A DNA stretch of 64,000 bases from Hufsiella ginkgonis (GCF_009834915.1 NZ_WVHS01000002.1:930001-994000), one strand, 5' to 3'. Positions 1-64,000 are shown, numbered from the stretch's first letter. A program made the numbers and translations. The notes: generated by a model from the letters alone, not told the origin.

Positions 1-907
1 TCAACACCGCCGGAGTAAAAGCAAGCTTCAGGGTCTTCGCTTTGAGCAGCTTGCCAGCATATAGCGCCTGGTCATAATTCAATAAATCCTGGCAGTTGCT
101 CACTACCGCCGTTGGTCCCAGAATCGCACCCAGCACGACTGCATCTATGTAATCAGATTTTACAGAATCTACCGGCCTGAAGACCGAAGGGGCATAAGGG
201 ACATATTCATACCGGGTAGCCCTATGACTATCCTTAATAGGAATTAGCGGGCTGGTCACATAGCTATTGTTCATACCCGCAGGAGAAAAAATATGCCTGG
301 ACAAATAATCCTGGAAAGCCTCACCGCTCAGCTTTTCCACCAGCAGCGCCAACAGACCGTAACCGGTATTGGAATAACTCCAGCGCTCACCGGGCTTTGC
401 CCCCAGCGCCCTTTTGTCTGCTTTAATCGCCGGGATCAGATCCTTTAATGTATAGATCTGTTTGAAATCACGCTGGTATGACCCCTCAAAAATCTGGTAA
501 TCAATCAGGCCCGAAGTATGACTCAATAGCTGGGAGATGGTAATGTCCGCGAAAGGGAATTCGGGAAAGTATCTAACAAAACGGTCATCCAGTTTCAGCT
601 TCCTTTTTTCCATCAGCTGCAATACCGCAACCGAGGTAAAAGTCTTCGAGATCGAAGCCAGGTTGAAGGTTGTCGCTGCGTCGTTCAACCGCTCGCCCGC
701 TACATCAGCAAAGCCGAACGATTTGCTGTAAATGGTTTTCCCCTGCTGCGCAATCAGCACGTTCCCGTTAAACTCATTGTGCCGGACCAAATTTACAAAC
801 TGACTGTCCAACCGCTGGCTGGTCTCCTGAGCAAGCATCCGGGTAGGTAAGCAGGCGGATAAAAGCACCATCAATGCGGTAGCCTTTTTAAAATTCTCCT
901 GATTCAT
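1..907 (-). CDS. Serine hydrolase, beta-lactamase/PBP-like family (C-terminus cut by window edge)
   Basis: Translated from an ATG at 907 and open to the left edge, so the C-terminus is missing. A signal peptide ending in LPTRMLAQ suggests export. About 25 residues after NEFNGNVLIAQQGK comes SISKTF, the SxxK nucleophile motif of class C beta-lactamase/D-alanyl-D-alanine carboxypeptidase-like serine hydrolases. YSNTGYG farther on fits the YxN motif. It lies 70 bp downstream of the BlaR1-like gene on the same strand and may be in that operon, which would make it the regulated enzyme. The substrate (beta-lactam, peptide or ester) cannot be told from the sequence. Confidence 0.85.
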   Translation of the reverse strand, partial: MNQENFKKATALMVLLSACLPTRMLAQETSQRLDSQFVNLVRHNEFNGNVLIAQQGKTIYSKSFGFADVAGERLNDAATTFNLASISKTFTSVAVLQLMEKRKLKLDDRFVRYFPEFPFADITISQLLSHTSGLIDYQIFEGSYQRDFKQIYTLKDLIPAIKADKRALGAKPGERWSYSNTGYGLLALLVEKLSGEAFQDYLSRHIFSPAGMNNSYVTSPLIPIKDSHRATRYEYVPYAPSVFRPVDSVKSDYIDAVVLGAILGPTAVVSNCQDLLNYDQALYAGKLLKAKTLKLAFTPAVL

Positions 908-977
908 ATTTAATTTTTAGGCAATAGAATTCCCTGCTGACTAATAAAGGAGCCAGTGACAGGTCTTATGACAAAAT

Positions 978-2429
978 TTATTGTTTATTTACCGGAACGA
1001 TGATATTTTTAATTACGGGAATTGGTCTGCTCTTATTGCGAATCGTTTCCAGGCGCTTCGCCTCGGCCTGCTCCCGCTCCTTTTCGGCCAACGCTTTATC
1101 GACCATGACCTGTCGCCTGTCCTGATCCGCCCGTTGCCGGTCAAGCGTAGCGTGATGCGCATTTTCTTCACTGGCCATCCTGTTGAGCTCGGCCGCACTA
1201 TTGAGCGAATCCGGAATCCTTGCAACCGGATCCTTATTAACTGCAGTATCGGCTAAACGCATCTGGGTTGCCGCTTCTTTTTTGGTAGTCTCAATCCTAA
1301 CTTTTTCCAATGTCTTTCCCGCGCGCTCCCGGGCACTTTCCTTTTTAAACAGGTGGGTAAGTTCTACAGGTATTGGTTTTGACTTGTTGATCGAAGGACT
1401 GATTTGCGCCACAGTGAGTGTGGCACTCAGTAGGCAGACCAGCAAAAACCCGCTTATTGCCACAAATACATAAGCTCCAGTTGGGACACTGCTCCGTTTC
1501 AGGCCCAGAATCCGGCTCGCCCTTTCTAGCAACTGGTTCTTCTGCCCCGAAAAGCCGACACTCAGTTCCGATGCGGCCAGGGAATACTCCTTGAAGCTCA
1601 CCAGCGCCTGCACAAATTCTTTACGATTCCCGGTTTGGGCCACCGCAAGATCATCGCAGCAATATTCGCGTTCCTGCTTTAGCAGCTCAGAAATCCAGAG
1701 CAGCCCCGGGTTAAAAAAGAAAACCGTTTCTGTAAAAGCCTGCACCAGATTCACCAGAAAATCGTGACGGCGAATATGCGCCAACTCATGCAGCAGTACC
1801 CCTTCCAGTTGCCCGGCAGGTAAACCGGTAAGCAGTCCTACGGGCATTAGAATGACGGGCGAAAAATGTCCAAGAACAACCGGGACCTTTACCAAGCTGG
1901 ATTCCAGCAGCCTGACCACCCGGTTAAGCCCCAGCCGGGAACCCAATTCCGCCATCTTTTCCTGCCAGTAATCAGTTACCTGCTGGTTTTCCGAGTAACG
2001 AAGTCTGTTTAACTCCATCGCGCCGCGCGTCATTTTTACAGCGCGAAATGCAAATATTACAAACCAGACCATTACTACCACCGGCGCATTTCGCGAGAAA
2101 TACACGGTAATCCCTGATAATACAGAGCGGTCCAGCCGTACCCATCCGCTCCCAGCGTTCGCGCCGGTAACAGAAGCTACAAGTACACCGTCACGACTAG
2201 TCCAATACCAAAAAAAAGTACCAGCTGCACCGGCGATAAAAAGAGCAAAACATACAAGCACGACCCTATACCTGACAGCGGACGATAAACCCCGTCCGGC
2301 CATCAGCGCTAACGCCGCCACTATGGCCAGCAGCATTCCCTGCCACAACGAATGGATCAGCATCCAGCTGAATGCCTCCAGGAAATGATCAGTAAAATAA
2401 GCCGCCGCAGTTACCATGACCTTAATCAA
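978..2429 (-). CDS. BlaR1/MecR1-like M56 family membrane metallopeptidase
   Basis: 483 aa. Several N-terminal membrane segments lead to a gluzincin site HELAHIRRHD (about residue 214) and a downstream EYCCDD, the M56 signature. BlaR1 proteins sense cell-wall stress or beta-lactams and inactivate the BlaI repressor. This one has no recognisable penicillin-binding sensor domain: after a membrane segment near residue 330 the tail is a charged, Arg/Lys/Glu-rich probable coiled coil. The motif NKS[K/R]PIPV occurs twice, near residue 348 and again near residue 466. Its start overlaps the end of the blaI-like gene by 8 nt, so translation is probably coupled. The inducing ligand is unknown. Confidence 0.88.
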   Translation of the reverse strand: MIKVMVTAAAYFTDHFLEAFSWMLIHSLWQGMLLAIVAALALMAGRGLSSAVRYRVVLVCFALFIAGAAGTFFWYWTSRDGVLVASVTGANAGSGWVRLDRSVLSGITVYFSRNAPVVVMVWFVIFAFRAVKMTRGAMELNRLRYSENQQVTDYWQEKMAELGSRLGLNRVVRLLESSLVKVPVVLGHFSPVILMPVGLLTGLPAGQLEGVLLHELAHIRRHDFLVNLVQAFTETVFFFNPGLLWISELLKQEREYCCDDLAVAQTGNRKEFVQALVSFKEYSLAASELSVGFSGQKNQLLERASRILGLKRSSVPTGAYVFVAISGFLLVCLLSATLTVAQISPSINKSKPIPVELTHLFKKESARERAGKTLEKVRIETTKKEAATQMRLADTAVNKDPVARIPDSLNSAAELNRMASEENAHHATLDRQRADQDRRQVMVDKALAEKEREQAEAKRLETIRNKSRPIPVIKNIIVPVNKQ

Positions 2430-2817
2430 TATTTTTTAAAAGCTCTTTGATTTTTTTCAATTCCTCGGCCGAAGTCTGATCATTACCCAGTAAAGCCAGC
2501 ATCAGCTCGCTCGGAGAGCCGTTGTAGATATTCTCGACGAACTTGCCCAGCAGTGAGCCTTTTACCTGCGCCTCCTTCACCGCAGCAGAATAAACATGCT
2601 TCATCTGGCTTTCGTCCCTGTCCAGCATCCCTTTCTCTTTCATCAACTGCATCAGCTTAAGCGTAGAAGTATATACAGCTACTTCGCGCTGTTCATTAAG
2701 TTTATCGTGCACAAAGCGAACAGTAGAGGGACCGCATTCCCAAAGGATCTTCAGCACGTCCATCTCGGTTTTTGTTGGGGCATTTTCCCCGGCACTATCT
2801 TTCCTAAATAAATCCAT
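2422..2817 (-). CDS. BlaI/MecI/CopY family transcriptional repressor
   Basis: 131 aa, normal length for the family. An N-terminal winged helix (PTKTEMDVLKILWECGPSTVRFVHDKL) is followed by a C-terminal dimerisation region. BlaI proteins repress their own operon until cleaved after BlaR1 activation. It is the first gene of a presumed blaI-blaR1-serine hydrolase operon. The start at 2817 lies 4 nt behind a TAGGTTTG -7 element. Confidence 0.9.
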   Translation of the reverse strand: MDLFRKDSAGENAPTKTEMDVLKILWECGPSTVRFVHDKLNEQREVAVYTSTLKLMQLMKEKGMLDRDESQMKHVYSAAVKEAQVKGSLLGKFVENIYNGSPSELMLALLGNDQTSAEELKKIKELLKNID

Positions 2818-2821
2818 GACG

Positions 2822-2853
2822 CAAACCTATGCATTAAAAACGTACGTTACAAA
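2822..2853 (-). promoter_or_regulatory. Bacteroidota-type promoter of the blaI operon with a palindrome in the spacer
   Basis: Read on the minus strand: TTTG at 2853-2850, a 20-nt spacer, and TAGGTTTG at 2829-2822, an exact match to the TTTG-N19/20-TAnnTTTG pattern. The spacer holds the perfect 10-bp palindrome AACGTACGTT (2839-2848), a plausible operator for the BlaI-like repressor. The ATG follows after only 4 nt, so the transcript should be nearly or fully leaderless. Confidence 0.7.
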
Positions 2854-2973
2854 TAAATCTCGAAATATTTATCAAATCGCCAAGGATCGTGTAATAGCGC
2901 AGACTACTGGAGATGGTAGATCAGGCTATTGAAAATTGGAAAACATCGGATCAAGCTGAATTTCCTGGGAGTA

Positions 2974-3117
2974 GATTTGGCTGCCAGCTATCAGCATTTA
3001 GCCCGTAAGTATACTTATAAGATAAGTAATTGACGTTGAGCTCTTCCTGAGTAGTATTCCAGGTTTGACAGTGTAATCAAAGCTGATTGCTAATTGCTGA
3101 TAGCTGAAAGCTAATGG
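2974..3117. repeat. Inverted repeat of GCTGATAGCTG-type words
   Basis: The left arm around 2974-3002 (GCCAGCTATCAGCATTTAGC) is nearly the reverse complement of the right arm around 3086-3117 (GCTAATTGCTGATAGCTG). They are separated by about 85 bp of unrelated sequence. A similar arrangement with the same word lies at 21637-21765. It could be a remnant of a small non-coding repeat element. Confidence 0.5.
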
Positions 3118-3179
3118 CTCCCAAACTTTTAAGCCTGATCCCTTATTACCAGATAAACAATAAGTTAGAAAAGAAAAAA

Positions 3180-3215
3180 GCCGGAGTTAGAACTAAAATC
3201 GGAACTAACTCCGGC
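3180..3215 (-). terminator. Intrinsic terminator attached to tRNA-3'-like element A
   Basis: Perfect 11-bp stem GCCGGAGTTAG / CTAACTCCGGC with a 14-nt loop. On the minus strand it is followed by T6-C-T4. It starts right after the CC end of the tRNA-like element at 3218-3250, the same arrangement as the intact tRNA-Arg at 11831-11904 and its terminator. Confidence 0.75.
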
Positions 3216-3217
3216 CA

Positions 3218-3250
3218 GGTACGCCCGGCTGAACGGTTTTCGAACCATTG
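3218..3250 (-). repeat. tRNA-3'-end-like element A
   Basis: On the minus strand this reads as a T-arm-like stem with a TTCGAA loop, followed by CAGCCGGGCGTACC, which resembles an acceptor 3' strand plus discriminator and CC. The last nine bases equal the 3' end of the intact tRNA-Arg at 11829-11837. No tRNA body can be found on its 5' side, and its T-loop is one base too long. It is almost identical to elements at 10309-10346 and 11713-11742. It is probably a tRNA-gene remnant or tRNA-like RNA; function unknown. Confidence 0.55.
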
Positions 3251-3871
3251 AAGCTAAAATCGTAAAAAAGCGATTTTTTTTAACTGCCTTAAGTAACTAG
3301 CGTTCAGTTGTCGCCGAGGTTTCACGGAGAAAAAAGACATTTATATTCAGATAGTAATAAAGGCGATAAGGCATTCTGTAATGCACAAAACTCGCTAATC
3401 GTTTTCAAGCCAAAAAACCGGACAATCACCATAAACAAAGTCATTGATCGGCTGCAGATACCAATTGGACAAATTTCAAACGTCTAGTGGGTAGAGGTGC
3501 TAAAAAGTGGCAATTATGATCTTAATGTTTACTGATAGAGAGCCGGCAATGCCGAGGGCTCGTTCTCTTCAGCGAGGAATACGTCAAGGTATTTAGCCAC
3601 CTTTCCGATGTTTAAACGACAAAAGGTATTTCTATCGAAACAGCCCGAGAAGGATACGGGCGGCGATTTCCTCGCCGTACACGGATCTCGGTACGCGGGC
3701 CACCCCGGCAAACTATCGTCTCGGCGTCATGCGAGTTCCTGTAGTCGATAGAAAATCACTATTGGTCTATAGATCACACCCTATCGGCGATTATGAATCG
3801 ATCTTTAAAAACCGTTAATTAGTTTAGCAGTTGATCAGGGAGATCTATTCAGGCATAAAACCATTTAACAC

Positions 3872-3879
3872 TATTTTTG
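3872..3879 (+). promoter_or_regulatory. -7 element (TATTTTTG) of the first DUF3500 gene
   Basis: TATTTTTG fits the Bacteroidota -7 pattern TAnnTTTG. It ends only 4 nt before the ATG at 3884, so transcription would start at or next to the start codon. No clear TTTG -33 element is seen at the usual distance. Confidence 0.55.
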
Positions 3880-3883
3880 AGAC

Positions 3884-5095
3884 ATGACAAAGACCAGCTT
3901 GTTATCCTTCACCATCATCGCTTTATTTTCGCTCGGGTCTAGCCTTGTAAGGAATTCGGACCGGGCGATTGCCCCAGTAGATCAAACTCAAGTAATTGTC
4001 AAAGCGACGACTCTCTTTTTAAATTCACTAAACGCTGAACAGCGCGTAAAGATCTCCTTCCCTTTTACGCCTCAGAAAGCTGCAGTGTCGGCTACTTTCG
4101 CACGTTCGGGCAACGCAGGAGGTCAGCCGGCAGGCGGGGGAAATCAGGGCAATCGCCCACCAGGAAACGGCAATCGTCCGGCAGGCGGCCCTCCGGGAGG
4201 CGGCGGCGGTGGCAGGGGCGGACAGTTTGCCGGCTTTATCGGCGAACAATATGGTCAGGCTGTATGGTCGAACTATCCTGTCAGCGACGTGCCACGGCCC
4301 GGGCTTCAGTTGGGCAGCCTTACTGCCGTTCAGCGGGAAGCGGCGATGAAGATGCTTCAGCAGCTATTAAGTGCCAAAGGCTACGAAAAGGTCTTACAGA
4401 TCATGGGTTCTGACCAGGCACTGGCAGATGGTGGCACCAACTATGCTTCAGGAAAAGATGTGTACACGCTCGGAATCTTCGGAACCCCAAATACTAAAAC
4501 ACCCTGGATGGTCGAATTTGGTGGGCATCATTTGGGCCTTAACGTGATCATCGCCGGATCACAAGGTGCGCTAACGCCTACCTTGACCGGCGCACAACCC
4601 TCAGTTTACCAGTCGAACGGCAAAACCGTACGTGTACTGGCCGCAGAAAATGACAAGGCTTTTGACTTGCTGAATGCCCTCGACGATGAACAACGAAAAA
4701 AAGCTATCCTGAATTACAACATCGGCGACCTCGTGCTTGGCCCCGGTCACGATGGTGAAGTGATCGTGCCGGAGGGTTTGAAAGCATCGGGAATGACAAC
4801 GAAACAAAAAGAGATGCTGGTTGACCTGATCTCACAGTGGGCCGGGATCATTAATGATGTTTATGTGCAAGCCAGGATGAAGGAAATCAGGGCAGGAATT
4901 AACGACACGTACTTTGCCTGGAGCGGCCCTACGACTCACCAACCCGGAAAGAATGGAAATTCTTACTACCGTATCCAGGGACCGCGAGTGATCATCGAAT
5001 TTTCACCACAAGGCGTTGGCGGAGATCCAACAATGCATGTCCATACCATTTACCGGGATCCGCTGAACAGTTACGGGAATGCGTTTTCGAAGTAA
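3884..5095 (+). CDS. Secreted DUF3500 family protein
   Basis: 403 aa. An N-terminal signal sequence is followed by a region of low complexity rich in Gly, Asn and Pro (about residues 75-110), which the two paralogues at 7598 and 8849 lack. The body carries the family landmarks FGGHH (about 213), GDLVLGPGHDG and YRIQGPRVIIEF, ending with MHVHTIYRDPLNSYG. The paired histidines near the middle and the HxH...RD near the end suggest a metal site, but this is inference because DUF3500 has no established function known to me. A HupE-like gene follows after 19 bp, the same gap as in the mirror-image unit at 6322-8695. Confidence 0.85.
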   Translation: MTKTSLLSFTIIALFSLGSSLVRNSDRAIAPVDQTQVIVKATTLFLNSLNAEQRVKISFPFTPQKAAVSATFARSGNAGGQPAGGGNQGNRPPGNGNRPAGGPPGGGGGGRGGQFAGFIGEQYGQAVWSNYPVSDVPRPGLQLGSLTAVQREAAMKMLQQLLSAKGYEKVLQIMGSDQALADGGTNYASGKDVYTLGIFGTPNTKTPWMVEFGGHHLGLNVIIAGSQGALTPTLTGAQPSVYQSNGKTVRVLAAENDKAFDLLNALDDEQRKKAILNYNIGDLVLGPGHDGEVIVPEGLKASGMTTKQKEMLVDLISQWAGIINDVYVQARMKEIRAGINDTYFAWSGPTTHQPGKNGNSYYRIQGPRVIIEFSPQGVGGDPTMHVHTIYRDPLNSYGNAFSK

Positions 5096-5114
5096 TCCGC
5101 GCTAGTAAGGGCTT

Positions 5115-6305
5115 ATGCGACTGAAATTTAGGTTACTGATTTTTTTCGCGCTCCAGCTTGTGTCAACGCCCGGTGCGTTCGCACATCGTTTAAACGAATA
5201 TCTCCAGGCAACTACTATTAGTCTTTCACGTGACAAAGTAGTACTCGGCTTTCATTTAACACCCGGCGTCGACGTCGCACTTGCGATATTGAAAATAATT
5301 GATCTCAACAACGATCACCAAATTTCAGAAGCGGAAGAACAGGGATACCTGAAGATGTTGAGCCATGACCTTTTGGTTTCCATCGACGGACACAGCACTA
5401 CCCTCCATCTCTCTTCCTTTAGTTTTCCTGCAGTCCGGGATTTCAGTAAAGGAACAGGTAGCATTACCATCAACTATGAAGGTGATATCGATCAGCAAAA
5501 ACCGTCACACACGTTCATTTTAAAGAATCGCCACTACCCTTCTATTGCTGTATACCTGGTGAATTGCCTCCTTCCGGCCGATCCCAGCGTCCACGTAACC
5601 AGCCAGACGCGGAACACTAACCAGTCCATCTATCAGCTCGATTTTACTACAGGGCCGATATCACTAGCCTCAACTGCAGACCAGCTGAAGAGCGAAGATC
5701 ACCAGGCCGTTGTTAAAACGTATTTCCTGCACGGCATTAAACATATCCTCACAGGTTATGACCATTTGCTTTTTTTGTGCGCCCTGGTATTGGGTGCCGC
5801 TGGCTTATGGGACCTTATAAAGGTTGTAACTGCGTTTACGATCGCTCACTCGCTGACGCTCACCCTTGCTGCTCTGGGATATGCACATCTACCGCAGAAT
5901 AGCGTTGAACCGATCATAGCTGCGAGCATCGTGTTTGTCGCTATTCAGAATGTTGCCTGGCCGAATCAGGCCAAAGGATACAGCCGGATTACCGTAGCTT
6001 TTTTCTTCGGCCTTTTCCACGGACTAGGTTTTGCTGGTGGACTTTTGGAACTAATGCACGCCATGCCGGAGCAAATATTGTTGTATGCAATATTGGGATT
6101 CAGCCTTGGAGTAGAGGCAGGAAATCAAATCGTGCTATTGCCGCTATATGGAGTATTGCGGTGGCTGGGTTGGGTAAACAACGACGTCGGAAATTCCGGT
6201 CGTTGGCCAACTGTACGGAGGTACGCATCCGGTGCGGTCGGGATCGCAGGCCTCTATTATTTTTGCAATGCACTAATGCCTCTCTTTAATAGCCTGAGCG
6301 GTTAG
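5115..6305 (+). CDS. HupE/UreJ-type membrane protein with an EF-hand-like loop
   Basis: 396 aa. A signal peptide (cut after AFA) and an extracytoplasmic N-terminal half of about 200 residues are followed by a multi-helix membrane domain with GYDHLLF (about 213) and TAFTIAHSLTL (about 238), the marks of the HupE/UreJ_2 group. Some HupE/UreJ proteins are linked to nickel or cobalt uptake; the substrate here is unknown. Residues 62-73 (DLNNDHQISEAE) match the 12-residue EF-hand loop with acidic or amide ligands at positions 1, 3, 5 and 12. It is convergent with a second HupE-like gene whose end lies 16 bp away. Confidence 0.82.
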   Translation: MRLKFRLLIFFALQLVSTPGAFAHRLNEYLQATTISLSRDKVVLGFHLTPGVDVALAILKIIDLNNDHQISEAEEQGYLKMLSHDLLVSIDGHSTTLHLSSFSFPAVRDFSKGTGSITINYEGDIDQQKPSHTFILKNRHYPSIAVYLVNCLLPADPSVHVTSQTRNTNQSIYQLDFTTGPISLASTADQLKSEDHQAVVKTYFLHGIKHILTGYDHLLFLCALVLGAAGLWDLIKVVTAFTIAHSLTLTLAALGYAHLPQNSVEPIIAASIVFVAIQNVAWPNQAKGYSRITVAFFFGLFHGLGFAGGLLELMHAMPEQILLYAILGFSLGVEAGNQIVLLPLYGVLRWLGWVNNDVGNSGRWPTVRRYASGAVGIAGLYYFCNALMPLFNSLSG

Positions 6306-6321
6306 AGCCCCGAGATCGTCT

Positions 6322-7578
6322 TTAATCAGCTTCAGGGCTGTTCTTTTTAAAATAACTGAGTAACGCCAGAATCGCCAGGAAAAAAAGTAACCCATACGCA
6401 GATCCTGATATCGCCTGAAGCGCACTACTGATGCTATTGGGACTTCCCGAAACCCGCTCAATGATCCAGGCGACCGCAGCGATTCCGGCAAAGATTGCGC
6501 CTCCGACCCTGACCTCTTTATAAGTCCGGTTCCGGCTCAAAATAATCAACCAGGGAATAGTGATTACGATGATCAGCAATTGCATTAATTCGATCCCCAG
6601 GTTAAACCCAAGTATACTTAATGCGAGCGATCCCGCATCAAGATCAAGGCTTACCAGGCTTTCTGCGAAGGCCATGCCGTGAATGAGACCAAAGCCTGCG
6701 GCAATAAACAGCTCTTTTCCCGGGAACAATGGCCTGAAGGCGTGGGCGGCAGAAACAAGTATGCTTACCGCGATCAGGATTTCTATCGGTTTAACCGGAA
6801 AGTGGACAATCCCTGTTGATCCGATAATCAGCGTGATGGAGTGGCCAATAGTAAAAGCGGTAACAATCTTTACAATGTGACGTAGACTGTGGGATACTCC
6901 CCAGAATCCTGCCCATCGCTTGCGCTTAACGAGCAGCGTAGCAGGCAACAGCAGGGTCAGCAGGAACAGTAAATGGTCCGTTCCCTCACGGATATGCTCC
7001 ATGCCCAGGCTGACCATACTCATAAATCCCTTCCAGCTGCTGCCCTCCCCAAGACGTACTTCGAGGGGGAAGATCTTACCAGTAGGCACGTCAAGCTTGA
7101 TCACGCCGAGGGGCCGGGTGGTTAAATCATCGCGTACCCCGTTCTTCCAGTCCTGCTCCACAAACACGATCGCACTATGTGTAACCACCTGGTGGATAAT
7201 CACATCGTAGTCGAACGTGAAATTACGCAGGTTGTCCGAATCGGGTGGCATCATCAAAAAATGCACTTCCACCTCATCATAACTGCCCACTGTAGAATCC
7301 TGAGTGGTGGCTACTAAAATCTTATCGATAGTCGTTTTCCAGGGTTTACCGCCCGATATCGCCCGAATGTGACTGGTAAAATACCGTGTAAAAAACGGCG
7401 TGTTTAAGTTACCGACCGGCCTGCCTATCGCATTTTCCAGTTCTATCTTCGGCATAAATGCTACACCACGTATTTCACGGTTAAGAACGGAAAGCTTCAC
7501 CACCGAGCCGGGCATGGGGTGTGCGGCCAGGTCTCCGGCGAATAAAAGAAAAGCGATTAAAAAACAATAGTTACGCAT
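6322..7578 (-). CDS. HupE/UreJ-type membrane protein (second copy)
   Basis: 418 aa. A signal peptide (ending in LAAHPMPG) and an N-terminal periplasmic domain precede a membrane domain with GTDHLLFLLTLLLPA (about 197), TAFTIGHSITL and HGMAFAESL. The same landmarks occur in the gene at 5115, but the N-terminal halves differ and there is no EF-hand-like loop here. It starts 19 bp after the stop of the DUF3500 lipoprotein gene and so is probably co-transcribed with it. It is probably a metal permease or a membrane partner of DUF3500; this is inference from context. Confidence 0.82.
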   Translation of the reverse strand: MRNYCFLIAFLLFAGDLAAHPMPGSVVKLSVLNREIRGVAFMPKIELENAIGRPVGNLNTPFFTRYFTSHIRAISGGKPWKTTIDKILVATTQDSTVGSYDEVEVHFLMMPPDSDNLRNFTFDYDVIIHQVVTHSAIVFVEQDWKNGVRDDLTTRPLGVIKLDVPTGKIFPLEVRLGEGSSWKGFMSMVSLGMEHIREGTDHLLFLLTLLLPATLLVKRKRWAGFWGVSHSLRHIVKIVTAFTIGHSITLIIGSTGIVHFPVKPIEILIAVSILVSAAHAFRPLFPGKELFIAAGFGLIHGMAFAESLVSLDLDAGSLALSILGFNLGIELMQLLIIVITIPWLIILSRNRTYKEVRVGGAIFAGIAAVAWIIERVSGSPNSISSALQAISGSAYGLLFFLAILALLSYFKKNSPEAD

Positions 7579-7597
7579 TCACCGATCGGACAATATT

Positions 7598-8695
7598 TCA
7601 ATTACTGCCGTAATCGGTTTTCTTATCTCTCCAAACAGAATGCGGATGGTTGCCTGAAAGAATAACCCCGTGCTGGCAATTGTATTCGATCCAAACAGAT
7701 GGTCCGTCAATCCTTACATAATCGTTTTGCGTGACAAGACCGGTCGTCCCGGAATAGGAAATGTAGGTATTGTCCAGTTCATTCGAGTATTTTGCAGTGA
7801 TCGGGGCGGCGTCAGCGACGTCACCTACATACGTTGCGATAGCTGCCATGACAAGCGCTTTTTGCGAAGCAGACAACGAGCTGCAGGCTATTCCGGAAGG
7901 CGTAGAAGGAAAGGCAGCATCTTTTTGCGGGCCAACCAAAATATCGCTAAAAGTGGCGTTCAATTTCGCCGTAGCGAGCTGAGCAGTCGTCAGCCCGTTA
8001 AGCATGGCAGAAAACGCTGCTTGCTCTGCCTGTAGCGGTTGATTGCTTTTGCTGTTCCAGGTAAACGTGCCAAATGGCTCTACACCGCGGAATGACGGTG
8101 TTGCACCGACGAGAACCCCGTCCTTATATGTATTTGCGAATGCATCGTGATGACCGCCGAACATGATCTCGAATGTGCCGGTAGTAGCCGGCGTGCCCAG
8201 GAGTGCGATGTAATAGTTGGCTGCTCCATATTCGCTGCTACCGCCATTTGCGCCCAGATACTCGTCTGCATTTAGTAATTGCTGCTGTTCGTCCCACCCT
8301 TCGTCAGCTCCTGCACCAGCTACCGCTTTGATCAGCGCTTTTGCATATTGGATCTGCGTCGTAGTCATGGAGCCGAAATTCAGGCCAACGCGTTTGTTAG
8401 AACTTTGAACCAGGGCCTGGGGCAAATTCGACCATTTTTTTGCATTGGCACTTGAATAAGCGGTCTGTAAGGTAGCCACCTGCGAGGAAGTCAAGGTTGC
8501 TTTAAATGCATCCGACAGGCAAACTACCTTACTAATACCTGTTTGAATGGCACAACCAGTTACCTCGACAGGGTCTGGATTGTACGTTGTCGAACCAGTA
8601 GTATTGGAGTTTGCTGATTTATCTTTCTTGCAGGATCCTAGTAGTCCACTAAGAAGGACTACTGCTAAAATTAATTTCGATCTGATCATTTTCAC
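7598..8695 (-). CDS. DUF3500 family lipoprotein
   Basis: 365 aa from a GTG at 8695; an ATG at 8689 gives MIRSK and is an equally good start. A lipobox (LLGSC) puts the protein at the membrane on the extracytoplasmic side. The DUF3500 landmarks are present: FGGHHDAFANTY (about residue 180), YVRIDGPSVWIEY and the C-terminal HPHSVWRDKKTDYG. It is very similar to the neighbour at 8849-9931 (shared SNLPQ/SNFPQ, VGATPSFRGVEP, ETYVGD, HPHSVWRDKKTDYG), so the two are a tandem duplication. It has its own -7 element (8710-8717). Confidence 0.85.
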   Translation of the reverse strand: MKMIRSKLILAVVLLSGLLGSCKKDKSANSNTTGSTTYNPDPVEVTGCAIQTGISKVVCLSDAFKATLTSSQVATLQTAYSSANAKKWSNLPQALVQSSNKRVGLNFGSMTTTQIQYAKALIKAVAGAGADEGWDEQQQLLNADEYLGANGGSSEYGAANYYIALLGTPATTGTFEIMFGGHHDAFANTYKDGVLVGATPSFRGVEPFGTFTWNSKSNQPLQAEQAAFSAMLNGLTTAQLATAKLNATFSDILVGPQKDAAFPSTPSGIACSSLSASQKALVMAAIATYVGDVADAAPITAKYSNELDNTYISYSGTTGLVTQNDYVRIDGPSVWIEYNCQHGVILSGNHPHSVWRDKKTDYGSN

Positions 8696-8709
8696 TTTCG
8701 TTTAATACT

Positions 8710-8717
8710 CAAAAATA
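8710..8717 (-). promoter_or_regulatory. -7 element (TATTTTTG) upstream of the DUF3500 lipoprotein
   Basis: TATTTTTG on the minus strand, ending 14 nt before the GTG start at 8695. It suggests the lipoprotein and HupE-like genes can be transcribed independently of the upstream DUF3500 gene. Confidence 0.45.
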
Positions 8718-8848
8718 CCCGCTCTCGCCGTGAAATTACCAGTGAGTCGATTAACACAAACCTTGTATCGATAAGCGCCCGTAATCACTACTTCCGCTAT
8801 GATCATTTACAGCTAAAGCCAAACCTGGTGCGAACGTGTTGTGCCTGC

Positions 8849-9931
8849 TTAGTTTCCGCCATAGTCTGTTTTCTTATCGCGCCAGACAGAATGAGGATGA
8901 GTGGCACCCCGGAAGTCCCTGCTCACCTGCGTATTGTATTCCAGCCATAGCCGGGGGCCATCCAACCGAATATAATCTGATATTTGTTCCATACTACCGC
9001 TGCCTGAAAATGCCAGATAGGTGCCGGGCAGGTCAGTCTTGTATCTGTTCATATAGGCTGCCTTGGTATCCTTGTCCAGATCGCCTACATAGGTTTCGAT
9101 GGCTTTAAGTATAAGTTGCTGCTGACCGGCATTCAATTCAGAAATTTTTAGTCCCTGGGGAGTGTTCGGGAATCTTCCGTCCGCTCCCGGACCCAGCAGA
9201 ATGTCGTTAAAGGTTCCGCTGAGTTTGGCCGCTGTCTTTTGACCTTCGCTCAGGCTGTTCAGTACTGCGATAAAAGCATCCTGCTCTTGTTTCATGGGCT
9301 GATACACCTTGCCGTTAGCCGTCATGGGTACGATGGGTTCTACTCCGCGGAAGGAAGGCGTTGCCCCAACCAGTTCACCATTGTTATACGTATCTGCAAA
9401 GGCGAAATGATGGCCTCCGTATTGCAGTTCCCACAAGCCTGAAGTGCTCGGAGTCCCCAGGAACGCTATAAAATAGATACCCGAACCGAATGACCTGGAT
9501 TGGCCGGTATGTCTCGCGATCGTATCATCGGCAACCCGTACACCCTCCAGTTCGCTAAGACCTTCATTTACGGTTTGGGCATCCATTGCTTCAGCCATCA
9601 ACGCTTTAAATGCGGTCATTTGTACGGTATTGAGCGATCCGAGCGTTAATCCTACCCTGTTTGGCCTGGCGGCCATCTGCGGAAAGTTTGACCATCTTAC
9701 AGCATTGCTTTTTGAATATTCCAGTTGTAATAACGCGCGCTGGTCATCACTTAATGTTGCTTTAAACGCGTCAGCGAGCTTGACTATGCTGGAAATATTG
9801 GACGCGGCAGGGTGACCGGATGAAAACCGGGGTAATGGGTCGTGAGCCAGCTTATCCGCGGTAAGTTCCCGAATCCCAGCTACCGAGAGTGGTAAAATAA
9901 TTCCTAAATAAAATAAACCCGAATACTTCAT
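8849..9931 (-). CDS. Secreted DUF3500 family protein (third copy)
   Basis: 360 aa with an N-terminal hydrophobic signal (YLGIILPLSVAG) and no lipobox. DUF3500 landmarks: YGGHHFAFADTYN (about residue 171), YIRLDGPRLWLEY and the C-terminal HPHSVWRDKKTDYG. It is separated from the paralogue at 7598-8695 by 153 bp on the same strand. It may head a three-gene unit DUF3500-DUF3500-HupE that mirrors the DUF3500-HupE pair at 3884-6305. Molecular function unknown. Confidence 0.85.
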   Translation of the reverse strand: MKYSGLFYLGIILPLSVAGIRELTADKLAHDPLPRFSSGHPAASNISSIVKLADAFKATLSDDQRALLQLEYSKSNAVRWSNFPQMAARPNRVGLTLGSLNTVQMTAFKALMAEAMDAQTVNEGLSELEGVRVADDTIARHTGQSRSFGSGIYFIAFLGTPSTSGLWELQYGGHHFAFADTYNNGELVGATPSFRGVEPIVPMTANGKVYQPMKQEQDAFIAVLNSLSEGQKTAAKLSGTFNDILLGPGADGRFPNTPQGLKISELNAGQQQLILKAIETYVGDLDKDTKAAYMNRYKTDLPGTYLAFSGSGSMEQISDYIRLDGPRLWLEYNTQVSRDFRGATHPHSVWRDKKTDYGGN

Positions 9932-10197
9932 AATGACTTTGGTTCTTTTAAAATTAAATATGTTTAATACGATATTGTTCAGTTCCCCCCGTAATCCGAC
10001 ACTTTACGCCGCTAAATTAAGTGCAGCCACATATTTCCATTGCTAAACGTTTGGGAAAGTTAATCAACTTCTACCGGTGAAGCATAATGTCCCGGTAAAA
10101 GGGTGAATTGACTCGGTGAAGAGGTACAGATACATCAAACCACGGAATTCACGGAAATGTATGCATATCTACCTATACGGTTCGATAAGTACGGTAT

Positions 10198-10229
10198 GGT
10201 TGACCCCAACAGGATTCGAACCTTTTTAC
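10198..10229 (-). repeat. tRNA-3'-end-like fragment
   Basis: On the minus strand it reads AAGGTTCGAATCCTGTTG followed by GGGTCAACC, resembling a T-arm with the standard TTCGAAT loop plus an acceptor 3' strand and CC. There is no tRNA body upstream and no adjacent terminator hairpin. Probably a decayed tRNA fragment. Confidence 0.45.
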
Positions 10230-10266
10230 CTTCAAAATATTCTGAAAGAAAGCATTTAAAAATACG

Positions 10267-10299
10267 AAAACCGCGTTTTTGAGCTAAAAACGCGGTTTT
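10267..10299 (-). terminator. Intrinsic terminator attached to tRNA-3'-like element B
   Basis: Perfect 14-bp stem AAAACCGCGTTTTT / AAAAACGCGGTTTT with a short loop. On the minus strand a T-rich run (TTTTCGTATTTTT) follows. It lies 9 bp from the tRNA-like element at 10309, as in modules A and D. Confidence 0.7.
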
Positions 10300-10308
10300 T
10301 AAACACCA

Positions 10309-10346
10309 GGTACACCCGGCTGAACGGTTTTCGAACCGTTGAAGGG
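10309..10346 (-). repeat. tRNA-3'-end-like element B
   Basis: On the + strand GGTACACCCGGCTG is followed by the hairpin AACGGTT-TTCG-AACCGTT. It is nearly identical to element A at 3218 over about 33 bp (one difference in the acceptor part, one in the arm). A and B are therefore direct repeats bracketing the DUF3500-HupE cluster. They may be attachment-site-like tRNA duplications or independent tRNA-like RNAs. Confidence 0.55.
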
Positions 10347-10390
10347 GAAAATTGCAAAAACCTGCCCGTTGCCTAACATCATGCCAGGCT

Positions 10391-11566
10391 CTACGAAATT
10401 GATATCGAATTGAGATTATCCGTTATATTATTCCATGGAACAACCTTTAAACCATTGCTTCTGATTTGCGTTTCGCTGCCAGCGTATATGACTGTTCCTC
10501 GTTCCGATCCTGTTATTTTTTTCCAGAACAAAAAGTTTTTGAAATAGTCACTTGTTATTGTTTTACCAGCTTTAATCTCTATAGGATAGAGATCAGTCCC
10601 GTTATCCACAACAACATCCATTTCGTTGCCTACGTTATCACGCCAAAAGTAGAGATTAAACACCTCGTTTTTATTATAACGTTCTTTAACGAGATCGCTT
10701 AGAACATAGTTTTCAAACAAACTCCCTTTGAGAGGATGCGTATCCAAATAGTCGATTTTACTAATTCCTAATAACGAACAGGCCAAACCCGTGTCGTAAA
10801 AATATAATTTTGGCATTTTCACCAGCCTTTTATTGAAGTTTTTATGGTGAGGCTTAAGCAGGTAAATAATGAAACTACTTTCTAAAACACTGATCCACGA
10901 AGCTATCGTTTTACCATCCACCCCGGTTTCAGTAGCCAGGCTGTTCAGGTTTAACAATTGGCCTATCCGGCCCGCACAGAGCTTTATAAACCGTTCAAAT
11001 GCGTTCACATTAGCTATGTTTTTAAGCTGGCGCACATCTCTTTCAATATAGGTCCGAATGTAGTTCGGTAACCACCGATCGGGAGAGATAGGATTATCAT
11101 AGATTGGAGGATACCCCCCACGGAACATTGAACTTTCGATAGATTGAAACTCCCCAAGAAACAACCTGACTTCTTCAGTCGAGAATGGGAGAAGAAAAAT
11201 ATACCCGATCCTGCCGGCGAGGCTTTGTGATATATTTTCCTGCAATAGGAAATTGTTAGAGCCAGTCAGGATAAATCTTCCCTGTTCCCGGCTATCATCA
11301 AGGATTTGTTGTAAATAAGAAAACAGCTCTGGTACGCGCTGTGCTTCATCAAAAATGGCGCCCTCCGGATATTGCCCCAGAAAGCCGCGCGGATCTTCTA
11401 CAGCAAATTGGCGGGTATCCGGATTTTCTAAGGAAACATATTTCTTACCGGGAAACACACTTCGTGCAAGGGTCGTTTTTCCTGATTGGCGCGGTCCGAC
11501 GATAGCAATAGCCTTAAATTGCTTAGATAAACTAATAAGTTCTTTAGTGACGCTCCTTGTTACCAT
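10391..11566 (-). CDS. AAA family ATPase with DUF4143 domain
   Basis: 391 aa. Walker A GPRQSGKTT is near residue 24, Walker B-like GAIFDEAQ near 70, and a sensor-like FILTGSNNFLL follows. A C-terminal DUF4143 region contains YPIEIKAGKT, a nuclease-like (PD-D/ExK-type) E-x-K patch. These ATPases are common, patchily distributed accessory genes of unproven function. The gene stands alone between tRNA-like elements B and C. The ATG at 11566 lies 4 nt from a TATGTTTG -7 element, and a 47-bp palindrome sits just upstream. Confidence 0.88.
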   Translation of the reverse strand: MVTRSVTKELISLSKQFKAIAIVGPRQSGKTTLARSVFPGKKYVSLENPDTRQFAVEDPRGFLGQYPEGAIFDEAQRVPELFSYLQQILDDSREQGRFILTGSNNFLLQENISQSLAGRIGYIFLLPFSTEEVRLFLGEFQSIESSMFRGGYPPIYDNPISPDRWLPNYIRTYIERDVRQLKNIANVNAFERFIKLCAGRIGQLLNLNSLATETGVDGKTIASWISVLESSFIIYLLKPHHKNFNKRLVKMPKLYFYDTGLACSLLGISKIDYLDTHPLKGSLFENYVLSDLVKERYNKNEVFNLYFWRDNVGNEMDVVVDNGTDLYPIEIKAGKTITSDYFKNFLFWKKITGSERGTVIYAGSETQIRSNGLKVVPWNNITDNLNSISIS

Positions 11567-11570
11567 GAGG

Positions 11571-11629
11571 CAAACATATCACTTATTTCTTACAATTTCG
11601 GAATTAGATTCCGCAATTGTAAGAAATAA
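11571..11629 (-). promoter_or_regulatory. Promoter of the DUF4143 ATPase with a long palindrome
   Basis: TATGTTTG (minus strand, 11578-11571) precedes the ATG by 4 nt. Upstream, 11583-11629 is a 22-bp inverted repeat with a 3-nt centre (arms begin ATTTCTTACAATT and end AATTGTAAGAAAT, one mismatch). It covers the region where the -33 element and RNA polymerase would sit, so it looks like an operator for a dimeric regulator, possibly the ATPase itself (inference). Confidence 0.65.
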
Positions 11630-11670
11630 ATTTTACGCTTCAGACGATACGTAAAGAATGAAATAAAAAG

Positions 11671-11689
11671 AGCCCGGCATAACCAGGCT
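11671..11689 (-). terminator. Probable terminator attached to tRNA-3'-like element C
   Basis: Imperfect stem AGCCTGG-ttatg-CCGGGCT on the minus strand, followed by CTTTTTATTT. It lies about 23 bp from element C. Confidence 0.5.
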
Positions 11690-11712
11690 TATTACATGTT
11701 TAAACATCATTC

Positions 11713-11742
11713 GTACACCCGGCTGAACGGTTTCGAACCATT
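11713..11742 (-). repeat. tRNA-3'-end-like element C
   Basis: On the + strand GTACACCCGGCTGAACGG is followed by TTTCGAACCA, matching elements A and B but with one T fewer. This gives a canonical 7-nt T-loop (GG-TTCGAAA-CC on the minus strand). No tRNA body is present. With element B it brackets the DUF4143 ATPase gene. Confidence 0.5.
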
Positions 11743-11789
11743 TTTCACTTCAATTAATTGAAATTCAAGGCCATTTTTGGGCAAAAAAA

Positions 11790-11827
11790 AACAGGACTGA
11801 ACCTCAAAAAAAGAGACCAGTCCTGTT
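11790..11827 (-). terminator. Terminator of tRNA-Arg
   Basis: Perfect 10-bp stem AACAGGACTG / CAGTCCTGTT with an 18-nt loop. On the minus strand it ends in a run of nine T. It lies just past the 3' end of the tRNA gene. Confidence 0.85.
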
Positions 11828-11830
11828 AGG

Positions 11831-11904
11831 TACGCCCATCAGGATTCGAACCTGAGACCGACGGTTTAGAAAACCGTTGCTCTATCCAGCTGAGCTATGG
11901 GCGC
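11831..11904 (-). tRNA. tRNA-Arg (anticodon TCT)
   Basis: A complete cloverleaf can be folded by eye: acceptor GCGCCCA/TGGGCGT, D-arm GCTC-AGCTGGATA-GAGC, anticodon stem ACGGT/ACCGT around the loop TTTCTAA (anticodon TCT), variable region, and T-arm TCAGG-TTCGAAT-CCTGA. The discriminator is A, followed by encoded CC but no full CCA (next base T). It reads AGA codons. Its 3' nine bases are shared with tRNA-like element A at 3218. Confidence 0.95.
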
Positions 11905-11981
11905 AGGCTTTTGTAAAAGCACGCAAAACTAATGAATATTTCGGATTTGGTAAAAGGATTTTTAATTGCCGTTGGGCATGC

Positions 11982-13013
11982 CTAGAAAAACGATGCGGCG
12001 AACTTAACCAGCGCACGCAGGCTCGAAATGATCACCAGTGCGCCCACCCCGATCATCATCGACCTGGTCTTCAGTTTCCCGGCCATGCGCGCGGCGAGCG
12101 GCGCTGCGATCACGCCACCGATAATAAGGCCGGCGATGGTTTCGATATGACTCACGCCGAGCAGGATAAAAAAGGTGAGCGCACTGCCAAGAGTAACGAA
12201 AAATTCGGTGAGGCTTACCGTGCCTATCACAAACCGCGGGGTGCGGCCCTTAGAGATCAGCGTGCTTGTTACCAGCGGTCCCCAGCCTCCCCCGCCGAAT
12301 GAATCGAGGAAACCGCCCGCTCCCGCCAGCCAGCCGGCATTCTTCACCTTACGGGAAGCGGTTTTCTTACGGAACGCGTTTACCAGGATCCGGATGCCAA
12401 GTAACATGGTGTATACCGACAACGCGGGGCGTACCCAACCAGCATTCTTTTCGCCGAGGTAAAATAAAAGGGCAGCACCGGTAATAGCGCCGATCACACC
12501 GGGGATAAGCAGCGTGCGGAAAAGCTTTTTGTTAACATTTCCAAAGCGGTAGTGACTAAAACCGGAGGCACCACTTGAAAACATCTCGGCAGTATGGATG
12601 CTTCCGCTGATGGCGGCAGGATTAAGACCCGTGGAAAGCAAGATGGTGGTAGAGATTACGCCGTAACCCATCCCCAGGGCGCCATCCACCAACTGTGCGA
12701 GAAAGCCGGCCGCCAGCATCCAGAAAAACTCCGGATCGATGCGGTTGAACTGTGCAACGAGCAGCTCCCACCCTTTTATGATCGGGAAATAAGAAAAAAT
12801 AGCATGGCCTATCAACATAAACGCCAGCGCAAACAAGCACCTGTTGGCAAACTGCTTCCAGCGTTTTTCAGCAAGCTTGTTCGACTGCTCGTCGGCGATC
12901 CCATCCTTCACCGGCCTGGCATATTCCTCCTCCTTCGGCTCCGCTGCTGGAAGCGCTTCCTTTCTTACCGGTTCAATGTCAACCGCTAATAGCTCTTTTT
13001 CATTTACTGACAC
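11982..13013 (-). CDS. TSUP family (TauE/SafE-type) membrane exporter
   Basis: 343 aa from a GTG at 13013. A cytoplasmic, charged N-terminus (about 50 residues) leads into about eight hydrophobic segments, with GALGMGYGVISTT and SFGGGGWGPLVTSTLI, the paired repeats of the sulfite exporter/TSUP family. These proteins move sulfite, sulfonates or other organic anions; the substrate here is not evident. The GTG is 4 nt behind a TATATTTG -7 element, which supports this start. An inverted repeat overlaps the promoter. The gene stands alone. Confidence 0.88.
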   Translation of the reverse strand: MSVNEKELLAVDIEPVRKEALPAAEPKEEEYARPVKDGIADEQSNKLAEKRWKQFANRCLFALAFMLIGHAIFSYFPIIKGWELLVAQFNRIDPEFFWMLAAGFLAQLVDGALGMGYGVISTTILLSTGLNPAAISGSIHTAEMFSSGASGFSHYRFGNVNKKLFRTLLIPGVIGAITGAALLFYLGEKNAGWVRPALSVYTMLLGIRILVNAFRKKTASRKVKNAGWLAGAGGFLDSFGGGGWGPLVTSTLISKGRTPRFVIGTVSLTEFFVTLGSALTFFILLGVSHIETIAGLIIGGVIAAPLAARMAGKLKTRSMMIGVGALVIISSLRALVKFAASFF

Positions 13014-13017
13014 ATTA

Positions 13018-13051
13018 CAAATATAATACTCTACTTACTTGGTAGTGTATT
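13018..13051 (-). promoter_or_regulatory. Promoter of the TSUP gene with an inverted-repeat operator
   Basis: TATATTTG on the minus strand (13025-13018), 4 nt before the GTG start. Directly upstream lies a 10-N7-10 inverted repeat, AATACTCTAC (13025-13034) and GTAGTGTATT (13042-13051), one mismatch. It replaces any visible TTTG -33 element, so the promoter is probably controlled by a dimeric regulator (inference). Confidence 0.6.
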
Positions 13052-13075
13052 ATTTAAAAATAATTTATCGTTAAG

Positions 13076-13912
13076 CTAAATGCCGTTCAATTGCTGAAGG
13101 AGGAACTTGCTGGTCTCGTTAAAGTAACGTTTCCTGTCGAGTCCCATTATCCATTGGATCCCGCGTACGGCATTGGTGGTGAACAGCTCATCCGCTTCGT
13201 GAAGGATCGCCGGATTGATCTGGGCCTCTACTACACGCAGGTCGTTTTTGCGGGCAAGCGACATCACTACCTGCCGCATCACGCCGGCCACACAGCCTTC
13301 GCTTAATGCAGGAGTATAGATCTGCTTATCATACACCACGAAAAGATTAGAGGTCATGGTTTCGCATAAAAACCCATGTTGATTAAGGATCAGCACATCG
13401 TCGAGTGCATTTTGTGTGCGAAAGATTCCCGCCAGCACGTAGATCAGCGAATTACACGTCTTAAAATTCGAAAGAAAATTCACAGGCTTATGCAGCTCGG
13501 TGAACACATCGGCAATGTATCCTTTCGAACTGCTTTTATAACTGGACTCGTCTGATTTCTCCGCTTCCACCACGTAACCGGAACCGTTATCAGAAGGACT
13601 GTATAATCCGCCGGGATTGCGAAAAACGGTGATCCTCACGCGGGCGTTGGCGCCAAGCCGGTTCTGCCGTACCAGGCTTTCGGTTACTTCGGCCAGGAAC
13701 CGGGCATTCATTTTCTCCCACCCATCCATTTTCAGCGCCCTCATGCCACGCTGGAGCCTTTCGGCATGCAGGTCGGCGAACTTTAATGTCCCTTTCAGGT
13801 AGCGCATGGATTCGAAGAGCCCGTCGCCATACTTAAATCCGCGGTTATCGGCTGTTAGCACGGCTTCCGTTGCCGCCGCTATCGTCCCGTTAAAATTGAT
13901 ATACCTACTCAT
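13076..13912 (-). CDS. Aminotransferase class IV, aminodeoxychorismate lyase-like
   Basis: 278 aa, fold-type IV PLP enzyme. RGFKYGDGLFESMRY near the N-terminus and NFKTCNSLIYVLAG (the K-x-x-N stretch that carries the PLP lysine) identify the class. The C-terminal TTNAVRGIQWI is also typical. 4-amino-4-deoxychorismate lyase is plausible because a pabB gene lies at 25897-27198, but D-amino acid or branched-chain aminotransferase roles are not excluded. The first codons overlap the end of the RluD-like gene by 8 nt, so the two are co-transcribed. Confidence 0.8.
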   Translation of the reverse strand: MSRYINFNGTIAAATEAVLTADNRGFKYGDGLFESMRYLKGTLKFADLHAERLQRGMRALKMDGWEKMNARFLAEVTESLVRQNRLGANARVRITVFRNPGGLYSPSDNGSGYVVEAEKSDESSYKSSSKGYIADVFTELHKPVNFLSNFKTCNSLIYVLAGIFRTQNALDDVLILNQHGFLCETMTSNLFVVYDKQIYTPALSEGCVAGVMRQVVMSLARKNDLRVVEAQINPAILHEADELFTTNAVRGIQWIMGLDRKRYFNETSKFLLQQLNGI

Positions 13913-14942
13913 CCCCGGCTGCGGTTACATATTTTCTCCACTTTTCGATCACCCGCCGCATGTCTTCCGGCAAGGGAGCTTCAAAGTGCATGTACTGCTT
14001 CTTCGAAGGATGCGTAAACCCGAGCGTTTGCGCATGCAATGCCTGCCGGGGAAGGATATCCAGGCAATTGTCTACGAACTGCTTGTATTTGGCATAAACA
14101 GCACCCTTAATAATTCTATCGCCGCCATAAACCGGGTCGCCAAACAAGGGATGACCGATGTGCTTCATATGCGCGCGGATCTGGTGGGTACGACCGGTTT
14201 CCAGCTGGCACTCCACCAGGGTAACGTAGTTAAAACGCTCCAGCACCTTATAGTGGGTTACGGCCCATTTGCCCTTCGCTTCGTCATCGTAGATCGACAT
14301 CACGCGGCGATCTTTCACACTGCGGCCGATATACCCGGTCACCGTACCGTCTTCCGTAAGATCGCCCCAAACGAGCGCCAGGTATTTACGTGTGATGCTG
14401 TGATCAAAAAACTGCCGGGCGAGGTAGGTCATCGACCGTTCGTTCTTGCTGATCACCAGCAGGCCTGAGGTATCCTTGTCAATACGGTGCACCAAACCGG
14501 GCCGGCCATCGTTTCCCGGCAGCTGCGGAAGTTGTTGAAAATGATAAACGAGCGCGTTCACCAGCGTGCCAGTATAATTGTTGAAACCAGGATGTACCAC
14601 CATCCCGGCGGGTTTATTCACAATGATCAGGTCGTCGTCTTCATACAATAACTCCAGCGGGATATTTTCCGGGTAAACTTCTGTATCCCGCGGAGGATGA
14701 GGCAGAACCACCGAAATCACATCGTTCGGTTTCACCTTGTAGCTCGGCTTTGCCGTATGACCGTTCACCAGCACATTGCCGGCTTCGATAGCATTCTGGA
14801 TGCGGTTACGGGATGCGTTTTCCACACGGTGCATCAGGAACTTATCCACACGCAGCAGCGATTGGCCCTTGTCGACCACCACCCGCAAATGTTCATAAAG
14901 ATCCTGTTCTTCCTGATCCTGGAAATCTTCGGCTTCTGACAT
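13905..14942 (-). CDS. RluA/RluD family pseudouridine synthase
   Basis: 345 aa. An N-terminal S4 domain (LLRVDKFLMHRVENASRNRIQNAI) is followed by the synthase domain with VHRIDKDTSGLLV, which carries the catalytic Asp, and HQIRAHMKHIGHPLFGDPVYGG. The length and the S4 domain fit RluD, which modifies 23S rRNA helix 69; a related RluC-type target is possible. The ATG at 14942 lies 4 nt behind TATTTTTG. It heads a two-gene unit with the class IV aminotransferase. Confidence 0.9.
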   Translation of the reverse strand: MSEAEDFQDQEEQDLYEHLRVVVDKGQSLLRVDKFLMHRVENASRNRIQNAIEAGNVLVNGHTAKPSYKVKPNDVISVVLPHPPRDTEVYPENIPLELLYEDDDLIIVNKPAGMVVHPGFNNYTGTLVNALVYHFQQLPQLPGNDGRPGLVHRIDKDTSGLLVISKNERSMTYLARQFFDHSITRKYLALVWGDLTEDGTVTGYIGRSVKDRRVMSIYDDEAKGKWAVTHYKVLERFNYVTLVECQLETGRTHQIRAHMKHIGHPLFGDPVYGGDRIIKGAVYAKYKQFVDNCLDILPRQALHAQTLGFTHPSKKQYMHFEAPLPEDMRRVIEKWRKYVTAAGDE

Positions 14943-14946
14943 CCGG

Positions 14947-14954
14947 CAAAAATA
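14947..14954 (-). promoter_or_regulatory. -7 element (TATTTTTG) of the RluD-like gene
   Basis: TATTTTTG on the minus strand, ending 4 nt before the ATG at 14942; this predicts a leaderless mRNA. No TTTG -33 element is apparent. Confidence 0.55.
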
Positions 14955-15032
14955 AGGTTTGGCGGAAGATTACGCGCTTAATTCTACATCGCCGGAATAT
15001 TTTATCTTTATGCCATTAATACCTGATAAGCC

Positions 15033-16100
15033 ATGAAAAAATCTGTTAGCTTCTTTGCGATCTGTTTGTTGGTTTCGGCCGGTCGCTTGCCCGTATTTGC
15101 GCAGGGCGATCTGTCTGAATTGATCAAATCCGGCCCGGCGGATGCCACCAGGCTTGCCGCCGCATACCTCGATCCGCTGTTCAAAGGATTCGGCGTTGGC
15201 CTGAACTCCGGCTGGATGAATACCGGGCGAACAAAACAAACGGGCCATATAGAGATCCGGCTCAGCGGTTCCGGTGCCTTTGTCCCAAAAGACGATAAGA
15301 CCTTCGATGTAACTACCCTCGGCCTTTCTAATAAAATAGCGCTTGCACCAGGAAGCGGCCCCACGGCGCAAACGTTTTTCGGCAGGGAGACCGCCGGTCC
15401 CACCATGCAGGTAAAAGACAACAGCGGCAACGTGGTAGAAACCTTCAGCCTCCCCAAGGGTACCGGGATTCCCCTGGTCCCGGCTCCGCAGCTGCAGGTC
15501 ACGCTCGGTCTGCCCAAAAACTTTGACGTTACGGCACGCTATATCCCCGAAACAAAACTGGGTGACGATTTCGGCAAAGTAAGCCTGATAGGCGGCGGCG
15601 TTAAGTTTGAAGTGCTGCCACTCCTTAATAAAACCGCCGACAGGATCCTGCCTTTCAACGTTGCCGTGGGCCTCGGCTATACCCGTTTAAAATACACGTA
15701 CGACCTGGACATCAATCCGCCAGGAGGCTCGGCGCCGAAAGATATCTCGCAGGTAAAGGATTTTTCCGGGCAGCGTGTAGACGCCAGTTTCTCAGGCTTC
15801 AACGCCGATGCCATCATCTCTAAAAAACTGCTTTTCTTTACGCCGTTCTTTAGCGTAGGCTACAATTCCTCGAAAACAAATGTGGGGCTGGTAGGCAATT
15901 ACCCCCTGGTTACCGATGTGGTGTTGGGCGTAAAACAGTACACTACTTTCACAGACCCGGTTTCCATAAAACAAAAAGACGTAAACGGCTTAAAAAGCAC
16001 GGTAGGATTCCAGCTCGACATGGCATTCCTCAAATTCTACGGATCATTCACCGCGGCGCAATACAAGTTATTTAACGCAGGGATCGGGATTGGAATTTGA
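15033..16100 (+). CDS. DUF6588-like probable outer-membrane protein
   Basis: 355 aa. A signal peptide (cut after VFAQ) is followed by alternating amphipathic strands with Gly and aromatic residues (NVAVGLGYTRLKYTYD, FYGSFTAAQYKLFNAGIGIGI), which suggests a beta-barrel. It resembles the DUF6588 group of Bacteroidota; I am not certain of the family name and the function is unknown. The stop codon overlaps the start of the PLP deaminase gene. Confidence 0.7.
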   Translation: MKKSVSFFAICLLVSAGRLPVFAQGDLSELIKSGPADATRLAAAYLDPLFKGFGVGLNSGWMNTGRTKQTGHIEIRLSGSGAFVPKDDKTFDVTTLGLSNKIALAPGSGPTAQTFFGRETAGPTMQVKDNSGNVVETFSLPKGTGIPLVPAPQLQVTLGLPKNFDVTARYIPETKLGDDFGKVSLIGGGVKFEVLPLLNKTADRILPFNVAVGLGYTRLKYTYDLDINPPGGSAPKDISQVKDFSGQRVDASFSGFNADAIISKKLLFFTPFFSVGYNSSKTNVGLVGNYPLVTDVVLGVKQYTTFTDPVSIKQKDVNGLKSTVGFQLDMAFLKFYGSFTAAQYKLFNAGIGIGI

Positions 16101-16999
16101 TCACGCTGCCTGTATACAGCCCGGTGGAACCTGTTCTTTACCCCGTATTTGCGGAGAAACAGCTCAGGGTTTTCATCAAGCGCGACGACCTGATCCACCC
16201 TTACATTTCGGGTAACAAATGGCGTAAGCTCAAGTACACGCTGCGCAGGGCGGAGCAGGAACAGAAACGGCACCTGGTCACCTTTGGCGGCGCGTGGTCA
16301 AACCATCTCGTGGCTACGGCGTGCGCTGCGGCAAAGTTCGGGTTCAAAAGTACCGGCTTTGTTCGGGGCGAAGAGATACAAAACCTGGCGCTCACATTAT
16401 GCCGCATCTTTGGGATGCAGCTTATCTTCACCTCGCGGGAAAGCTATCGCGATAAGCAAGCCCTGTTTAACCAACATTTTGGCAATGATTCCCAGGGATT
16501 TTTTATCGATGAAGGTGGCGCCGGGCCGGATGCGGTTAAGGGCTGCGCAGAACTGGCGGACGAACTTGCCACAGATTTTGACCACGTATTCTGCGCCTGC
16601 GGGACCGGCACCACCGCAGCCGGTCTCTGGAACGGACTTCACCTGCGGGGCCGCTCCCACACCCTGCACCTGGTGCCGGTGCTAAAGGAGGGAGAGCGCT
16701 TACCCGGAACCATACAACACCAGCTGACGGGTAAATTCGACGGCCATATTCATCCCGGCTACCACTTCGGCGGGTACGCTAAATGCCCGCCATCGTTAGC
16801 CGCTTTCATTATGGACTTCGGGGCGGCCACCGGGATTCTCCTCGACCCCGTTTACACGGGGAAACTCGTTTACGCAGTTGCTGATATGGCTGTTAAAAAC
16901 CAGTTCAAACCGCATCAAAAGCTGCTTATTATCCACTCCGGCGGCCTGACCGGCATCGCCGGGAAACTCAACGATTTCAGCTTTAATTTGATTTCCTGA
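16097..16999 (+). CDS. PLP-dependent deaminase, ACC deaminase/D-cysteine desulfhydrase family
   Basis: 300 aa, fold-type II PLP enzyme. IKRDDLIHPYISGNKWRKLKY carries the PLP-binding lysine, GGAWSNHLVATA the substrate loop, and GTGTTAAGL the phosphate-binding loop. Members act as D-cysteine desulfhydrases or 1-aminocyclopropane-1-carboxylate deaminases; the exact substrate cannot be assigned here. The start is a TTG inside TTGA that overlaps the stop of the DUF6588-like gene, implying translational coupling. A similar TTGA junction occurs at 61790. Confidence 0.85.
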   Translation: MITLPVYSPVEPVLYPVFAEKQLRVFIKRDDLIHPYISGNKWRKLKYTLRRAEQEQKRHLVTFGGAWSNHLVATACAAAKFGFKSTGFVRGEEIQNLALTLCRIFGMQLIFTSRESYRDKQALFNQHFGNDSQGFFIDEGGAGPDAVKGCAELADELATDFDHVFCACGTGTTAAGLWNGLHLRGRSHTLHLVPVLKEGERLPGTIQHQLTGKFDGHIHPGYHFGGYAKCPPSLAAFIMDFGAATGILLDPVYTGKLVYAVADMAVKNQFKPHQKLLIIHSGGLTGIAGKLNDFSFNLIS

Positions 17000-17081
17000 T
17001 ATATTTTAGGCAATTTGCAACGTTTTTTTACAGAACTTAATCTTAAATGTATCCTGTAGTTAAAACGTTTATTTATTCACA

Positions 17082-18308
17082 ATGATCAACCACGTATACG
17101 AAGCATTTGCTGTACCGGGCTTCCTGCTTTTTATGGCCATCGAGTTTATCTATGCGCGCCGTAAAAAGAAAAAGGAGATCTTTAAGTTTAGCAGCTCCAT
17201 TACTAATATCAGTATTGGAGTGGCGGACCGGTTGATGGACCTTTTCTTCTCCGGCAGCTTTTACGCACTCTATTATTACGTTTACAAAAATTTTCATTTC
17301 TTCGATATTGGCAAATCATGGTACGTTTGGGTGATCCTTATCCTGGCCACCGACCTGGTGTGGTACTGGTACCATCGCCTCGGCCATGAGGTGAATGTAC
17401 TCTGGGGTGCGCACATCGTCCATCACCAAAGCGAAGAATTTAATTACACGGTCTCCGCACGTATCACCATTTTCCAGGCTTTTGTGCGCACCGTTTTCTG
17501 GAGTTTCCTGCCGCTTGTGGGCTTTCACCCCGATATGGTGATCCCGATCCTGTTGTTCCACGGCGCTTATTCTTTCTTTACGCATACTCAGATGATCGGG
17601 AAACTTGGCTTCCTTGAAAATATCCTCATCACACCTTCACATCACCGGGTACACCACGCTTCCGACGAAAAGTACCTGAATAAAAATTATGGAGACGTTT
17701 TCGTGTTTTGGGATATGCTGTTCGGCACGTTCCAGCGCGAGCAGGAAGCGCCCACCTATGGCATCACGCATCCGCTGAAAAGCAACAGCTTTTTATGGCA
17801 GCATTTTCACTACGTATTGGAGATCGCGGTAGCGGTAAACCGGGCTGCCACCTTTAAGGATAAGTTCCTCGCCGTGTTCGGTCCGCCGGAAAACATGGAC
17901 CCGCGAATTCGCCCGGCGCTCGAACGCAAGTACAAGATCCATACGGAAAAGGCACAGACTAACGCAAACTTCCGGTTTTACCTTAATTTCCAGCTGGCCG
18001 TGAGCATTATTTCGCTGTTTGTGATGTCGGTGATGTACGATCAAATGGAAACAGCTTCTATTGTAGCCATCTCCTCCACCATTCTCGTTACGCTGATTAA
18101 TTGCGGCGCGTTACTCGAACAGAAAAGATGGATCTACTATCTCGAGATCATCCGCTTTTTTATCCCGATCATTTACGTAAGTCAGCAGTATGCAGGTCCC
18201 GAATTCCTGATCACCATGACGGTTACTTTCATTATCGTTTCCATGCTGTTCCCGCTGCAGGAATGGTACCATAAACGGTTATTCGAGGAAAGACCGGAAC
18301 TGGCGTAG
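17082..18308 (+). CDS. Sterol desaturase/fatty acid hydroxylase family membrane protein
   Basis: 408 aa. Several hydrophobic helices surround the di-iron histidine boxes HRLGHE (about residue 98), HIVHHQSEE (about 110) and HRVHHASDE (about 187), with a further H in FFTHTQ. The family hydroxylates or desaturates lipids using oxygen. The C-terminal third has an extra block of membrane helices (residues 300-395), as in alkylglycerol monooxygenase-like members. The substrate is unknown. It is followed 51 bp later by lysine 6-transaminase on the same strand. Confidence 0.88.
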   Translation: MINHVYEAFAVPGFLLFMAIEFIYARRKKKKEIFKFSSSITNISIGVADRLMDLFFSGSFYALYYYVYKNFHFFDIGKSWYVWVILILATDLVWYWYHRLGHEVNVLWGAHIVHHQSEEFNYTVSARITIFQAFVRTVFWSFLPLVGFHPDMVIPILLFHGAYSFFTHTQMIGKLGFLENILITPSHHRVHHASDEKYLNKNYGDVFVFWDMLFGTFQREQEAPTYGITHPLKSNSFLWQHFHYVLEIAVAVNRAATFKDKFLAVFGPPENMDPRIRPALERKYKIHTEKAQTNANFRFYLNFQLAVSIISLFVMSVMYDQMETASIVAISSTILVTLINCGALLEQKRWIYYLEIIRFFIPIIYVSQQYAGPEFLITMTVTFIIVSMLFPLQEWYHKRLFEERPELA

Positions 18309-18359
18309 AGAAAATGGGGAATGGAAAATTTCCCTTAACATTGCATAAAGCATCCTGCC

Positions 18360-19691
18360 ATGTATAAACTAACCGTTTCCCCGGGAGACGTTCAGCAAAC
18401 CTTGTCGAAGCATATTCTTGCCGATGGGTACGACCTGACGTTCGATATGGAAAAGAGCAACGGTGTACGGATCTTCGATTCCCGGTACCAGCGCACGCTG
18501 CTTGATTTCTTTACCTGTTTTGCGTCGGTTCCGCTGGGGTATAACCATCCCAAGATGACCGGCGACGAAGCGTTTAAGAATAGTCTCCTGATGGCTGCGC
18601 TTACCAACCCTTCTAATTCAGACATTTACACCACCCAATATGCCCAATTTGTAGAAACGTTCTCCGGGTTCGGGATCCCCTCCTACCTGCCGCATGCATT
18701 TTTTATCTCCGGCGGTGCGTTGGCCATCGAAAATGCCCTGAAAACAGCGATGGACTGGAAAGTCCAAAAGAATTTCGCAAAAGGATACACTAGGGAGGTA
18801 GGGACAAAAGTGATCCACTTCGAGCATGCGTTTCACGGACGCACCGGTTACACGCTGAGCCTCACCAACACCCTGCCCGAAAAAACGCGCTGGTATGCCA
18901 GGTTTAACTGGCCAAGGGTGTCGGCGCCTTACATCAGGTTCCCCCTTAACGACGAAAACCACGCGGACCTGTTACAAAGGGAAAAAACATCCCTGAAAGA
19001 AATTCGCGAAGTATTTTCGGCCAATAAGGACGAAATCTGCGCGATCATTATCGAGCCCGTTCAATCTGAGGGCGGCGACAATCACTTCCGGCAGCAGTTC
19101 CTGGAGCAGCTCCGCCAGCTGGCGGATGAAAACGAATGCATGCTGGTGTATGACGAGGTACAAACCGGCGTTGGCCTTACGGGTAAATTCTGGTGCCATG
19201 AACACTTTGGAGAGAAGGCCCGCCCGGATATCCTCGCCTTCGGCAAGAAGATGCAGATTTGCGGAATACTGGCAGGCGCCAAGGTCGACGAAATAGAGAC
19301 CAATGTTTTCCGCGTTCCCTCAAGGATCAATTCTACCTGGGGCGGCAACCTCACCGACATGGTGCGAGCCACCCGCATTCTCCAGATCATTGAAGAAGAC
19401 AACCTGGTGGAAAACGCGGCCACCATAGGCAGCTATCTTAAAGATGAGCTGGCAAAAGTGGCGGAAAATGATCAGCGCATCAGTAATGTTCGCGGACGGG
19501 GCCTGTTAACGGCCTTCGATTTCCCGGATAAAGAAATGCGGAACCGTTTTGTACAAAAAGGGATGGAAAAGCATGTAATGTTCCTGGGATGCTCACACAA
19601 CAGCATCCGGTTCAGGCCCGCCCTGATCATGGAGCGGGAACATATCGACGAAGGTATCGCTGTAATGAAAGAGGTGCTGGCTGAGTTATAA
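18360..19691 (+). CDS. lat: L-lysine 6-transaminase
   Basis: 443 aa, class III aminotransferase. The opening stretch (SPGDVQQTLSKHILADGYDL), HAFHGRTGYTLSLTNT and the PLP lysine in AFGKKMQICG (about residue 297) match lysine epsilon-aminotransferase rather than ornithine or GABA transaminases. It transfers the epsilon amino group of lysine to 2-oxoglutarate, yielding a product that cyclises to piperideine-6-carboxylate. No downstream dehydrogenase is seen here, so the pathway (lysine breakdown or an osmolyte/secondary product) is open. It is convergent with bshB1, overlapping by 6 nt. Confidence 0.88.
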   Translation: MYKLTVSPGDVQQTLSKHILADGYDLTFDMEKSNGVRIFDSRYQRTLLDFFTCFASVPLGYNHPKMTGDEAFKNSLLMAALTNPSNSDIYTTQYAQFVETFSGFGIPSYLPHAFFISGGALAIENALKTAMDWKVQKNFAKGYTREVGTKVIHFEHAFHGRTGYTLSLTNTLPEKTRWYARFNWPRVSAPYIRFPLNDENHADLLQREKTSLKEIREVFSANKDEICAIIIEPVQSEGGDNHFRQQFLEQLRQLADENECMLVYDEVQTGVGLTGKFWCHEHFGEKARPDILAFGKKMQICGILAGAKVDEIETNVFRVPSRINSTWGGNLTDMVRATRILQIIEEDNLVENAATIGSYLKDELAKVAENDQRISNVRGRGLLTAFDFPDKEMRNRFVQKGMEKHVMFLGCSHNSIRFRPALIMEREHIDEGIAVMKEVLAEL

Positions 19692-20405
19692 CAAGCTGAA
19701 CAAGTCAGTTACTCCAAGCAGTTTCCGGGACACAAAACCTTCGCCATACTCTGCACCGATGGATTTACCGAACTCCCTGGCCCGTCCCTCCACGATCCTG
19801 AGAAATGCGGGCGAGGAAATATAAGTAGCATCAGGCTCGTCGTAATCAGGATTAAAGAACTGCGTTTTATAAGCCAGTATCGACTTCAATTTATTGTCCC
19901 ACTGCGCTGTTACATCGAGAATGATATCCGGTTGATGGTATTGGTCCTGTATAAATTCGAGTACCAGTTTGGGGCGCCAGGGCTCCTGGACCTCCTCCGC
20001 ATCGTGCGTAACGATCTTTCTTAATCCTGCCAGGAAAGCGGCATCGTTTACCAGGTCGCTGGCACGTCCATGATCGGGGTGCCGGTCGGCAGGCGCGTTA
20101 GTAAAAACAATTTCGGGCTGGTGCTTCCGGATCGCGTGGATAACCTGTAGTTGGTGCGCTTCGTCGTTCCGGAAAAAGCCATCGCGCATGGCGAGGTTAC
20201 CACGCATAGACAGGCCCAGGATTGCCGCGGCATCCGCCGCTTCTTTATCACGGGTTTCTGCGGTGCCGCGCGTGCCGAGCTCGCCGCGCGTCAGGTCGAT
20301 GATCCCGGCTTTTTTTCCCTGGGCAATATATTTCAGGAGCGTCCCGGAACAACCCAGCTCTGCATCGTCGGGATGCACAGCCAATACCAGCAGGTCTAAT
20401 TTCAT
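19686..20405 (-). CDS. bshB1: Bacillithiol biosynthesis deacetylase BshB1
   Basis: 239 aa, LmbE-like zinc deacetylase. AVHPDDAELGCSGTL (residues 9-23) and APADRHPDHGRAS carry the zinc-binding residues. LTRGELGTRGTAETRDKEA is typical of BshB1, which deacetylates GlcNAc-malate to GlcN-malate, the second step of bacillithiol synthesis. Its ATG overlaps the TGA of the glutathione peroxidase gene (ATGA), pointing to an operon DUF4294-gpx-bshB1. Confidence 0.92.
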   Translation of the reverse strand: MKLDLLVLAVHPDDAELGCSGTLLKYIAQGKKAGIIDLTRGELGTRGTAETRDKEAADAAAILGLSMRGNLAMRDGFFRNDEAHQLQVIHAIRKHQPEIVFTNAPADRHPDHGRASDLVNDAAFLAGLRKIVTHDAEEVQEPWRPKLVLEFIQDQYHQPDIILDVTAQWDNKLKSILAYKTQFFNPDYDEPDATYISSPAFLRIVEGRAREFGKSIGAEYGEGFVSRKLLGVTDLFSLL

Positions 20406-20914
20406 TGCAGAACGGGCATCAGGTCCAGTAAACGCTGGATCCGTTTAACGATCCTTCCGGAATCGGGCTTGGTGAAGGGATAATAGTAATCCTCTACCTC
20501 GCCTTCGCGATTGATCAGGTACTTATGAAAGTTCCACCTTGGGGAGGCGCTGTTGCGGCCGTTCTGGCGTCTAGCCGCGAGGAACTTATATAGCGGGTGG
20601 GCTTTGGCGCCCCGCACATGGATCTTATCAAAAACAGGGTATTTGGTGTGGAAGTTCATCTTGCAGAACTTCCCGATGGCCGAACCTTCCAGGGGTTCCT
20701 GCCCGCCGAAATCGTTAGAGGGAAATGCCAGGATCTCGAAATCCTCGCTTCCGACAAGTTGCCTCAGGTGCTCCAGATTTTCCAGTTGGGGGGTAAATCC
20801 GCATTCGGAAGCGGTATTTACAATGAGAAGAACTTTATTCCTGTACTCACTTAAACTTATCGTTTCGCCGTTCAAACGCTGAACTTCGAACTGATAAATA
20901 CTCTTATCACTCAT
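20402..20914 (-). CDS. Glutathione peroxidase family thiol peroxidase
   Basis: 170 aa. The peroxidatic Cys38 lies in NTASECGFTPQ (Cys, not selenocysteine). FPSNDFGGQEP supplies the Gln and PRWNFHKYLI the Trp and Asn of the tetrad. Such bacterial enzymes usually reduce peroxides with thioredoxin. The neighbouring bshB1 suggests bacillithiol as a possible reductant (inference). It is coupled to bshB1 by a 4-nt overlap. Confidence 0.92.
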   Translation of the reverse strand: MSDKSIYQFEVQRLNGETISLSEYRNKVLLIVNTASECGFTPQLENLEHLRQLVGSEDFEILAFPSNDFGGQEPLEGSAIGKFCKMNFHTKYPVFDKIHVRGAKAHPLYKFLAARRQNGRNSASPRWNFHKYLINREGEVEDYYYPFTKPDSGRIVKRIQRLLDLMPVLQ

Positions 20915-20917
20915 GCT

Positions 20918-21535
20918 TTAATTATATCTGTATTCTATTGACTGTATAATAGCCTCAATGTCACGCTGTTCCTGGGGATCATATTTTTCTTTGAGATCGT
21001 GCCCGAACACACGCGCCACCACCTGGTAGCTGAAGGCCGTTATCCCGCCTTTAAGCTGTCTCACCATTTCGTAGCTGCTGTTACCGGTTTCACGATCAAT
21101 CAGCTTGATCAGGATCTCGCCCTGCGTAATGGTCATATTCTTCACTTCCTTATTAAACATGTCTTTGATCTGCTGCTCGCAGGCCTTTACCAGCTTTTTC
21201 TGGGCTTTGCGATCGCCCGTGAGGGCCAGGTCCTTTTGCAGCTGGGCGTACCGGTTCCTGGCGAAGATGGCATAAGGCCATACTTTTAGCACATTGTAAC
21301 GAAGGCGATTATATTTTGCCCGTTCTTCGGCGGTGAGTATCCTGCCTTTAGCCCGGATATCGATATCCGACAAGGGAAGCCAGGGGATCATCACATCGTT
21401 CACCTTTGTTAAGGCCACCGTTAACGTATCATTTTTCCCCTTCACATAAGGATCATACTTTTCCGGTTCCTGGGCAAAAGCGGTGATGCCTGACAGGAGG
21501 AGTGAGATCGCAGCGATGTACCTAAAAATTTTCAT
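20918..21535 (-). CDS. DUF4294 family secreted protein
   Basis: 205 aa with a signal peptide (ending AFAQ). The conserved block RYNVLKVWPYAIFARNRYAQL and ITQGEILIKLIDRETGNSSYEMVRQLKGG matches DUF4294, a Bacteroidota family of unknown function. It is the first gene of the DUF4294-gpx-bshB1 unit; gpx starts 3 bp after its end. A TAATTTTG -7 element lies at 21550-21557. Confidence 0.85.
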   Translation of the reverse strand: MKIFRYIAAISLLLSGITAFAQEPEKYDPYVKGKNDTLTVALTKVNDVMIPWLPLSDIDIRAKGRILTAEERAKYNRLRYNVLKVWPYAIFARNRYAQLQKDLALTGDRKAQKKLVKACEQQIKDMFNKEVKNMTITQGEILIKLIDRETGNSSYEMVRQLKGGITAFSYQVVARVFGHDLKEKYDPQEQRDIEAIIQSIEYRYN

Positions 21536-21549
21536 ATATTAGATAAGTG

Positions 21550-21557
21550 CAAAATTA
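21550..21557 (-). promoter_or_regulatory. -7 element (TAATTTTG) upstream of DUF4294-gpx-bshB1
   Basis: TAATTTTG on the minus strand, ending 14 nt before the ATG at 21535. It is the likely promoter of the three-gene unit. Confidence 0.5.
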
Positions 21558-21636
21558 CATTAAATTTCGTTTACTTATTAATACAACATCTGTGGAATAG
21601 TAACCCAACGAGTTTGTTTACGGCTTTCAGCGATCG

Positions 21637-21765
21637 CCTGTCAGCTGTCAGCTCCTTAAAGTAGCTTAAATTACAGGGGAAGAACAATTTAGCGGGTTAA
21701 AATAAGCACATTTAAGTTAGATAAACCGGGCTGACAGCTGATTGCTGAAAGCTGATCACTGAAAA
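21637..21765. repeat. Inverted repeat of CTGACAGCTGATTGCTG-type words
   Basis: The left arm GTCAGCTGTCAGC (near 21637-21653) is the reverse complement of GCTGACAGCTGAT (near 21729-21741), with about 75 bp between. The right side continues as imperfect copies (GCTGAAAGCTGATCACTGA) up to the spoT start. The layout resembles the repeat at 2974-3117. Confidence 0.5.
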
Positions 21766-23994
21766 ATGAAAGAACTACTCATCGATCTCGAAGCCGAAAA
21801 ACTGGAAATCCTGAAGCGATACCGGGCGCTTTTACGGGCATGCAAATCAACTTTACAAAAAGGTGACAAACGCATGATCCGGCGGGCGTTCGATATGGCG
21901 CTGGATAGCCACAAAGATATGCGGCGCAAATCCGGCGAGCCTTATATTTATCACCCCATCGCGGTGGCGCAGATTGCAGCGGAAGAGATCGGGCTTGGCA
22001 CCACCTCGATCGTTTGCGCGCTGCTGCATGATGTGGTGGAGGATACCGCTATCACGCTTGAGGAGATCGAACAGGAATTCGGTAAAAAAGTGGCCCGCAT
22101 TATCGATGGGCTCACCAAGATTTCGGGAGTTTTCGACACGAACAGCTCGTTGCAGGCCGAAAATTTCCGCAAGATGCTGCTTACCCTGGCAGACGACGTG
22201 CGGGTGATCCTCATCAAGCTCGCGGACCGGCTGCATAATATGCGCACCATGGATTACATGCCGCGTGACAAACAGCTGAAGATCTCCTCCGAAACCGTGT
22301 ATCTCTATGCGCCGCTGGCGCACCGGCTCGGGCTCTACGCGATGAAGTCGGAGCTGGAAGACCTGGCCATGAAGTACATGGAATCTGAGACTTACAAGTT
22401 CATTGCTAAAAAGCTGAATGAGAAGAAAACGGAACGCGAGCTGTATATCCGGAATTTTATTGAACCGATAAAAGACATCCTGATGGAGCAGGGGCTGCAT
22501 GCGCAGGTTTATGGACGGCCGAAATCCATCCATTCGATCTGGAATAAAATGCGCAAGAAAAGTATTCCTTTTGAAGAAGTGTACGATCTTTTTGCGATCC
22601 GCATTATCCTGGAGAGTGACCCGGAGCACGAGAAATCTGACTGCTGGAAGGCGTATTCCATCGTTACCGACCTCTACCGGCCCAATCCCGACAGGCTGCG
22701 CGACTGGGTTTCATCGCCAAAAGCCAACGGATACGAGTCGCTGCACACCACCGTGATGGGTGCCAAAGGCCAGTGGGTGGAGATCCAGATCCGTACCAAA
22801 CGTATGAACGAGATCGCCGAGAAAGGATTTGCGGCACATTGGAAATACAAAGAGTCGTCAGCCGAGCATGGCCTCGATATCTGGATCCAGAAGGTGCGCG
22901 AGTTGCTGAGCAACCCCGAATCTAATGCGCTCGACTTCCTGGACGACTTTAAAATGAACCTCTTTTCTGACGAGATCTTCATTTTTACTCCCAAGGGAGC
23001 GCTCATCCAGTTACCGATAGATGCCACGGCGCTTGATTTTGCGTTCGAGATCCATTCAGATCTCGGGGCAAGCTGTATCGGCGCAAAAGTAAACCATAAG
23101 CTGGTGCCGCTTTCTTATAAGCTGCAGAACGGGGACCAGGTAGAGATCATTACCTCATCAAAACAGTCGCCGAAAGAAGACTGGCTGAATTTCGTGGTAA
23201 CCGCCAAAGCCAAAGCCCGGATAAAATCGGCCCTGAAAGAAGAAAAGCGCCGCATCGCGGAAGAAGGTAAAGAGATCCTCGAACGGAAACTTAAGTCGCT
23301 GAAAATCACTTATAATACCGACAACATTTACAAGCTTACCTATTTTTTCAAGCTGAACTCTTCACTCGATCTCTTTTACGAAGTAGGCCGTGGAAAGATC
23401 GACCTCCGCGACCTCAAGGACTTCCACGCATCTGAAAAGCTGGTAGAGAACCGCTCTCCCGAGAAGATCGAAAGCGCCCAGATAGAAGGCTTGATGAACC
23501 GGGTAAAAGCCAAGGATAGCGATACGTTGCTCATCGGCGAAGACCTCCAGAAAATAGATTACAAGCTGGCGAACTGCTGCAACCCGATCCCGGGCGACGA
23601 TGTGTTCGGGTTTATTACCATTAACGAAGGGATCAAGATACACCGCACTAATTGTCCGAATGCCACCAAGCTGATGTCGAACTACGGTTACCGGATCGTA
23701 AAAGCGCGGTGGACTTCGCAGAAAGAACTCGCCTTTTTAACCGGGCTGCGCATACGGGGGATAGATGACGTGGGCCTTATTAACAAGCTTACTACCGTGA
23801 TATCCAACGACTTTAAGGTAAACATGCGCTCTATTACCGTGGATAGCAACGACGGGATCTTTGAAGGCTCCATTATGGTTTACGTAAATGACACGCAACA
23901 TCTCGATAACCTCATTAAACGTTTAAAACAGGTAAAAGGCGTAACGGCAGTCACCCGGTTCGACTCGCAGGCGGCGGTAACGAGTAATGGTTGA
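21766..23994 (+). CDS. RelA/SpoT family (p)ppGpp synthetase/hydrolase
   Basis: 742 aa, full length for a bifunctional Rel. The HD hydrolase domain has YIYHPIAVAQIAAEE and LLHDVVEDT (about residues 86-94). The synthetase domain has YGRPKSIHSIWNKM and YESLHTTVMG. A TGS domain (IFIFTPKGALIQLP), a Cys-containing region and a C-terminal ACT domain (LRIRGIDDVGLINKLTTVIS) follow. It makes and degrades the stringent-response alarmone. The intact HD motif argues for hydrolase activity as well. Confidence 0.95.
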   Translation: MKELLIDLEAEKLEILKRYRALLRACKSTLQKGDKRMIRRAFDMALDSHKDMRRKSGEPYIYHPIAVAQIAAEEIGLGTTSIVCALLHDVVEDTAITLEEIEQEFGKKVARIIDGLTKISGVFDTNSSLQAENFRKMLLTLADDVRVILIKLADRLHNMRTMDYMPRDKQLKISSETVYLYAPLAHRLGLYAMKSELEDLAMKYMESETYKFIAKKLNEKKTERELYIRNFIEPIKDILMEQGLHAQVYGRPKSIHSIWNKMRKKSIPFEEVYDLFAIRIILESDPEHEKSDCWKAYSIVTDLYRPNPDRLRDWVSSPKANGYESLHTTVMGAKGQWVEIQIRTKRMNEIAEKGFAAHWKYKESSAEHGLDIWIQKVRELLSNPESNALDFLDDFKMNLFSDEIFIFTPKGALIQLPIDATALDFAFEIHSDLGASCIGAKVNHKLVPLSYKLQNGDQVEIITSSKQSPKEDWLNFVVTAKAKARIKSALKEEKRRIAEEGKEILERKLKSLKITYNTDNIYKLTYFFKLNSSLDLFYEVGRGKIDLRDLKDFHASEKLVENRSPEKIESAQIEGLMNRVKAKDSDTLLIGEDLQKIDYKLANCCNPIPGDDVFGFITINEGIKIHRTNCPNATKLMSNYGYRIVKARWTSQKELAFLTGLRIRGIDDVGLINKLTTVISNDFKVNMRSITVDSNDGIFEGSIMVYVNDTQHLDNLIKRLKQVKGVTAVTRFDSQAAVTSNG

Positions 23995-24035
23995 CGACTG
24001 ATAGCTGACGGCTGATAGCTGATAGTTAATAACCC
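23995..24035. repeat. Degenerate CTGATAGCTGA tandem words
   Basis: Four imperfect copies of (A)CTGATAGCTGACGG-like words directly after the spoT stop. They are related to the words at 2974-3117 and 21729-21765. No clear long stem forms here. Confidence 0.4.
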
Positions 24036-24044
24036 AATTGTCCG

Positions 24045-24075
24045 TTGCTAATTGTTCTTTATAATATTACCTTTG
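24045..24075 (+). promoter_or_regulatory. Promoter of the Fur-family gene
   Basis: TTG at 24045-24047, 20 nt, then TACCTTTG at 24068-24075, a good Bacteroidota promoter. It places the start site near 24082 and therefore supports the ATG at 24096 over the upstream ATG at 24045. Confidence 0.6.
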
Positions 24076-24095
24076 CCTCTTACTACATCACTTAT

Positions 24096-24569
24096 ATGGC
24101 AGTACAAGAAACCATTGATATGGTTAGAAAGATTTTCGAGGCCTATCTCGAAAATAAAAGCCTACGTAAAACTCCTGAGCGTTTCGCTATCCTGGAAGAA
24201 ATATACTCGAGAAGTGACCATTTCGATGTGGAGTCGCTTTACATTCACATGAAGAATAAAAAATATCGTGTAAGCCGCGCCACGGTATACAATACGCTTG
24301 AACTGCTTGTTTCCTGCGACCTGGTGACCAAACACCAGTTCGGCAAGAACATGGCGCAGTTCGAAAAATCGTACGGGTACAAACAGCACGACCATATCAT
24401 TTGCCTTAATTGCGGTAAAGTGGTGGAATTCTGCGATCCGCGGATCGGCCAGATCCAAAGCATGATGGGCGACCTGCTGAAATTCGAGATCAAACACCAT
24501 TCATTAAACATGTACGGTGATTGCGCGAAGCTGAAACAGGGCTTTTGCGAATCATATTCCAAAAATTAA
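24096..24569 (+). CDS. Fur family transcriptional regulator
   Basis: 157 aa from the preferred ATG at 24096 ([12 protein letters not shown]). An upstream in-frame ATG at 24045 lies in the promoter and is unlikely. The winged helix ([38 protein letters not shown]) is followed by a dimerisation domain with [17 protein letters not shown]. The CxxC and His residues suit a structural zinc site. It is probably an iron- or peroxide-responsive repressor; Fur versus PerR or Zur cannot be separated by eye. purA follows 32 bp later. Confidence 0.88.
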
Positions 24570-24601
24570 CTTAACTTTTTTACCAGTATAATCCATAATT
24601 A

Positions 24602-25876
24602 ATGGCTGTAGACGTATTATTGGGGCTCCAGTGGGGTGACGAGGGCAAAGGAAAGATCGTTGATGTGCTATGCCCGCATTATGACCTCATCGCCAGGTTC
24701 CAGGGCGGCCCCAATGCAGGGCATACACTCGAGTTCGACGGACAAAAGTATGTGCTGAACACCATCCCTTCCGGCATTTTTAACCCGGGGACCATGAACC
24801 TGATCGGTAACGGCGTGGTGATCGACCCCATCATTTTAAAAAGAGAGCTCGATAACCTGGAGAAAAATGGCTTCGACCCTGTAGGGTTGGGCAAACTGGT
24901 GATCGCGCGTAAAGCGCACCTGATCCTGCCGACTCATCAATTATTAGATGCGGCTTCTGAAAGCCGTATGGGCGAAGGCAAGATCGGTTCTACGCTAAAA
25001 GGTATTGGTCCTACTTATATGGACAAAACCGGTCGTAACGGCTTGCGTGTAGGCGACACCACTCTTCCGGATTTCCGCGAACGTTATGAGAAACTCGTCG
25101 GCAAACACCGGTCGATCTTATCGCATTACGGTGAAGTTGCTGACTTCAGCGAGAAAGAAACCGCTTTTTTTGAAGCAGTAGAGTTCCTCAAAACCATTGA
25201 ACAGGTAGATAGCGAGCATTTCGTAAACAAATATCTTAAAGAGGGGAAAACCGTGCTGGCCGAAGGTGCACAAGGCGCTATGCTCGACGTTGATTTTGGC
25301 TCCTACCCTTTTGTTACTTCCTCCAATACCACCACCGCGGGCGCATGCACAGGGCTTGGCGTGGCTCCTAAAAATATCGGCAACGTGATCGGGATCTTTA
25401 AGGCATATTGTACGCGGGTGGGCGGCGGGCCATTTCCAACCGAACTGAATGACCATACCGGGGAAGAGCTCCGCCGTATCGGTCATGAGTTTGGCGCTAC
25501 CACCGGCCGGCCCAGGAGATGCGGGTGGATCGACCTCCCTGCGCTTAAATATGCCATTATGCTAAACGGCGTAACCGAGCTGGTAATGACAAAAGCCGAC
25601 GTATTGAGCGGTTTCGAGAAAATTTATGCCTGCACGCATTACCAGTATAACGGCGAAAAAATTGACTACATGCCCTACGACATTTGCACCATTAAACCGG
25701 AACCTGTACTCGAGGAGATCGAAGGGTGGCATGAAGACCTTACGGGGATCCGCACACCGGCGGAAGTGCCCGCAAAACTTGCCGCTTATGTTAAATACCT
25801 GGAGAATGCGCTGGAAGTACCGGTAAAATACCTCTCTGTAGGACCAGACAGAGTACAAACACTGGTGATGAAATAA
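24602..25876 (+). CDS. purA: Adenylosuccinate synthetase
   Basis: 424 aa, normal length. QWGDEGKGKIVD (residues 9-20) is the GTP/IMP-binding signature. GPNAGHT, GEGKIGSTLKGIGPTY and TTGRPRRCGWIDL are also typical. It converts IMP, aspartate and GTP to adenylosuccinate in AMP synthesis. It lies between fur and pabB on the same strand with short gaps. Confidence 0.97.
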   Translation: MAVDVLLGLQWGDEGKGKIVDVLCPHYDLIARFQGGPNAGHTLEFDGQKYVLNTIPSGIFNPGTMNLIGNGVVIDPIILKRELDNLEKNGFDPVGLGKLVIARKAHLILPTHQLLDAASESRMGEGKIGSTLKGIGPTYMDKTGRNGLRVGDTTLPDFRERYEKLVGKHRSILSHYGEVADFSEKETAFFEAVEFLKTIEQVDSEHFVNKYLKEGKTVLAEGAQGAMLDVDFGSYPFVTSSNTTTAGACTGLGVAPKNIGNVIGIFKAYCTRVGGGPFPTELNDHTGEELRRIGHEFGATTGRPRRCGWIDLPALKYAIMLNGVTELVMTKADVLSGFEKIYACTHYQYNGEKIDYMPYDICTIKPEPVLEEIEGWHEDLTGIRTPAEVPAKLAAYVKYLENALEVPVKYLSVGPDRVQTLVMK

Positions 25877-25896
25877 TTACGCTATTACCAGCATAG

Positions 25897-27198
25897 ATGA
25901 ACGCTGATGATGATCTTCTGCAGGTGAAAACCGCCCTGCCAGCTATTGATAAATTTAAAGAAAAGGCCCTTCAATGGGCCTCTTCGTTTGATACGGCATG
26001 CCTGCTCGATTCTAACGGGTTCACCGACCCTTATACTTCATTCGACCTGGCCATCGCAGCCGGGACCAGGAGGCTGATCACCCCGCAGGGTGAGAATGCC
26101 TTCGGCGAACTCGGGGCGCTATTGGAAAAAGAACCCGGATGGTATTTCGGATTTCTTTCTTACGACCTGAAAAACGACGTCGAAGAGCTAACTTCAGCGA
26201 ATGCGGACCATCTGCGTTTTCCTGATCTCTGCTTCTTCCAGCCACTCCACCTGCTGTTGGTGAAAGGCGGCGAACTCACCATAATGTCGGCAAACCCGGA
26301 TGAGGTACTGGCTGCCATCGGGCGTATGCAAGAGATGACAACAACTACGCGCCAGGAAAACCTCCTCATCAACGCCCGTTTCAGCAGGGAAGACTATATC
26401 GCAACCGTGCAGGCTATCCGCGAACACCTTCGCCGTGGTGATGTTTATGAGCTGAATTTCTGCCAGGAGTTCTATGCAGAAAACGCATCGATCGACCCGG
26501 TAAGCCTGTACCTTGCCTTAAATGCGATCTCTCCTACTCCGTTTTCGGGTTTCATGAAACATAACGAACGGTACATTCTTTCGGCGAGCCCGGAGAGATT
26601 TATTAAAAAAGCGAAGGACAGGCTGATCTCACAACCCATTAAGGGTACGGCCAGCAGGAGCGCCGACCCGGACACCGACCGGGAGATCATCGGGCAATTA
26701 CGCTCGGACGCAAAAGAACAGGCGGAGAACGTAATGATCGTGGACCTCGTGCGCAACGACCTTACCCGTTGTTCTGTACCGGGATCCGTAAAAGTAGAAG
26801 AATTGTTTGGCATCTACAGCTTCAGCCAGGTGCACCAGATGATCTCGACGATCGTAAGCAATCCCGATCCCGCAAAAGGCCCTGCCTCGCTGATAAGCGC
26901 CGTATTCCCCATGGGCTCTATGACCGGGGCGCCGAAGTTTCGCGCCATGCAGCTGATCGAACAATATGAACGCACAAAACGGGGGGCGTTTTCCGGTGCC
27001 ATCGGGTACTTTACGCCCGAAGGCGATTTTGATTTCAACGTAGTGATCCGGACCTTACTCTACAACGCGGCCGAAAAATACCTGTCATTCCAGGCAGGCA
27101 GCGCCATTACCTACGATTCCGACCCGGAAAAGGAATACGGGGAGTGCCTGCTAAAGGTCAGCGGAATTATGAGCATCCTGGGGAAGTCCTGGGATTAA
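25897..27198 (+). CDS. pabB: Aminodeoxychorismate synthase component I (PabB-like)
   Basis: 433 aa, chorismate-binding enzyme. FSGFMKHNERYILSASPERF, KGTASR, LRSDAKEQAENVMIVDLVRNDL and the C-terminal GSAITYDSDPEKEYGECL match the anthranilate synthase I/PabB/isochorismate synthase family. The nearby pabC-like gene and the lack of trp genes favour PabB, which makes 4-amino-4-deoxychorismate for folate; anthranilate synthase is the alternative. It starts 20 bp after purA. The partner amidotransferase is not in this window. Confidence 0.85.
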   Translation: MNADDDLLQVKTALPAIDKFKEKALQWASSFDTACLLDSNGFTDPYTSFDLAIAAGTRRLITPQGENAFGELGALLEKEPGWYFGFLSYDLKNDVEELTSANADHLRFPDLCFFQPLHLLLVKGGELTIMSANPDEVLAAIGRMQEMTTTTRQENLLINARFSREDYIATVQAIREHLRRGDVYELNFCQEFYAENASIDPVSLYLALNAISPTPFSGFMKHNERYILSASPERFIKKAKDRLISQPIKGTASRSADPDTDREIIGQLRSDAKEQAENVMIVDLVRNDLTRCSVPGSVKVEELFGIYSFSQVHQMISTIVSNPDPAKGPASLISAVFPMGSMTGAPKFRAMQLIEQYERTKRGAFSGAIGYFTPEGDFDFNVVIRTLLYNAAEKYLSFQAGSAITYDSDPEKEYGECLLKVSGIMSILGKSWD

Positions 27199-27204
27199 TT
27201 GATA

Positions 27205-27251
27205 AAGCCTCCCTCTTACCCGCAACAACGCGAAGCAAAAGAGAGGCTTGA
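27205..27251. terminator. Probable bidirectional terminator between pabB and the M48 protease gene
   Basis: AAGCCTCCCTCTT and AAGAGAGGCTT form an imperfect 11-bp stem with a loop of about 20 nt between the two convergent genes. Confidence 0.45.
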
Positions 27252-27271
27252 GATGCGCCTATTGAAGCTTG

Positions 27272-28054
27272 TTATTTCTTGTAATATTTCATCGCCTCCG
27301 GCAAACGTTTCTGGATATCGGCAATCCGGGTAGCATCGCTGGGGTGCGTGCTCAGGAATTCGGGCGTACCGCCGTTCTGGGAAGCTGTAGCCATCCGCTG
27401 CCAGAAAGATACCGCGGCCTGCGGATCGTAGCCGGCCATCGCCATAAAAATAAGCCCTAGCCGGTCTGCTTCAGATTCCTGGTTACGGCCGTACTTAAGC
27501 AGGGTAAGCTGACCGCCTACGCCATACAATTGTGCAACAGTTTGCGAACCGGTAGCGGCACCAATTACGCTGCCCCCTGCCTGGGCCAGGGCAGTTTGCG
27601 AAGCCCGTTCTGAAGAGTGACCGGCGATGGCATGGGCGATCTCGTGTCCCATAACGGTGGCCAGGCCGGCATCTGATTGGGTAACCGGCAAGATCCCGGT
27701 GTAAACCGCAACCTTTCCGCCGGGCATACACCAGGCGTTGATGTCCTTGCTTTCTACCAGGTTAAACTCCCAGTTGTAATTATACTGGGTGCCATACCCG
27801 TTGGCTTGCATATACCGGCTTATGGCGCCCGCTATGGCGGTACCAACCCGCTTAACACGCTGCGCGTCAGTAGAATTGGCGATCACTTTTGTTTTGGGAT
27901 CGGAGAGGAACTGCTTGTAAGCGGTGGCCGCTTCCGTCTGGATAGAAGCCTCGTCTACCAGGCTTAACTTTTTACGCCCGGTAAGCGGTACGGTAGCGCA
28001 GGCGGCGAGTACGAGTATAGCGATAGTAGTAAATAGGAATTTCAACTGTTTCAT
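27272..28054 (-). CDS. M48 family metallopeptidase lipoprotein
   Basis: 260 aa. A lipobox (LAAC) gives a lipoprotein. The zinc motif HEIAHAIAGH and a downstream ESEADRLGL (third ligand) define the M48 family, with AWCMPGGKVAVYTGIL ahead of it. It resembles the LoiP/YcaL/BepA-type periplasmic proteases that act in outer-membrane protein quality control; the target here is unknown. It is the last gene of the DUF4783-nadC-plsY-M48 run. Confidence 0.9.
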   Translation of the reverse strand: MKQLKFLFTTIAILVLAACATVPLTGRKKLSLVDEASIQTEAATAYKQFLSDPKTKVIANSTDAQRVKRVGTAIAGAISRYMQANGYGTQYNYNWEFNLVESKDINAWCMPGGKVAVYTGILPVTQSDAGLATVMGHEIAHAIAGHSSERASQTALAQAGGSVIGAATGSQTVAQLYGVGGQLTLLKYGRNQESEADRLGLIFMAMAGYDPQAAVSFWQRMATASQNGGTPEFLSTHPSDATRIADIQKRLPEAMKYYKK

Positions 28055-28092
28055 AACTATGTTTATTTGATCAATAAACAGTTAACAGCGAT

Positions 28093-28740
28093 TTAGTTTT
28101 GCGGTTTTTTGAAGAGACTGATTTTCGACTCTTTTCCTTTCAGCAAACGTTCGATATTTTTTTGATGGGTAACAAGGATCAGCACGGTAATACACATGCC
28201 ATAAAGCACCATGGAACGGATGGGCGAGTGAAAGATGAAAATAATGCTCAGTGGGAAGGTAAAACCGGCCATGATAGATCCCAGCGAAACATATTTGAAG
28301 ATAATGAAAAACACCAGGAAAACCATCACACAAAGCAACGCGGCCTCGATGTGGATAGCCAGGATCATACCGAATAAGGTAGCGATTCCTTTGCCTCCCC
28401 TGAAACCGGCGAAAATGGGAAAAAGATGGCCCATTACTGCGATAATGCCAAGCGCAAGTTTGAAATTCACAAACTGAACCGAATCGTGCGGCCCCGTGAT
28501 AGAGATGCCGATAAAATAGGCCAGGTTGGTTGCCGTATACCCCTTAAAAATATCGATCAGCATAACGCTGATACCGGCCTTCTTGCCAAGTACCCTGAAA
28601 GTGTTAGTAGCGCCCGCATTGCCGCTTCCGTATTCGCGCACATCTATACCATAAAACGCTTGTCCTATCCAGACAGCTGTTGGAATAGATCCGAATAAAT
28701 ATGCAGTAAGTAAAGCCGAAAGGGAGAAAATGGATATCAT
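28093..28740 (-). CDS. plsY: Acyl-phosphate glycerol-3-phosphate acyltransferase PlsY
   Basis: 215 aa, multi-pass membrane protein. The three signature loops are present: GSIPTAVWIG, GSGNAGATNTFRVLGKKAG and GHLFPIFAGFRGGKGIAT. It transfers the acyl group from acyl phosphate to glycerol-3-phosphate, the first step of phospholipid synthesis. It lies between nadC and the M48 protease. Confidence 0.95.
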   Translation of the reverse strand: MISIFSLSALLTAYLFGSIPTAVWIGQAFYGIDVREYGSGNAGATNTFRVLGKKAGISVMLIDIFKGYTATNLAYFIGISITGPHDSVQFVNFKLALGIIAVMGHLFPIFAGFRGGKGIATLFGMILAIHIEAALLCVMVFLVFFIIFKYVSLGSIMAGFTFPLSIIFIFHSPIRSMVLYGMCITVLILVTHQKNIERLLKGKESKISLFKKPQN

Positions 28741-28781
28741 TCAGCTACAATAATAAAAGAAAAGGCCGTATAATAAAAAAA

Positions 28782-29636
28782 TTATTCGTGCATAGCTTTT
28801 AGACTCATATCGAGACTCTTTACAGAATGCGTTAGGGCGCCCATCGAAATAAAGTCGACGCCGCATCCGGCATATTCGAGGGCATTTTCTGCCGTAATAC
28901 CGCCCGATGCTTCAGTTACGTAACGGCCGTTGATCAATTTTACGGCGGTACGCAGTGTTTCGTAGTCAAAATTATCAAGCAGGATCCTATCGGCGCCGCC
29001 TTCCGCCAATACCTGTTCCAGTTCGCCGATGCTTCTTACTTCGATCTCAATGGCGAGTTGCTTTTGCTTTTCTACGAGGTATTGCCGGGCCGCTTTCAGC
29101 GCATTGGCGATCCCGCCTGCATAATCTACGTGATTATCTTTGATCAGGATCATGTCATACAATCCGAAGCGGTGGTTGGTCCCCCCGCCGATCTTAACGG
29201 CCATTTTCTCGAGAAAACGCAGATTGGGCGTGGTTTTGCGGGTGTCGAGCACGCGGGTGCGGGTACCTTCCAGCCGCTCTGCAATGTATCTGGTGGCAGT
29301 GGCGATTCCGCTCATACGCTGCATCGTGTTCAATACCAGCCGCTCGGCGAGCAGGATCGACCGGTCGCTGCCTTTCACTACCAGCACGATATCACCGGGT
29401 GAAACGCGGGCGCCATCGCCTATAAGCACCTCTGCTTCAAGACCAGGATCCACCAACCTGAATATTTCGAGCGCAACCGACACCCCGGCAACCACGCCCT
29501 CTTCCTTGATGAGTAATTTAGCCGCACCGGTACTTCCTTCCGGGATGGTGGATAACGACGTGTGGTCTCCGTCGCCCTCGTCTTCCGCTAACGCATTTAC
29601 GATAAATTTTTGAAGCAGCTCCTGGTATTCTTGCAT
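28782..29636 (-). CDS. nadC: Nicotinate-nucleotide pyrophosphorylase (carboxylating)
   Basis: 284 aa. DTRKTTPNLRFLEKMAVKIGGGTNHRFGLYDMILIKDNH is the quinolinate phosphoribosyltransferase core. EASGGI near the C-terminus contributes the phosphate site. It converts quinolinate and PRPP to nicotinate mononucleotide in NAD synthesis. Confidence 0.96.
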   Translation of the reverse strand: MQEYQELLQKFIVNALAEDEGDGDHTSLSTIPEGSTGAAKLLIKEEGVVAGVSVALEIFRLVDPGLEAEVLIGDGARVSPGDIVLVVKGSDRSILLAERLVLNTMQRMSGIATATRYIAERLEGTRTRVLDTRKTTPNLRFLEKMAVKIGGGTNHRFGLYDMILIKDNHVDYAGGIANALKAARQYLVEKQKQLAIEIEVRSIGELEQVLAEGGADRILLDNFDYETLRTAVKLINGRYVTEASGGITAENALEYAGCGVDFISMGALTHSVKSLDMSLKAMHE

Positions 29637-29662
29637 AACAGGGCGAAAATAACGGAATTATT

Positions 29663-30088
29663 TCACTCCTTGGCAGCCTCGATCCGCATTTCGGTCACGA
29701 GGAAGGTGCCCTCCGTGTTCTTCATGGCAAATGACAACCGATAAATGCCATTGTTGGTAGTTAACAATACTACGGCAAACCGGTGATTGGGATTGGAAGC
29801 GATCTTGTGCACCAGCTTAACAGCCGAGGGTTGGTGCTTGGCAAAGAAATCTTTCAGGATGGCCTCCGCCTGTACCTTCGAATACATATTTTCTTCGGTT
29901 AAGATCGTCAGCTCTACGGTGGCGTTCAGCGATTTGGCGATCTCTTTGGCATTGCCTGCTTTAAGGAGCGCCAGCAGATCGTCGGCGGCATCCGCCGGCG
30001 TTGTTGCTAATGAGTTAACAGACAGCAACATCAATAGAAGAAGGCTGCTAAAAGAAGGACTGATCCGGGTATGTATGGATGGGAGCAT
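29663..30088 (-). CDS. DUF4783 family secreted protein
   Basis: 141 aa from the ATG at 30088 (MLPSIHTRI), which gives a clean signal peptide; an upstream ATG at 30121 would add 11 residues. The body (TPADAADDLLALLKAGNAKEIAKSL, LKDFFAKHQPSAVKLVH, YRLSFAMKNTEGTFLVTEMRIE) matches DUF4783, an NTF2-like Bacteroidota family of unknown function. It heads the run toward nadC. Confidence 0.82.
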   Translation of the reverse strand: MLPSIHTRISPSFSSLLLLMLLSVNSLATTPADAADDLLALLKAGNAKEIAKSLNATVELTILTEENMYSKVQAEAILKDFFAKHQPSAVKLVHKIASNPNHRFAVVLLTTNNGIYRLSFAMKNTEGTFLVTEMRIEAAKE

Positions 30089-30164
30089 ATGGTAAAAATA
30101 GCGAAAACGATGTACAAACACTTTAAATAAAATGCCTTTTCATAAAAACGCCGGGCTAAATATT

Positions 30165-30172
30165 TAATTTTG
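30165..30172 (+). promoter_or_regulatory. -7 element (TAATTTTG) of gpmI
   Basis: TAATTTTG ends 4 nt before the GTG at 30177. The predicted transcription start is at the start codon itself. Confidence 0.55.
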
Positions 30173-30176
30173 TGCC

Positions 30177-31697
30177 GTGAAAGAAAAAAAACTCGCGCTC
30201 CTGATCCTCGACGGCTGGGGATACGGAAAAAACGACCGCTCGAACGCTGTATTAAAGGCTGATACTCCTTTTTTCGACAAACTTGTCGCCACCTATCCCA
30301 ACTCGAAGCTTGAAGCGTCCGGTGAAGCCGTTGGCCTTCCCGCCGGGCAGATGGGCAACTCGGAAGTGGGGCACATGAACCTCGGCGCCGGCAGGATCGT
30401 TTACCAGGAACTGGGCAGGATCAACAAGGCGGTAACCGATAACGAGCTGACCACCAACCCGGTACTGTCTGAAGCTTTTGCCTACGCCAAACGCGAAAAT
30501 AAGCCGGTGCACCTCATCGGGTTATTGTCTGACGGCGGGGTACATTCACACATCGGCCATGTATCGGGGCTGTGCGACGCCGCAAAAGCCGCCGGCCTCG
30601 ACCAGGTATTTGTCCACGCATTCATGGACGGGCGCGATACGGACCCGAATTCCGGCCTCGGCTTTATCGCCGCGCTGGAAGAGCACCTTGCTGCCTCGTC
30701 AGGGAAAATCGCCTCCCTCATCGGAAGATATTATGCCATGGACCGCGATAACCGCTGGGAACGTGTAAAAATGGCTTATGACCTGCTGGTACATGGTACC
30801 GGCGAAGCGGTGAGCGATCTCGCTGCCGCCGTTAAAAAATCATATAATGAGGGGGTGACCGATGAATTCATCAAACCTATCGTAAAAGTTGGCAGCGACA
30901 ACCGGCCGCTCGCCGTGATACGTCCCGGTGATGTGGTGATCTGCTTCAATTTCCGCACCGATCGCGGGCGCGAGATCACCATCGCGCTTACACAGAAAGC
31001 ATTTCCTGATTACCAGATGGAACCGCTCCCGCTGAATTATATCACCATGACCAGCTACGATGAAACGTTTAAGGACGTCCAGGTAGTTTTTCGCAAAGAC
31101 GACCTTACCGATACGCTGGGCGAAGTACTCGAAAGAAATCACAGAAAACAAGTCCGCATAGCGGAAACAGAGAAATACCCGCATGTAACTTTCTTCTTCT
31201 CCGGCGGAAGAGAGCAGCCGTTTGAAGGTGAAACAAGACTGATGATCCCTTCGCCCAAAGTGGCAACATACGACCTTAAACCGGAAATGAGCGCCGAAGG
31301 GATCCGCGACGCGATCTGCAGGGAAATGAAGGATAATCATCCTGATTTTATCTGCCTGAATTTCGCTAATCCGGATATGGTGGGTCATACCGGGAGTTTC
31401 GAAGCCGTGGTAAAAGCCGTAGAAACGGTCGACCATTGTGCGCAAACGGTGGTGGAAACTGGTATCGGGCTGGGTTATTCGTTCATTATTATCGCCGATC
31501 ATGGCAATGCGGAGTTTATGATCAACGAAGACGGATCTCCCAATACTGCCCATACCACCAACCTGGTACCTTGTATCCTGATCGACAGCGACTATAAAGC
31601 CGTGCGCGATGGCAAACTGGGCGATATCGCCCCCACCGTGTTGAAGATCCTGGGCATTGCCGCCCCGGAAAAAATGACGGGGAACGTGCTGGTCTGA
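30177..31697 (+). CDS. gpmI: 2,3-bisphosphoglycerate-independent phosphoglycerate mutase
   Basis: 506 aa from a GTG. LLILDGWGYG and the nucleophile region GQMGNSEVGHMNLGAGR (Ser in NSEVGH) plus the C-terminal IIADHGNAE metal ligands identify the Mn-dependent phosphoglycerate mutase. It interconverts 3- and 2-phosphoglycerate. The GTG directly follows a -7 element, so a leaderless transcript is expected. A lipoprotein gene starts 2 bp after the stop. Confidence 0.97.
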   Translation: MKEKKLALLILDGWGYGKNDRSNAVLKADTPFFDKLVATYPNSKLEASGEAVGLPAGQMGNSEVGHMNLGAGRIVYQELGRINKAVTDNELTTNPVLSEAFAYAKRENKPVHLIGLLSDGGVHSHIGHVSGLCDAAKAAGLDQVFVHAFMDGRDTDPNSGLGFIAALEEHLAASSGKIASLIGRYYAMDRDNRWERVKMAYDLLVHGTGEAVSDLAAAVKKSYNEGVTDEFIKPIVKVGSDNRPLAVIRPGDVVICFNFRTDRGREITIALTQKAFPDYQMEPLPLNYITMTSYDETFKDVQVVFRKDDLTDTLGEVLERNHRKQVRIAETEKYPHVTFFFSGGREQPFEGETRLMIPSPKVATYDLKPEMSAEGIRDAICREMKDNHPDFICLNFANPDMVGHTGSFEAVVKAVETVDHCAQTVVETGIGLGYSFIIIADHGNAEFMINEDGSPNTAHTTNLVPCILIDSDYKAVRDGKLGDIAPTVLKILGIAAPEKMTGNVLV

Positions 31698-31699
31698 TC

Positions 31700-32248
31700 A
31701 TGAAACGACTCACCGGTGTCCTGGGATTGATCGCTGTGCTTTCTTCCTGCATGCAAACGGAGCACGCGGGGGTAGAAACAAAGAAGCAAAGCTACTTTGA
31801 CCTGGCCTCGTATATGCGCCAGCAGGTGGCAGCCATGCAGAAGACTCACCCTGAAGTGCTTAAGTCGGTAACAGAGAACGGCATACCTGAAAGTAAAACG
31901 AAACAGATCGTTAACTGGAAACGTGAGCTGGCGATATTCGCCGGATCCGACATCAACAAGCCCGCCTGGCGATCCAGTTACCGTGAGGTAAAAAAGGAGG
32001 GGGAGGTTAGCTACCTCTCCACAGACCCGAAATTGAGAACACGGCAGCTAAGCATCAGCTCTGACAGCAAGGGGCGCGTAACGCACATCAGGATCGTGAA
32101 CCATACCTCGAATTACCTGTACACCTCCAACGAGGTGCTCGATTTCTTTCCTGACTCGCTTTACCAGGTGGAAAAGAAACAACAGGTAATGCTGCTGGGG
32201 GAAACCAGTTACCTGGTAACAGGAAAAATAAATACCAGCTCCCAATAA
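31700..32248 (+). CDS. Hypothetical lipoprotein
   Basis: 182 aa, not recognised. A signal peptide with lipobox (LSSC) is followed by a polar domain (QQVAAMQKTHPEVLKSV, IVNWKRELAIFAGSDINKPAW, LSISSDSKGRVTHIRI). The mix of turn-rich and strand-like segments suggests a small beta-rich periplasmic protein. It begins 2 bp after gpmI and is probably co-transcribed; no functional link is evident. Confidence 0.75.
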   Translation: MKRLTGVLGLIAVLSSCMQTEHAGVETKKQSYFDLASYMRQQVAAMQKTHPEVLKSVTENGIPESKTKQIVNWKRELAIFAGSDINKPAWRSSYREVKKEGEVSYLSTDPKLRTRQLSISSDSKGRVTHIRIVNHTSNYLYTSNEVLDFFPDSLYQVEKKQQVMLLGETSYLVTGKINTSSQ

Positions 32249-32290
32249 TTTACACTGCTCGTCGTTATTTATCAAGATCAGGGAGAATTT

Positions 32291-32815
32291 ATGAGGAGAA
32301 TGGTAGCTGGGGCCCTGGGAGCCCTGTTTATCTTGATGTCGTTTACCACGGGCAAACCCGCCCATACCGACGAAACTTTCAAATATGAAGTATTAGGCCG
32401 GATTAACACCATGCGTGCAAAAGGGTGTAATTGCGGCGGAACCTACATGCCGCCCGCCGACCCGGTAGTATGGAATGATAACCTCGCCATTTCGGCGTAT
32501 GCGCATGCCCGTGACATGGCGGCCAATCGCTATTTCAGTCATTACAGCCTGGACGGCAGAAAGCTTCGCGATCGCACTTTCGCCGCCGGTTACGCTGTTA
32601 CCGGTTACAAAAGCTGGACGATAGGTGAAAACATCGCCCAGGGGCAGCGTTCCATCCGCGAGGTAACGAACGACTGGTTCAACAGCCCCGGCCACTGCAA
32701 AAACCTGATGAACCCTGATTTCCGGGAAGTTGGCGTTGCAGTAGAAAACTTATATTGGGTACAGGATTTTGGCGGTCGGGTTCCCTTTAAAGAAAACTAC
32801 CAGGCTACACAGTAA
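32291..32815 (+). CDS. CAP (SCP/PR1-like) domain secreted protein
   Basis: 174 aa. After an N-terminal hydrophobic segment the CAP core reads RINTMRAKG, WNDNLAISAYAHARDMAANRYFSH, IGENIAQGQ and WFNSPGHCKNLMNPDFREVGVAV, with the family His and Glu residues in order. Bacterial CAP proteins are secreted and of mostly unknown role. It ends next to a convergent small membrane protein gene. Confidence 0.9.
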   Translation: MRRMVAGALGALFILMSFTTGKPAHTDETFKYEVLGRINTMRAKGCNCGGTYMPPADPVVWNDNLAISAYAHARDMAANRYFSHYSLDGRKLRDRTFAAGYAVTGYKSWTIGENIAQGQRSIREVTNDWFNSPGHCKNLMNPDFREVGVAVENLYWVQDFGGRVPFKENYQATQ

Positions 32816-33151
32816 TCAGGTTTCCCGGATCTCTTTCCGCGATAAGAACAGGTAGTAATAAGCTACCGTGATCAGCCCGGCTACAAAAAGTACGGTAGCG
32901 TAGGGCCGCAGCCCGTCATCATAAAAGAACTCTCCGATCATCCACACGGAATTCGCGGTGATCCAGAGACAGACCGCAATATTATGAAATAACTCTGCCG
33001 TATACCGGCGAAACCTGGCCGTGATAAAGATCGCCAGCGCAAGCGTAGGCGCGATCATGACCAGGCCCGGCACATGCAAATCCATCACCCAGCAAGTGTC
33101 CTTTAGTAACCATAACGCGATATGGGCGTTTTCGAGCTTACGAAGATGCAT
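32816..33151 (-). CDS. Small hypothetical membrane protein
   Basis: 111 aa from the preferred ATG at 33151 (MHLRKLENAHIALWLLKD); an upstream start at 33187 would add 12 residues that do not look conserved. Four hydrophobic segments (VPGLVMIAPTLALAIF, NIAVCLWITANSVWMIGEFF, ATVLFVAGLITVAYYYL and a weaker first one) indicate an inner-membrane protein. Family not recognised. It is adjacent to the TPR gene on the same strand, 40 bp away. Confidence 0.7.
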   Translation of the reverse strand: MHLRKLENAHIALWLLKDTCWVMDLHVPGLVMIAPTLALAIFITARFRRYTAELFHNIAVCLWITANSVWMIGEFFYDDGLRPYATVLFVAGLITVAYYYLFLSRKEIRET

Positions 33152-33191
33152 TTTCTGAACGTTGGACGTTTGACATATTACGTCCAACCAA

Positions 33192-33845
33192 TTAGTTGTC
33201 CAGGTTAGCCAGGTATACCCGCGCTTTTTTCATCTCCATTTGCAGGTCCTGGCGGGTAGGGTTCGAGTCGAGCACCTTCTGGAAGTCGGCGATACAGGAT
33301 TTGTAAGCGGAAGAGGCGACAGCCTTATCATAAAACTTCGGGATCTTCTGGCTCTTTAAGATTCCCAGGTCGCGGTAAGCGATGGCGCGGTTCTGGTATA
33401 GCTTCATGTCGTCTGCGGCCAATTCTATCGCCCGGGTAAAATCTTTCACCGACGCCTGCAGGAGCTTTTCGCGTTCCGCATAAGAAAGCGTGGTGTTTGA
33501 TTGCGTGGCAAGAATATCTCTCGCTTTCCCGCGGTAATAATAGGCCGAACCATCACCGGGCTTTAAAGAAACAACCTTACTGAAAGAAGCGACCGATTTG
33601 GCATAATTGCCCGAATGGTAATACGAATAGCCCAGCATATACAGCACTTCAACATTGTTACTGTCTGCCAGCAAGGCTTTTTCGAGGTTGGCCGAGGCTT
33701 CCACGAACTTGCCGTCGAGCAGATCTTTGTTGCCGATCAGTGCATATTGATTTTCTTTTTTGGGAGTATCTTTTTTTGGCTGAGCGACTGCGGAAATGCC
33801 AACGCTCACTAAAAAACAGGCAAATAAAGGGAAAACGGTTCTCAT
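33192..33845 (-). CDS. Tetratricopeptide repeat protein
   Basis: 217 aa with a signal peptide (ending AVAQ). TPR-like helices run from about residue 40: ASANLEKALLADSNNVEVLYMLGYSYYHSGNYAKSVASFSKVVSLKPGDGSAYYYRG and two further degenerate repeats. It is a periplasmic protein-protein interaction module; partner unknown. Confidence 0.85.
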   Translation of the reverse strand: MRTVFPLFACFLVSVGISAVAQPKKDTPKKENQYALIGNKDLLDGKFVEASANLEKALLADSNNVEVLYMLGYSYYHSGNYAKSVASFSKVVSLKPGDGSAYYYRGKARDILATQSNTTLSYAEREKLLQASVKDFTRAIELAADDMKLYQNRAIAYRDLGILKSQKIPKFYDKAVASSAYKSCIADFQKVLDSNPTRQDLQMEMKKARVYLANLDN

Positions 33846-33999
33846 TTATCTCTTACGTTAAGTTGTTAGTTAAACGAAGCAAGTATATAAATTATTTCCC
33901 AAAGGTGCGGGAAATGCGTACGGACTTCGCACCTGACGTTTTAACAGTTATCCTGATCTGAACCTAACAAATATTTACCGTTTAGCAGCACATTAATTA

Positions 34000-34007
34000 T
34001 ATTTTTG
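34000..34007 (+). promoter_or_regulatory. -7 element (TATTTTTG) upstream of lon
   Basis: TATTTTTG about 100 nt before the lon ATG. No clear -33 element; no CIRCE-like heat-shock operator is seen in the leader. Confidence 0.4.
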
Positions 34008-34109
34008 AATCGCGAACGGCTTGGCATATCCATTGCATGACTACTTATTACTGGAATAACCAACCTGTTTTTTCCAGTTTACTGTCAGTTTGACTATATA
34101 CCGCAATTC

Positions 34110-36584
34110 ATGAATAACGACTTGTTCGATTTTAACCAGGCGCTACCTATTATAAATGAAGATACCGAGTTCTTTCCGTTAATGTCCCAGGAGGACGAAG
34201 AGGAAATGAACAATGAACAAACGCCTGAAATTCTCCCCATTCTCCCGCTCCGGAACACGGTATTGTTCCCGGGTGTGGTGATCCCGATCACGGTCGGGCG
34301 TGATAAATCCATCAAATTAATTAAAGATGCCTACCGCCGCGATAAAATGATCGGTGTGGTTTCACAGCGCGATGTGGCGGTGGAAGATCCGGCGTTCGAC
34401 CAGCTGAACCAGGTGGGTACCCTGGCCCTGATCATTAAGATGCTGCAGATGCCCGATGGAAGCACCACGGTGATCATCCAGGGCAAACAACGTTTCCGGC
34501 TGAACCAGGAGGTACAAAGCGAACCCTACATCAAGGCCACCATCAATAAGTTCGAGGAAACCAAAAACAAGGTAGACAAGGAGTTTAAGGCAATGGTAGC
34601 TTCTGTGAAAGAAATGGCCATGCAGATCATCCAGTTTTCGCCCAACATACCGAGCGAAGCGGGCATCGCGATCAAGAATATCGAGAGTACTTCGTTCCTG
34701 ATCAATTTCATATCGTCGAATATGAACGCCGACGTGCCGGTAAAACAGCAATTACTGGAGGTGACCAACCTGCGCGAGCGCGCGAAAATGGTGCTCGAGC
34801 ATTTAACCGGGGAACTGCAGATGCTGGAGCTTCGCAACCAGATCCAGTCGAAGGTGCGTACCGACCTGGATAAGCAACAGCGCGACTACTTTCTCAACCA
34901 ACAGCTAAAAACCATCCAGGAAGAGCTTGGCGGCAATTCGCCCGACCTGGAGATCGAAAACCTTCGCGTGCGTGCGGCGAAAAAGAAATGGGCGAAAGAG
35001 ATCGGCACACATTTTAGCAAAGAGATCGAAAAACTGGGCAGAATTAACCCGGCGGCAGCCGATTACTCGGTGCAGATCAACTACCTCGAACTCCTGCTCG
35101 ACCTGCCCTGGAACGAATTCACCAGGGATAATTTCGACCTGAAGCGCGCCCGGCGGATCCTGGAAAAAGACCATTACGGGCTGGACAAAGTGAAACGCCG
35201 CATTATCGAATACCTGGCCGTTCTTAAGCTTAAGAACAATATGAAGGCGCCGATCCTGTGCCTGGTGGGCCCTCCGGGGGTGGGCAAAACGTCGCTCGGG
35301 AAATCCATCGCACGTGCGCTTGGCCGGAAATACGTGCGCATGGCGCTCGGCGGGATCCACGATGAGGCCGATGTGCGTGGTCACCGGAAAACATATATCG
35401 GGGCGATGCCCGGCAGGATCATCCAGTCGCTGAAAAAAGCCGGCACTTCCAACCCGGTATTCGTGCTCGACGAGATCGACAAAGTGGGAAGCGATTTCCG
35501 CGGCGATCCATCATCAGCGTTACTGGAAGTACTGGACCCCGAACAGAATAACGCATTTTACGACCACTACGTGGAGATGGACTACGACCTCTCGAACGTG
35601 ATGTTCATCGCCACCGCCAATTCGCTGAGCACGATTCAGCCGGCACTTGTCGACCGCATGGAGGTGATCGAGGTGAACGGCTACACCATCGAAGAGAAGA
35701 TCGAGATCGCCAAACAACACCTGCTGCCCAAACAGCGCGAACAGCACGGGCTGAAACCCAACCAGATCACGATCAAAAGCAACGTGGTCGAAAAAGTAAT
35801 CGAAGATTATACCAGGGAATCCGGCGTGCGCGGGCTTGAGAAAAAAATAGGTGGCCTGGTAAGGGGGATTGCCACGAAGCTGGCCATGGAGGAAGAACAC
35901 TCTTCCGCCGTTACCAAAGCGGATGTAGAAGTATTTCTCGGTCCGCCGGTCTTTGACAAGGACCTGTACGAAGGCAATGATGTTGCCGGCGTTGTTACTG
36001 GCCTGGCCTGGACGCAGGTAGGCGGCGATATCCTCTTTATTGAAGCCAGCCTCAGCCCCGGAAGAGGAAAACTTTCGCTAACCGGCAGCCTGGGAGAGGT
36101 AATGAAAGAATCAGCCAGCATCGCCCTGGCCTATTTAAAAGCGCATGCCGGCGATTTCGGCATCGATTACCGCTTATTCGAACAATGGGACGTGCATGTG
36201 CACGTACCGGCCGGGGCTACGCCAAAGGATGGCCCTTCTGCCGGGATCACCATGCTTACGGCGCTGACGTCCGCGTTCACCCAACGAAGGGTGAGACCGA
36301 ACCTTGCTATGACCGGCGAAATTACCCTTCGCGGGAAAGTGCTGGCGGTGGGCGGCATTAAGGAAAAGATCCTGGCGGCAAAACGTGCCAACATTAAAGA
36401 AATTATCCTGTCGAAATCGAACCAGAAGGATATCCTGGAAATTAAAGAAGACTATATCAAGGACCTTAAATTCCACTACGTGACCGAAATGACGGAAGTG
36501 ATCAATCTCGCTTTAACGGCCGACAAGGTGAAGAACCCGGTAGACCTTAAGGTAAGGGAACAACCGGCAACCGTTTTAAATTAA
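34110..36584 (+). CDS. lon: ATP-dependent protease Lon
   Basis: 824 aa. An N-terminal LON substrate domain (LPILPLRNTVLFPGVVIPITVGRDKS) is followed by the AAA+ domain with Walker A GPPGVGKTS (about 387-395) and Walker B VFVLDEIDK, and the C-terminal protease with PKDGPSAGITM (catalytic Ser near 711) and the lysine in GGIKEK (about 754). It degrades misfolded and short-lived proteins in the cytosol. A stretch of about 40 acidic and polar residues precedes the usual start of the LON domain. Confidence 0.97.
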   Translation: MNNDLFDFNQALPIINEDTEFFPLMSQEDEEEMNNEQTPEILPILPLRNTVLFPGVVIPITVGRDKSIKLIKDAYRRDKMIGVVSQRDVAVEDPAFDQLNQVGTLALIIKMLQMPDGSTTVIIQGKQRFRLNQEVQSEPYIKATINKFEETKNKVDKEFKAMVASVKEMAMQIIQFSPNIPSEAGIAIKNIESTSFLINFISSNMNADVPVKQQLLEVTNLRERAKMVLEHLTGELQMLELRNQIQSKVRTDLDKQQRDYFLNQQLKTIQEELGGNSPDLEIENLRVRAAKKKWAKEIGTHFSKEIEKLGRINPAAADYSVQINYLELLLDLPWNEFTRDNFDLKRARRILEKDHYGLDKVKRRIIEYLAVLKLKNNMKAPILCLVGPPGVGKTSLGKSIARALGRKYVRMALGGIHDEADVRGHRKTYIGAMPGRIIQSLKKAGTSNPVFVLDEIDKVGSDFRGDPSSALLEVLDPEQNNAFYDHYVEMDYDLSNVMFIATANSLSTIQPALVDRMEVIEVNGYTIEEKIEIAKQHLLPKQREQHGLKPNQITIKSNVVEKVIEDYTRESGVRGLEKKIGGLVRGIATKLAMEEEHSSAVTKADVEVFLGPPVFDKDLYEGNDVAGVVTGLAWTQVGGDILFIEASLSPGRGKLSLTGSLGEVMKESASIALAYLKAHAGDFGIDYRLFEQWDVHVHVPAGATPKDGPSAGITMLTALTSAFTQRRVRPNLAMTGEITLRGKVLAVGGIKEKILAAKRANIKEIILSKSNQKDILEIKEDYIKDLKFHYVTEMTEVINLALTADKVKNPVDLKVREQPATVLN

Positions 36585-36643
36585 AGGCATTGTTCGTTCG
36601 ATCCGGTTTATTATATTCAACCCCGGAACTAAACTTACCAACA

Positions 36644-37216
36644 ATGAAAAAAATTTATTTATTAGGTATTACCCTGCTTTTGATGGCGGCAACGTCTGTT
36701 TCCTTTGCGCAGCAGTTTAACTATGCCAAAGCAAGGGCGGTAAAAATGGACCTTAAAGCCCCCATGGACTTAAAGCTTCCTAAGGCAGAAACTACAGGTC
36801 CGCGTGCACAGAACGTATTTGTCGAGTTAGGCGGACAGGGTCTCCTCTTTACCGTAAACTACGATACCCGTTTTGGCAACCGCCGCGACGGGCTTGGCGG
36901 CCGTGCAGGTATCGGCTACCTTGCGGTTGACGGCGAGCATGTAACCACCATCCCGCTTTCATTGAATTACCTGCTTGGCAAAGGCAGGAGTTTTTTCGAG
37001 ATCGGACTGGGTGCAACGGTAGTTACGGCAGGCTCTGACGACGATTCTATCATCTTTGACGAAAACGGCGGCAACGTAGTGGGAACCATGAGCTTTGCTT
37101 ACCGGTTACAGCCTGTTGACAAAGGATTTTCACTAAGGGCGGGTTTTACCCCGGTATTTAACGGCGACTTCTTCGTCCCCTATTATGCAGGGGTAAGTCT
37201 TGGTTATACTTTTTAA
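36644..37216 (+). CDS. Hypothetical outer-membrane beta-barrel-like protein
   Basis: 190 aa from the ATG at 36644 (MKKIYLLGITLLLMAA), which gives a signal peptide ending SFAQ; the longer frame from 36590 lacks one. Strand-like segments with Gly and aromatic residues and a C-terminal ...YAGVSLGYTF (terminal Phe) suggest a small outer-membrane barrel. Family not recognised. A terminator follows at 37241. Confidence 0.75.
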   Translation: MKKIYLLGITLLLMAATSVSFAQQFNYAKARAVKMDLKAPMDLKLPKAETTGPRAQNVFVELGGQGLLFTVNYDTRFGNRRDGLGGRAGIGYLAVDGEHVTTIPLSLNYLLGKGRSFFEIGLGATVVTAGSDDDSIIFDENGGNVVGTMSFAYRLQPVDKGFSLRAGFTPVFNGDFFVPYYAGVSLGYTF

Positions 37217-37240
37217 CAACACATCCAGGTAATCCTGGCG

Positions 37241-37267
37241 GCCCGGTACCATTTGTTACCGGGCTTT
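37241..37267 (+). terminator. Intrinsic terminator after the beta-barrel gene
   Basis: GCCCGGTACC / GTTACCGGGC stem (one bulge) with a short ATTT loop, followed by TTTT. It directly precedes the LpxR-like gene. Confidence 0.75.
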
Positions 37268-37279
37268 TCATTGGTTCAC

Positions 37280-38239
37280 ATGAAGATCGCTATAAAAACC
37301 ATTGTTCCGCTTCTTTTCCTGCTTCCTTTGGTCGCTTATGCGCAGGATAAAAACTTCCGTAATGAATTTGGCTTCCAGAGCGATAACGACGCTTATCTCG
37401 CCCAGGGTTCTGACCGCTATTATACTAATGGCTTATTCATTACTTTCAGGCATGCCATAACGATGCCTGAAAACGCAAAAAAGGCAATAAAAAAGACCTG
37501 GGAAGCGGAGGTCGGGCAGCGAATGTACAACGCACAATCAGGCTCGGTCCCCACCATCGGGCTGGTGGATCGCCCTTTCGCCGCTTATTTGTATGCCGGC
37601 GGAAAATTAAACTGGTTTTACAAGAACGATAAGCTGCTCCAGTTTTCCGTGCACGGCGGCACTATAGGCCCGCACGCATTCGGTAAAGATGTGCAGGAAC
37701 TGCTTCATAAGATCATCGGATTTTATGAAATAGACGGCTGGCAGTTCCAGGTGAATAACGAATTACAGTTAAACACCGCGTTAAGTTATAGCCAGTTGCT
37801 TGCACGAACCAGCGACAGCAACGCCGACGTGCTATTTGAAACTGCGTTAAAAGCGGGTACCACTTTCTCCGGGCTTGGCGCAGGGGCCCTCATTCGCCTT
37901 GGTGCCCTCAACCCGCTTTCGGGCTCGGTATCGGCAAACAGCCGGATCTCCGCTTCCGGGAGTAATGCTGCCCCGGCTAAGGAGTTCTTCTTTTATTTAC
38001 GTCCCAGGCTTGCGTACGTGGCCTATGATGCCACCATACAGGGTGGCTTGTTTAGCGATAACAAAGGCCCGGTAACGTATGATGTTAAACCGCTCGTTTT
38101 TTCGCAGGAGGCCGGGGTGATGTTCGCCCATAAGCGCTGGTCGGCCAATTTCTCGGCGGTGTTCCAAACCAGGGAGATCGAAAGCGCCGCACGCGCGCAC
38201 CAGTTCGGAACGGCAAACCTGTATTACCGGTTTAACTAG
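37280..38239 (+). CDS. Lipid A deacylase LpxR family protein
   Basis: 319 aa from the ATG at 37280 (MKIAIKTIVPLLFLLPLVAYAQ), which gives a clean signal peptide. NEFGFQSDNDAYLAQGSDRYYTNGLFITF is the start of the LpxR barrel, with the conserved D-x-D-R-x-Y-T-N pattern of the active-site region. LpxR removes 3'-acyloxyacyl chains from lipid A at the outer membrane; the Bacteroidota homologues are mostly untested. It ends with a convergent arfB gene 6 bp away. Confidence 0.82.
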   Translation: MKIAIKTIVPLLFLLPLVAYAQDKNFRNEFGFQSDNDAYLAQGSDRYYTNGLFITFRHAITMPENAKKAIKKTWEAEVGQRMYNAQSGSVPTIGLVDRPFAAYLYAGGKLNWFYKNDKLLQFSVHGGTIGPHAFGKDVQELLHKIIGFYEIDGWQFQVNNELQLNTALSYSQLLARTSDSNADVLFETALKAGTTFSGLGAGALIRLGALNPLSGSVSANSRISASGSNAAPAKEFFFYLRPRLAYVAYDATIQGGLFSDNKGPVTYDVKPLVFSQEAGVMFAHKRWSANFSAVFQTREIESAARAHQFGTANLYYRFN

Positions 38240-38245
38240 GCCCGG

Positions 38246-38659
38246 TCATTCTCCCGGGAAGTTCTTCCGTCTCATGATCTTCTTCAATGCCTTTTGCTGT
38301 TTGTCTTTAACACGGTTCGCGATCTCCTGCCGGGAAGGCTTTGTCGGCTTCCGCTGTTTTTGCTGGTGGAGAGCCTGCACGATGAGCACGATTAAGCGTT
38401 CGATGGCATCGGCTTTATTTTTATACTGGCTGCGGTCGGCTTCGCTGATCACCTGTACCATTCCATTCGCGGTAAGCCGGTGAGCCAGTTTCTCTCGGAT
38501 CCTGTCTTTTTGCCCGGGAGTAAACAGAGCCGACGCCTCCACATCGAAGTTAAGCTCCACTTTGCTCGACACCTTGTTTACATGCTGACCGCCTTTTCCG
38601 CCGCTGCGGGAGGTTTTAAATGAAATATAAGGCAACAGCGCCTCCTCAGAAATGATCAT
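38246..38659 (-). CDS. arfB: Alternative ribosome-rescue factor ArfB (class I RF-like hydrolase)
   Basis: 137 aa from the ATG at 38659 (MIISEEALLPY). A TTG at 38665 is part of the -7 element and is unlikely to be the start. SGGKGGQHVNKVSSKVEL carries the GGQ motif that releases peptidyl-tRNA, and the C-terminal Lys/Arg-rich tail (KQRKPTKPSRQEIANRVKDKQQKALKKIMRRK) fits the mRNA channel of stalled ribosomes, as in ArfB/YaeJ. It is divergent from cmk. Confidence 0.92.
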   Translation of the reverse strand: MIISEEALLPYISFKTSRSGGKGGQHVNKVSSKVELNFDVEASALFTPGQKDRIREKLAHRLTANGMVQVISEADRSQYKNKADAIERLIVLIVQALHQQKQRKPTKPSRQEIANRVKDKQQKALKKIMRRKNFPGE

Positions 38660-38662
38660 CGC

Positions 38663-38670
38663 CAAAAATA
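38663..38670 (-). promoter_or_regulatory. -7 element (TATTTTTG) of arfB
   Basis: TATTTTTG on the minus strand, ending 3 nt before the ATG at 38659; it decides the start codon choice and predicts a leaderless mRNA. Confidence 0.55.
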
Positions 38671-38702
38671 CTTAAATCGGCATGGGTTTTTAAATGAAGC
38701 AC

Positions 38703-38710
38703 TATCTTTG
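38703..38710 (+). promoter_or_regulatory. -7 element (TATCTTTG) of cmk-thyA-folA
   Basis: TATCTTTG ends 7 nt before the ATG at 38718. The predicted transcription start is at or beside that ATG, which excludes the upstream start at 38694. Confidence 0.55.
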
Positions 38711-38717
38711 TGCTTTG

Positions 38718-39395
38718 ATGAGAACAAATCTAGTTATCGCGATCGACGGGTATTCCTCCTGCGGAAAAAGCACCCTGGCAAAAGCCCTTGCCAAAAAACT
38801 TCATTTTATTTATATCGACAGCGGGGCGATGTACCGGGCAGTAACCCTTTATTTCCTGAGAAATAACATCGATGTGAACGACCATGATAAAGTGATCGCC
38901 GCGCTTAAAGATATTCACCTTAATTTTCACGCACGCGATTACCAGACGCATATCACGCTAAATGACGAAGAGGTGTCGGAAGAGATCCGGCTTATGCCTG
39001 TTTCTGAGTATGTAAGCGCTGTGAGCGCCATACGTGAAGTTCGTCATGAAATGGTGAAGCAGCAACAGCGCATGGGAAAGTCGAAAAACATCGTGATGGA
39101 TGGCCGGGATATCGGCACTACGGTATTCCCGGATGCCCAGCTGAAAATATTTATGACCGCCGATCCCAATGTCCGCGCAGAGCGACGGTTTAAAGAGCTT
39201 TCCGCCAAAGGCGACCCGATCACCCTCGAAGAAGTGTTTGAGAACCTGGCCCACCGAGATTACCAGGACACTACCCGGGTAGAAAGTCCGCTGGTACGGG
39301 CAACAGATGCCATCATTCTCGATAATACCAACCTGACAGAAGCCCAGCAGCTGGATTTCGCTACGGAGAAAATAGAACCGTTTTTGAAGAGTTAG
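38718..39395 (+). CDS. cmk: Cytidylate kinase
   Basis: 225 aa from the ATG at 38718. Walker A GYSSCGKST at residues 11-19, then YIDSGAMYRAVTLYFL, MDGRDIGTTVFPDAQLKIFMTA and RAERRFKEL. It phosphorylates CMP and dCMP. It is the first gene of a pyrimidine/folate unit: thyA starts 3 bp after its stop, and folA 10 bp after thyA. Confidence 0.95.
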   Translation: MRTNLVIAIDGYSSCGKSTLAKALAKKLHFIYIDSGAMYRAVTLYFLRNNIDVNDHDKVIAALKDIHLNFHARDYQTHITLNDEEVSEEIRLMPVSEYVSAVSAIREVRHEMVKQQQRMGKSKNIVMDGRDIGTTVFPDAQLKIFMTADPNVRAERRFKELSAKGDPITLEEVFENLAHRDYQDTTRVESPLVRATDAIILDNTNLTEAQQLDFATEKIEPFLKS

Positions 39396-39398
39396 ACC

Positions 39399-40193
39399 AT
39401 GAAACAATACCTCGACCTGATGAACCACGTGCTTACGAACGGCACGCAAAAACATGACCGCACCGGCACGGGCACCATCAGCGTATTTGGTTACCAGATG
39501 CGTTTCAACCTGGCTGACGGATTCCCGTTGGTAACCACCAAAAAAGTCCACCTGCGTTCGATCATCCACGAGCTTATCTGGTTCCTTAAAGGAGAAACCA
39601 ATATCAGTTACCTGAAGGAAAACGGCGTCAGCATATGGGACGAATGGGCGGATGAGCATGGCGAGCTAGGCCCGGTGTACGGATCGCAGTGGCGCTCGTG
39701 GCCCGCGCCGGATGGCGGTACGATCGACCAGATCACCAAAGTGGTGAACCAGATCCGCAATAACCCGGATTCACGCAGGATAATCGTATCCGCCTGGAAC
39801 GTGGCGGAAATAGAAAATATGGCGCTGCCCCCCTGTCATAGTTTCTTTCAATTTTATGTGGCCGACGGCAAACTGAGCTGCCAGCTTTACCAGCGCAGCG
39901 CGGATATTTTCCTTGGAGTGCCATTTAATATCGCATCATATGCCCTGCTAACTATGATGATGGCGCAGGTCACCGGTCTCCGGGCAGGCGATTTTATCCA
40001 CACCCTGGGCGATGCACACCTTTATAATAACCACCTCGAACAAACTGAACTTCAGCTGAGCCGCGAACCGCGGCCGCTGCCGGCAATGACGCTGAACCCG
40101 GACGTTAAAGAGATCTTCGACTTTAAGTTCGGCGACTTTACCCTAAGTAACTATGATCCGCATCCGCACATCAAAGCGCCTGTAGCCGTTTAG
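39399..40193 (+). CDS. thyA: Thymidylate synthase
   Basis: 264 aa, standard ThyA length. [19 protein letters not shown], the nucleophile in [10 protein letters not shown] (Cys about 146) and [20 protein letters not shown] are diagnostic. It methylates dUMP using methylene-tetrahydrofolate, producing dihydrofolate that the next gene's product reduces. Confidence 0.98.
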
Positions 40194-40203
40194 TACCACG
40201 TAA

Positions 40204-40686
40204 ATGGAAGTAAGGATCGTAGTGATTGCAGACAGGGAGAACGGCATCGGCCGCGATAACGCATTGCTTGCACATATGCCGGCAGACCTGAAGCACTTTA
40301 AGGAACTAACCATCGGTCACCCGGTGATCATGGGAAGAAAAACGTTCGACTCGGTAGGCAAACCGTTACCGGGGAGAAGAAATATCGTGATCACTACGCA
40401 GGATATTGAAATAGCCGGTGCCGAAGTTGTTCATTCACTCCCCGAAGCATTGGAATTGTGCGGCGGGACCAGTCATATTTCCGTGGTGGGAGGCGCTACT
40501 ATTTACGAACAAGCCATCCACGTTACCGACGTGATCTACCTGACCAGGATCCATGCCGTTTTTGAGGCCGACACTTTTTTCCCGGCGATAGATCCCCATA
40601 CCTGGGAAGAAACCGGGCGGAAAGATCACGAAGCCAATGAAAAGAACCCCTTCCCCTATTCATTTATCACCTACCGCCGCCGCTAA
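40204..40686 (+). CDS. folA: Dihydrofolate reductase
   Basis: 160 aa. IVVIADRENGIGRDNALLAHMPADLKHFKELT, MGRKTFDSVGKPLPGRRNIVIT and VVGGATIYEQ form the substrate and NADPH sites. It regenerates tetrahydrofolate from the dihydrofolate made by ThyA, encoded 10 bp upstream. Confidence 0.97.
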   Translation: MEVRIVVIADRENGIGRDNALLAHMPADLKHFKELTIGHPVIMGRKTFDSVGKPLPGRRNIVITTQDIEIAGAEVVHSLPEALELCGGTSHISVVGGATIYEQAIHVTDVIYLTRIHAVFEADTFFPAIDPHTWEETGRKDHEANEKNPFPYSFITYRRR

Positions 40687-40737
40687 ACAGCCTATAAAAA
40701 ATTTTGTTTCATTTCTTCAAAAGGCAAAAATTTTATC

Positions 40738-40745
40738 TAAGTTTG
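40738..40745 (+). promoter_or_regulatory. -7 element (TAAGTTTG) of secDF
   Basis: TAAGTTTG followed by CC, 50 nt before the ATG at 40796. No well-spaced TTTG -33 element is seen. Confidence 0.45.
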
Positions 40746-40795
40746 CCGACTTGTTTAGAAGCGCCATATAAAAAAAGTTTACATAATTAATTGAA

Positions 40796-43753
40796 ATGCA
40801 AGGTAAAGGACTCATTAAAGTTTTCACGATAGTATTTGCTATCATTTGTTTGTATTGCCTTTCATTCACCTGGCTTGCGAGAAAGGTTGAGAATGATGCG
40901 GAAAAATTTTCAAAGGGGGATAACGATAAATACAACGGGTATTTAGATTCGGTCGCTTCGCTGCCAGTGTTAGATTTTCCGAAATATATTACCTATCAGT
41001 ACGCAAAAGCGAGAGAGATCCCGCTCGGGCTCGACCTTAAAGGCGGTATGAACGTGACCATGGAGATCTCCCTCGTGGACCTTGTACGTAACCTGGCCAA
41101 TTCGCCGACCGATCCGGCTTTTAACACCGCGTTGAACGAAGCAGACAAACGCGTTAAGAAAACAGGCGCTAATTTCATCGAAGTTTTCGCCGACGAATAC
41201 AAAAAGCTTTCTAACGACGGTAAACTTTCCAAGTTCTTTGCAACTACCGAAAACGCGGCCTATGTAAAACCAGATGCAAACAACTCAACCGTTATTTCTT
41301 TCCTGAAAGAACGGTCTGCAAGCGCGATCAGCAACTCCTTTAACATCCTGCGTACACGTATCGATAAATTTGGGGTGACGTCTCCAAACATCCAGCTGCA
41401 GGAAGGGACCAACAGGATCCTGATCGAGTTACCTGGCGTAAAAGATCCCCTGCGCGTGCGTAAATTATTACAGGGATCTGCAGCATTGGAATTCTGGGAA
41501 ACTTATGATAACAGCCAGATCTTCCCGCTGCTCGACAACGTAAACAAGATCCTGGCGTCGACCGAAAAAACGAACGATACCACCACTACCGCAAAAGCGG
41601 ATACTGCCACCGCCGGTGCTGCCGGTAAGCTGGCTGCCCTCGGGAGCAAAAAAGACGCTTCCAAAGATACTTCGGCAGCCGCCAAATCACTGGCAGCACA
41701 AGCAAAACTGAACCCCTTATTTGCCAAACTTGCACCGAACCTTACACAGGGGCCTAATGGTCAGCAGGGATTGGGACGCGGGCCGGTTGTAGGTTACGCC
41801 GCTCAAAAAGATACCGCCGACATCAACCGGTACTTCCGCACACCGGCCGTTAAAGCCGTGGTGCCTTCGAATATCCGGTTATTGTGGGGTGTAAAACCAA
41901 TGACCCCTGAAAGCAAAATGTTCGAGCTGTACGCGATCCGGGTGACCAAACCCGATGGCTCGGCCGCATTAAAAGGCAGCGTAGTGATCGATGCCCGCGA
42001 CGACATCAGCCCGAATGGCGATCCAGAGGTTACCATGTATATGAATGCGGAAGGCGCCCGCGAATGGCGGATCCTTACGGCAGCAGCTTCTGCCGACCAG
42101 CAGAACAAGCAAAGTATCGCGATCGTGCTCGACGATCTTGTTTACTCAGCACCGACCGTACAGAACGAAATCCCCAACGGTACCTCCTCCATCTCCGGGA
42201 ACTTCCAGCTCAACGATACCAAGGACCTTGCAAACGTGCTAAAGGCCGGTCGTTTACCTGCCAAAGCCAACATCGTTAGCGAATACCAGGTAGGCGCTTC
42301 ACTGGGTGAGGAATCGATCCGCGCAGGTATGATCTCTTCCCTGGTAGGTATCGCCGTTATCCTGATCTTTATGGCCCTGTACTACTCACAGGCCGGTTGG
42401 GTAGCCAACGTTGCCCTTGTTATTAACTTATTCTTCCTGATGGGAGTGCTCGCCTCGTTTGGCGCCGTGCTCACCTTGCCTGGTATTGCAGGTATCGTAC
42501 TTTCGCTGGGTATGTCGGTAGACGCGAACGTACTGATCTACGAACGTGTGCGTGAAGAGCTTGCTGAAGGCAAAGGCATGCGGATTGCCATCGCGACGGG
42601 TTTCCAGAAAGCGATGTCGTCTATCCTCGACTCAAACATTACTACCTTCTTAACCGGTTTGATCCTCTTCGCGTTCGGTACGGGCCCCATCCAGGGCTTC
42701 GCCACTACGCTGATGATCGGTATCATCACCTCGTTGTTCTCAGCGATCTTTATCACCCGCCTCATCTTCGAAGGCATGCTGAAAAAAGATCGCCAGATCT
42801 CTTTCTCGATCAAAGCAACCCAAAATCTTTTCAAAGACTCCAAGTTCGACTTTATCAGCGGAAGACGTAAGTTCTATGCACTTTCTACGATCATCATCGT
42901 GGCAGGGATCATCTCTATGTTCACCCGCGGCTTCAGCCTGGGTGTCGACTTTAAAGGTGGCCGCTCTTACTTCGTACAATTTGATAAAGCGGTTGATAAG
43001 GACAAGCTTCGCGATATCCTCAATGAAGAATTTAAGGAAACATCAGAAGTAAAAACCTACGGGAAAGACAACGAGGTAAAGATCACCACACCCTTTATGA
43101 GCGACTCTACCAGCGAGGCCAGCGAAGCCCTGGTAACGCAGAAGCTGAATACCGGTCTTAAAAAAGTAGGCGATAAATATGTGATCATGGATGCCCAGAA
43201 GGTTGGGCCTACTATCGCAAAAGACATTAAGACTTCCGCGGTATGGGCCGTAATTTTCTCTATCCTTGGTATTTTTCTTTATATCCTGGCGAGGTTCCGC
43301 CGGTACGAGTTCGGGTTGGCCGCCATCGTGGCCTTGCTGCATGACGTATTGGTGCTCCTTGCGCTGTTCTCGCTGCTGAACGGCATCGTTCCGTTCGCGC
43401 TGGATATCGACCAGGTATTTATTGGCGCCATTCTTACCGTAATGGGTTATTCGATCAACGATACGGTGGTGGTATTCGACCGCGTACGCGAATACATCGA
43501 GCAACATCATTCTAAAGATGAATCGCTGCCGGCGGTGATCAACAACGCATTAAACAGTACCCTCAGCCGTACGGTGATCACAGGCCTCTGTACCATGGCG
43601 GTGCTTATCATCATCTTCATCTTCGGTGGCGAAACCCTTCGCGGCTTCTCCTTCGCAATGCTGATCGGTGTAATTTTTGGTACTTACTCTTCACTCTTCG
43701 TGGCAACGCCGTTCGTGGTTGAATTCCAACGTAAGATCAAGGAAAAAGTTTAA
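40796..43753 (+). CDS. secDF: Protein translocase SecDF fusion
   Basis: 985 aa, a single-chain SecD-SecF typical of Bacteroidota. The SecD part has a first membrane helix, the P1 periplasmic domain (LGLDLKGGMNVTMEI, FGVTSPNIQLQEGTNRILIELPGV), an Ala/Thr-rich low-complexity insert (about residues 260-310) and the RND helices (GIVLSLGMSVDANVLIYERVREE). The SecF part follows from about residue 705 (GVDFKGGRSYFVQF, GYSINDTVVVFDRVRE). It uses the proton gradient to pull secreted proteins out of SecYEG. A strong terminator follows. Confidence 0.97.
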   Translation: MQGKGLIKVFTIVFAIICLYCLSFTWLARKVENDAEKFSKGDNDKYNGYLDSVASLPVLDFPKYITYQYAKAREIPLGLDLKGGMNVTMEISLVDLVRNLANSPTDPAFNTALNEADKRVKKTGANFIEVFADEYKKLSNDGKLSKFFATTENAAYVKPDANNSTVISFLKERSASAISNSFNILRTRIDKFGVTSPNIQLQEGTNRILIELPGVKDPLRVRKLLQGSAALEFWETYDNSQIFPLLDNVNKILASTEKTNDTTTTAKADTATAGAAGKLAALGSKKDASKDTSAAAKSLAAQAKLNPLFAKLAPNLTQGPNGQQGLGRGPVVGYAAQKDTADINRYFRTPAVKAVVPSNIRLLWGVKPMTPESKMFELYAIRVTKPDGSAALKGSVVIDARDDISPNGDPEVTMYMNAEGAREWRILTAAASADQQNKQSIAIVLDDLVYSAPTVQNEIPNGTSSISGNFQLNDTKDLANVLKAGRLPAKANIVSEYQVGASLGEESIRAGMISSLVGIAVILIFMALYYSQAGWVANVALVINLFFLMGVLASFGAVLTLPGIAGIVLSLGMSVDANVLIYERVREELAEGKGMRIAIATGFQKAMSSILDSNITTFLTGLILFAFGTGPIQGFATTLMIGIITSLFSAIFITRLIFEGMLKKDRQISFSIKATQNLFKDSKFDFISGRRKFYALSTIIIVAGIISMFTRGFSLGVDFKGGRSYFVQFDKAVDKDKLRDILNEEFKETSEVKTYGKDNEVKITTPFMSDSTSEASEALVTQKLNTGLKKVGDKYVIMDAQKVGPTIAKDIKTSAVWAVIFSILGIFLYILARFRRYEFGLAAIVALLHDVLVLLALFSLLNGIVPFALDIDQVFIGAILTVMGYSINDTVVVFDRVREYIEQHHSKDESLPAVINNALNSTLSRTVITGLCTMAVLIIIFIFGGETLRGFSFAMLIGVIFGTYSSLFVATPFVVEFQRKIKEKV

Positions 43754-43772
43754 TATACCTTACCTCCTCGTA

Positions 43773-43806
43773 AAGGCCCCGGAATTAATTCCCGGGGCCT
43801 TTTTTG
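43773..43806 (+). terminator. Intrinsic terminator after secDF
   Basis: AAGGCCCCGG / CCCGGGGCCTT stem around GAATTAATT, followed by T6-G. Confidence 0.9.
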
Positions 43807-43831
43807 TTTCCAATATTTCTTAATATATTTG
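43803..43831 (+). promoter_or_regulatory. Promoter of marR-fnr-fdx
   Basis: TTTG at 43803-43806, 17 nt, then TATATTTG at 43824-43831. It overlaps the T-run of the secDF terminator. It puts the transcript start downstream of 43804 and so supports the ATG at 43849. Confidence 0.55.
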
Positions 43832-43848
43832 TCATACTAATTATTATC

Positions 43849-44283
43849 ATGCCAACAGAAAAATTCTCTATGTATTCCTACCTGCTCGACCGAACGGCGC
43901 GCAGGGTAAAACAATATGCCCAGCGAAGGTTCAACCAGGAAAACCTGGACGTTACCGTAGATCAATGGCTGATCCTGAAAAACCTGAACAAAGGGGTTGA
44001 TCTCTCGCAAAGCGAGCTGGCCGAACTCACCGGCAAAGACCATCCCACCCTAACCCGGATCATCGACCTGTTGTGTAAAAAAGGCCTTACGGAACGGCGT
44101 GTGCATCCTGGCGATCGCAGGAGCTTTACCGTTCACCTAACGGAGGCCGGGGAACAAAGCGTAGTGGTATGGTCGCCAAAAGTCGCCGAGATCAGGATGA
44201 AAGCCTGGGAGAACCTTACGGAAGAAGATTACGAATTGCTAAAAAAGATCCTCAATAAAATTTATTCGAACCTTGATTTATAA
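43849..44283 (+). CDS. MarR family transcriptional regulator
   Basis: 144 aa from the ATG at 43849 (MPTEKFSMYSYLLDRTARR). The winged helix reads SQSELAELTGKDHPTLTRIIDLLCKKGLTERRVHPGDRRSFTVHLT, with the wing motif GDRRS. It is 5 bp upstream of a ferredoxin reductase gene and probably regulates that operon; no Cys-based sensor is obvious. Confidence 0.9.
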   Translation: MPTEKFSMYSYLLDRTARRVKQYAQRRFNQENLDVTVDQWLILKNLNKGVDLSQSELAELTGKDHPTLTRIIDLLCKKGLTERRVHPGDRRSFTVHLTEAGEQSVVVWSPKVAEIRMKAWENLTEEDYELLKKILNKIYSNLDL

Positions 44284-44288
44284 ACAAG

Positions 44289-45293
44289 ATGATCACCACA
44301 GATATAGGAATTATCGGTGCCGGGCCCGTTGGCCTTTTTGCTGTATTTGAAGCCGGCTTATTAAAAATGCGCTGCCACCTGATCGATGCGCTGCCACAGG
44401 TGGGCGGGCAGCTTTCAGAGATCTACCCTCAAAAACCGATCTACGACATCCCGGGTTACCCGGCGATAAACGCGCAGAACCTCGTTGAAAAGCTGATGGA
44501 ACAGATCAGCCCGTTTAAGCCGGGATTTACTCTTGGCGAACGTGCAGAGACAGTGGAAAAGCAACCTGATGGCTCTTACATCATCCGTACCGATGACGAC
44601 ACGGAAGTACACTGCCAGGTAATCGTTATCGCGGGCGGCCTCGGGTGCTTTGAGCCGCGGAAGCCCGATATCACCAACCTCGCCGAATTTGAGGGGAAAG
44701 GCGTCGCCTATATGGTGAAGAACCCAGCGCTCTTCCGCAATAAACGGGTGGTCCTCGCCGGCGGCGGCGATTCGGCGCTCGACTGGACGTTGTTCCTGTC
44801 TGAAATAGCCAGCGAGGTTACACTTGTGCACCGGGGAGATACCTTCCGGGGATCGCCCGACTCTTCAGAAAAAGTAGCGGAGCTCGCCCGCGGCGGCCGC
44901 ATTAATTTACTGCTTCAATCCACCGTAATGAGTATCGACGGCAACGGTCACCTGCAGCAAGTCACCGTAAAAGGGCGCGACGGAACCGACCAGCAATTGG
45001 ATACCGACTACCTCATCCCGCTTTTTGGGTTAAGCCCTAAACTCGGTCCGATTGCCGGTTGGGGCGTCGGGATCGACCGGTCGGCTATCCAGGTAAACAC
45101 ATTCGATTATGCCACCGATACCGAACGGATCTATGCCATTGGCGATATCAACACCTACCCCGGCAAACTGAAACTGATCCTCTGCGGCTTTCACGAAGCG
45201 GCGCTGATGGCACAAAGCGCTTTCAGGTACGTATACCCCGACCAGAAACTGAGCTTTAAATATACCACCGTTTACGGAGTAAATACATTTTAG
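44289..45293 (+). CDS. Ferredoxin--NADP(+) reductase, thioredoxin-reductase-like type
   Basis: 334 aa. The FAD motif GIIGAGPVGLFAVFEAG and the NADPH motif VVLAGGGDSALDWTLFL are present, but there is no CxxC redox pair, as in the TrxR-like FNRs of Bacteroidota and Bacillota. FAD-site C-terminal motif IYAIGDINTYPGKLKLI. It moves electrons between NADPH and the ferredoxin encoded 1 bp downstream. Confidence 0.92.
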   Translation: MITTDIGIIGAGPVGLFAVFEAGLLKMRCHLIDALPQVGGQLSEIYPQKPIYDIPGYPAINAQNLVEKLMEQISPFKPGFTLGERAETVEKQPDGSYIIRTDDDTEVHCQVIVIAGGLGCFEPRKPDITNLAEFEGKGVAYMVKNPALFRNKRVVLAGGGDSALDWTLFLSEIASEVTLVHRGDTFRGSPDSSEKVAELARGGRINLLLQSTVMSIDGNGHLQQVTVKGRDGTDQQLDTDYLIPLFGLSPKLGPIAGWGVGIDRSAIQVNTFDYATDTERIYAIGDINTYPGKLKLILCGFHEAALMAQSAFRYVYPDQKLSFKYTTVYGVNTF

Positions 45294-45294
45294 C

Positions 45295-45615
45295 ATGATC
45301 ACGTTATATGTCCGGAATGAAACCGGCGGCCGGGAACCGGTAGAGGTACCAACAGATATCAGCCTTAGCCTGATGGAAGTACTGAAAGGATACGACTACC
45401 CCATTATGGCTACCTGCGGCGGAATGGCCCTTTGTGCTACTTGTCATATCCGGGTAGTACAAGGCGGAGAACAACTGCCGCCACCCGGCGACGCGGAACT
45501 CGACATGCTCGATACATTGCCTGATGCAGGACCTGACAGTCGCCTCGCCTGCCAGGTCCGCGTGCACGAAAACCTCGACGGCATGGAACTATGCATCCTG
45601 GGGAATGAATATTAG
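45295..45615 (+). CDS. 2Fe-2S ferredoxin
   Basis: 106 aa. The cluster ligands are in MATCGGMALCATCHIRV (C-x5-C-x2-C) and the fourth Cys in SRLACQVRV. The spacing fits adrenodoxin/putidaredoxin-type ferredoxins that feed monooxygenases or Fe-S assembly. It starts directly after the reductase gene; the final electron acceptor is not in the operon. Confidence 0.92.
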   Translation: MITLYVRNETGGREPVEVPTDISLSLMEVLKGYDYPIMATCGGMALCATCHIRVVQGGEQLPPPGDAELDMLDTLPDAGPDSRLACQVRVHENLDGMELCILGNEY

Positions 45616-45668
45616 CCCCAACATTTCCTTTAAAAACGGGTTCTACAATCATCTTAATCACTAAAAAC

Positions 45669-46973
45669 ATGGAAGCACCTAAACAGCCTGTCGAATTTCC
45701 CAAGATTGTGATCATAGGCGGAGGGTTTGGCGGCATCGAGCTGGCCAAAAAGCTTAAAAACAAAGAAGTACGCGTGGTAATGCTCGATCGCCACAACTAC
45801 CATACATTTCAACCCTTGCTATACCAGGTAGCTACCGGCGGCCTCGAGGCAGATTCCATCGCATTCCCGCTCCGGAAAATCTTTAAGAACCAGCAAAACT
45901 TTAGCTTTCGCAATGCGGAAGTAACCAACGTCGAACCTGAACGCAAAGTTGTGCATACATCAATTGGCGAAATCGAATACGACTACCTTATAATCGCCAC
46001 CGGTTCAGATACCAATTTCTTTGGTTCCAAGGAGCTCGAGCATTATACCATGCCGATGAAAACCATCCCGGAGGCGCTCAACCTTCGCAGTATGATCCTT
46101 CAGAACCTGGAGGAAGCGCTGGTCGAACAAGACCCCGTAAAAAAAGCCGGTCTCCTGAATTTCGCAATAGTTGGCGGCGGGCCTACCGGGGTAGAGCTTT
46201 CAGGCGCCATTTCCGAGTTAAAAAGACATATCCTTCCTAAGGATTACCCGGAACTGGACATCTCATCCATGAACATTTATCTCATCGAAGGGTCACCTGA
46301 AGTACTGGGGCCAATGTCTGAGAAATCACAGCGCAGCTCACAAAAATTCCTCGAAGATATGGGGGTAAATGTGCTGACTAATGCCCGGGTATTAAACTAT
46401 GACGGCAATACGGTCACGCTCTCTACCGGCCAGGAGATCAATACCGAAAACGTGTTATGGTCTGCGGGCGTGGTTGGCCAGGTGGTTCCCGGTCTTCCGC
46501 AAGAAGCGATCGGGCGTGGGGCCCGCATCCAGGTAGACGAGATCAACCGGGTAAAGGGCCAGGACGACATTTTTGCCATCGGCGATGTGGCTGCCATGAT
46601 CACAGAGAAATACCCGCATGGGCACCCGGGGGTGGCTCCAGTGGCACAACAACAGGGACAGCACCTGGCGAAAAACCTGTTAAGACTGATCAGCAAGGAA
46701 AAAACGGAACCGTTCGACTATTTCGATAAAGGTTCCATGGCAACCGTGGGACGAAACCGTGCGGTGGTGGATATCGGCAAAATTCACTTTCATGGCATAT
46801 TCGCGTGGTTTGTATGGATGTTCGTCCACCTGATGTCGCTCGTCGGTTTCAGGAATAAGGTAGTAACATTTGTAAACTGGATGTGGAGCTATTTCAGCTA
46901 CGATCGCGGGACCAGGCTTATCATCCGTCCTTTTAACCGGGGGACGATGACAGAGGACACGAGGATCAAGTAA
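45669..46973 (+). CDS. NAD(P)/FAD-dependent oxidoreductase, NDH-2-like
   Basis: 434 aa. IVIIGGGFGGIELAKKL (FAD site), DRHNYHTFQPLLYQVATGGLE (typical of type II NADH:quinone oxidoreductases), FAIVGGGPTGVELSGAISEL (NAD site) and a C-terminal amphipathic/hydrophobic helix (FHGIFAWFVWMFVHLMSLVGF) that binds the membrane. It oxidises NADH and reduces quinone without pumping protons. It lies 53 bp after the ferredoxin, probably a separate unit. Confidence 0.92.
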   Translation: MEAPKQPVEFPKIVIIGGGFGGIELAKKLKNKEVRVVMLDRHNYHTFQPLLYQVATGGLEADSIAFPLRKIFKNQQNFSFRNAEVTNVEPERKVVHTSIGEIEYDYLIIATGSDTNFFGSKELEHYTMPMKTIPEALNLRSMILQNLEEALVEQDPVKKAGLLNFAIVGGGPTGVELSGAISELKRHILPKDYPELDISSMNIYLIEGSPEVLGPMSEKSQRSSQKFLEDMGVNVLTNARVLNYDGNTVTLSTGQEINTENVLWSAGVVGQVVPGLPQEAIGRGARIQVDEINRVKGQDDIFAIGDVAAMITEKYPHGHPGVAPVAQQQGQHLAKNLLRLISKEKTEPFDYFDKGSMATVGRNRAVVDIGKIHFHGIFAWFVWMFVHLMSLVGFRNKVVTFVNWMWSYFSYDRGTRLIIRPFNRGTMTEDTRIK

Positions 46974-47059
46974 TAGCCGCAATACGAGTGATATGCCGGG
47001 TACGCAGCGATATCCGGTAATTTAAACATAACTTAGGTTAGTTGATTCCATTGAAATCT

Positions 47060-47908
47060 ATGAAACTGGTCGAATGTCCCCGTGATGCCATGCAGGGCCT
47101 CCATGAATTTATCCCGACAGACTTAAAGGCCAGCTATATTAACCTGTTGCTGCAAGTAGGATTCGACACCCTCGACTTCGGCAGTTTCGTTTCTCCGAAA
47201 GCTATTCCACAAATGCGGGATACGGCCGGCGTACTTTCCAAACTGGACCTTTCGGCGTCATCCACGAAATTGCTGGCTATTGTGGCCAACCTGAGAGGGA
47301 TAGAAGAAGCGGTACAATACGACGAGATCATTTATCTTGGCTTTCCGTTTTCTATTTCGGAGACTTTCCAGCAAAGAAATACCAATTCGGGCATCCGGGA
47401 ATCGTTGGTAACGGTTGAAAAATTGGTGGAACTTGCTGCCCGACATCATAAAACGCCGGTGATCTACTTATCGATGGCTTTCGGCAATCCCTATGGCGAT
47501 GCATGGAACATAGAAATTGCCGAACATTGGGCCGCTGAACTGGTAAAAAGAGGCGTTGTTATACTTTCCCTGGCCGATACCGTGGGAAGCGCGCAGCCCG
47601 GAGACATTGAAACGCTCTTCTCGTCATTGGCGGTTACGTTCCCGGCCGCAGAACTCGGCGTTCACCTGCATAGCACGCCGGCATCGTGGCGGGAAAAGAT
47701 AGACGCGGCTTATTCAGCAGGCTGCAGGCGTTTCGATTCCGCATTAAAAGGGTATGGCGGCTGCCCCATGGCCAGCGATGTGCTTACGGGAAACATCGCC
47801 ACCGAAAACCTGCTGGCATACCTTGCAGAAAAAAAAGACCTTCCGGGAATAAACTACTCAAAATGGCAGGAAGCCATGGACCTCTCCGGTAAGGTATTTT
47901 TACGCTAA
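47060..47908 (+). CDS. Hydroxymethylglutaryl-CoA lyase-like protein
   Basis: 282 aa from the ATG at 47060 (MKLVECPRDAMQGL); a TTG at 47042 would add six residues. The TIM-barrel HMGL-like pattern is present: ECPRDAMQGLHEFIPTDLKASYINLLLQVGFDTLDFGSFVSPKAIPQM, SLADTVGSAQPGDI, GVHLHSTP (metal His pair) and FDSALKGYGGCPMA with the catalytic Cys. It most likely cleaves HMG-CoA to acetyl-CoA and acetoacetate in leucine breakdown. Confidence 0.88.
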   Translation: MKLVECPRDAMQGLHEFIPTDLKASYINLLLQVGFDTLDFGSFVSPKAIPQMRDTAGVLSKLDLSASSTKLLAIVANLRGIEEAVQYDEIIYLGFPFSISETFQQRNTNSGIRESLVTVEKLVELAARHHKTPVIYLSMAFGNPYGDAWNIEIAEHWAAELVKRGVVILSLADTVGSAQPGDIETLFSSLAVTFPAAELGVHLHSTPASWREKIDAAYSAGCRRFDSALKGYGGCPMASDVLTGNIATENLLAYLAEKKDLPGINYSKWQEAMDLSGKVFLR

Positions 47909-47912
47909 CGGG

Positions 47913-48335
47913 TTATCGCTCCATCTTAAAATGCTGGATCCCGGCTTCCTCGAACTGCGCTCCTACTTTCTTAAAGCCGAACTTCTGGTATAAACCGATC
48001 GCATCGATCTGCGCGTTCAGGTACACGTACGAAGCGTCCTCCGGCAGATCTGCCAACACGGTTCTCACAAGTTCCTGTCCTACTCCCTGGCCGCGAAACT
48101 CTTTAAGCACCGCAAACCGTTCAAGCTTATAGCCATTCTCTGTCTTCCGCCAGCGGCAGGCTCCCGCAGGCTCATCATTTACTGTAGCAAGGAAATGCGT
48201 GGACTCATCTTCATGCTCCCATTCCAATTCGGGCGGACAGTTCTGCTCGCCCACAAACACGATCCGCCGTATGGCGAACACTTTTTCGAGTGCTGCAGGA
48301 TCGGAGACTTTCCTGACCACTATATTATTTTCCAT
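47913..48335 (-). CDS. GNAT family N-acetyltransferase
   Basis: 140 aa. The acetyl-CoA loop FRGQGVGQELVRTVL, ahead of it the beta strands GACRWRKTENGYKLERFAVL, and a C-terminal LYQKFGFKKVGAQFEEAGIQHFKMER are typical of the ElaA-like/GNAT group. The acceptor is unknown. It is convergent with the HMG-CoA lyase-like gene, 4 bp apart. Confidence 0.88.
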   Translation of the reverse strand: MENNIVVRKVSDPAALEKVFAIRRIVFVGEQNCPPELEWEHEDESTHFLATVNDEPAGACRWRKTENGYKLERFAVLKEFRGQGVGQELVRTVLADLPEDASYVYLNAQIDAIGLYQKFGFKKVGAQFEEAGIQHFKMER

Positions 48336-48344
48336 GAAATAAAG

Positions 48345-48848
48345 CTATGGTTTTTTGGCGGTGTGCGCCGGTTTCGATTTTCTTTTACGTATGGGACTAA
48401 ACTTGGCTTCCTTCTCCGTATTGATCTCCTCTGCTGCGTCGATCGAATGAGAGCACAGGATGTCGTTGTCCTTTTTAGCCAGCTGCGCCAGTTTTGCATA
48501 GAATTTATGAAGCTGGTCAAGTTCCTCCTCCGAAAGGTCCTCCAGGTCTACCATCCGGTTACTGGCGCCTTGCTGCGCGGCAATCACCTCGTTCAGCTTC
48601 AGGTGGATGGCTTTCGAATCCTTGTTCTGGGATTTCTGGATCAAAAACACCATCAGGAACGTAATGATCGTGGTGCCGGTATTGATCATCAGTTGCCAAA
48701 CATCCGAATAATTAAAGATCGGGCCTGTTAACGCCCACACCACTATTACCGAAACGGCGGCGATAAAAGCCCCCGAACTGCCCGTTGCCTGTGTTGCTGC
48801 GTTAGAGAAACGTTCAAAAATCCCCCTTTTTTCCTTTTTCTTTGTCAT
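48345..48848 (-). CDS. Low-affinity iron permease family protein
   Basis: 167 aa. Two membrane segments (GAFIAAVSVIVVWALTGP and LMINTGTTIITFLMVFLIQ) are followed by QNKDSKAIHLKLNEVIAA, the signature of the bacterial low-affinity iron permease homologues. A long soluble tail (DLEDLSEEELDQLHKFYAKLA) and a basic C-terminus follow. Despite the name, iron transport by these short bacterial proteins is not established. Confidence 0.85.
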   Translation of the reverse strand: MTKKKEKRGIFERFSNAATQATGSSGAFIAAVSVIVVWALTGPIFNYSDVWQLMINTGTTIITFLMVFLIQKSQNKDSKAIHLKLNEVIAAQQGASNRMVDLEDLSEEELDQLHKFYAKLAQLAKKDNDILCSHSIDAAEEINTEKEAKFSPIRKRKSKPAHTAKKP

Positions 48849-48873
48849 GGTACCTGTTTACGTCAATAATAAC

Positions 48874-48911
48874 AAAAATGCCATCGTTGTTTAGGTAACG
48901 ATGGCATTTTT
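48874..48911 (-). terminator. Intrinsic terminator downstream of fbaA
   Basis: Perfect 15-bp stem AAAAATGCCATCGTT / AACGATGGCATTTTT with an 8-nt loop. The A/T flanks make it usable in either direction; on the minus strand it would end fbaA transcripts. Confidence 0.8.
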
Positions 48912-48968
48912 ATTATTGTTGTCAGTGAGCGGTTACCGGCATCAGCGGCCGGCTACAGCCGCAATACC

Positions 48969-49011
48969 AGAACTGACTACTGGCCACTGATAACTGACCA
49001 CTGATAACTCA
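48969..49011. repeat. Degenerate ACTGATAACTGACC tandem words
   Basis: Imperfect copies of ACTGATAACTGACCACTGA directly behind the fbaA stop. Similar in style to the CTGATAGCTG words at 2974, 21729 and 23995. Confidence 0.4.
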
Positions 49012-50091
49012 CTACAACTTATCATTCACCCCGATACAATTCAGGTCCTCATAAGCTTGTTTAAGGCGTTTCACGAAGGCTTCCTCGCCTTTACGAAGCC
49101 ATACGCGGGGATCGTAGTATTTTTTGTTGGGCGAATCTTCGCCTTCGGGGCTGCCTATCTGGCCTTGCAGGTAGGCTTCTTTGGATTTATAATACCCGAG
49201 AATCCCTTCCCAAAACGCCCATTGCATATCCGTGTCGATATTCATTTTGATAGCGCCGTACGAGATGGCTTCCCTGATCTCCTCCTGTGAAGAGCCGGAA
49301 CCTCCATGGAACACGAAGTTGACCGGCTTTTCAGCATCTATACCGAACTTCCGTTTCACGTGGTCCTGCGAATTTTTGAGGATCACGGGCTGCAATTTTA
49401 CATTGCCGGGTTTGTAAACGCCATGTACATTACCAAAAGCTGCTGCGATGGTAAAACGTTCGCTTACGCTCTTCAGCTCTTCGTAGGTATACGCCACTTC
49501 CTCAGGTTGAGTATATAGGCGGGAGCTGTCTACATCCGAGTTATCCACACCATCTTCTTCGCCGCCGGTTACGCCAAGTTCCACTTCAATGGTCATTTCG
49601 AGTGCCTTCATACGCTCGAGGTATTTTTTGCTGATCCCGATATTTTCTTCAATGGGCTCTTCAGAAAGATCAAGCATATGCGATGAAAACAAAGGTTTGC
49701 CGTTCTGCTTATAGAACTTCTCGCCAAAGTCGAGCATACCGTCTATCCAGGGGAGCAATTTTTTGGCCGCGTGATCAGTGTGCAGGATCACAGCAACACC
49801 ATACTGTTCTGCAAGCAGGTGCACGTGCTGCGCGGCAGAAATACCACCGGTAATGCATGCCTGCAGTTGATCGTTCGGTAACGATTTACCTGCGTAAAAC
49901 TGCGCGCCGCCATTAGAAAGCTGGATGATGACCGGCGAGTTCACCGCCTTAGCGGTTTCGAGTACCGCGTTAATGCTGTTGGTACCGATCACGTTCACTG
50001 CCGGAATTGCGTACTGATGCTTCTTGGCGTGCTCAAACAATTCCTGAACAAGATCGCCATACAAAACACCCTTATAATCTTTCAGACCCAT
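49012..50091 (-). CDS. fbaA: Class II fructose-bisphosphate aldolase
   Basis: 359 aa, class IIA size. VAVILHTDHAAKKLLPWIDG carries the catalytic Asp and a zinc His. AAAFGNVHGVYKPGNVKL and NFVFHGGSGSSQEEIREAISYGAIKMNIDTDMQWA supply the remaining zinc and phosphate residues. It cleaves fructose-1,6-bisphosphate in glycolysis and runs the reverse step in gluconeogenesis. It is divergent from accD. Confidence 0.96.
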   Translation of the reverse strand: MGLKDYKGVLYGDLVQELFEHAKKHQYAIPAVNVIGTNSINAVLETAKAVNSPVIIQLSNGGAQFYAGKSLPNDQLQACITGGISAAQHVHLLAEQYGVAVILHTDHAAKKLLPWIDGMLDFGEKFYKQNGKPLFSSHMLDLSEEPIEENIGISKKYLERMKALEMTIEVELGVTGGEEDGVDNSDVDSSRLYTQPEEVAYTYEELKSVSERFTIAAAFGNVHGVYKPGNVKLQPVILKNSQDHVKRKFGIDAEKPVNFVFHGGSGSSQEEIREAISYGAIKMNIDTDMQWAFWEGILGYYKSKEAYLQGQIGSPEGEDSPNKKYYDPRVWLRKGEEAFVKRLKQAYEDLNCIGVNDKL

Positions 50092-50199
50092 AATATTGCT
50101 ATGATTTTAAATTTCCCGAAATTAAAGATTTTAACTTAAGGCGGCGCATCAACAAATAAATTAAAATTTCGTTCCTTTGCATGTTCATTCCAAACACAT

Positions 50200-51045
50200 A
50201 TGGCCTGGTTTAAAAGAGAGAAAAAGGGGATTATCACTTCTACCGAAGATAAAAAAGAGGCACCTGACGGGATCTGGAATAAATGCCCAAATTGCAAAAA
50301 ACCGCTGCACTACGCTGAGCAGGTTGAAAATAAATATGTTTGTCATTACTGCGGGTACCACCTCCGCATAGGGTCGAAAGAGTACTTTTCGATCTTATTT
50401 GACAACAACCAGTTCACAGAATTATTCAACAACCTTCGTTCCGGCGATCCGCTGCAGTTCGAAGACACGAAAAAATACACCGACCGGTTAAAAGAAAGCT
50501 ATGCTAAAACCGGCCTTAACGATGCGATCCGCTCAGCCCACGGCAAAATAGGTGACCAGGAATTGGTGATCGCCTGTATGGACTTCAACTTTATCGGGGG
50601 ATCTATGGGTTCGGTGGTAGGCGAAAAAATCGCGCGTTCCATCACCTACTGCATCGATAATAAAATCCCGTTCCTGATGATCTCCAAATCGGGCGGCGCC
50701 CGGATGATGGAAGCCGCGTTCTCGCTGATGCAAATGGCGAAAACGTCAGCGATGCTGGCCCTACTAAGCCGGGCAAAGATCCCTTATATTTCCCTGCTCA
50801 CCGACCCGACAACAGGCGGCGTTACCGCATCATATGCCATGTTGGGCGATATTACCATATCCGAACCGGGGGCGCTTATCGGCTTCGCCGGACCGAGGGT
50901 AATTAAAGAAACCATCAAGAAAGACCTTCCCAAAGGTTTCCAGACAGCCGAGTTCGTACTTGAGCACGGTTTCCTCGACTTTATTGTAGACAGGAGGGAG
51001 ATGAAAACCAAGCTGGCTTCTTTCCTCACCATGATGAAGAACTAA
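50200..51045 (+). CDS. accD: Acetyl-CoA carboxylase carboxyltransferase subunit beta
   Basis: 281 aa. An N-terminal zinc ribbon ([32 protein letters not shown], two CxxC pairs) precedes the crotonase-like carboxyltransferase domain ([41 protein letters not shown]). It transfers the carboxyl from biotin to acetyl-CoA with AccA. The bidirectional hairpin at 51056-51113 follows. Confidence 0.97.
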
Positions 51046-51055
51046 TAAATCAAAA

Positions 51056-51113
51056 AGCTTAAAGCTGAAAGATGAAGCGCCACACCGGAGCTTATATTTT
51101 CAGCTTTAAGCTT
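51056..51113. terminator. Bidirectional terminator between accD and the acidic protein gene
   Basis: AAGCTTAAAGCTGAAA (51056 onward) pairs with TTTCAGCTTTAAGCTT (ending about 51113), a 16-bp stem with a loop of about 26 nt. The two flanking genes are convergent. Confidence 0.65.
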
Positions 51114-51140
51114 TGTTGTTTAACGCTTAGCTTGCTGCAG

Positions 51141-51620
51141 TTACTGCCTTCCCCCGATGGGCCCCGGGATACCGGGCTCATGATCTACCATGGTGCCGGT
51201 GCTGCGTCCGTGCGAGTTATTCGAAAAATTGGCGTTGCTTTCAAAGGTGGTCGGCCGGTCTGCTAACGGGTCGAGCTCTTCGTCATCATCCTCCTCTTCG
51301 AAATCGTCGTCCAGGGTGTCATCCTCCAAAGTGTCATCCTCCAGGGTGTCATCGTCCAATGTGTCATCCTCCAGGGTGTCATCATCCAATGTGTCATCAT
51401 CCAGGGTGTCATCATCCAGGTCGGCGTCGTCCGCATCGGTATCCTCGTAGTCATCGCCTTCAACAGGGATCAGCTCGTCATCATCGCCGTCATCATCATC
51501 ACCGCCTACACGGAAAACGATGTTATCGGGCTCATTGTCGTTGTTTGGGGTCACCGTTTGGATGTCGTGACCTGCGTTCTCATCTTTGTAGTCGTTGAAA
51601 TCATTCTGAATGTTTTCCAT
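51141..51620 (-). CDS. Acidic repeat protein, function unknown
   Basis: 159 aa and extremely acidic. After a polar N-terminus comes VGGDDDDGDDDELIPVEGDD, then about eight tandem five-residue units DDTLD/DDTLE, an EEEDDDEELDP stretch, and a basic-to-neutral tail GRSTGTMVDHEPGIPGPIGG. No signal peptide. The tail motif looks conserved and may be the functional part; the repeats could bind cations or act as a spacer. It is flanked by the accD terminator and the cysteine desulfurase gene. Confidence 0.7.
   Translation of the reverse strand: MENIQNDFNDYKDENAGHDIQTVTPNNDNEPDNIVFRVGGDDDDGDDDELIPVEGDDYEDTDADDADLDDDTLDDDTLDDDTLEDDTLDDDTLEDDTLEDDTLDDDFEEEDDDEELDPLADRPTTFESNANFSNNSHGRSTGTMVDHEPGIPGPIGGRQ
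51305..51420 (-). repeat. 15-bp tandem repeats inside the acidic protein gene
   Basis: About eight copies of a 15-bp unit (minus strand GATGACACCCTGGAG or close variants such as GATGACACATTGGAT) encode DDTLE/DDTLD. Since the unit is a multiple of three, copy-number changes by slippage would keep the frame. Third-position differences show the copies are not brand new. Confidence 0.8.
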
Positions 51621-51723
51621 GGCTTTCGTGTTTAAATGTACTAGGTAAACACGCCGGGAGGCAGGTATTGTTTTGAAAAAATGAAATCGTTGCCGGCAGA
51701 CCGCTGAGATGCCCCCGGTTCCC

Positions 51724-52857
51724 TTATTTACCGGCCAGGATCTCTTTTAGTTTCGCTACCACGTAGTCGATCTCCCCGCGGGTATTATACTTGCTGAAAG
51801 AGAAGCGCACGGCCGGCCTGTCAGGATTGGCGCCGATACCATTTAGCACATGGGAACCGATATTGGTACCCGAGCTGCATGCACTTCCGCCTGACGCAGA
51901 GATGCCCGCGATATCCAGGCTGAACAGCAGCATATCCGCCATCTCCATTTCGGGAAACGATACATTTAACACCGTGTAGAGACTTTTCTCAGGTTCTGTT
52001 TCGCCGTTGAAGTGGATACCGGGAATATTTTCCAGTAACCGGGCCATCATATAACTTTTCAGCTGCTGTATATGTTGCTGGTGTTCTCCCATTTCCGTAT
52101 AAGCCGTCTCGAGCGCCTTTGCGAGGCCGGCGATGCCGTATACGTTTTCCGTTCCGCCACGCATGTTCCGCTCCTGCGAGCCGCCGAAGATCATGGGGTT
52201 TATTTTTGTGCGGCTGCTCACATATAAAAAACCCACGCCTTTGGGCCCGTGCAGCTTGTGTGCGGCGCAAACAATAAAGTTAGCCTTGAGCTCTTTCACA
52301 TTGTGCGGGTAGTGTCCCATGGTTTGAACCGTATCACAATGGAAGACCGCCTCATATTGCTCGCACAGGTTGCCCACTTTAACGATATCTGTAAGCGTTC
52401 CCAGCTCGTTATTGGCATGCATCAGCGAAACGAAGGAGCGCTCGTTATCCTTTAGCAGGTTTTCGAGATGGGCCAGGTCGACGTTCCCTTTCCCGTCGAC
52501 ATCCACGAAGCTCAGCTTGATCTGCCCGCTTTTCTCCATCGCCTCGAGCGTATGCACCACCGCGTGATGCTCGATCCGGGAGGTGATGGCGTGCGACAGC
52601 TTGTTATCTATGATCCCGCAGCGGATCGCGGTATTATCGGCCTCGGTGCCACCGGAGGTGAAAAAGATCTCTGACGGCGAGGCGTGCAGCAGCGCCGCTA
52701 CCGAACGACGCGCCTTCTCTACGATGGTACGCACTTCCCTCCCGTGAGAATGGATAGACGATGGATTACCAAACTGGTTCTCCATGATATGATACATCTC
52801 TTTCAGCACTTCCGGGTCAACGGGTGTTGTGGCCGCATTATCTAAGTATACGCGCAT
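51724..52857 (-). CDS. Cysteine desulfurase (IscS/NifS type)
   Basis: 377 aa, class V PLP enzyme. FTSGGTEADNTAIR, the PLP lysine in CAAHKLHGPKGVG (about residue 200) and the active-site Cys in SGGSACSSGTN (about residue 325). It takes sulfur from cysteine for Fe-S clusters and thiolated tRNA. No iscU or suf gene is adjacent. It follows glmM with a 4-bp gap. Confidence 0.93.
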   Translation of the reverse strand: MRVYLDNAATTPVDPEVLKEMYHIMENQFGNPSSIHSHGREVRTIVEKARRSVAALLHASPSEIFFTSGGTEADNTAIRCGIIDNKLSHAITSRIEHHAVVHTLEAMEKSGQIKLSFVDVDGKGNVDLAHLENLLKDNERSFVSLMHANNELGTLTDIVKVGNLCEQYEAVFHCDTVQTMGHYPHNVKELKANFIVCAAHKLHGPKGVGFLYVSSRTKINPMIFGGSQERNMRGGTENVYGIAGLAKALETAYTEMGEHQQHIQQLKSYMMARLLENIPGIHFNGETEPEKSLYTVLNVSFPEMEMADMLLFSLDIAGISASGGSACSSGTNIGSHVLNGIGANPDRPAVRFSFSKYNTRGEIDYVVAKLKEILAGK

Positions 52858-52861
52858 TGCT

Positions 52862-54256
52862 TCAGCTATTTTTATCCCCTAATATTTCTTTGATATCCGA
52901 AATGATCTTTCTGGCGAGGTTATCGGCTACGGTCTCCGATTTTCCCTCGGAATAGATCCGGATGATCGGCTCGGTGTTCGAACGGCGCAGGTGTACCCAT
53001 TCTTCATCGAATTCTATTTTCAGCCCGTCGATCGTGCTATGGGGTTGTGCCTGGTATTTCGCCTCTACCCGGACCAGCAATTTCGCGATGTCCATTTCCG
53101 GGGTCAGCGTGATTTTGTTCTTGGAAATAAAATAGTTAGGGTAGCTGCTCCGGAGCAACGAAACAGGCTTGTTCACTTTGGCCAGGTGTGTGAGGAACAA
53201 GGCGATGCCCACGAGCGCATCCCGCCCGTAATGTGATTCGGGGTATATCACGCCGCCATTTCCCTCACCGCCGATAATGGCATTCACCTCCTTCATTTTT
53301 GTCACTACGTTCACCTCACCTACGGCGGCGGCATGATAAGATCCGCCGGCACGTTCCGTTACATCACGCAATGCACGCGTAGAAGAAAGATTTGATACCG
53401 TATTTCCCTGAGTTTGGCCCAGCACGTAGTCTGCTACGGCTACCAGCGTATATTCTTCACCGAACATCGAGCCGTCTTCGCAAACGAAGCACAAGCGGTC
53501 AACATCCGGGTCAACGGCAATACCCAGGCTCGCCCGGTTCTTCACCACCTCCTTTGAGAGATCGGTGAGGTTTTCGGGCAGTGGTTCAGGGTTATGCGGA
53601 AACTTCCCGTCGGGCTCGCAATAAAGCTCATACACCGTGCCGACGCCAAGCGCCTTAAGCAGGGCCGGCACAAAAATACCGCCGCTGGAGTTTACGCAAT
53701 CAATAGCGATCCTGAAACCGGCGTTCCTGATGGCATCCGCATCCACCAGTACAAGCCCGAGGATATGGTCGATGTGTTTTTGCATCCAGGAATCGTCAAA
53801 CGTTACTTTTCCCAGCTGGTTTACGTCGGCAAAGCTGAGCTCGCCCGACTCTGCCAGGTCGAGCACTTCCTGCCCGTCAGCCTCGCTGATAAACTCACCC
53901 TTATCGTTCAGTAATTTCAGCGCGTTCCATTGCTTGGGATTGTGGCTTGCGGTGAGGATAATGCCACCCGCAGCGTTCTCCGCCGGAACAGCAAGCTCCA
54001 CGGTGGGAGTGGTCGACAAGCCGAGGTCGATCACATCGATCCCGATACTCTGTAATGTGCCCGCCACGAGGTTGCGCACCATGTCGCCCGAGATCCGCGC
54101 ATCGCGCCCGATCACCATCGTTTTGGTACCTGAACGGGCGGTTGCCCATTGCCCGAATGCAGCTGTGAATTTTATAATGTCTACCGGGGTAAGACCGTTT
54201 CCGGGGGTTCCACCGATCGTCCCGCGTATGCCAGAGATAGATTTTATGAGCGTCAC
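52862..54256 (-). CDS. glmM: Phosphoglucosamine mutase (GlmM-type phosphohexomutase)
   Basis: 464 aa from the GTG at 54256 (VTLIKSISGIRGTIGG); a frame from 54310 adds 18 residues that do not look conserved. The phosphoserine loop is LTASHNPKQWNALKLL (Ser near 104), the metal loop AVDPDVDRLCFV, the sugar loop GEGNGGVIYP and the phosphate loop RRSNTEPIIRIYSEG. It most likely converts glucosamine-6-phosphate to glucosamine-1-phosphate for peptidoglycan and LPS; phosphomannomutase activity cannot be excluded. Confidence 0.88.
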   Translation of the reverse strand: MTLIKSISGIRGTIGGTPGNGLTPVDIIKFTAAFGQWATARSGTKTMVIGRDARISGDMVRNLVAGTLQSIGIDVIDLGLSTTPTVELAVPAENAAGGIILTASHNPKQWNALKLLNDKGEFISEADGQEVLDLAESGELSFADVNQLGKVTFDDSWMQKHIDHILGLVLVDADAIRNAGFRIAIDCVNSSGGIFVPALLKALGVGTVYELYCEPDGKFPHNPEPLPENLTDLSKEVVKNRASLGIAVDPDVDRLCFVCEDGSMFGEEYTLVAVADYVLGQTQGNTVSNLSSTRALRDVTERAGGSYHAAAVGEVNVVTKMKEVNAIIGGEGNGGVIYPESHYGRDALVGIALFLTHLAKVNKPVSLLRSSYPNYFISKNKITLTPEMDIAKLLVRVEAKYQAQPHSTIDGLKIEFDEEWVHLRRSNTEPIIRIYSEGKSETVADNLARKIISDIKEILGDKNS

Positions 54257-54332
54257 CGTATATTTTTTTCTCGCCAAAATTAGGAATAAAAGCACATCCT
54301 TCAACAGCATAATGCAGTCATTCCCGAATTTC

Positions 54333-54340
54333 CTATATTT
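54333..54340 (+). promoter_or_regulatory. -7 element (TATATTTG) upstream of the PAP2 gene
   Basis: TATATTTG followed by CC, 53 nt before the ATG at 54394. It is the likely promoter for the PAP2-ZIP pair. Confidence 0.5.
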
Positions 54341-54393
54341 GCCGCGTTCGTGCCAGCAACGGAACAGTTATTTTCAGCCCGCCAAACCCCATC

Positions 54394-54972
54394 ATGGAAC
54401 AACTGATCCAGTTAGATCACCAGCTCTTTTTCGCCATTAATAACGGGCTTTCGAATCCCTTTTTCGATTGGCTGATGCCGTTCCTGCGGAACCGGTTTTT
54501 CTGGGCCCCGCTGTACCTCTTCTGGATCATTTTTTTTACCCGGAACTACGGGCGCAAAGGATTTGTACTGGTTGTGTTCCTGCTGGTTACGTTCGCCATT
54601 ACAGATATGTTGAGCTCGGGAATGATCAAACCGGCCATCCACCGGCTGCGGCCGTGCAACGATGTAACGTTAAAACACGACGTCAATTCAATCGTTGCCT
54701 GCGGGTCGGGATTCAGCTTTCCCTCCTCCCATGCCGCCAATCATTTTGCAATCGCGCTTTTCTTAATTACGGTGTTCCGCCGTAAATGGAAATGGATCAT
54801 GGCACTTGGCCTTGGCTGGGCGTTCTCTATTTCCCTGGCGCAGGTGTACGTGGGCGTGCATTTTCCGTTAGACGTTATCGCCGGCGCAGTATTGGGCTGC
54901 ATGATCGGCTATGTTACCGGCACTATATTTCTCACCCTTCAAACAGGCAAGCAATGGCACCCTGGCAGCTGA
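54394..54972 (+). CDS. PAP2 family membrane phosphatase
   Basis: 192 aa. Six hydrophobic segments and the three-part acid phosphatase motif: KPAIHRLRP, SFPSSHAANHF and YVGVHFPLDVIAGA. It probably dephosphorylates a lipid pyrophosphate (undecaprenyl pyrophosphate) or phosphatidyl phosphate at the membrane. The ZIP gene overlaps its last 19 nt. Confidence 0.9.
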   Translation: MEQLIQLDHQLFFAINNGLSNPFFDWLMPFLRNRFFWAPLYLFWIIFFTRNYGRKGFVLVVFLLVTFAITDMLSSGMIKPAIHRLRPCNDVTLKHDVNSIVACGSGFSFPSSHAANHFAIALFLITVFRRKWKWIMALGLGWAFSISLAQVYVGVHFPLDVIAGAVLGCMIGYVTGTIFLTLQTGKQWHPGS

Positions 54973-55664
54973 TCATCCTGTTTGCGGGCTGTTTCGCAGG
55001 CGGGATTACTATTTTTTTCACCAAAGGCAACAATACGCGGCGCCTCAAGCTCATCCTCTCTTTTAGCGGCGCGTACTTGTTTGCCATTACCATATTGCAC
55101 CTGATACCGGAAGTATATATCGAAGGCGATCGTTATATCGGCCTTTTCGTGCTGGGTGGCTTTCTTTTCCAGGTCCTGCTGGAGCAGTATTCACAGGGGA
55201 TCGAACACGGACATATGCACAGCCACCCGCATGGTCATCATTCGTTTCCTTTCGGGATCATCCTGAGTTTATGCCTGCATGCCCTGCTGGAGGGGATGCC
55301 ACTATCGGGCGGCCACCGGAATGAGCTGGTATTCGGCATCGCGCTGCATCACGTTCCTGCGGCATTTGCCCTTGGAAGCCTACTGTTGGAGCGGCACATT
55401 TCCAGGAAGAGCATACTGGTGATAATTTTCGTTTTCGCTTTAATGACACCGGCCGGTTATTTACTGAGCAACCTCATCAGCAACAGCTCTTCCGTTACGA
55501 TCAGCGCTTATTTCCCCAGGATGATGGGCATCGTGATCGGGATATTCCTGCACATATCTACCACGATCCTTTTCGAATCAAGCGTAGATCATCACTTTAA
55601 CAGGAAAAAGCTGCTGGCAGTGCTGGCCGGAACGGCTATCGCGCTGCTCAGCTTCTTAGTGTAA
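54954..55664 (+). CDS. ZIP family metal transporter
   Basis: 236 aa from the ATG at 54954 (MAPWQLIILFAGCFAGG). The frame is open much farther upstream but that part only shadows the PAP2 gene. Eight hydrophobic segments, a His-rich loop EHGHMHSHPHGHH (about residues 84-96), and the transport helices LSLCLHALLEGMPLSGG and ALHHVPAAFALGSLLL with the metal-site His and Glu. It likely imports zinc or another divalent metal. It overlaps PAP2 and is convergent with a MarR gene 5 bp away. Confidence 0.88.
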   Translation: MAPWQLIILFAGCFAGGITIFFTKGNNTRRLKLILSFSGAYLFAITILHLIPEVYIEGDRYIGLFVLGGFLFQVLLEQYSQGIEHGHMHSHPHGHHSFPFGIILSLCLHALLEGMPLSGGHRNELVFGIALHHVPAAFALGSLLLERHISRKSILVIIFVFALMTPAGYLLSNLISNSSSVTISAYFPRMMGIVIGIFLHISTTILFESSVDHHFNRKKLLAVLAGTAIALLSFLV

Positions 55665-55669
55665 CGGCA

Positions 55670-56119
55670 TCAGCCTCTCAGCTTATCGAGGAGCACGTTC
55701 AGCTGCCCCGCTTCGGTTTCAGTAAGATTTTTTTCTAAAATGTCAGCCCCGGTCATCTCCGTGTCCAGCTTTTTCAGCAGGTCAAGCCCTTTTTGGCTGA
55801 TGATGATGTCTACCGCTCTCCGGTCGCGCTGGTTGGTGCACCGCGTAACCATCCCTTTTTGAACAAGCCGTTCAACGATCCGGGAAGCATCAGACATTTT
55901 ATCGAGCATTCGCTCTTTTAACAAGTTAATGGTAGCCGGCTTGGGGTATTGTCCCCGTAATATCCGCAGCAAATTAAACTGCTGCAGGGTAATCTGGTAC
56001 TGATCAAGCTTCTGTTTCAGCAGGTTAGTTAACCAATTATAGGTATAAACCAGGTTTACTACCGCTTTATGATAATTATCTTTGAACTTATCGCTTACAA
56101 TTTCCTTCTCGAGCTCCAT
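55670..56119 (-). CDS. MarR family transcriptional regulator
   Basis: 149 aa. Winged helix PKPATINLLKERMLDKMSDASRIVERLVQKGMVTRCTNQRDRRAVDIIISQKG with the wing RDRRAVDI. Target genes are unknown. It lies 38 bp after the DUF5522 gene on the same strand. Confidence 0.88.
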   Translation of the reverse strand: MELEKEIVSDKFKDNYHKAVVNLVYTYNWLTNLLKQKLDQYQITLQQFNLLRILRGQYPKPATINLLKERMLDKMSDASRIVERLVQKGMVTRCTNQRDRRAVDIIISQKGLDLLKKLDTEMTGADILEKNLTETEAGQLNVLLDKLRG

Positions 56120-56157
56120 GAATTACACCTAAAATTTCATAGTAAATAAACCAGCGG

Positions 56158-56316
56158 CTATTTTGTTTGCCCGCCGTCCGTATTTTTAGGACGGGTATAT
56201 TTCCATGGACAGTGCCTGCAGCCGCTTTTGCAGCAGCTACCGCGTTTCAGGTGATATTGTTCGGTAAACACCATGAAACCGTTCTCATAATAGAAGTCAA
56301 CCCCTTCTTTCAGCAT
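56158..56316 (-). CDS. DUF5522 small Cys-rich protein
   Basis: 52 aa, read directly from the sequence. DFYYENGFMVFTEQYHLKRG is followed by SCCKSGCRHCPWKY, the CC-x3-C-x2-C pattern of DUF5522, which suggests a small metal-binding fold. The ATG at 56316 overlaps the end of the MBL gene by 7 nt, so translation is coupled. Function unknown. Confidence 0.85.
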   Translation of the reverse strand: MLKEGVDFYYENGFMVFTEQYHLKRGSCCKSGCRHCPWKYTRPKNTDGGQTK

Positions 56317-57257
56317 TTATTCAGGATCTTAACAACCGGGCGGTCCTGGAAATGATGCGCAAGATGCCTGCCATCGCCATGCAGCGTCCACACTTCCTTT
56401 GGTTCAACCTCGGTAATAATCGCCAGGATGTCGTTCCAGTCGGCATGGTCCGAGATAAGTAATGTTATATCATTTTGGTGATGCAGCTTTTTCCAGCCGG
56501 AAGCAAAGACCCTCAACACGTTCTTTGCCCTAAAGTAACTATTAAATGTCAGCGGGGGAACGATATAGACGTAGTTCTTTGCCGCCTCCCTGATCAGCTT
56601 ACGGCTATAGGGCAGGTATTTTCCCGGCGGATAACCAAACGACTCGTAAACGCGGTTGATCGACAGCACGTTACGATGCACCAGCACCGTTTTTTCGGGG
56701 CAATGCCTGTTTAGCAGGCTGATTAACCGCTGACTTTTGCCAAGGCTGTACGCTCCCAGTAAAATATTATGGGGACTGGCGCTAAGCTTTTCTATTTCCG
56801 ATACCTGGTCAGGGTGCGAAACGGCCGGGTCTGCAAAAGTAGTTTCGGTGATCAGCACATCCGCTTTGCAAAAAGCGGCTGGCTCGCAGGTAGGGTCGGC
56901 CTGTAGTTTAACGTCGCCGGTGTACAGGTAGCGGGCTCCTGCATACTCCATCACCACCTGTGCCGAACCCAATATATGGCCAGCCGGGATAAAGGTAACG
57001 GTAACGTCTCCGATAGAGAAGGGCTCGCGGTACCCTACCGTATTAAATTGTGTAGCATGGTTTTTCGCGTGCCTTAGCTCCATAATGGTCTTGGTGGAGG
57101 GTGTGCAATAAACGGCGCGGTTACCCTTTACCGCATGGTCATTGTGCGCGTGAGAGATCACCGCCGTTTGAACCGGTAACTGTGGGTCGAGGTAGAAATT
57201 GCCCGGCCTGCAATAAATCCCGTTTTCATTAATCACCAGGAAATCGGGGACGATCAT
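56310..57257 (-). CDS. Metallo-beta-lactamase fold exonuclease-like protein
   Basis: 315 aa. The HxHxDH metal motif appears as SHAHNDHA (residues 35-42), then FIPAGHILGSAQVVMEY and YTGDVKLQADPTCEP and the C-terminal ISDHADW and LHGD, in the pattern of the ligase-associated DNA exonuclease/mRNA 3'-processing group. No DNA ligase is adjacent, so the link to DNA repair is not supported here. Its ATG overlaps the coaE stop by 4 nt. Confidence 0.82.
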   Translation of the reverse strand: MIVPDFLVINENGIYCRPGNFYLDPQLPVQTAVISHAHNDHAVKGNRAVYCTPSTKTIMELRHAKNHATQFNTVGYREPFSIGDVTVTFIPAGHILGSAQVVMEYAGARYLYTGDVKLQADPTCEPAAFCKADVLITETTFADPAVSHPDQVSEIEKLSASPHNILLGAYSLGKSQRLISLLNRHCPEKTVLVHRNVLSINRVYESFGYPPGKYLPYSRKLIREAAKNYVYIVPPLTFNSYFRAKNVLRVFASGWKKLHHQNDITLLISDHADWNDILAIITEVEPKEVWTLHGDGRHLAHHFQDRPVVKILNKC

Positions 57258-57853
57258 AGCGCGGCAACAGATAACCGGATAAATTCCTCATGAAGACTAA
57301 GCACCTGGGGAACGAGGAGCTGCGTTTCGTCGTTTACCAGGAGGTGACCGGCAAGCCGGGATTTCTGCTCATCGCTTAGTTGTTTATCCATACGTACACG
57401 CACTTCGGCGGCGCTAACTTTATCACGGGCCATTACCCGCGCAATTTTTAGCTCAGCCGGGGCCGTTACCAGGATACTGGTATCGCACAGTTTATAAGAA
57501 TCGCTTTCAAACAACAATGCCGCTTCTTTGAGCACATAGGGTGCGCGCGTTTGTGCGGCCACCCATTTATCGAACGCCCGGAAAACAGCAGGATGCACGA
57601 GCGCGTTCAGCTCGGCAAGCTTAGCTGCATTGTTGAAAACTATTCCCGCCAGGTACTTCCGGTTAAGAAGGCCGTTAATATAAGTCTCGTTCCCAAAGGC
57701 AGCGATGAGTTTTTTTACCAGGTCGTTGTCAGTGTTCATAACAGTCCTGGCAGCGTCGTCTGCATAAAATACGGGGGTTCCTAACACCTCAAATATCATG
57801 CATACGGTAGTTTTACCGCTTCCTATTCCGCCGGTTATTCCAACTTTCAGCAT
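57254..57853 (-). CDS. coaE: Dephospho-CoA kinase
   Basis: 199 aa. P-loop GITGGIGSGKTT at residues 5-16, then FYADDAARTVM, VHPAVFRAFDKWV, EAALLFES and ARVMARDKVSAAEVRVRMDKQLSDEQK. It phosphorylates dephospho-CoA in the last step of coenzyme A synthesis. It overlaps the YbbR gene by 1 nt and the MBL gene by 4 nt. Confidence 0.96.
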   Translation of the reverse strand: MLKVGITGGIGSGKTTVCMIFEVLGTPVFYADDAARTVMNTDNDLVKKLIAAFGNETYINGLLNRKYLAGIVFNNAAKLAELNALVHPAVFRAFDKWVAAQTRAPYVLKEAALLFESDSYKLCDTSILVTAPAELKIARVMARDKVSAAEVRVRMDKQLSDEQKSRLAGHLLVNDETQLLVPQVLSLHEEFIRLSVAAL

Positions 57854-58797
57854 TATTTACGTATAATAAAATCGATATTTTGGGGCTCTATACTAACGAT
57901 CCGGCAAAACACCGGCTTTTTGCCCAGTATCACCGGCAACTGCGGAAAGCCTTTATCAATCCAGTCAGCAAGGTCGACGCTCACCGTAAAGTCATCTTTA
58001 TCCACATTTTGATAATCAGACAACGAAGTCATAAAAGTAACCTTCACCTTCTCAGGCAGCAGCTTAACCTGGTAGCTCCGGTTGTTCAAAACTTTTATCG
58101 GCACTTCGATGATCTTCTCTGTGAACTCCTCTACCGGCACGCGCACATCCACCACCCCGGGGTAAACATCGATACCGGGTTTATCACTTTGTCTCAGCAA
58201 CACTTTCCGGTTTACACCGGAAGAGATCCGGTTCCCTGTCAAGCTGTCGCTTACCCACTCGCGAATATGGATCAGCTCTTCCTTCGGGCCCGTAACATTC
58301 ACATACGCCGGCCTTACTTTCAGCGGTGCGGAAATATCGAACTGTTTAACGAATTGGAAACGATAGGCTACCCGTACCGGCACTTGTTTTACTGCGCGCG
58401 GAGAAAAATCAAAATACAGGGTATCCGGGTTTACCGATACGATGCGCTGATCCGAACCAAAATCGGCGTTTATGGCGGTCAACTGGTCGGTAAATGTTAC
58501 AAAGTTCTGGCGGTCCAGCCGCCTGAGGCTTACCTTAATGGTGCCCGGCCTGAGCCGGATCCGGTCGAACATCAACTGCCAGCCCGTTCCCTGGATCTGG
58601 AGGTTTACCGAATCTGATTGAAGCGGATGTACCGACTTATTACCCGGGAAATTCACATAGTGAACCGGTGTTTGCACCTTATAAACATAATGCTTCGAAA
58701 GGGCGACCAGCAGCCACACGCCCACCGCAGCACCCAGGCAGGTAACAAACAAAGTGAGCTTACGCTGTTCCGACTTATTCAGCATCAGGATCGCCAT
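57853..58797 (-). CDS. YbbR-like domain protein
   Basis: 314 aa. One N-terminal membrane helix (LTLFVTCLGAAVGVWLLVAL) anchors an exported chain of YbbR-like beta repeats (VKQVPVRVAYRFQFVKQFDISAPLKVRPAYVNVTGPKEEL; EKIIEVPIKVLNNRSYQVKLLPEKVKVTFM). In Bacillota CdaR is a YbbR protein that controls a diadenylate cyclase; no cyclase gene is in this window. Here it precedes coaE, a common Bacteroidota pairing. Confidence 0.85.
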   Translation of the reverse strand: MAILMLNKSEQRKLTLFVTCLGAAVGVWLLVALSKHYVYKVQTPVHYVNFPGNKSVHPLQSDSVNLQIQGTGWQLMFDRIRLRPGTIKVSLRRLDRQNFVTFTDQLTAINADFGSDQRIVSVNPDTLYFDFSPRAVKQVPVRVAYRFQFVKQFDISAPLKVRPAYVNVTGPKEELIHIREWVSDSLTGNRISSGVNRKVLLRQSDKPGIDVYPGVVDVRVPVEEFTEKIIEVPIKVLNNRSYQVKLLPEKVKVTFMTSLSDYQNVDKDDFTVSVDLADWIDKGFPQLPVILGKKPVFCRIVSIEPQNIDFIIRK

Positions 58798-58801
58798 CCT
58801 T

Positions 58802-59329
58802 TTATTTGGGTTTGGTTGCAGGGCGCTTTTTTACTTTCTGCAGGGAGTCCGTCCGTTTCTTCAAACGGGAATCTTTTGCCTTCTTTAACGAATCGGCTTT
58901 CTTTTTTTCATCAGCCTCACGCTGCTTTTTCAGCGCTTCGGCTCGTTTTCTTTTCTTCGCCTCTGCGCGCTCTTTCCGGACGGCTTCGTCTTTAACACGT
59001 TTATCCTCGACCTTTTGAAGCCTTTCCAGCCGTACCTTCACGGTATCGTACATCCGCGAAAAACGGGCAGGCTGCTCCGAATAATATTTCAGGCTCCGCT
59101 CAAAGCCCCAGAAATTGGTATGGTGCTTCTGGAAAACGGAGTGGTAATAAACCGGGGCGTATTTAGCCAGCGAATCGGCGCTTACGGAATTGGTGTAACC
59201 ATCTACCAGGTGAACATCTACCAGCAGGCTGATCATTCTTTCTTCCGGCAGGATCCCTTTTTCAGCTTCATTGTCGCGGCAATTGGCAAAAAAAATGAAA
59301 ATAAAAAAGAAAGGGATTAAACGCTTCAT
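58802..59329 (-). CDS. DUF4296 lipoprotein with a basic coiled-coil tail
   Basis: 175 aa. Lipobox FANC, then the DUF4296 core (ERMISLLVDVHLVDGYTNSVSADSLAKYAPVYYHSVFQKHHTNFWGFERSLKYYSEQP). The last 60 residues are almost all Lys, Arg, Glu and Ala with repeats of K[K/R]xDSLxK, probably a helix or nucleic-acid/wall-binding tail. It starts the minus-strand run to YbbR, coaE, MBL and DUF5522, 4 bp before YbbR. Confidence 0.85.
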   Translation of the reverse strand: MKRLIPFFFIFIFFANCRDNEAEKGILPEERMISLLVDVHLVDGYTNSVSADSLAKYAPVYYHSVFQKHHTNFWGFERSLKYYSEQPARFSRMYDTVKVRLERLQKVEDKRVKDEAVRKERAEAKKRKRAEALKKQREADEKKKADSLKKAKDSRLKKRTDSLQKVKKRPATKPK

Positions 59330-59333
59330 TTGT

Positions 59334-59341
59334 TAATTTTG
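59334..59341 (+). promoter_or_regulatory. -7 element (TAATTTTG) upstream of yggS
   Basis: TAATTTTG followed by CC, 27 nt before the ATG at 59369. It is the likely promoter of yggS-GNAT-lysC-methyltransferase. Confidence 0.5.
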
Positions 59342-59368
59342 CCGTGTTTCGTGCAAAATTACACATAA

Positions 59369-60058
59369 ATGAGCATTGCGGCTAATATATCCTTGTTAAA
59401 GAGCGAAGTTGAACGGGTGAACGTAAAGCTCGTTGCTGTTTCTAAAACACAACCGGTAGAAGCCGTCCGTGAAGCTTACGAAGCCGGTCAGCGGGTGTTC
59501 GGCGAAAATACCGTCCAGGAAATGACCGAAAAATACGAGCAGTTGCCGAAAGATATAGAATGGCACCTGATCGGGCACCTGCAAACCAACAAAGTCAAAT
59601 ATATCGCACCGTTTGTAACGCTCATCCAATCGGTCGACAGCCTGAAACTGCTCCAGGAGATCGACAAACAAGCCGCTAAAAACAACCGGGTGATCGACTG
59701 CCTGCTGCAGGTGTATATTGCGGATGAAGCCACCAAATTTGGCCTCGGATTCGACGAAGTGGTGGAACTGCTCGGCTCGGCCGGGTTCTCCGCGTTACAG
59801 CATGTGCGTATCACCGGTGTGATGGGTATTGCCACGAACACCGACAACCCGAAACAGATCCGCGAAGAATTTTATGAGCTGGCCACCTTTTTTAAAGGAC
59901 TGAAAGCAAGTTATTTCCGGAAAGAAGACTCCTTTAAGGAGATTTCCATGGGCATGTCCGGCGATTACAAGATCGCGGTAGAACAAGGAAGCACCATGGT
60001 ACGGATGGGAAGCACCATTTTTGGAAAACGGGTGATCCCCCATTGGAAAAATAATTAA
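59369..60058 (+). CDS. YggS family PLP homeostasis protein
   Basis: 229 aa, single-domain alanine-racemase-like barrel. PLP lysine in LVAVSKTQP (Lys26), WHLIGHLQTNKVKYI, and the C-terminal SMGMSGDYKIAVEQGSTMVRMGSTIFG. YggS/PLPBP proteins bind PLP and balance its supply rather than catalysing a reaction. It is the first gene of a four-gene overlapping unit. Confidence 0.94.
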   Translation: MSIAANISLLKSEVERVNVKLVAVSKTQPVEAVREAYEAGQRVFGENTVQEMTEKYEQLPKDIEWHLIGHLQTNKVKYIAPFVTLIQSVDSLKLLQEIDKQAAKNNRVIDCLLQVYIADEATKFGLGFDEVVELLGSAGFSALQHVRITGVMGIATNTDNPKQIREEFYELATFFKGLKASYFRKEDSFKEISMGMSGDYKIAVEQGSTMVRMGSTIFGKRVIPHWKNN

Positions 60059-60061
60059 TTC

Positions 60062-60541
60062 ATGAACAACATCATCATTCGCGAAGCCGAAAAACAGGAT
60101 TGCCCCCGGCTACTCGAGCTGGTAAAAGAACTGGCCGAATATGAACGAGCACCTGACGAGGTGACCGTAACCCTGCAGGAATTTGAAGATGCCGGCTTTG
60201 GCGAAAACCCCGTATGGAAAGCGTTCGTAGGTGAATCCGACGGGCGGATACACGGCTTTGCGCTTTATTACATTCGTTTCTCTACCTGGAAAGGATGCCG
60301 ATTGTACCTCGAAGATTTTATCGTAACGGAAGCCATGCGCGGCCAGGGGCTCGGGAAGCTGCTTTTTGAGCGCACCATCGCCGAAGCGCAAAAGAGGGGC
60401 TTTAACGGGATGGTGTGGCAGGTGCTCGATTGGAACGAGCCCGCCATTAATTTTTACAATAAATACAAGGCCCACCTGGAACCAGGCTGGCTGAATGTTT
60501 CGCTTTCAAAGGAACTGGTAACGGCGCATGCGGGTTTATAA
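60062..60541 (+). CDS. GNAT N-acetyltransferase, SSAT-like
   Basis: 159 aa. ELVKELAEYERAPDEVTVT, FALYYIRFSTWKGCRLYLEDFIV and the acetyl-CoA loop MRGQGLGKLLFERTI followed by VLDWNEPAINFYNKYKA match the spermidine/thialysine N-acetyltransferase-like group. The substrate is probably a polyamine or related amine. It overlaps the start of the aspartate kinase gene by 14 nt. Confidence 0.9.
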   Translation: MNNIIIREAEKQDCPRLLELVKELAEYERAPDEVTVTLQEFEDAGFGENPVWKAFVGESDGRIHGFALYYIRFSTWKGCRLYLEDFIVTEAMRGQGLGKLLFERTIAEAQKRGFNGMVWQVLDWNEPAINFYNKYKAHLEPGWLNVSLSKELVTAHAGL

Positions 60542-61793
60542 ATTCGGCGGGGCATCCGTTAAAGACGCCGAAGGCGTGAAAAACCTGGCCAGGATCGTAT
60601 CTCTTGCCGGGGAAGAACCTTTATTGATCGTAGTTTCGGCCATGGGTAAAACAACCAACGCACTGGAAGCGATCACGACGGCGTACGTGGGTGGCGGCGA
60701 CGCGTTTTCGTTACTCGATACATTAAAGCATTCGCATGAACAGGTCCTGGCTGACCTCTTCGGTACAACCTCGCACCCGGTTTTTAACGAGGTAGCCAAC
60801 ACTTTCGTAGAGATCGACTGGATCCTGGAAGAAGAGCCGCACCAAGACTTCGACTTTATTTACGACCAGGTGGTATCTGTCGGCGAACTGGTATCCACCC
60901 GCATCGTGAACGCCTATCTCGAATATACCGGCATCAGTTCACAATGGGTAGACGCCCGCAGCTTTATCCATACCGACAACACCTACCGGGAAGGACAGGT
61001 AGACTGGGAGAAAACACGTGCGGAGAGCACCAAAAAGCTCCTTCCGTTATTAGAAAGCAAGGTATTGGTAACGCAGGGCTTTATAGGAGGTACGTCAGAG
61101 AATTACACCACCACGCTTGGCCGTGAAGGATCCGATTACAGCGCGGCAATTTTCGCCTCCTGCCTCGGGGCGCGTTCACTGACCATCTGGAAGGATGTTC
61201 CGGGTGTGCTGAATGCCGATCCGAGGTTGTTTACCGACACGAAAAAGTACAGTGAGCTTTCTTATCCCGAAGCACTGGAAATGACTTACTATGGAGCCAC
61301 CGTGATCCATCCTAAAACCATCAAGCCGCTTCAAAACGCACGGATAGCGCTGTATGTAAAACCTTTTTACGCACCTGAAGAACCCGGGACGCTGGTTAGC
61401 GAAACTTCACAAACGGATACTTCCATACCGGCCATTATTGTAAAAAACAACCAGGCGCTGGTGTCTATGGCCGCAAAAGACCACTCGTTCATTACCGAAA
61501 TACACCTGAGCGAGATCTTCAAAACGTTTGCCACTCACCAGGTAAAGATCAACATGATGCAGATATCTGCGATAAGTTTCTCGGTATGCTTTGATTTTGA
61601 TGAGAAACGTTTCGCGAAACTGGTCGCCGCCTTGGGAAGCGTATATCACCTGAAATATAATTCGCCCCTCCAGCTGATTACTATCCGCCATTATAAACGC
61701 GACCTGATCACCGAATTAACCGCCGGCCGCGTAGTTTTGCTCGAACAGCTGAGCCGTAACACTGCGCAGTTAGTTGTAAAAATACCAGATTGA
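60528..61793 (+). CDS. lysC: Aspartate kinase
   Basis: 421 aa, monofunctional. KFGGASVKDAEGVKNLA (residues 4-20), GREGSDYSAAIFASCLGARSLTIWKDVPGVLNADPRLF and YPEALEMTYYGATVIHPKTIKPL form the kinase domain. The C-terminal ACT region reads HLSEIFKTFATHQVKINMMQISAISFSV. It starts the aspartate pathway to lysine, threonine and methionine. It overlaps both neighbours. Confidence 0.94.
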   Translation: MRVYKFGGASVKDAEGVKNLARIVSLAGEEPLLIVVSAMGKTTNALEAITTAYVGGGDAFSLLDTLKHSHEQVLADLFGTTSHPVFNEVANTFVEIDWILEEEPHQDFDFIYDQVVSVGELVSTRIVNAYLEYTGISSQWVDARSFIHTDNTYREGQVDWEKTRAESTKKLLPLLESKVLVTQGFIGGTSENYTTTLGREGSDYSAAIFASCLGARSLTIWKDVPGVLNADPRLFTDTKKYSELSYPEALEMTYYGATVIHPKTIKPLQNARIALYVKPFYAPEEPGTLVSETSQTDTSIPAIIVKNNQALVSMAAKDHSFITEIHLSEIFKTFATHQVKINMMQISAISFSVCFDFDEKRFAKLVAALGSVYHLKYNSPLQLITIRHYKRDLITELTAGRVVLLEQLSRNTAQLVVKIPD

Positions 61794-62986
61794 ACCCGGC
61801 AATAACCGATACCGCTGTACAACAGTTTATCCGTTCTCACACGGATAAGGACGTGACCCGGATCCTGCTCTCTAAAAGTCCCTTCCCCGCTGTATCTTCC
61901 CGGGAACTTGCCGGGCAGGTAGAAAGCAGGAGACGCTGCGAGAAAAAGCTTCCCTTATGGTTCAGCACGGAGGGGGTGTACTATCCGCCAAAGATCTCTA
62001 TCGAACAGGCATCTTCCGCATTGACGGCGAAATACAAAAGCAGCTTACTAACAGGCGGCTCGGTGATCGATCTTACCGGCGGCTTTGGCGTCGACTCCTA
62101 TTACTTTTCGCTAACCGCGGAACAGGTTATCCACTGCGAGCTAAACCCGGAGCTATCCGCTATTTCCGCACATAATGCCGCGCTATTAGGAGCGGGCAAC
62201 ATCAGGTACAAAGCCGAAAACGGCATCTCGCGGATCGCTTCGGCGGAGGCGGAATTCGACACTATCTATGCAGATCCTTCCCGCCGAACGAGTGCCGGGA
62301 AAGTGTTCTTCCTGAAAGATTGCGAGCCAGATATAGTGTCCACTCTCCCCCTGCTGCTCCGCAGAGCACCCCGCATCCTGGTAAAAACCGCTCCCCTGCT
62401 CGATATCCAATCGGGGTTGAGAGAGCTATCGCACGTAAGTCAAATCCACGTGTTGAGTGTAAAAAACGAATGTAAAGAAGTGCTTTGGCTCATAGAGCGC
62501 GATTTCGAAGGCGAACCGCTCATCACCTGCTCCGCGCTGGCAGATACGGAGACCCGGAGCTTTTCATTTAAAGCGTCCGTGGAACGGGAACATACCACGG
62601 GCGAATGGTTCCCTCCTGGTAAATACCTATATGAGCCCGATGCCGCCCTGATGAAAGGAGGCGCATTTAAGCTTATCGGCGAACGGTTCGGCATCCAAAA
62701 ACTGCATCAGCACTCGCACCTGTACACCGCCGGGTCAGCCCGCGAGGACTTTATCGGGCGTACGTTTACGATCAACGAAGTTTCATCATACAAAGACTTC
62801 AGCAAGGGAAGCCAGCTTAAAAAAGCGAATATCATTTCCAGGAACTTCCCTCTCACCGTCGGACAGATCAGGACGAAACACAAGATCGCGGAAGGCGGCG
62901 AACAATACCTGTTCTTTACCACCGTTCACCCGGATAAGCTGGTGGTGATAGATGCGGCACCTGTGAGGGGGGGAAATAGAAAATAG
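61790..62986 (+). CDS. Class I SAM-dependent methyltransferase with THUMP-like domain
   Basis: 398 aa from a TTG in a TTGA overlap with the lysC stop. DLTGGFGVDSYYFSLTAEQVIHCELNPELSAISAHNAALLG is the SAM site and YADPSRRTSAGKVFFLKDCEPD the catalytic loop, followed by a C-terminal THUMP-like part (IISRNFPLTVGQIRTKHKIAEGG). It is probably an RNA or nucleotide-related methyltransferase; target unknown. The last codons run into the GAAAATAG repeat region. Confidence 0.85.
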   Translation: MNPAITDTAVQQFIRSHTDKDVTRILLSKSPFPAVSSRELAGQVESRRRCEKKLPLWFSTEGVYYPPKISIEQASSALTAKYKSSLLTGGSVIDLTGGFGVDSYYFSLTAEQVIHCELNPELSAISAHNAALLGAGNIRYKAENGISRIASAEAEFDTIYADPSRRTSAGKVFFLKDCEPDIVSTLPLLLRRAPRILVKTAPLLDIQSGLRELSHVSQIHVLSVKNECKEVLWLIERDFEGEPLITCSALADTETRSFSFKASVEREHTTGEWFPPGKYLYEPDAALMKGGAFKLIGERFGIQKLHQHSHLYTAGSAREDFIGRTFTINEVSSYKDFSKGSQLKKANIISRNFPLTVGQIRTKHKIAEGGEQYLFFTTVHPDKLVVIDAAPVRGGNRK

Positions 62987-63002
62987 AAAATAGTAATTAG
63001 TA

Positions 63003-63085
63003 AATAGAGAATAGAAAATAGAGAATAGAGAATGGGCGCCTGTATTCTATTCTCTATTTTCTATTCTCTATTCTCTATTCTCCAT
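63003..63085. terminator. Long imperfect hairpin of AATAGAGAATAGAAAATAG words
   Basis: Tandem degenerate words GAGAATAG/GAAAATAG on the left arm (about 63003-63033) and ATTCTCTATT/ATTTTCTATT on the right (about 63043-63082) form a stem of about 29 bp with a 2-nt bulge and a 9-nt GC-rich loop. It separates the convergent methyltransferase and peroxiredoxin genes and can work as a bidirectional terminator. Confidence 0.7.
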
Positions 63086-63099
63086 CTTTCTCCATCCCT

Positions 63100-63735
63100 T
63101 CAAATATCCGGCTGAGGCGTAGTACGCAGGTACGGCTTCACCTCTGTATAACCCTTCGGGAATTTAGCGGGAATATCTTCCGTTTTTATGGCCGGTACCA
63201 CCACCACGTCCTCACCATGTTTCCAGTCTGCCGGAGTAGCTACGCTGTAGTTGGCGGTAAGCTGCAGGGAGTCGATCACACGCAGGATCTCCACAAAATT
63301 ACGGCCTGTTGAAGCCGGGTAAGTAATGATCAGCTTGATGGTTTTATCGGGGGCGATAATGAATAAAGACCGCACCGTAGCGGTGAGCGACGCATTCGGG
63401 TGGATCATATCGTAGGCTTCCGCGATCTTGCGGTCTTCATCGCCGATGATGGGAAAATTCACCTCCACGTTTTGGGTCTCGTTAATATCGCTGATCCAGC
63501 CGTGGTGTTTCTCCACAGGGTCAACACTCAATGCGAGCACCTTTACGTTCCGCTTGTCGAACTCGCTTTTTAACGAAGCGGTACGGCCAAGCTCGGTGGT
63601 GCAAACAGGTGTATAATCTGCCGGATGCGAGAACAAAACTACCCAGCTATCGCCGGTATATTCATAAAAGTCAATGTCGCCCTGCGAAGTGTGGGCCTGG
63701 AAATTGGGGGCTTTGTCGCCTAATCTTAAACTCAT
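63100..63735 (-). CDS. Peroxiredoxin, 1-Cys Prx6-like
   Basis: 211 aa. The peroxidatic Cys45 is in SHPADYTPVCTTELG. RSLFIIAPDKTIKLIITYPASTGRNFVEILRVIDSLQLT and the C-terminal extension (VVVPAIKTEDIPAKFPKGYTEVKPYLR) are those of the Prx6/AhpC-like 1-Cys group. It reduces peroxides; the reductant is unknown. It stands alone at the end of the window. Confidence 0.92.
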   Translation of the reverse strand: MSLRLGDKAPNFQAHTSQGDIDFYEYTGDSWVVLFSHPADYTPVCTTELGRTASLKSEFDKRNVKVLALSVDPVEKHHGWISDINETQNVEVNFPIIGDEDRKIAEAYDMIHPNASLTATVRSLFIIAPDKTIKLIITYPASTGRNFVEILRVIDSLQLTANYSVATPADWKHGEDVVVVPAIKTEDIPAKFPKGYTEVKPYLRTTPQPDI

Positions 63736-63872
63736 GATAAGTTATATTTTGGGTTAATGCTAATCAGGTTAATTATCTACTAATTTAGTAGGTTTTTATC
63801 CAGTAATGCAAGCGGCAGTGTCAGAATAAGGTAGAAAATAAGTTGTGACACTACCGGGTGAATCAGACCGCA

Positions 63873-64000
63873 CTACAGGAGCAGTGGCTCTTTTGCGATA
63901 AACCCGGGGGGCGCCAGGTTAGTTCCCAACCGCTCGTTGAGCTTTTTAATGGTATAATCTGCAAGTATCGGGGTGTCTTTCTCGTCGTGCTGGTGCAGGA
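63873..64000 (-). CDS. Unidentified protein, C-terminal end only
   Basis: An open frame on the minus strand enters from the right edge and ends at TAG (63873-63875): ...HDEKDTPILADYTIKKLNER and LGTNLAPPGFIAKEPLLL. About 42 residues are visible, which look like real coding sequence but are too few for me to name a family. Confidence 0.55.
   Translation of the reverse strand, partial: LHQHDEKDTPILADYTIKKLNERLGTNLAPPGFIAKEPLLL

Follow-up and report, generated by a model that had tools for sequence, protein, structure and literature searches.

Two convergent units in the window

Within the window, by which we mean the whole stretch of 64,000 nucleotides analysed here, two units of DUF3500 and HupE genes run towards each other between positions 3884 and 9931. 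Together they encode three DUF3500 proteins, all exported, and two proteins of the HupE_UreJ_2 family, an arrangement which the initial annotation had described and which both Pfam and a reading of the DNA confirm.

3884-5095, plus strand: DUF3500 protein of clade B (403 aa) with a hydrophobic leader and a Gly/Pro-rich linker, the domain lying at 4259-5080
5115-6305, plus strand: HupE_UreJ_2 permease (396 aa) with a type-B N-terminal domain, HRLNEYLQAT..., EF-hand-like DLNNDHQISEAE
5184-5186, plus strand: His codon right behind the predicted signal peptide (cleavage between AFA and H), the putative mature N-terminus of the type-B domain
5721-6158, plus strand: HupE_UreJ_2 membrane domain of 5115-6305
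6322-7578, minus strand: HupE_UreJ_2 permease (418 aa) with a type-A, anglerase-like N-terminal domain, HPMPGSVV...
7051-7521, minus strand: type-A periplasmic domain, with invariant His1 and near-invariant His51, His110 and His115 (numbered from the mature His1), matching Ang-1 (9gce)
6532-7014, minus strand: HupE_UreJ_2 membrane domain of 6322-7578
7598-8695, minus strand: DUF3500 lipoprotein of clade A (365 aa) with conserved His182, His183, Glu337, His350 and His352
8849-9931, minus strand: DUF3500 protein, second paralogue of clade A (360 aa), with a hydrophobic leader

The DUF3500 domains (PF12006) score 250.8 bits in 3884-5095, 200.3 in 7598-8695 and 213.7 in 8849-9931 for a curated cut-off of 27.2, and the HupE_UreJ_2 domains (PF13795) 136.8 bits in 5115-6305 and 138.2 in 6322-7578 for a cut-off of 24.5, while NCBIfam offers no name for any window protein. 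The spacing of 19 bp between DUF3500 and HupE that had been reported for both units is borne out on the DNA (5096-5114 and 7579-7597); the stops of the convergent HupE genes are 16 bp apart and 153 bp lie between the two minus-strand DUF3500 genes. The export signals claimed for all of the DUF3500 proteins are likewise present, as the lipobox LLGSC in 7598-8695 and as hydrophobic leaders in the other two, and both HupE proteins carry GxDHLLF and TAFTIxHSxTL as described. Unlike the classical HupE/UreJ setting, no urease or hydrogenase gene was noticed in the window. The window genome also holds a fourth DUF3500 gene elsewhere, which is solitary, and a third HupE, which is short (202 aa). Rfam has no relevant match that would indicate a riboswitch or other RNA control, either within 2600-10600 or across 11 related loci; promoter and terminator scans returned no more than in shuffled sequence, and the GC content shows no clear sign of an island.

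In a tree of 140 DUF3500 proteins, clade A, clade B and the canonical proteins form separate groups, and the window proteins are placed in two well-supported clades. The plus-strand protein belongs to clade B, with 88% identity to the Mucilaginibacter pineti copy, while 8849-9931 groups with the second copies of module loci in Hymenobacter (L020, L037) and Runella (L068). The term 'duplicated', which had been applied to the module, is therefore misleading: the DUF3500 proteins of the two units belong to different clades and the N-terminal domains of the two HupE proteins have no detectable similarity, their membrane domains being 38% identical over 146 residues. Since the plus unit is of clade and type B and the minus unit of clade and type A, they represent different lineages brought together and not a duplication.

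Pairing of DUF3500 with a histidine-first domain

Scanning of genome contigs with a DUF3500 alignment seeded by the window proteins, ranked by similarity to the query, gave 79 loci, in 72 of which DUF3500 is immediately followed on its own strand by a gene for a partner of the same kind. Because a seeded scan ranks by query similarity, unbiased genome samples were also taken. Among 296 Bacteroidota genomes DUF3500 occurs in 26 and a strong type-A domain in four, each time beside DUF3500; among 248 genomes of a Rhodobacteraceae-type family the corresponding numbers are 17 and six, all six domains lying directly downstream of DUF3500. Canonical DUF3500 without such a partner forms the majority in both samples. 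The module is found in Bacteroidota, Actinomycetota, Alpha- and Gammaproteobacteria and Acidobacteriota, to which annotated plasmids add Deinococcota, and its recurrence in at least five phyla rules out an arrangement through chance. The adjacency of DUF3500 and HupE is thus widespread, and the suggestion that the two might be neighbours only in this genome fails.

Genes of this kind might nonetheless be neighbours by descent or transfer with no joint function, and the units are indeed scattered and mobile, occurring on plasmids and in few genomes per family. Among 60 relatives DUF3500 is rare, being present in three genomes with that of the window included, and a long HupE (~400 aa) is confined to the window genome, so that the units look scattered and not ancestral in the family. 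We regard such hitchhiking as highly improbable, however, given the strict order and strand, the frequent overlap of 4 bp and the co-segregation of partner with clade. The stop of DUF3500 is usually overlapped by 4 bp by a free partner gene, and among 37 pairs of free or type-B form a start that gives this overlap exists in 33. In the tree, 70 of the 82 clade A proteins have a type-A partner and 17 of the 19 clade B proteins a type-B partner, as against none of the 39 canonical proteins, a co-segregation that 0 of 500 shuffles match. DUF3500 of clades A and B very likely functions as a pair with the histidine-first domain.

The constant element of the partner is a periplasmic N-terminal domain that starts with histidine after the signal peptide, rather than the permease. 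The 74 counted pairs, among which loci that have two DUF3500 frames may be represented twice, comprise 35 with type A fused, 28 with type A free, nine with type B free and two with type B fused; the partner is the periplasmic domain alone in 37, although some 'free' cases at contig ends or with a short ORF (L028, L086) are possibly truncated fusions. Both window HupE proteins are fusions to the HupE_UreJ_2 membrane domain, which many relatives lack, and the proteobacterial gene that follows DUF3500 encodes the domain alone, of ~190 aa and without a membrane part. Profiles of the fused and free forms, built separately, find each other, the fused profile matching free forms at E values of 1e-8 to 1e-17 (search space all ORFs), while the free partner domains are not covered by any Pfam model. 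HupE_UreJ_2 over cut-off is absent genome-wide from at least four free-form genomes, including a complete Cobetia chromosome, and the remaining free-form genomes have HupE proteins elsewhere.

Two types of domain occupy this position, in both of which histidine directly follows the predicted signal peptide and would become the first mature residue. Type A starts HPMPxS, HxLPGS or HVLP, with His1 in 47 of 47 rows (28 of 28 for the fused forms) and His51, His110 and His115 in nearly all, while type B starts HRLxEYLQAT, with the initial histidine in 10 of 10, and carries an EF-hand-like loop. Profile comparison reveals no sequence relation between them, so that two apparently unrelated domains have been taken up in the same way at one and the same position, which argues further against hitchhiking.

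A model of the HupE protein 6322-7578 (pLDDT 91.1) gives copper-bound Ang-1 (9gce) as the best structural match of the type-A domain (Z 11.9, 142 aligned), with model residue 20, the mature histidine, aligned to residue 1 of the 9gce chain. The anglerases Ang-1 and Ang-2 are fused to HupE/UreJ-2 (Nat Commun 2025, PMC12537917), and the window domains share with them the signal peptide followed at once by histidine and the fusion to the PF13795 membrane domain. The anglerase-like β-sandwich is modelled for type A; the window type B differs from anglerases in its EF-hand-like loop. Even so, profiles A5 and A6 match no PDB chain at E<=1 and hence have no sequence match to RbAng-1a (9gce), for which reason type A is not filed as Ang-1. 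It differs also in being paired with DUF3500, which is not named in the main-text neighbourhood lists of PMC12537917, and in having relatives that are often permease-free. The next structural matches are the zinc-binding ZrgA and PA4063.

The membrane part resembles the HupE/UreJ nickel/cobalt permeases in scoring over the PF13795 cut-off and in its HX5DH motif, which is invariant together with other His, Asp and Glu residues. It is unlike them in the extra N-terminal domain and in the second HupE signature, FHGx[AV]HGxE, of which type A retains no more than HGxAFA and type B FHGLGFA. CopC-CopD type fusions join a periplasmic N-terminal-His copper domain to a permease as here, although the membrane family differs. 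A transition metal is suggested both by the modelled anglerase fold and by the motifs that the permease keeps without variation.

DUF3500 as a candidate enzyme of polyhydroxylated aromatics

His182, His183, Glu337, His350 and His352 show 100% conservation in clade A, in clade B and among the canonical proteins, which suggests that a single metal or catalytic centre has been kept across the DUF3500 family. A model of 7598-8695 (pLDDT 89.5) has one strong structural match, PDB 9x86 (Z 20.1, rmsd 2.8, 247 aligned), the next scoring 3.9, and all PDB matches besides 9x86 being background scores. The title of 9x86 is 'dehydratase ApmL in Amipurimycin biosynthesis', and does not name an oxygenase. 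The window DUF3500 proteins have the fold of ApmL/Amc20 over the 247 residues, while differing in being exported, in being ~23% identical to it over the aligned residues and in their pairing with a histidine-first domain. A second point of reference is the DUF3500 protein AN10530 of Aspergillus nidulans, for which ring opening of 1,2,3,5-tetrahydroxybenzene in gallate catabolism has been proposed. The likeness of the window proteins to AN10530 is by membership of the same Pfam/InterPro family alone, and AN10530, unlike the window unit, is fungal and is not known to have a metal partner. With a biosynthetic dehydratase as its one solved member and a fungal member assigned to aromatic ring opening, the DUF3500 family appears to consist of enzymes and not of receptors.

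The neighbourhoods of several type-A loci bear on the substrate, in that they abut subtype B tannase and genes of the gallate/protocatechuate pathway. In L035 and L039 the tannase gene and the HupE stop overlap, in L063 the tannase gene is nearby, and on a Shinella plasmid (L184) it is 0.3 kb from DUF3500 and a free type-A domain; L029 is a further locus with a subtype B tannase or gallate-pathway gene. This tannase is over cut-off in 0 of the 296 Bacteroidota genomes and strongly matched in 6 of 72,556 plasmid records, and the chance of its presence at three loci is ~1e-10, a rough estimate that treats the loci as independent. Type-A loci of Saprospiraceae and Cytophagales sit within aromatic-degradation clusters, with catechol 2,3-dioxygenase-like genes at six, PIG-L and CHA aldolase genes at four, a 4-oxalomesaconate tautomerase at one and an AraC regulator at many. 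Tannase and aromatic genes are found at a minority of loci only, several of which are related. Fungal pathway work and bacterial synteny both indicate polyhydroxylated aromatic substrates for at least part of the DUF3500 family. The substrate of the window proteins may differ, as their genome has neither a subtype B tannase (best score ~30 bits, cut-off 300) nor a 4-oxalomesaconate tautomerase.

Possible roles of the pair

We infer catalysis, substrate, metal identity and direction of metal transfer, for which the best single reading, one that we advance tentatively, is that an exported DUF3500 metalloenzyme acts on polyphenol- or polyol-like substrates and has a metal-binding partner dedicated to it. 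The unit would act outside the cytoplasmic membrane. DUF3500, exported or lipid-anchored, would open or dehydrate polyhydroxylated rings of the gallate/tannin type at a putative metal site formed by the five conserved His and Glu residues, as deduced from their conservation. The downstream gene would supply a periplasmic domain, anglerase-like and binding copper or nickel with histidine as its first mature residue, which may either load the DUF3500 site or take up metal freed from polyphenol-metal complexes. In the window, where this domain is tethered to the HupE permease, metal could enter the cell as well, while in many proteobacteria the domain is free. The more specific proposition, in which DUF3500 of clades A and B would act extracytoplasmically on galloyl-type rings by opening or dehydrating them, with metal from the dedicated histidine-first domain, is possible but rather doubtful. 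Sec versus Tat export was considered as a reason for the metal partner and was dropped, the signals being mixed in all clades.

A second, unlikely but not negligible reading places metal acquisition first: DUF3500 would bind or dismantle metallophore- or polyphenol-metal complexes at the surface, from which metal would pass to the histidine-first domain and be imported by HupE. Four type-B loci have a PadR-type regulator with a His-rich N-terminus, presumably resembling the nickel-responsive YqjI of E. coli, a Hymenobacter plasmid unit adjoins a TonB receptor gene, and the permease residues noted above are invariant. Anglerase-HupE fusions have moreover been proposed to capture copper or nickel and feed the permease (PMC12537917). 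This reading is close to that of the initial annotation, which saw a receptor/chaperone-permease system for a metal or other ligand. The widespread adjacency and, for type A by model, a HupE with an anglerase-kind domain uphold a part of that proposal, but not a receptor-permease as its essence, since the partner lacks a permease in about half of the pairs, some whole genomes lack HupE_UreJ_2 and the relatives of DUF3500 are enzymes.

The histidine-first domain could alternatively be a co-catalyst of DUF3500, as an oxidase or electron-transfer partner, and not a chaperone. Copper-loaded anglerases do show weak oxidase activity (PMC12537917), and the unit has a cytochrome c peroxidase gene ahead of it in Hymenobacter and a cytochrome c gene behind it in Falsirhodobacter. 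That activity is, however, near that of free copper (PMC12537917) and redox genes are inconstant as neighbours, and we consider such a copper redox partnership improbable.

Very little has been published on DUF3500, and anglerases, which received their name as recently as 2025, came with no known client protein; the strictly kept pairing of the genes now offers both DUF3500 and the anglerase-like domains a partner and a testable role. That anglerase-like domains occur without any permease indicates that metal import is not their only job. An exported metalloenzyme served by such a partner would constitute an undescribed extracytoplasmic system for tannin or gallate, and its DUF3500 would be the first client known for a domain of the anglerase type; two unrelated histidine-first domains would then have been recruited independently. 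If the link to tannins is true, it would place a metal-dependent extracytoplasmic step in the breakdown of polyphenols by soil, plant-associated and marine bacteria.

Esterases and regulators at HupE and DUF3500 loci

A BD-FAE family esterase is encoded directly after HupE in the following loci, in the slot that tannase B occupies in loci L035 and L039, and its frame overlaps that of HupE by 4 bp in two of the three.

L025:8290-9228, BD-FAE family esterase
L081:8280-9203, BD-FAE family esterase
L033:8732-9649, BD-FAE family esterase

Four loci of type-B DUF3500, the clade paired with the type-B partner domain, are adjoined by regulators that are possibly metal-responsive.

L097:5119-5682, PadR-type regulator, His-rich N-terminus
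L187:4905-5549, PadR-type regulator, His-rich N-terminus
L089:71-661, PadR-type regulator, His-rich N-terminus
L147:3061-3729, PadR-type regulator, His-rich N-terminus

Plasmid-borne and other DUF3500 genes

On the Hymenobacter plasmid NZ_CP141187.1 (L179), HupE is grouped with three DUF3500 genes and with genes for a cytochrome c peroxidase and a TonB-dependent receptor. The DUF3500 region of the walnut Agrobacterium pAt plasmid (L187:6548-7846) is without an annotated gene, and its frame, apparently split into two ORFs, is present on many near-identical plasmids. At L134:4537-6717, from a Bacteroidota genome, the secreted protein encoded upstream of DUF3500 starts SANTPNTSSV, which resembles the start of the His-first type-A domain with Asn replacing His.

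Further genes of the window and its genome

The window carries a minus-strand pair of a BlaI-type repressor and a BlaR1-type M56 peptidase (978-2817), and a ZIP-like membrane protein (54786-55664), possibly a metal transporter, that has a His-rich loop (HGHMHSHPHGHH). At L005:6980-10970 (G000:C12, about 1085 kb) lies the genome's fourth DUF3500, which is solitary. Two proteins are encoded upstream of it on the same strand: one of 551 aa, whose YtkA-like match is weak, and a multi-pass membrane protein of 399 aa. The third HupE, of the short common form, lies at G000:C12:347818-348303 (L139:7714-8322, minus strand), and its start is overlapped on the opposite strand by an ORF of about 200 aa (L139:8254-8856, plus strand). 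This ORF, to which a divergent neighbour in another genome (G035, L132) is similar, matches the type-A domain profile weakly (profile search, E 4e-5), and its product may be a DUF6702-like metal-binding protein.
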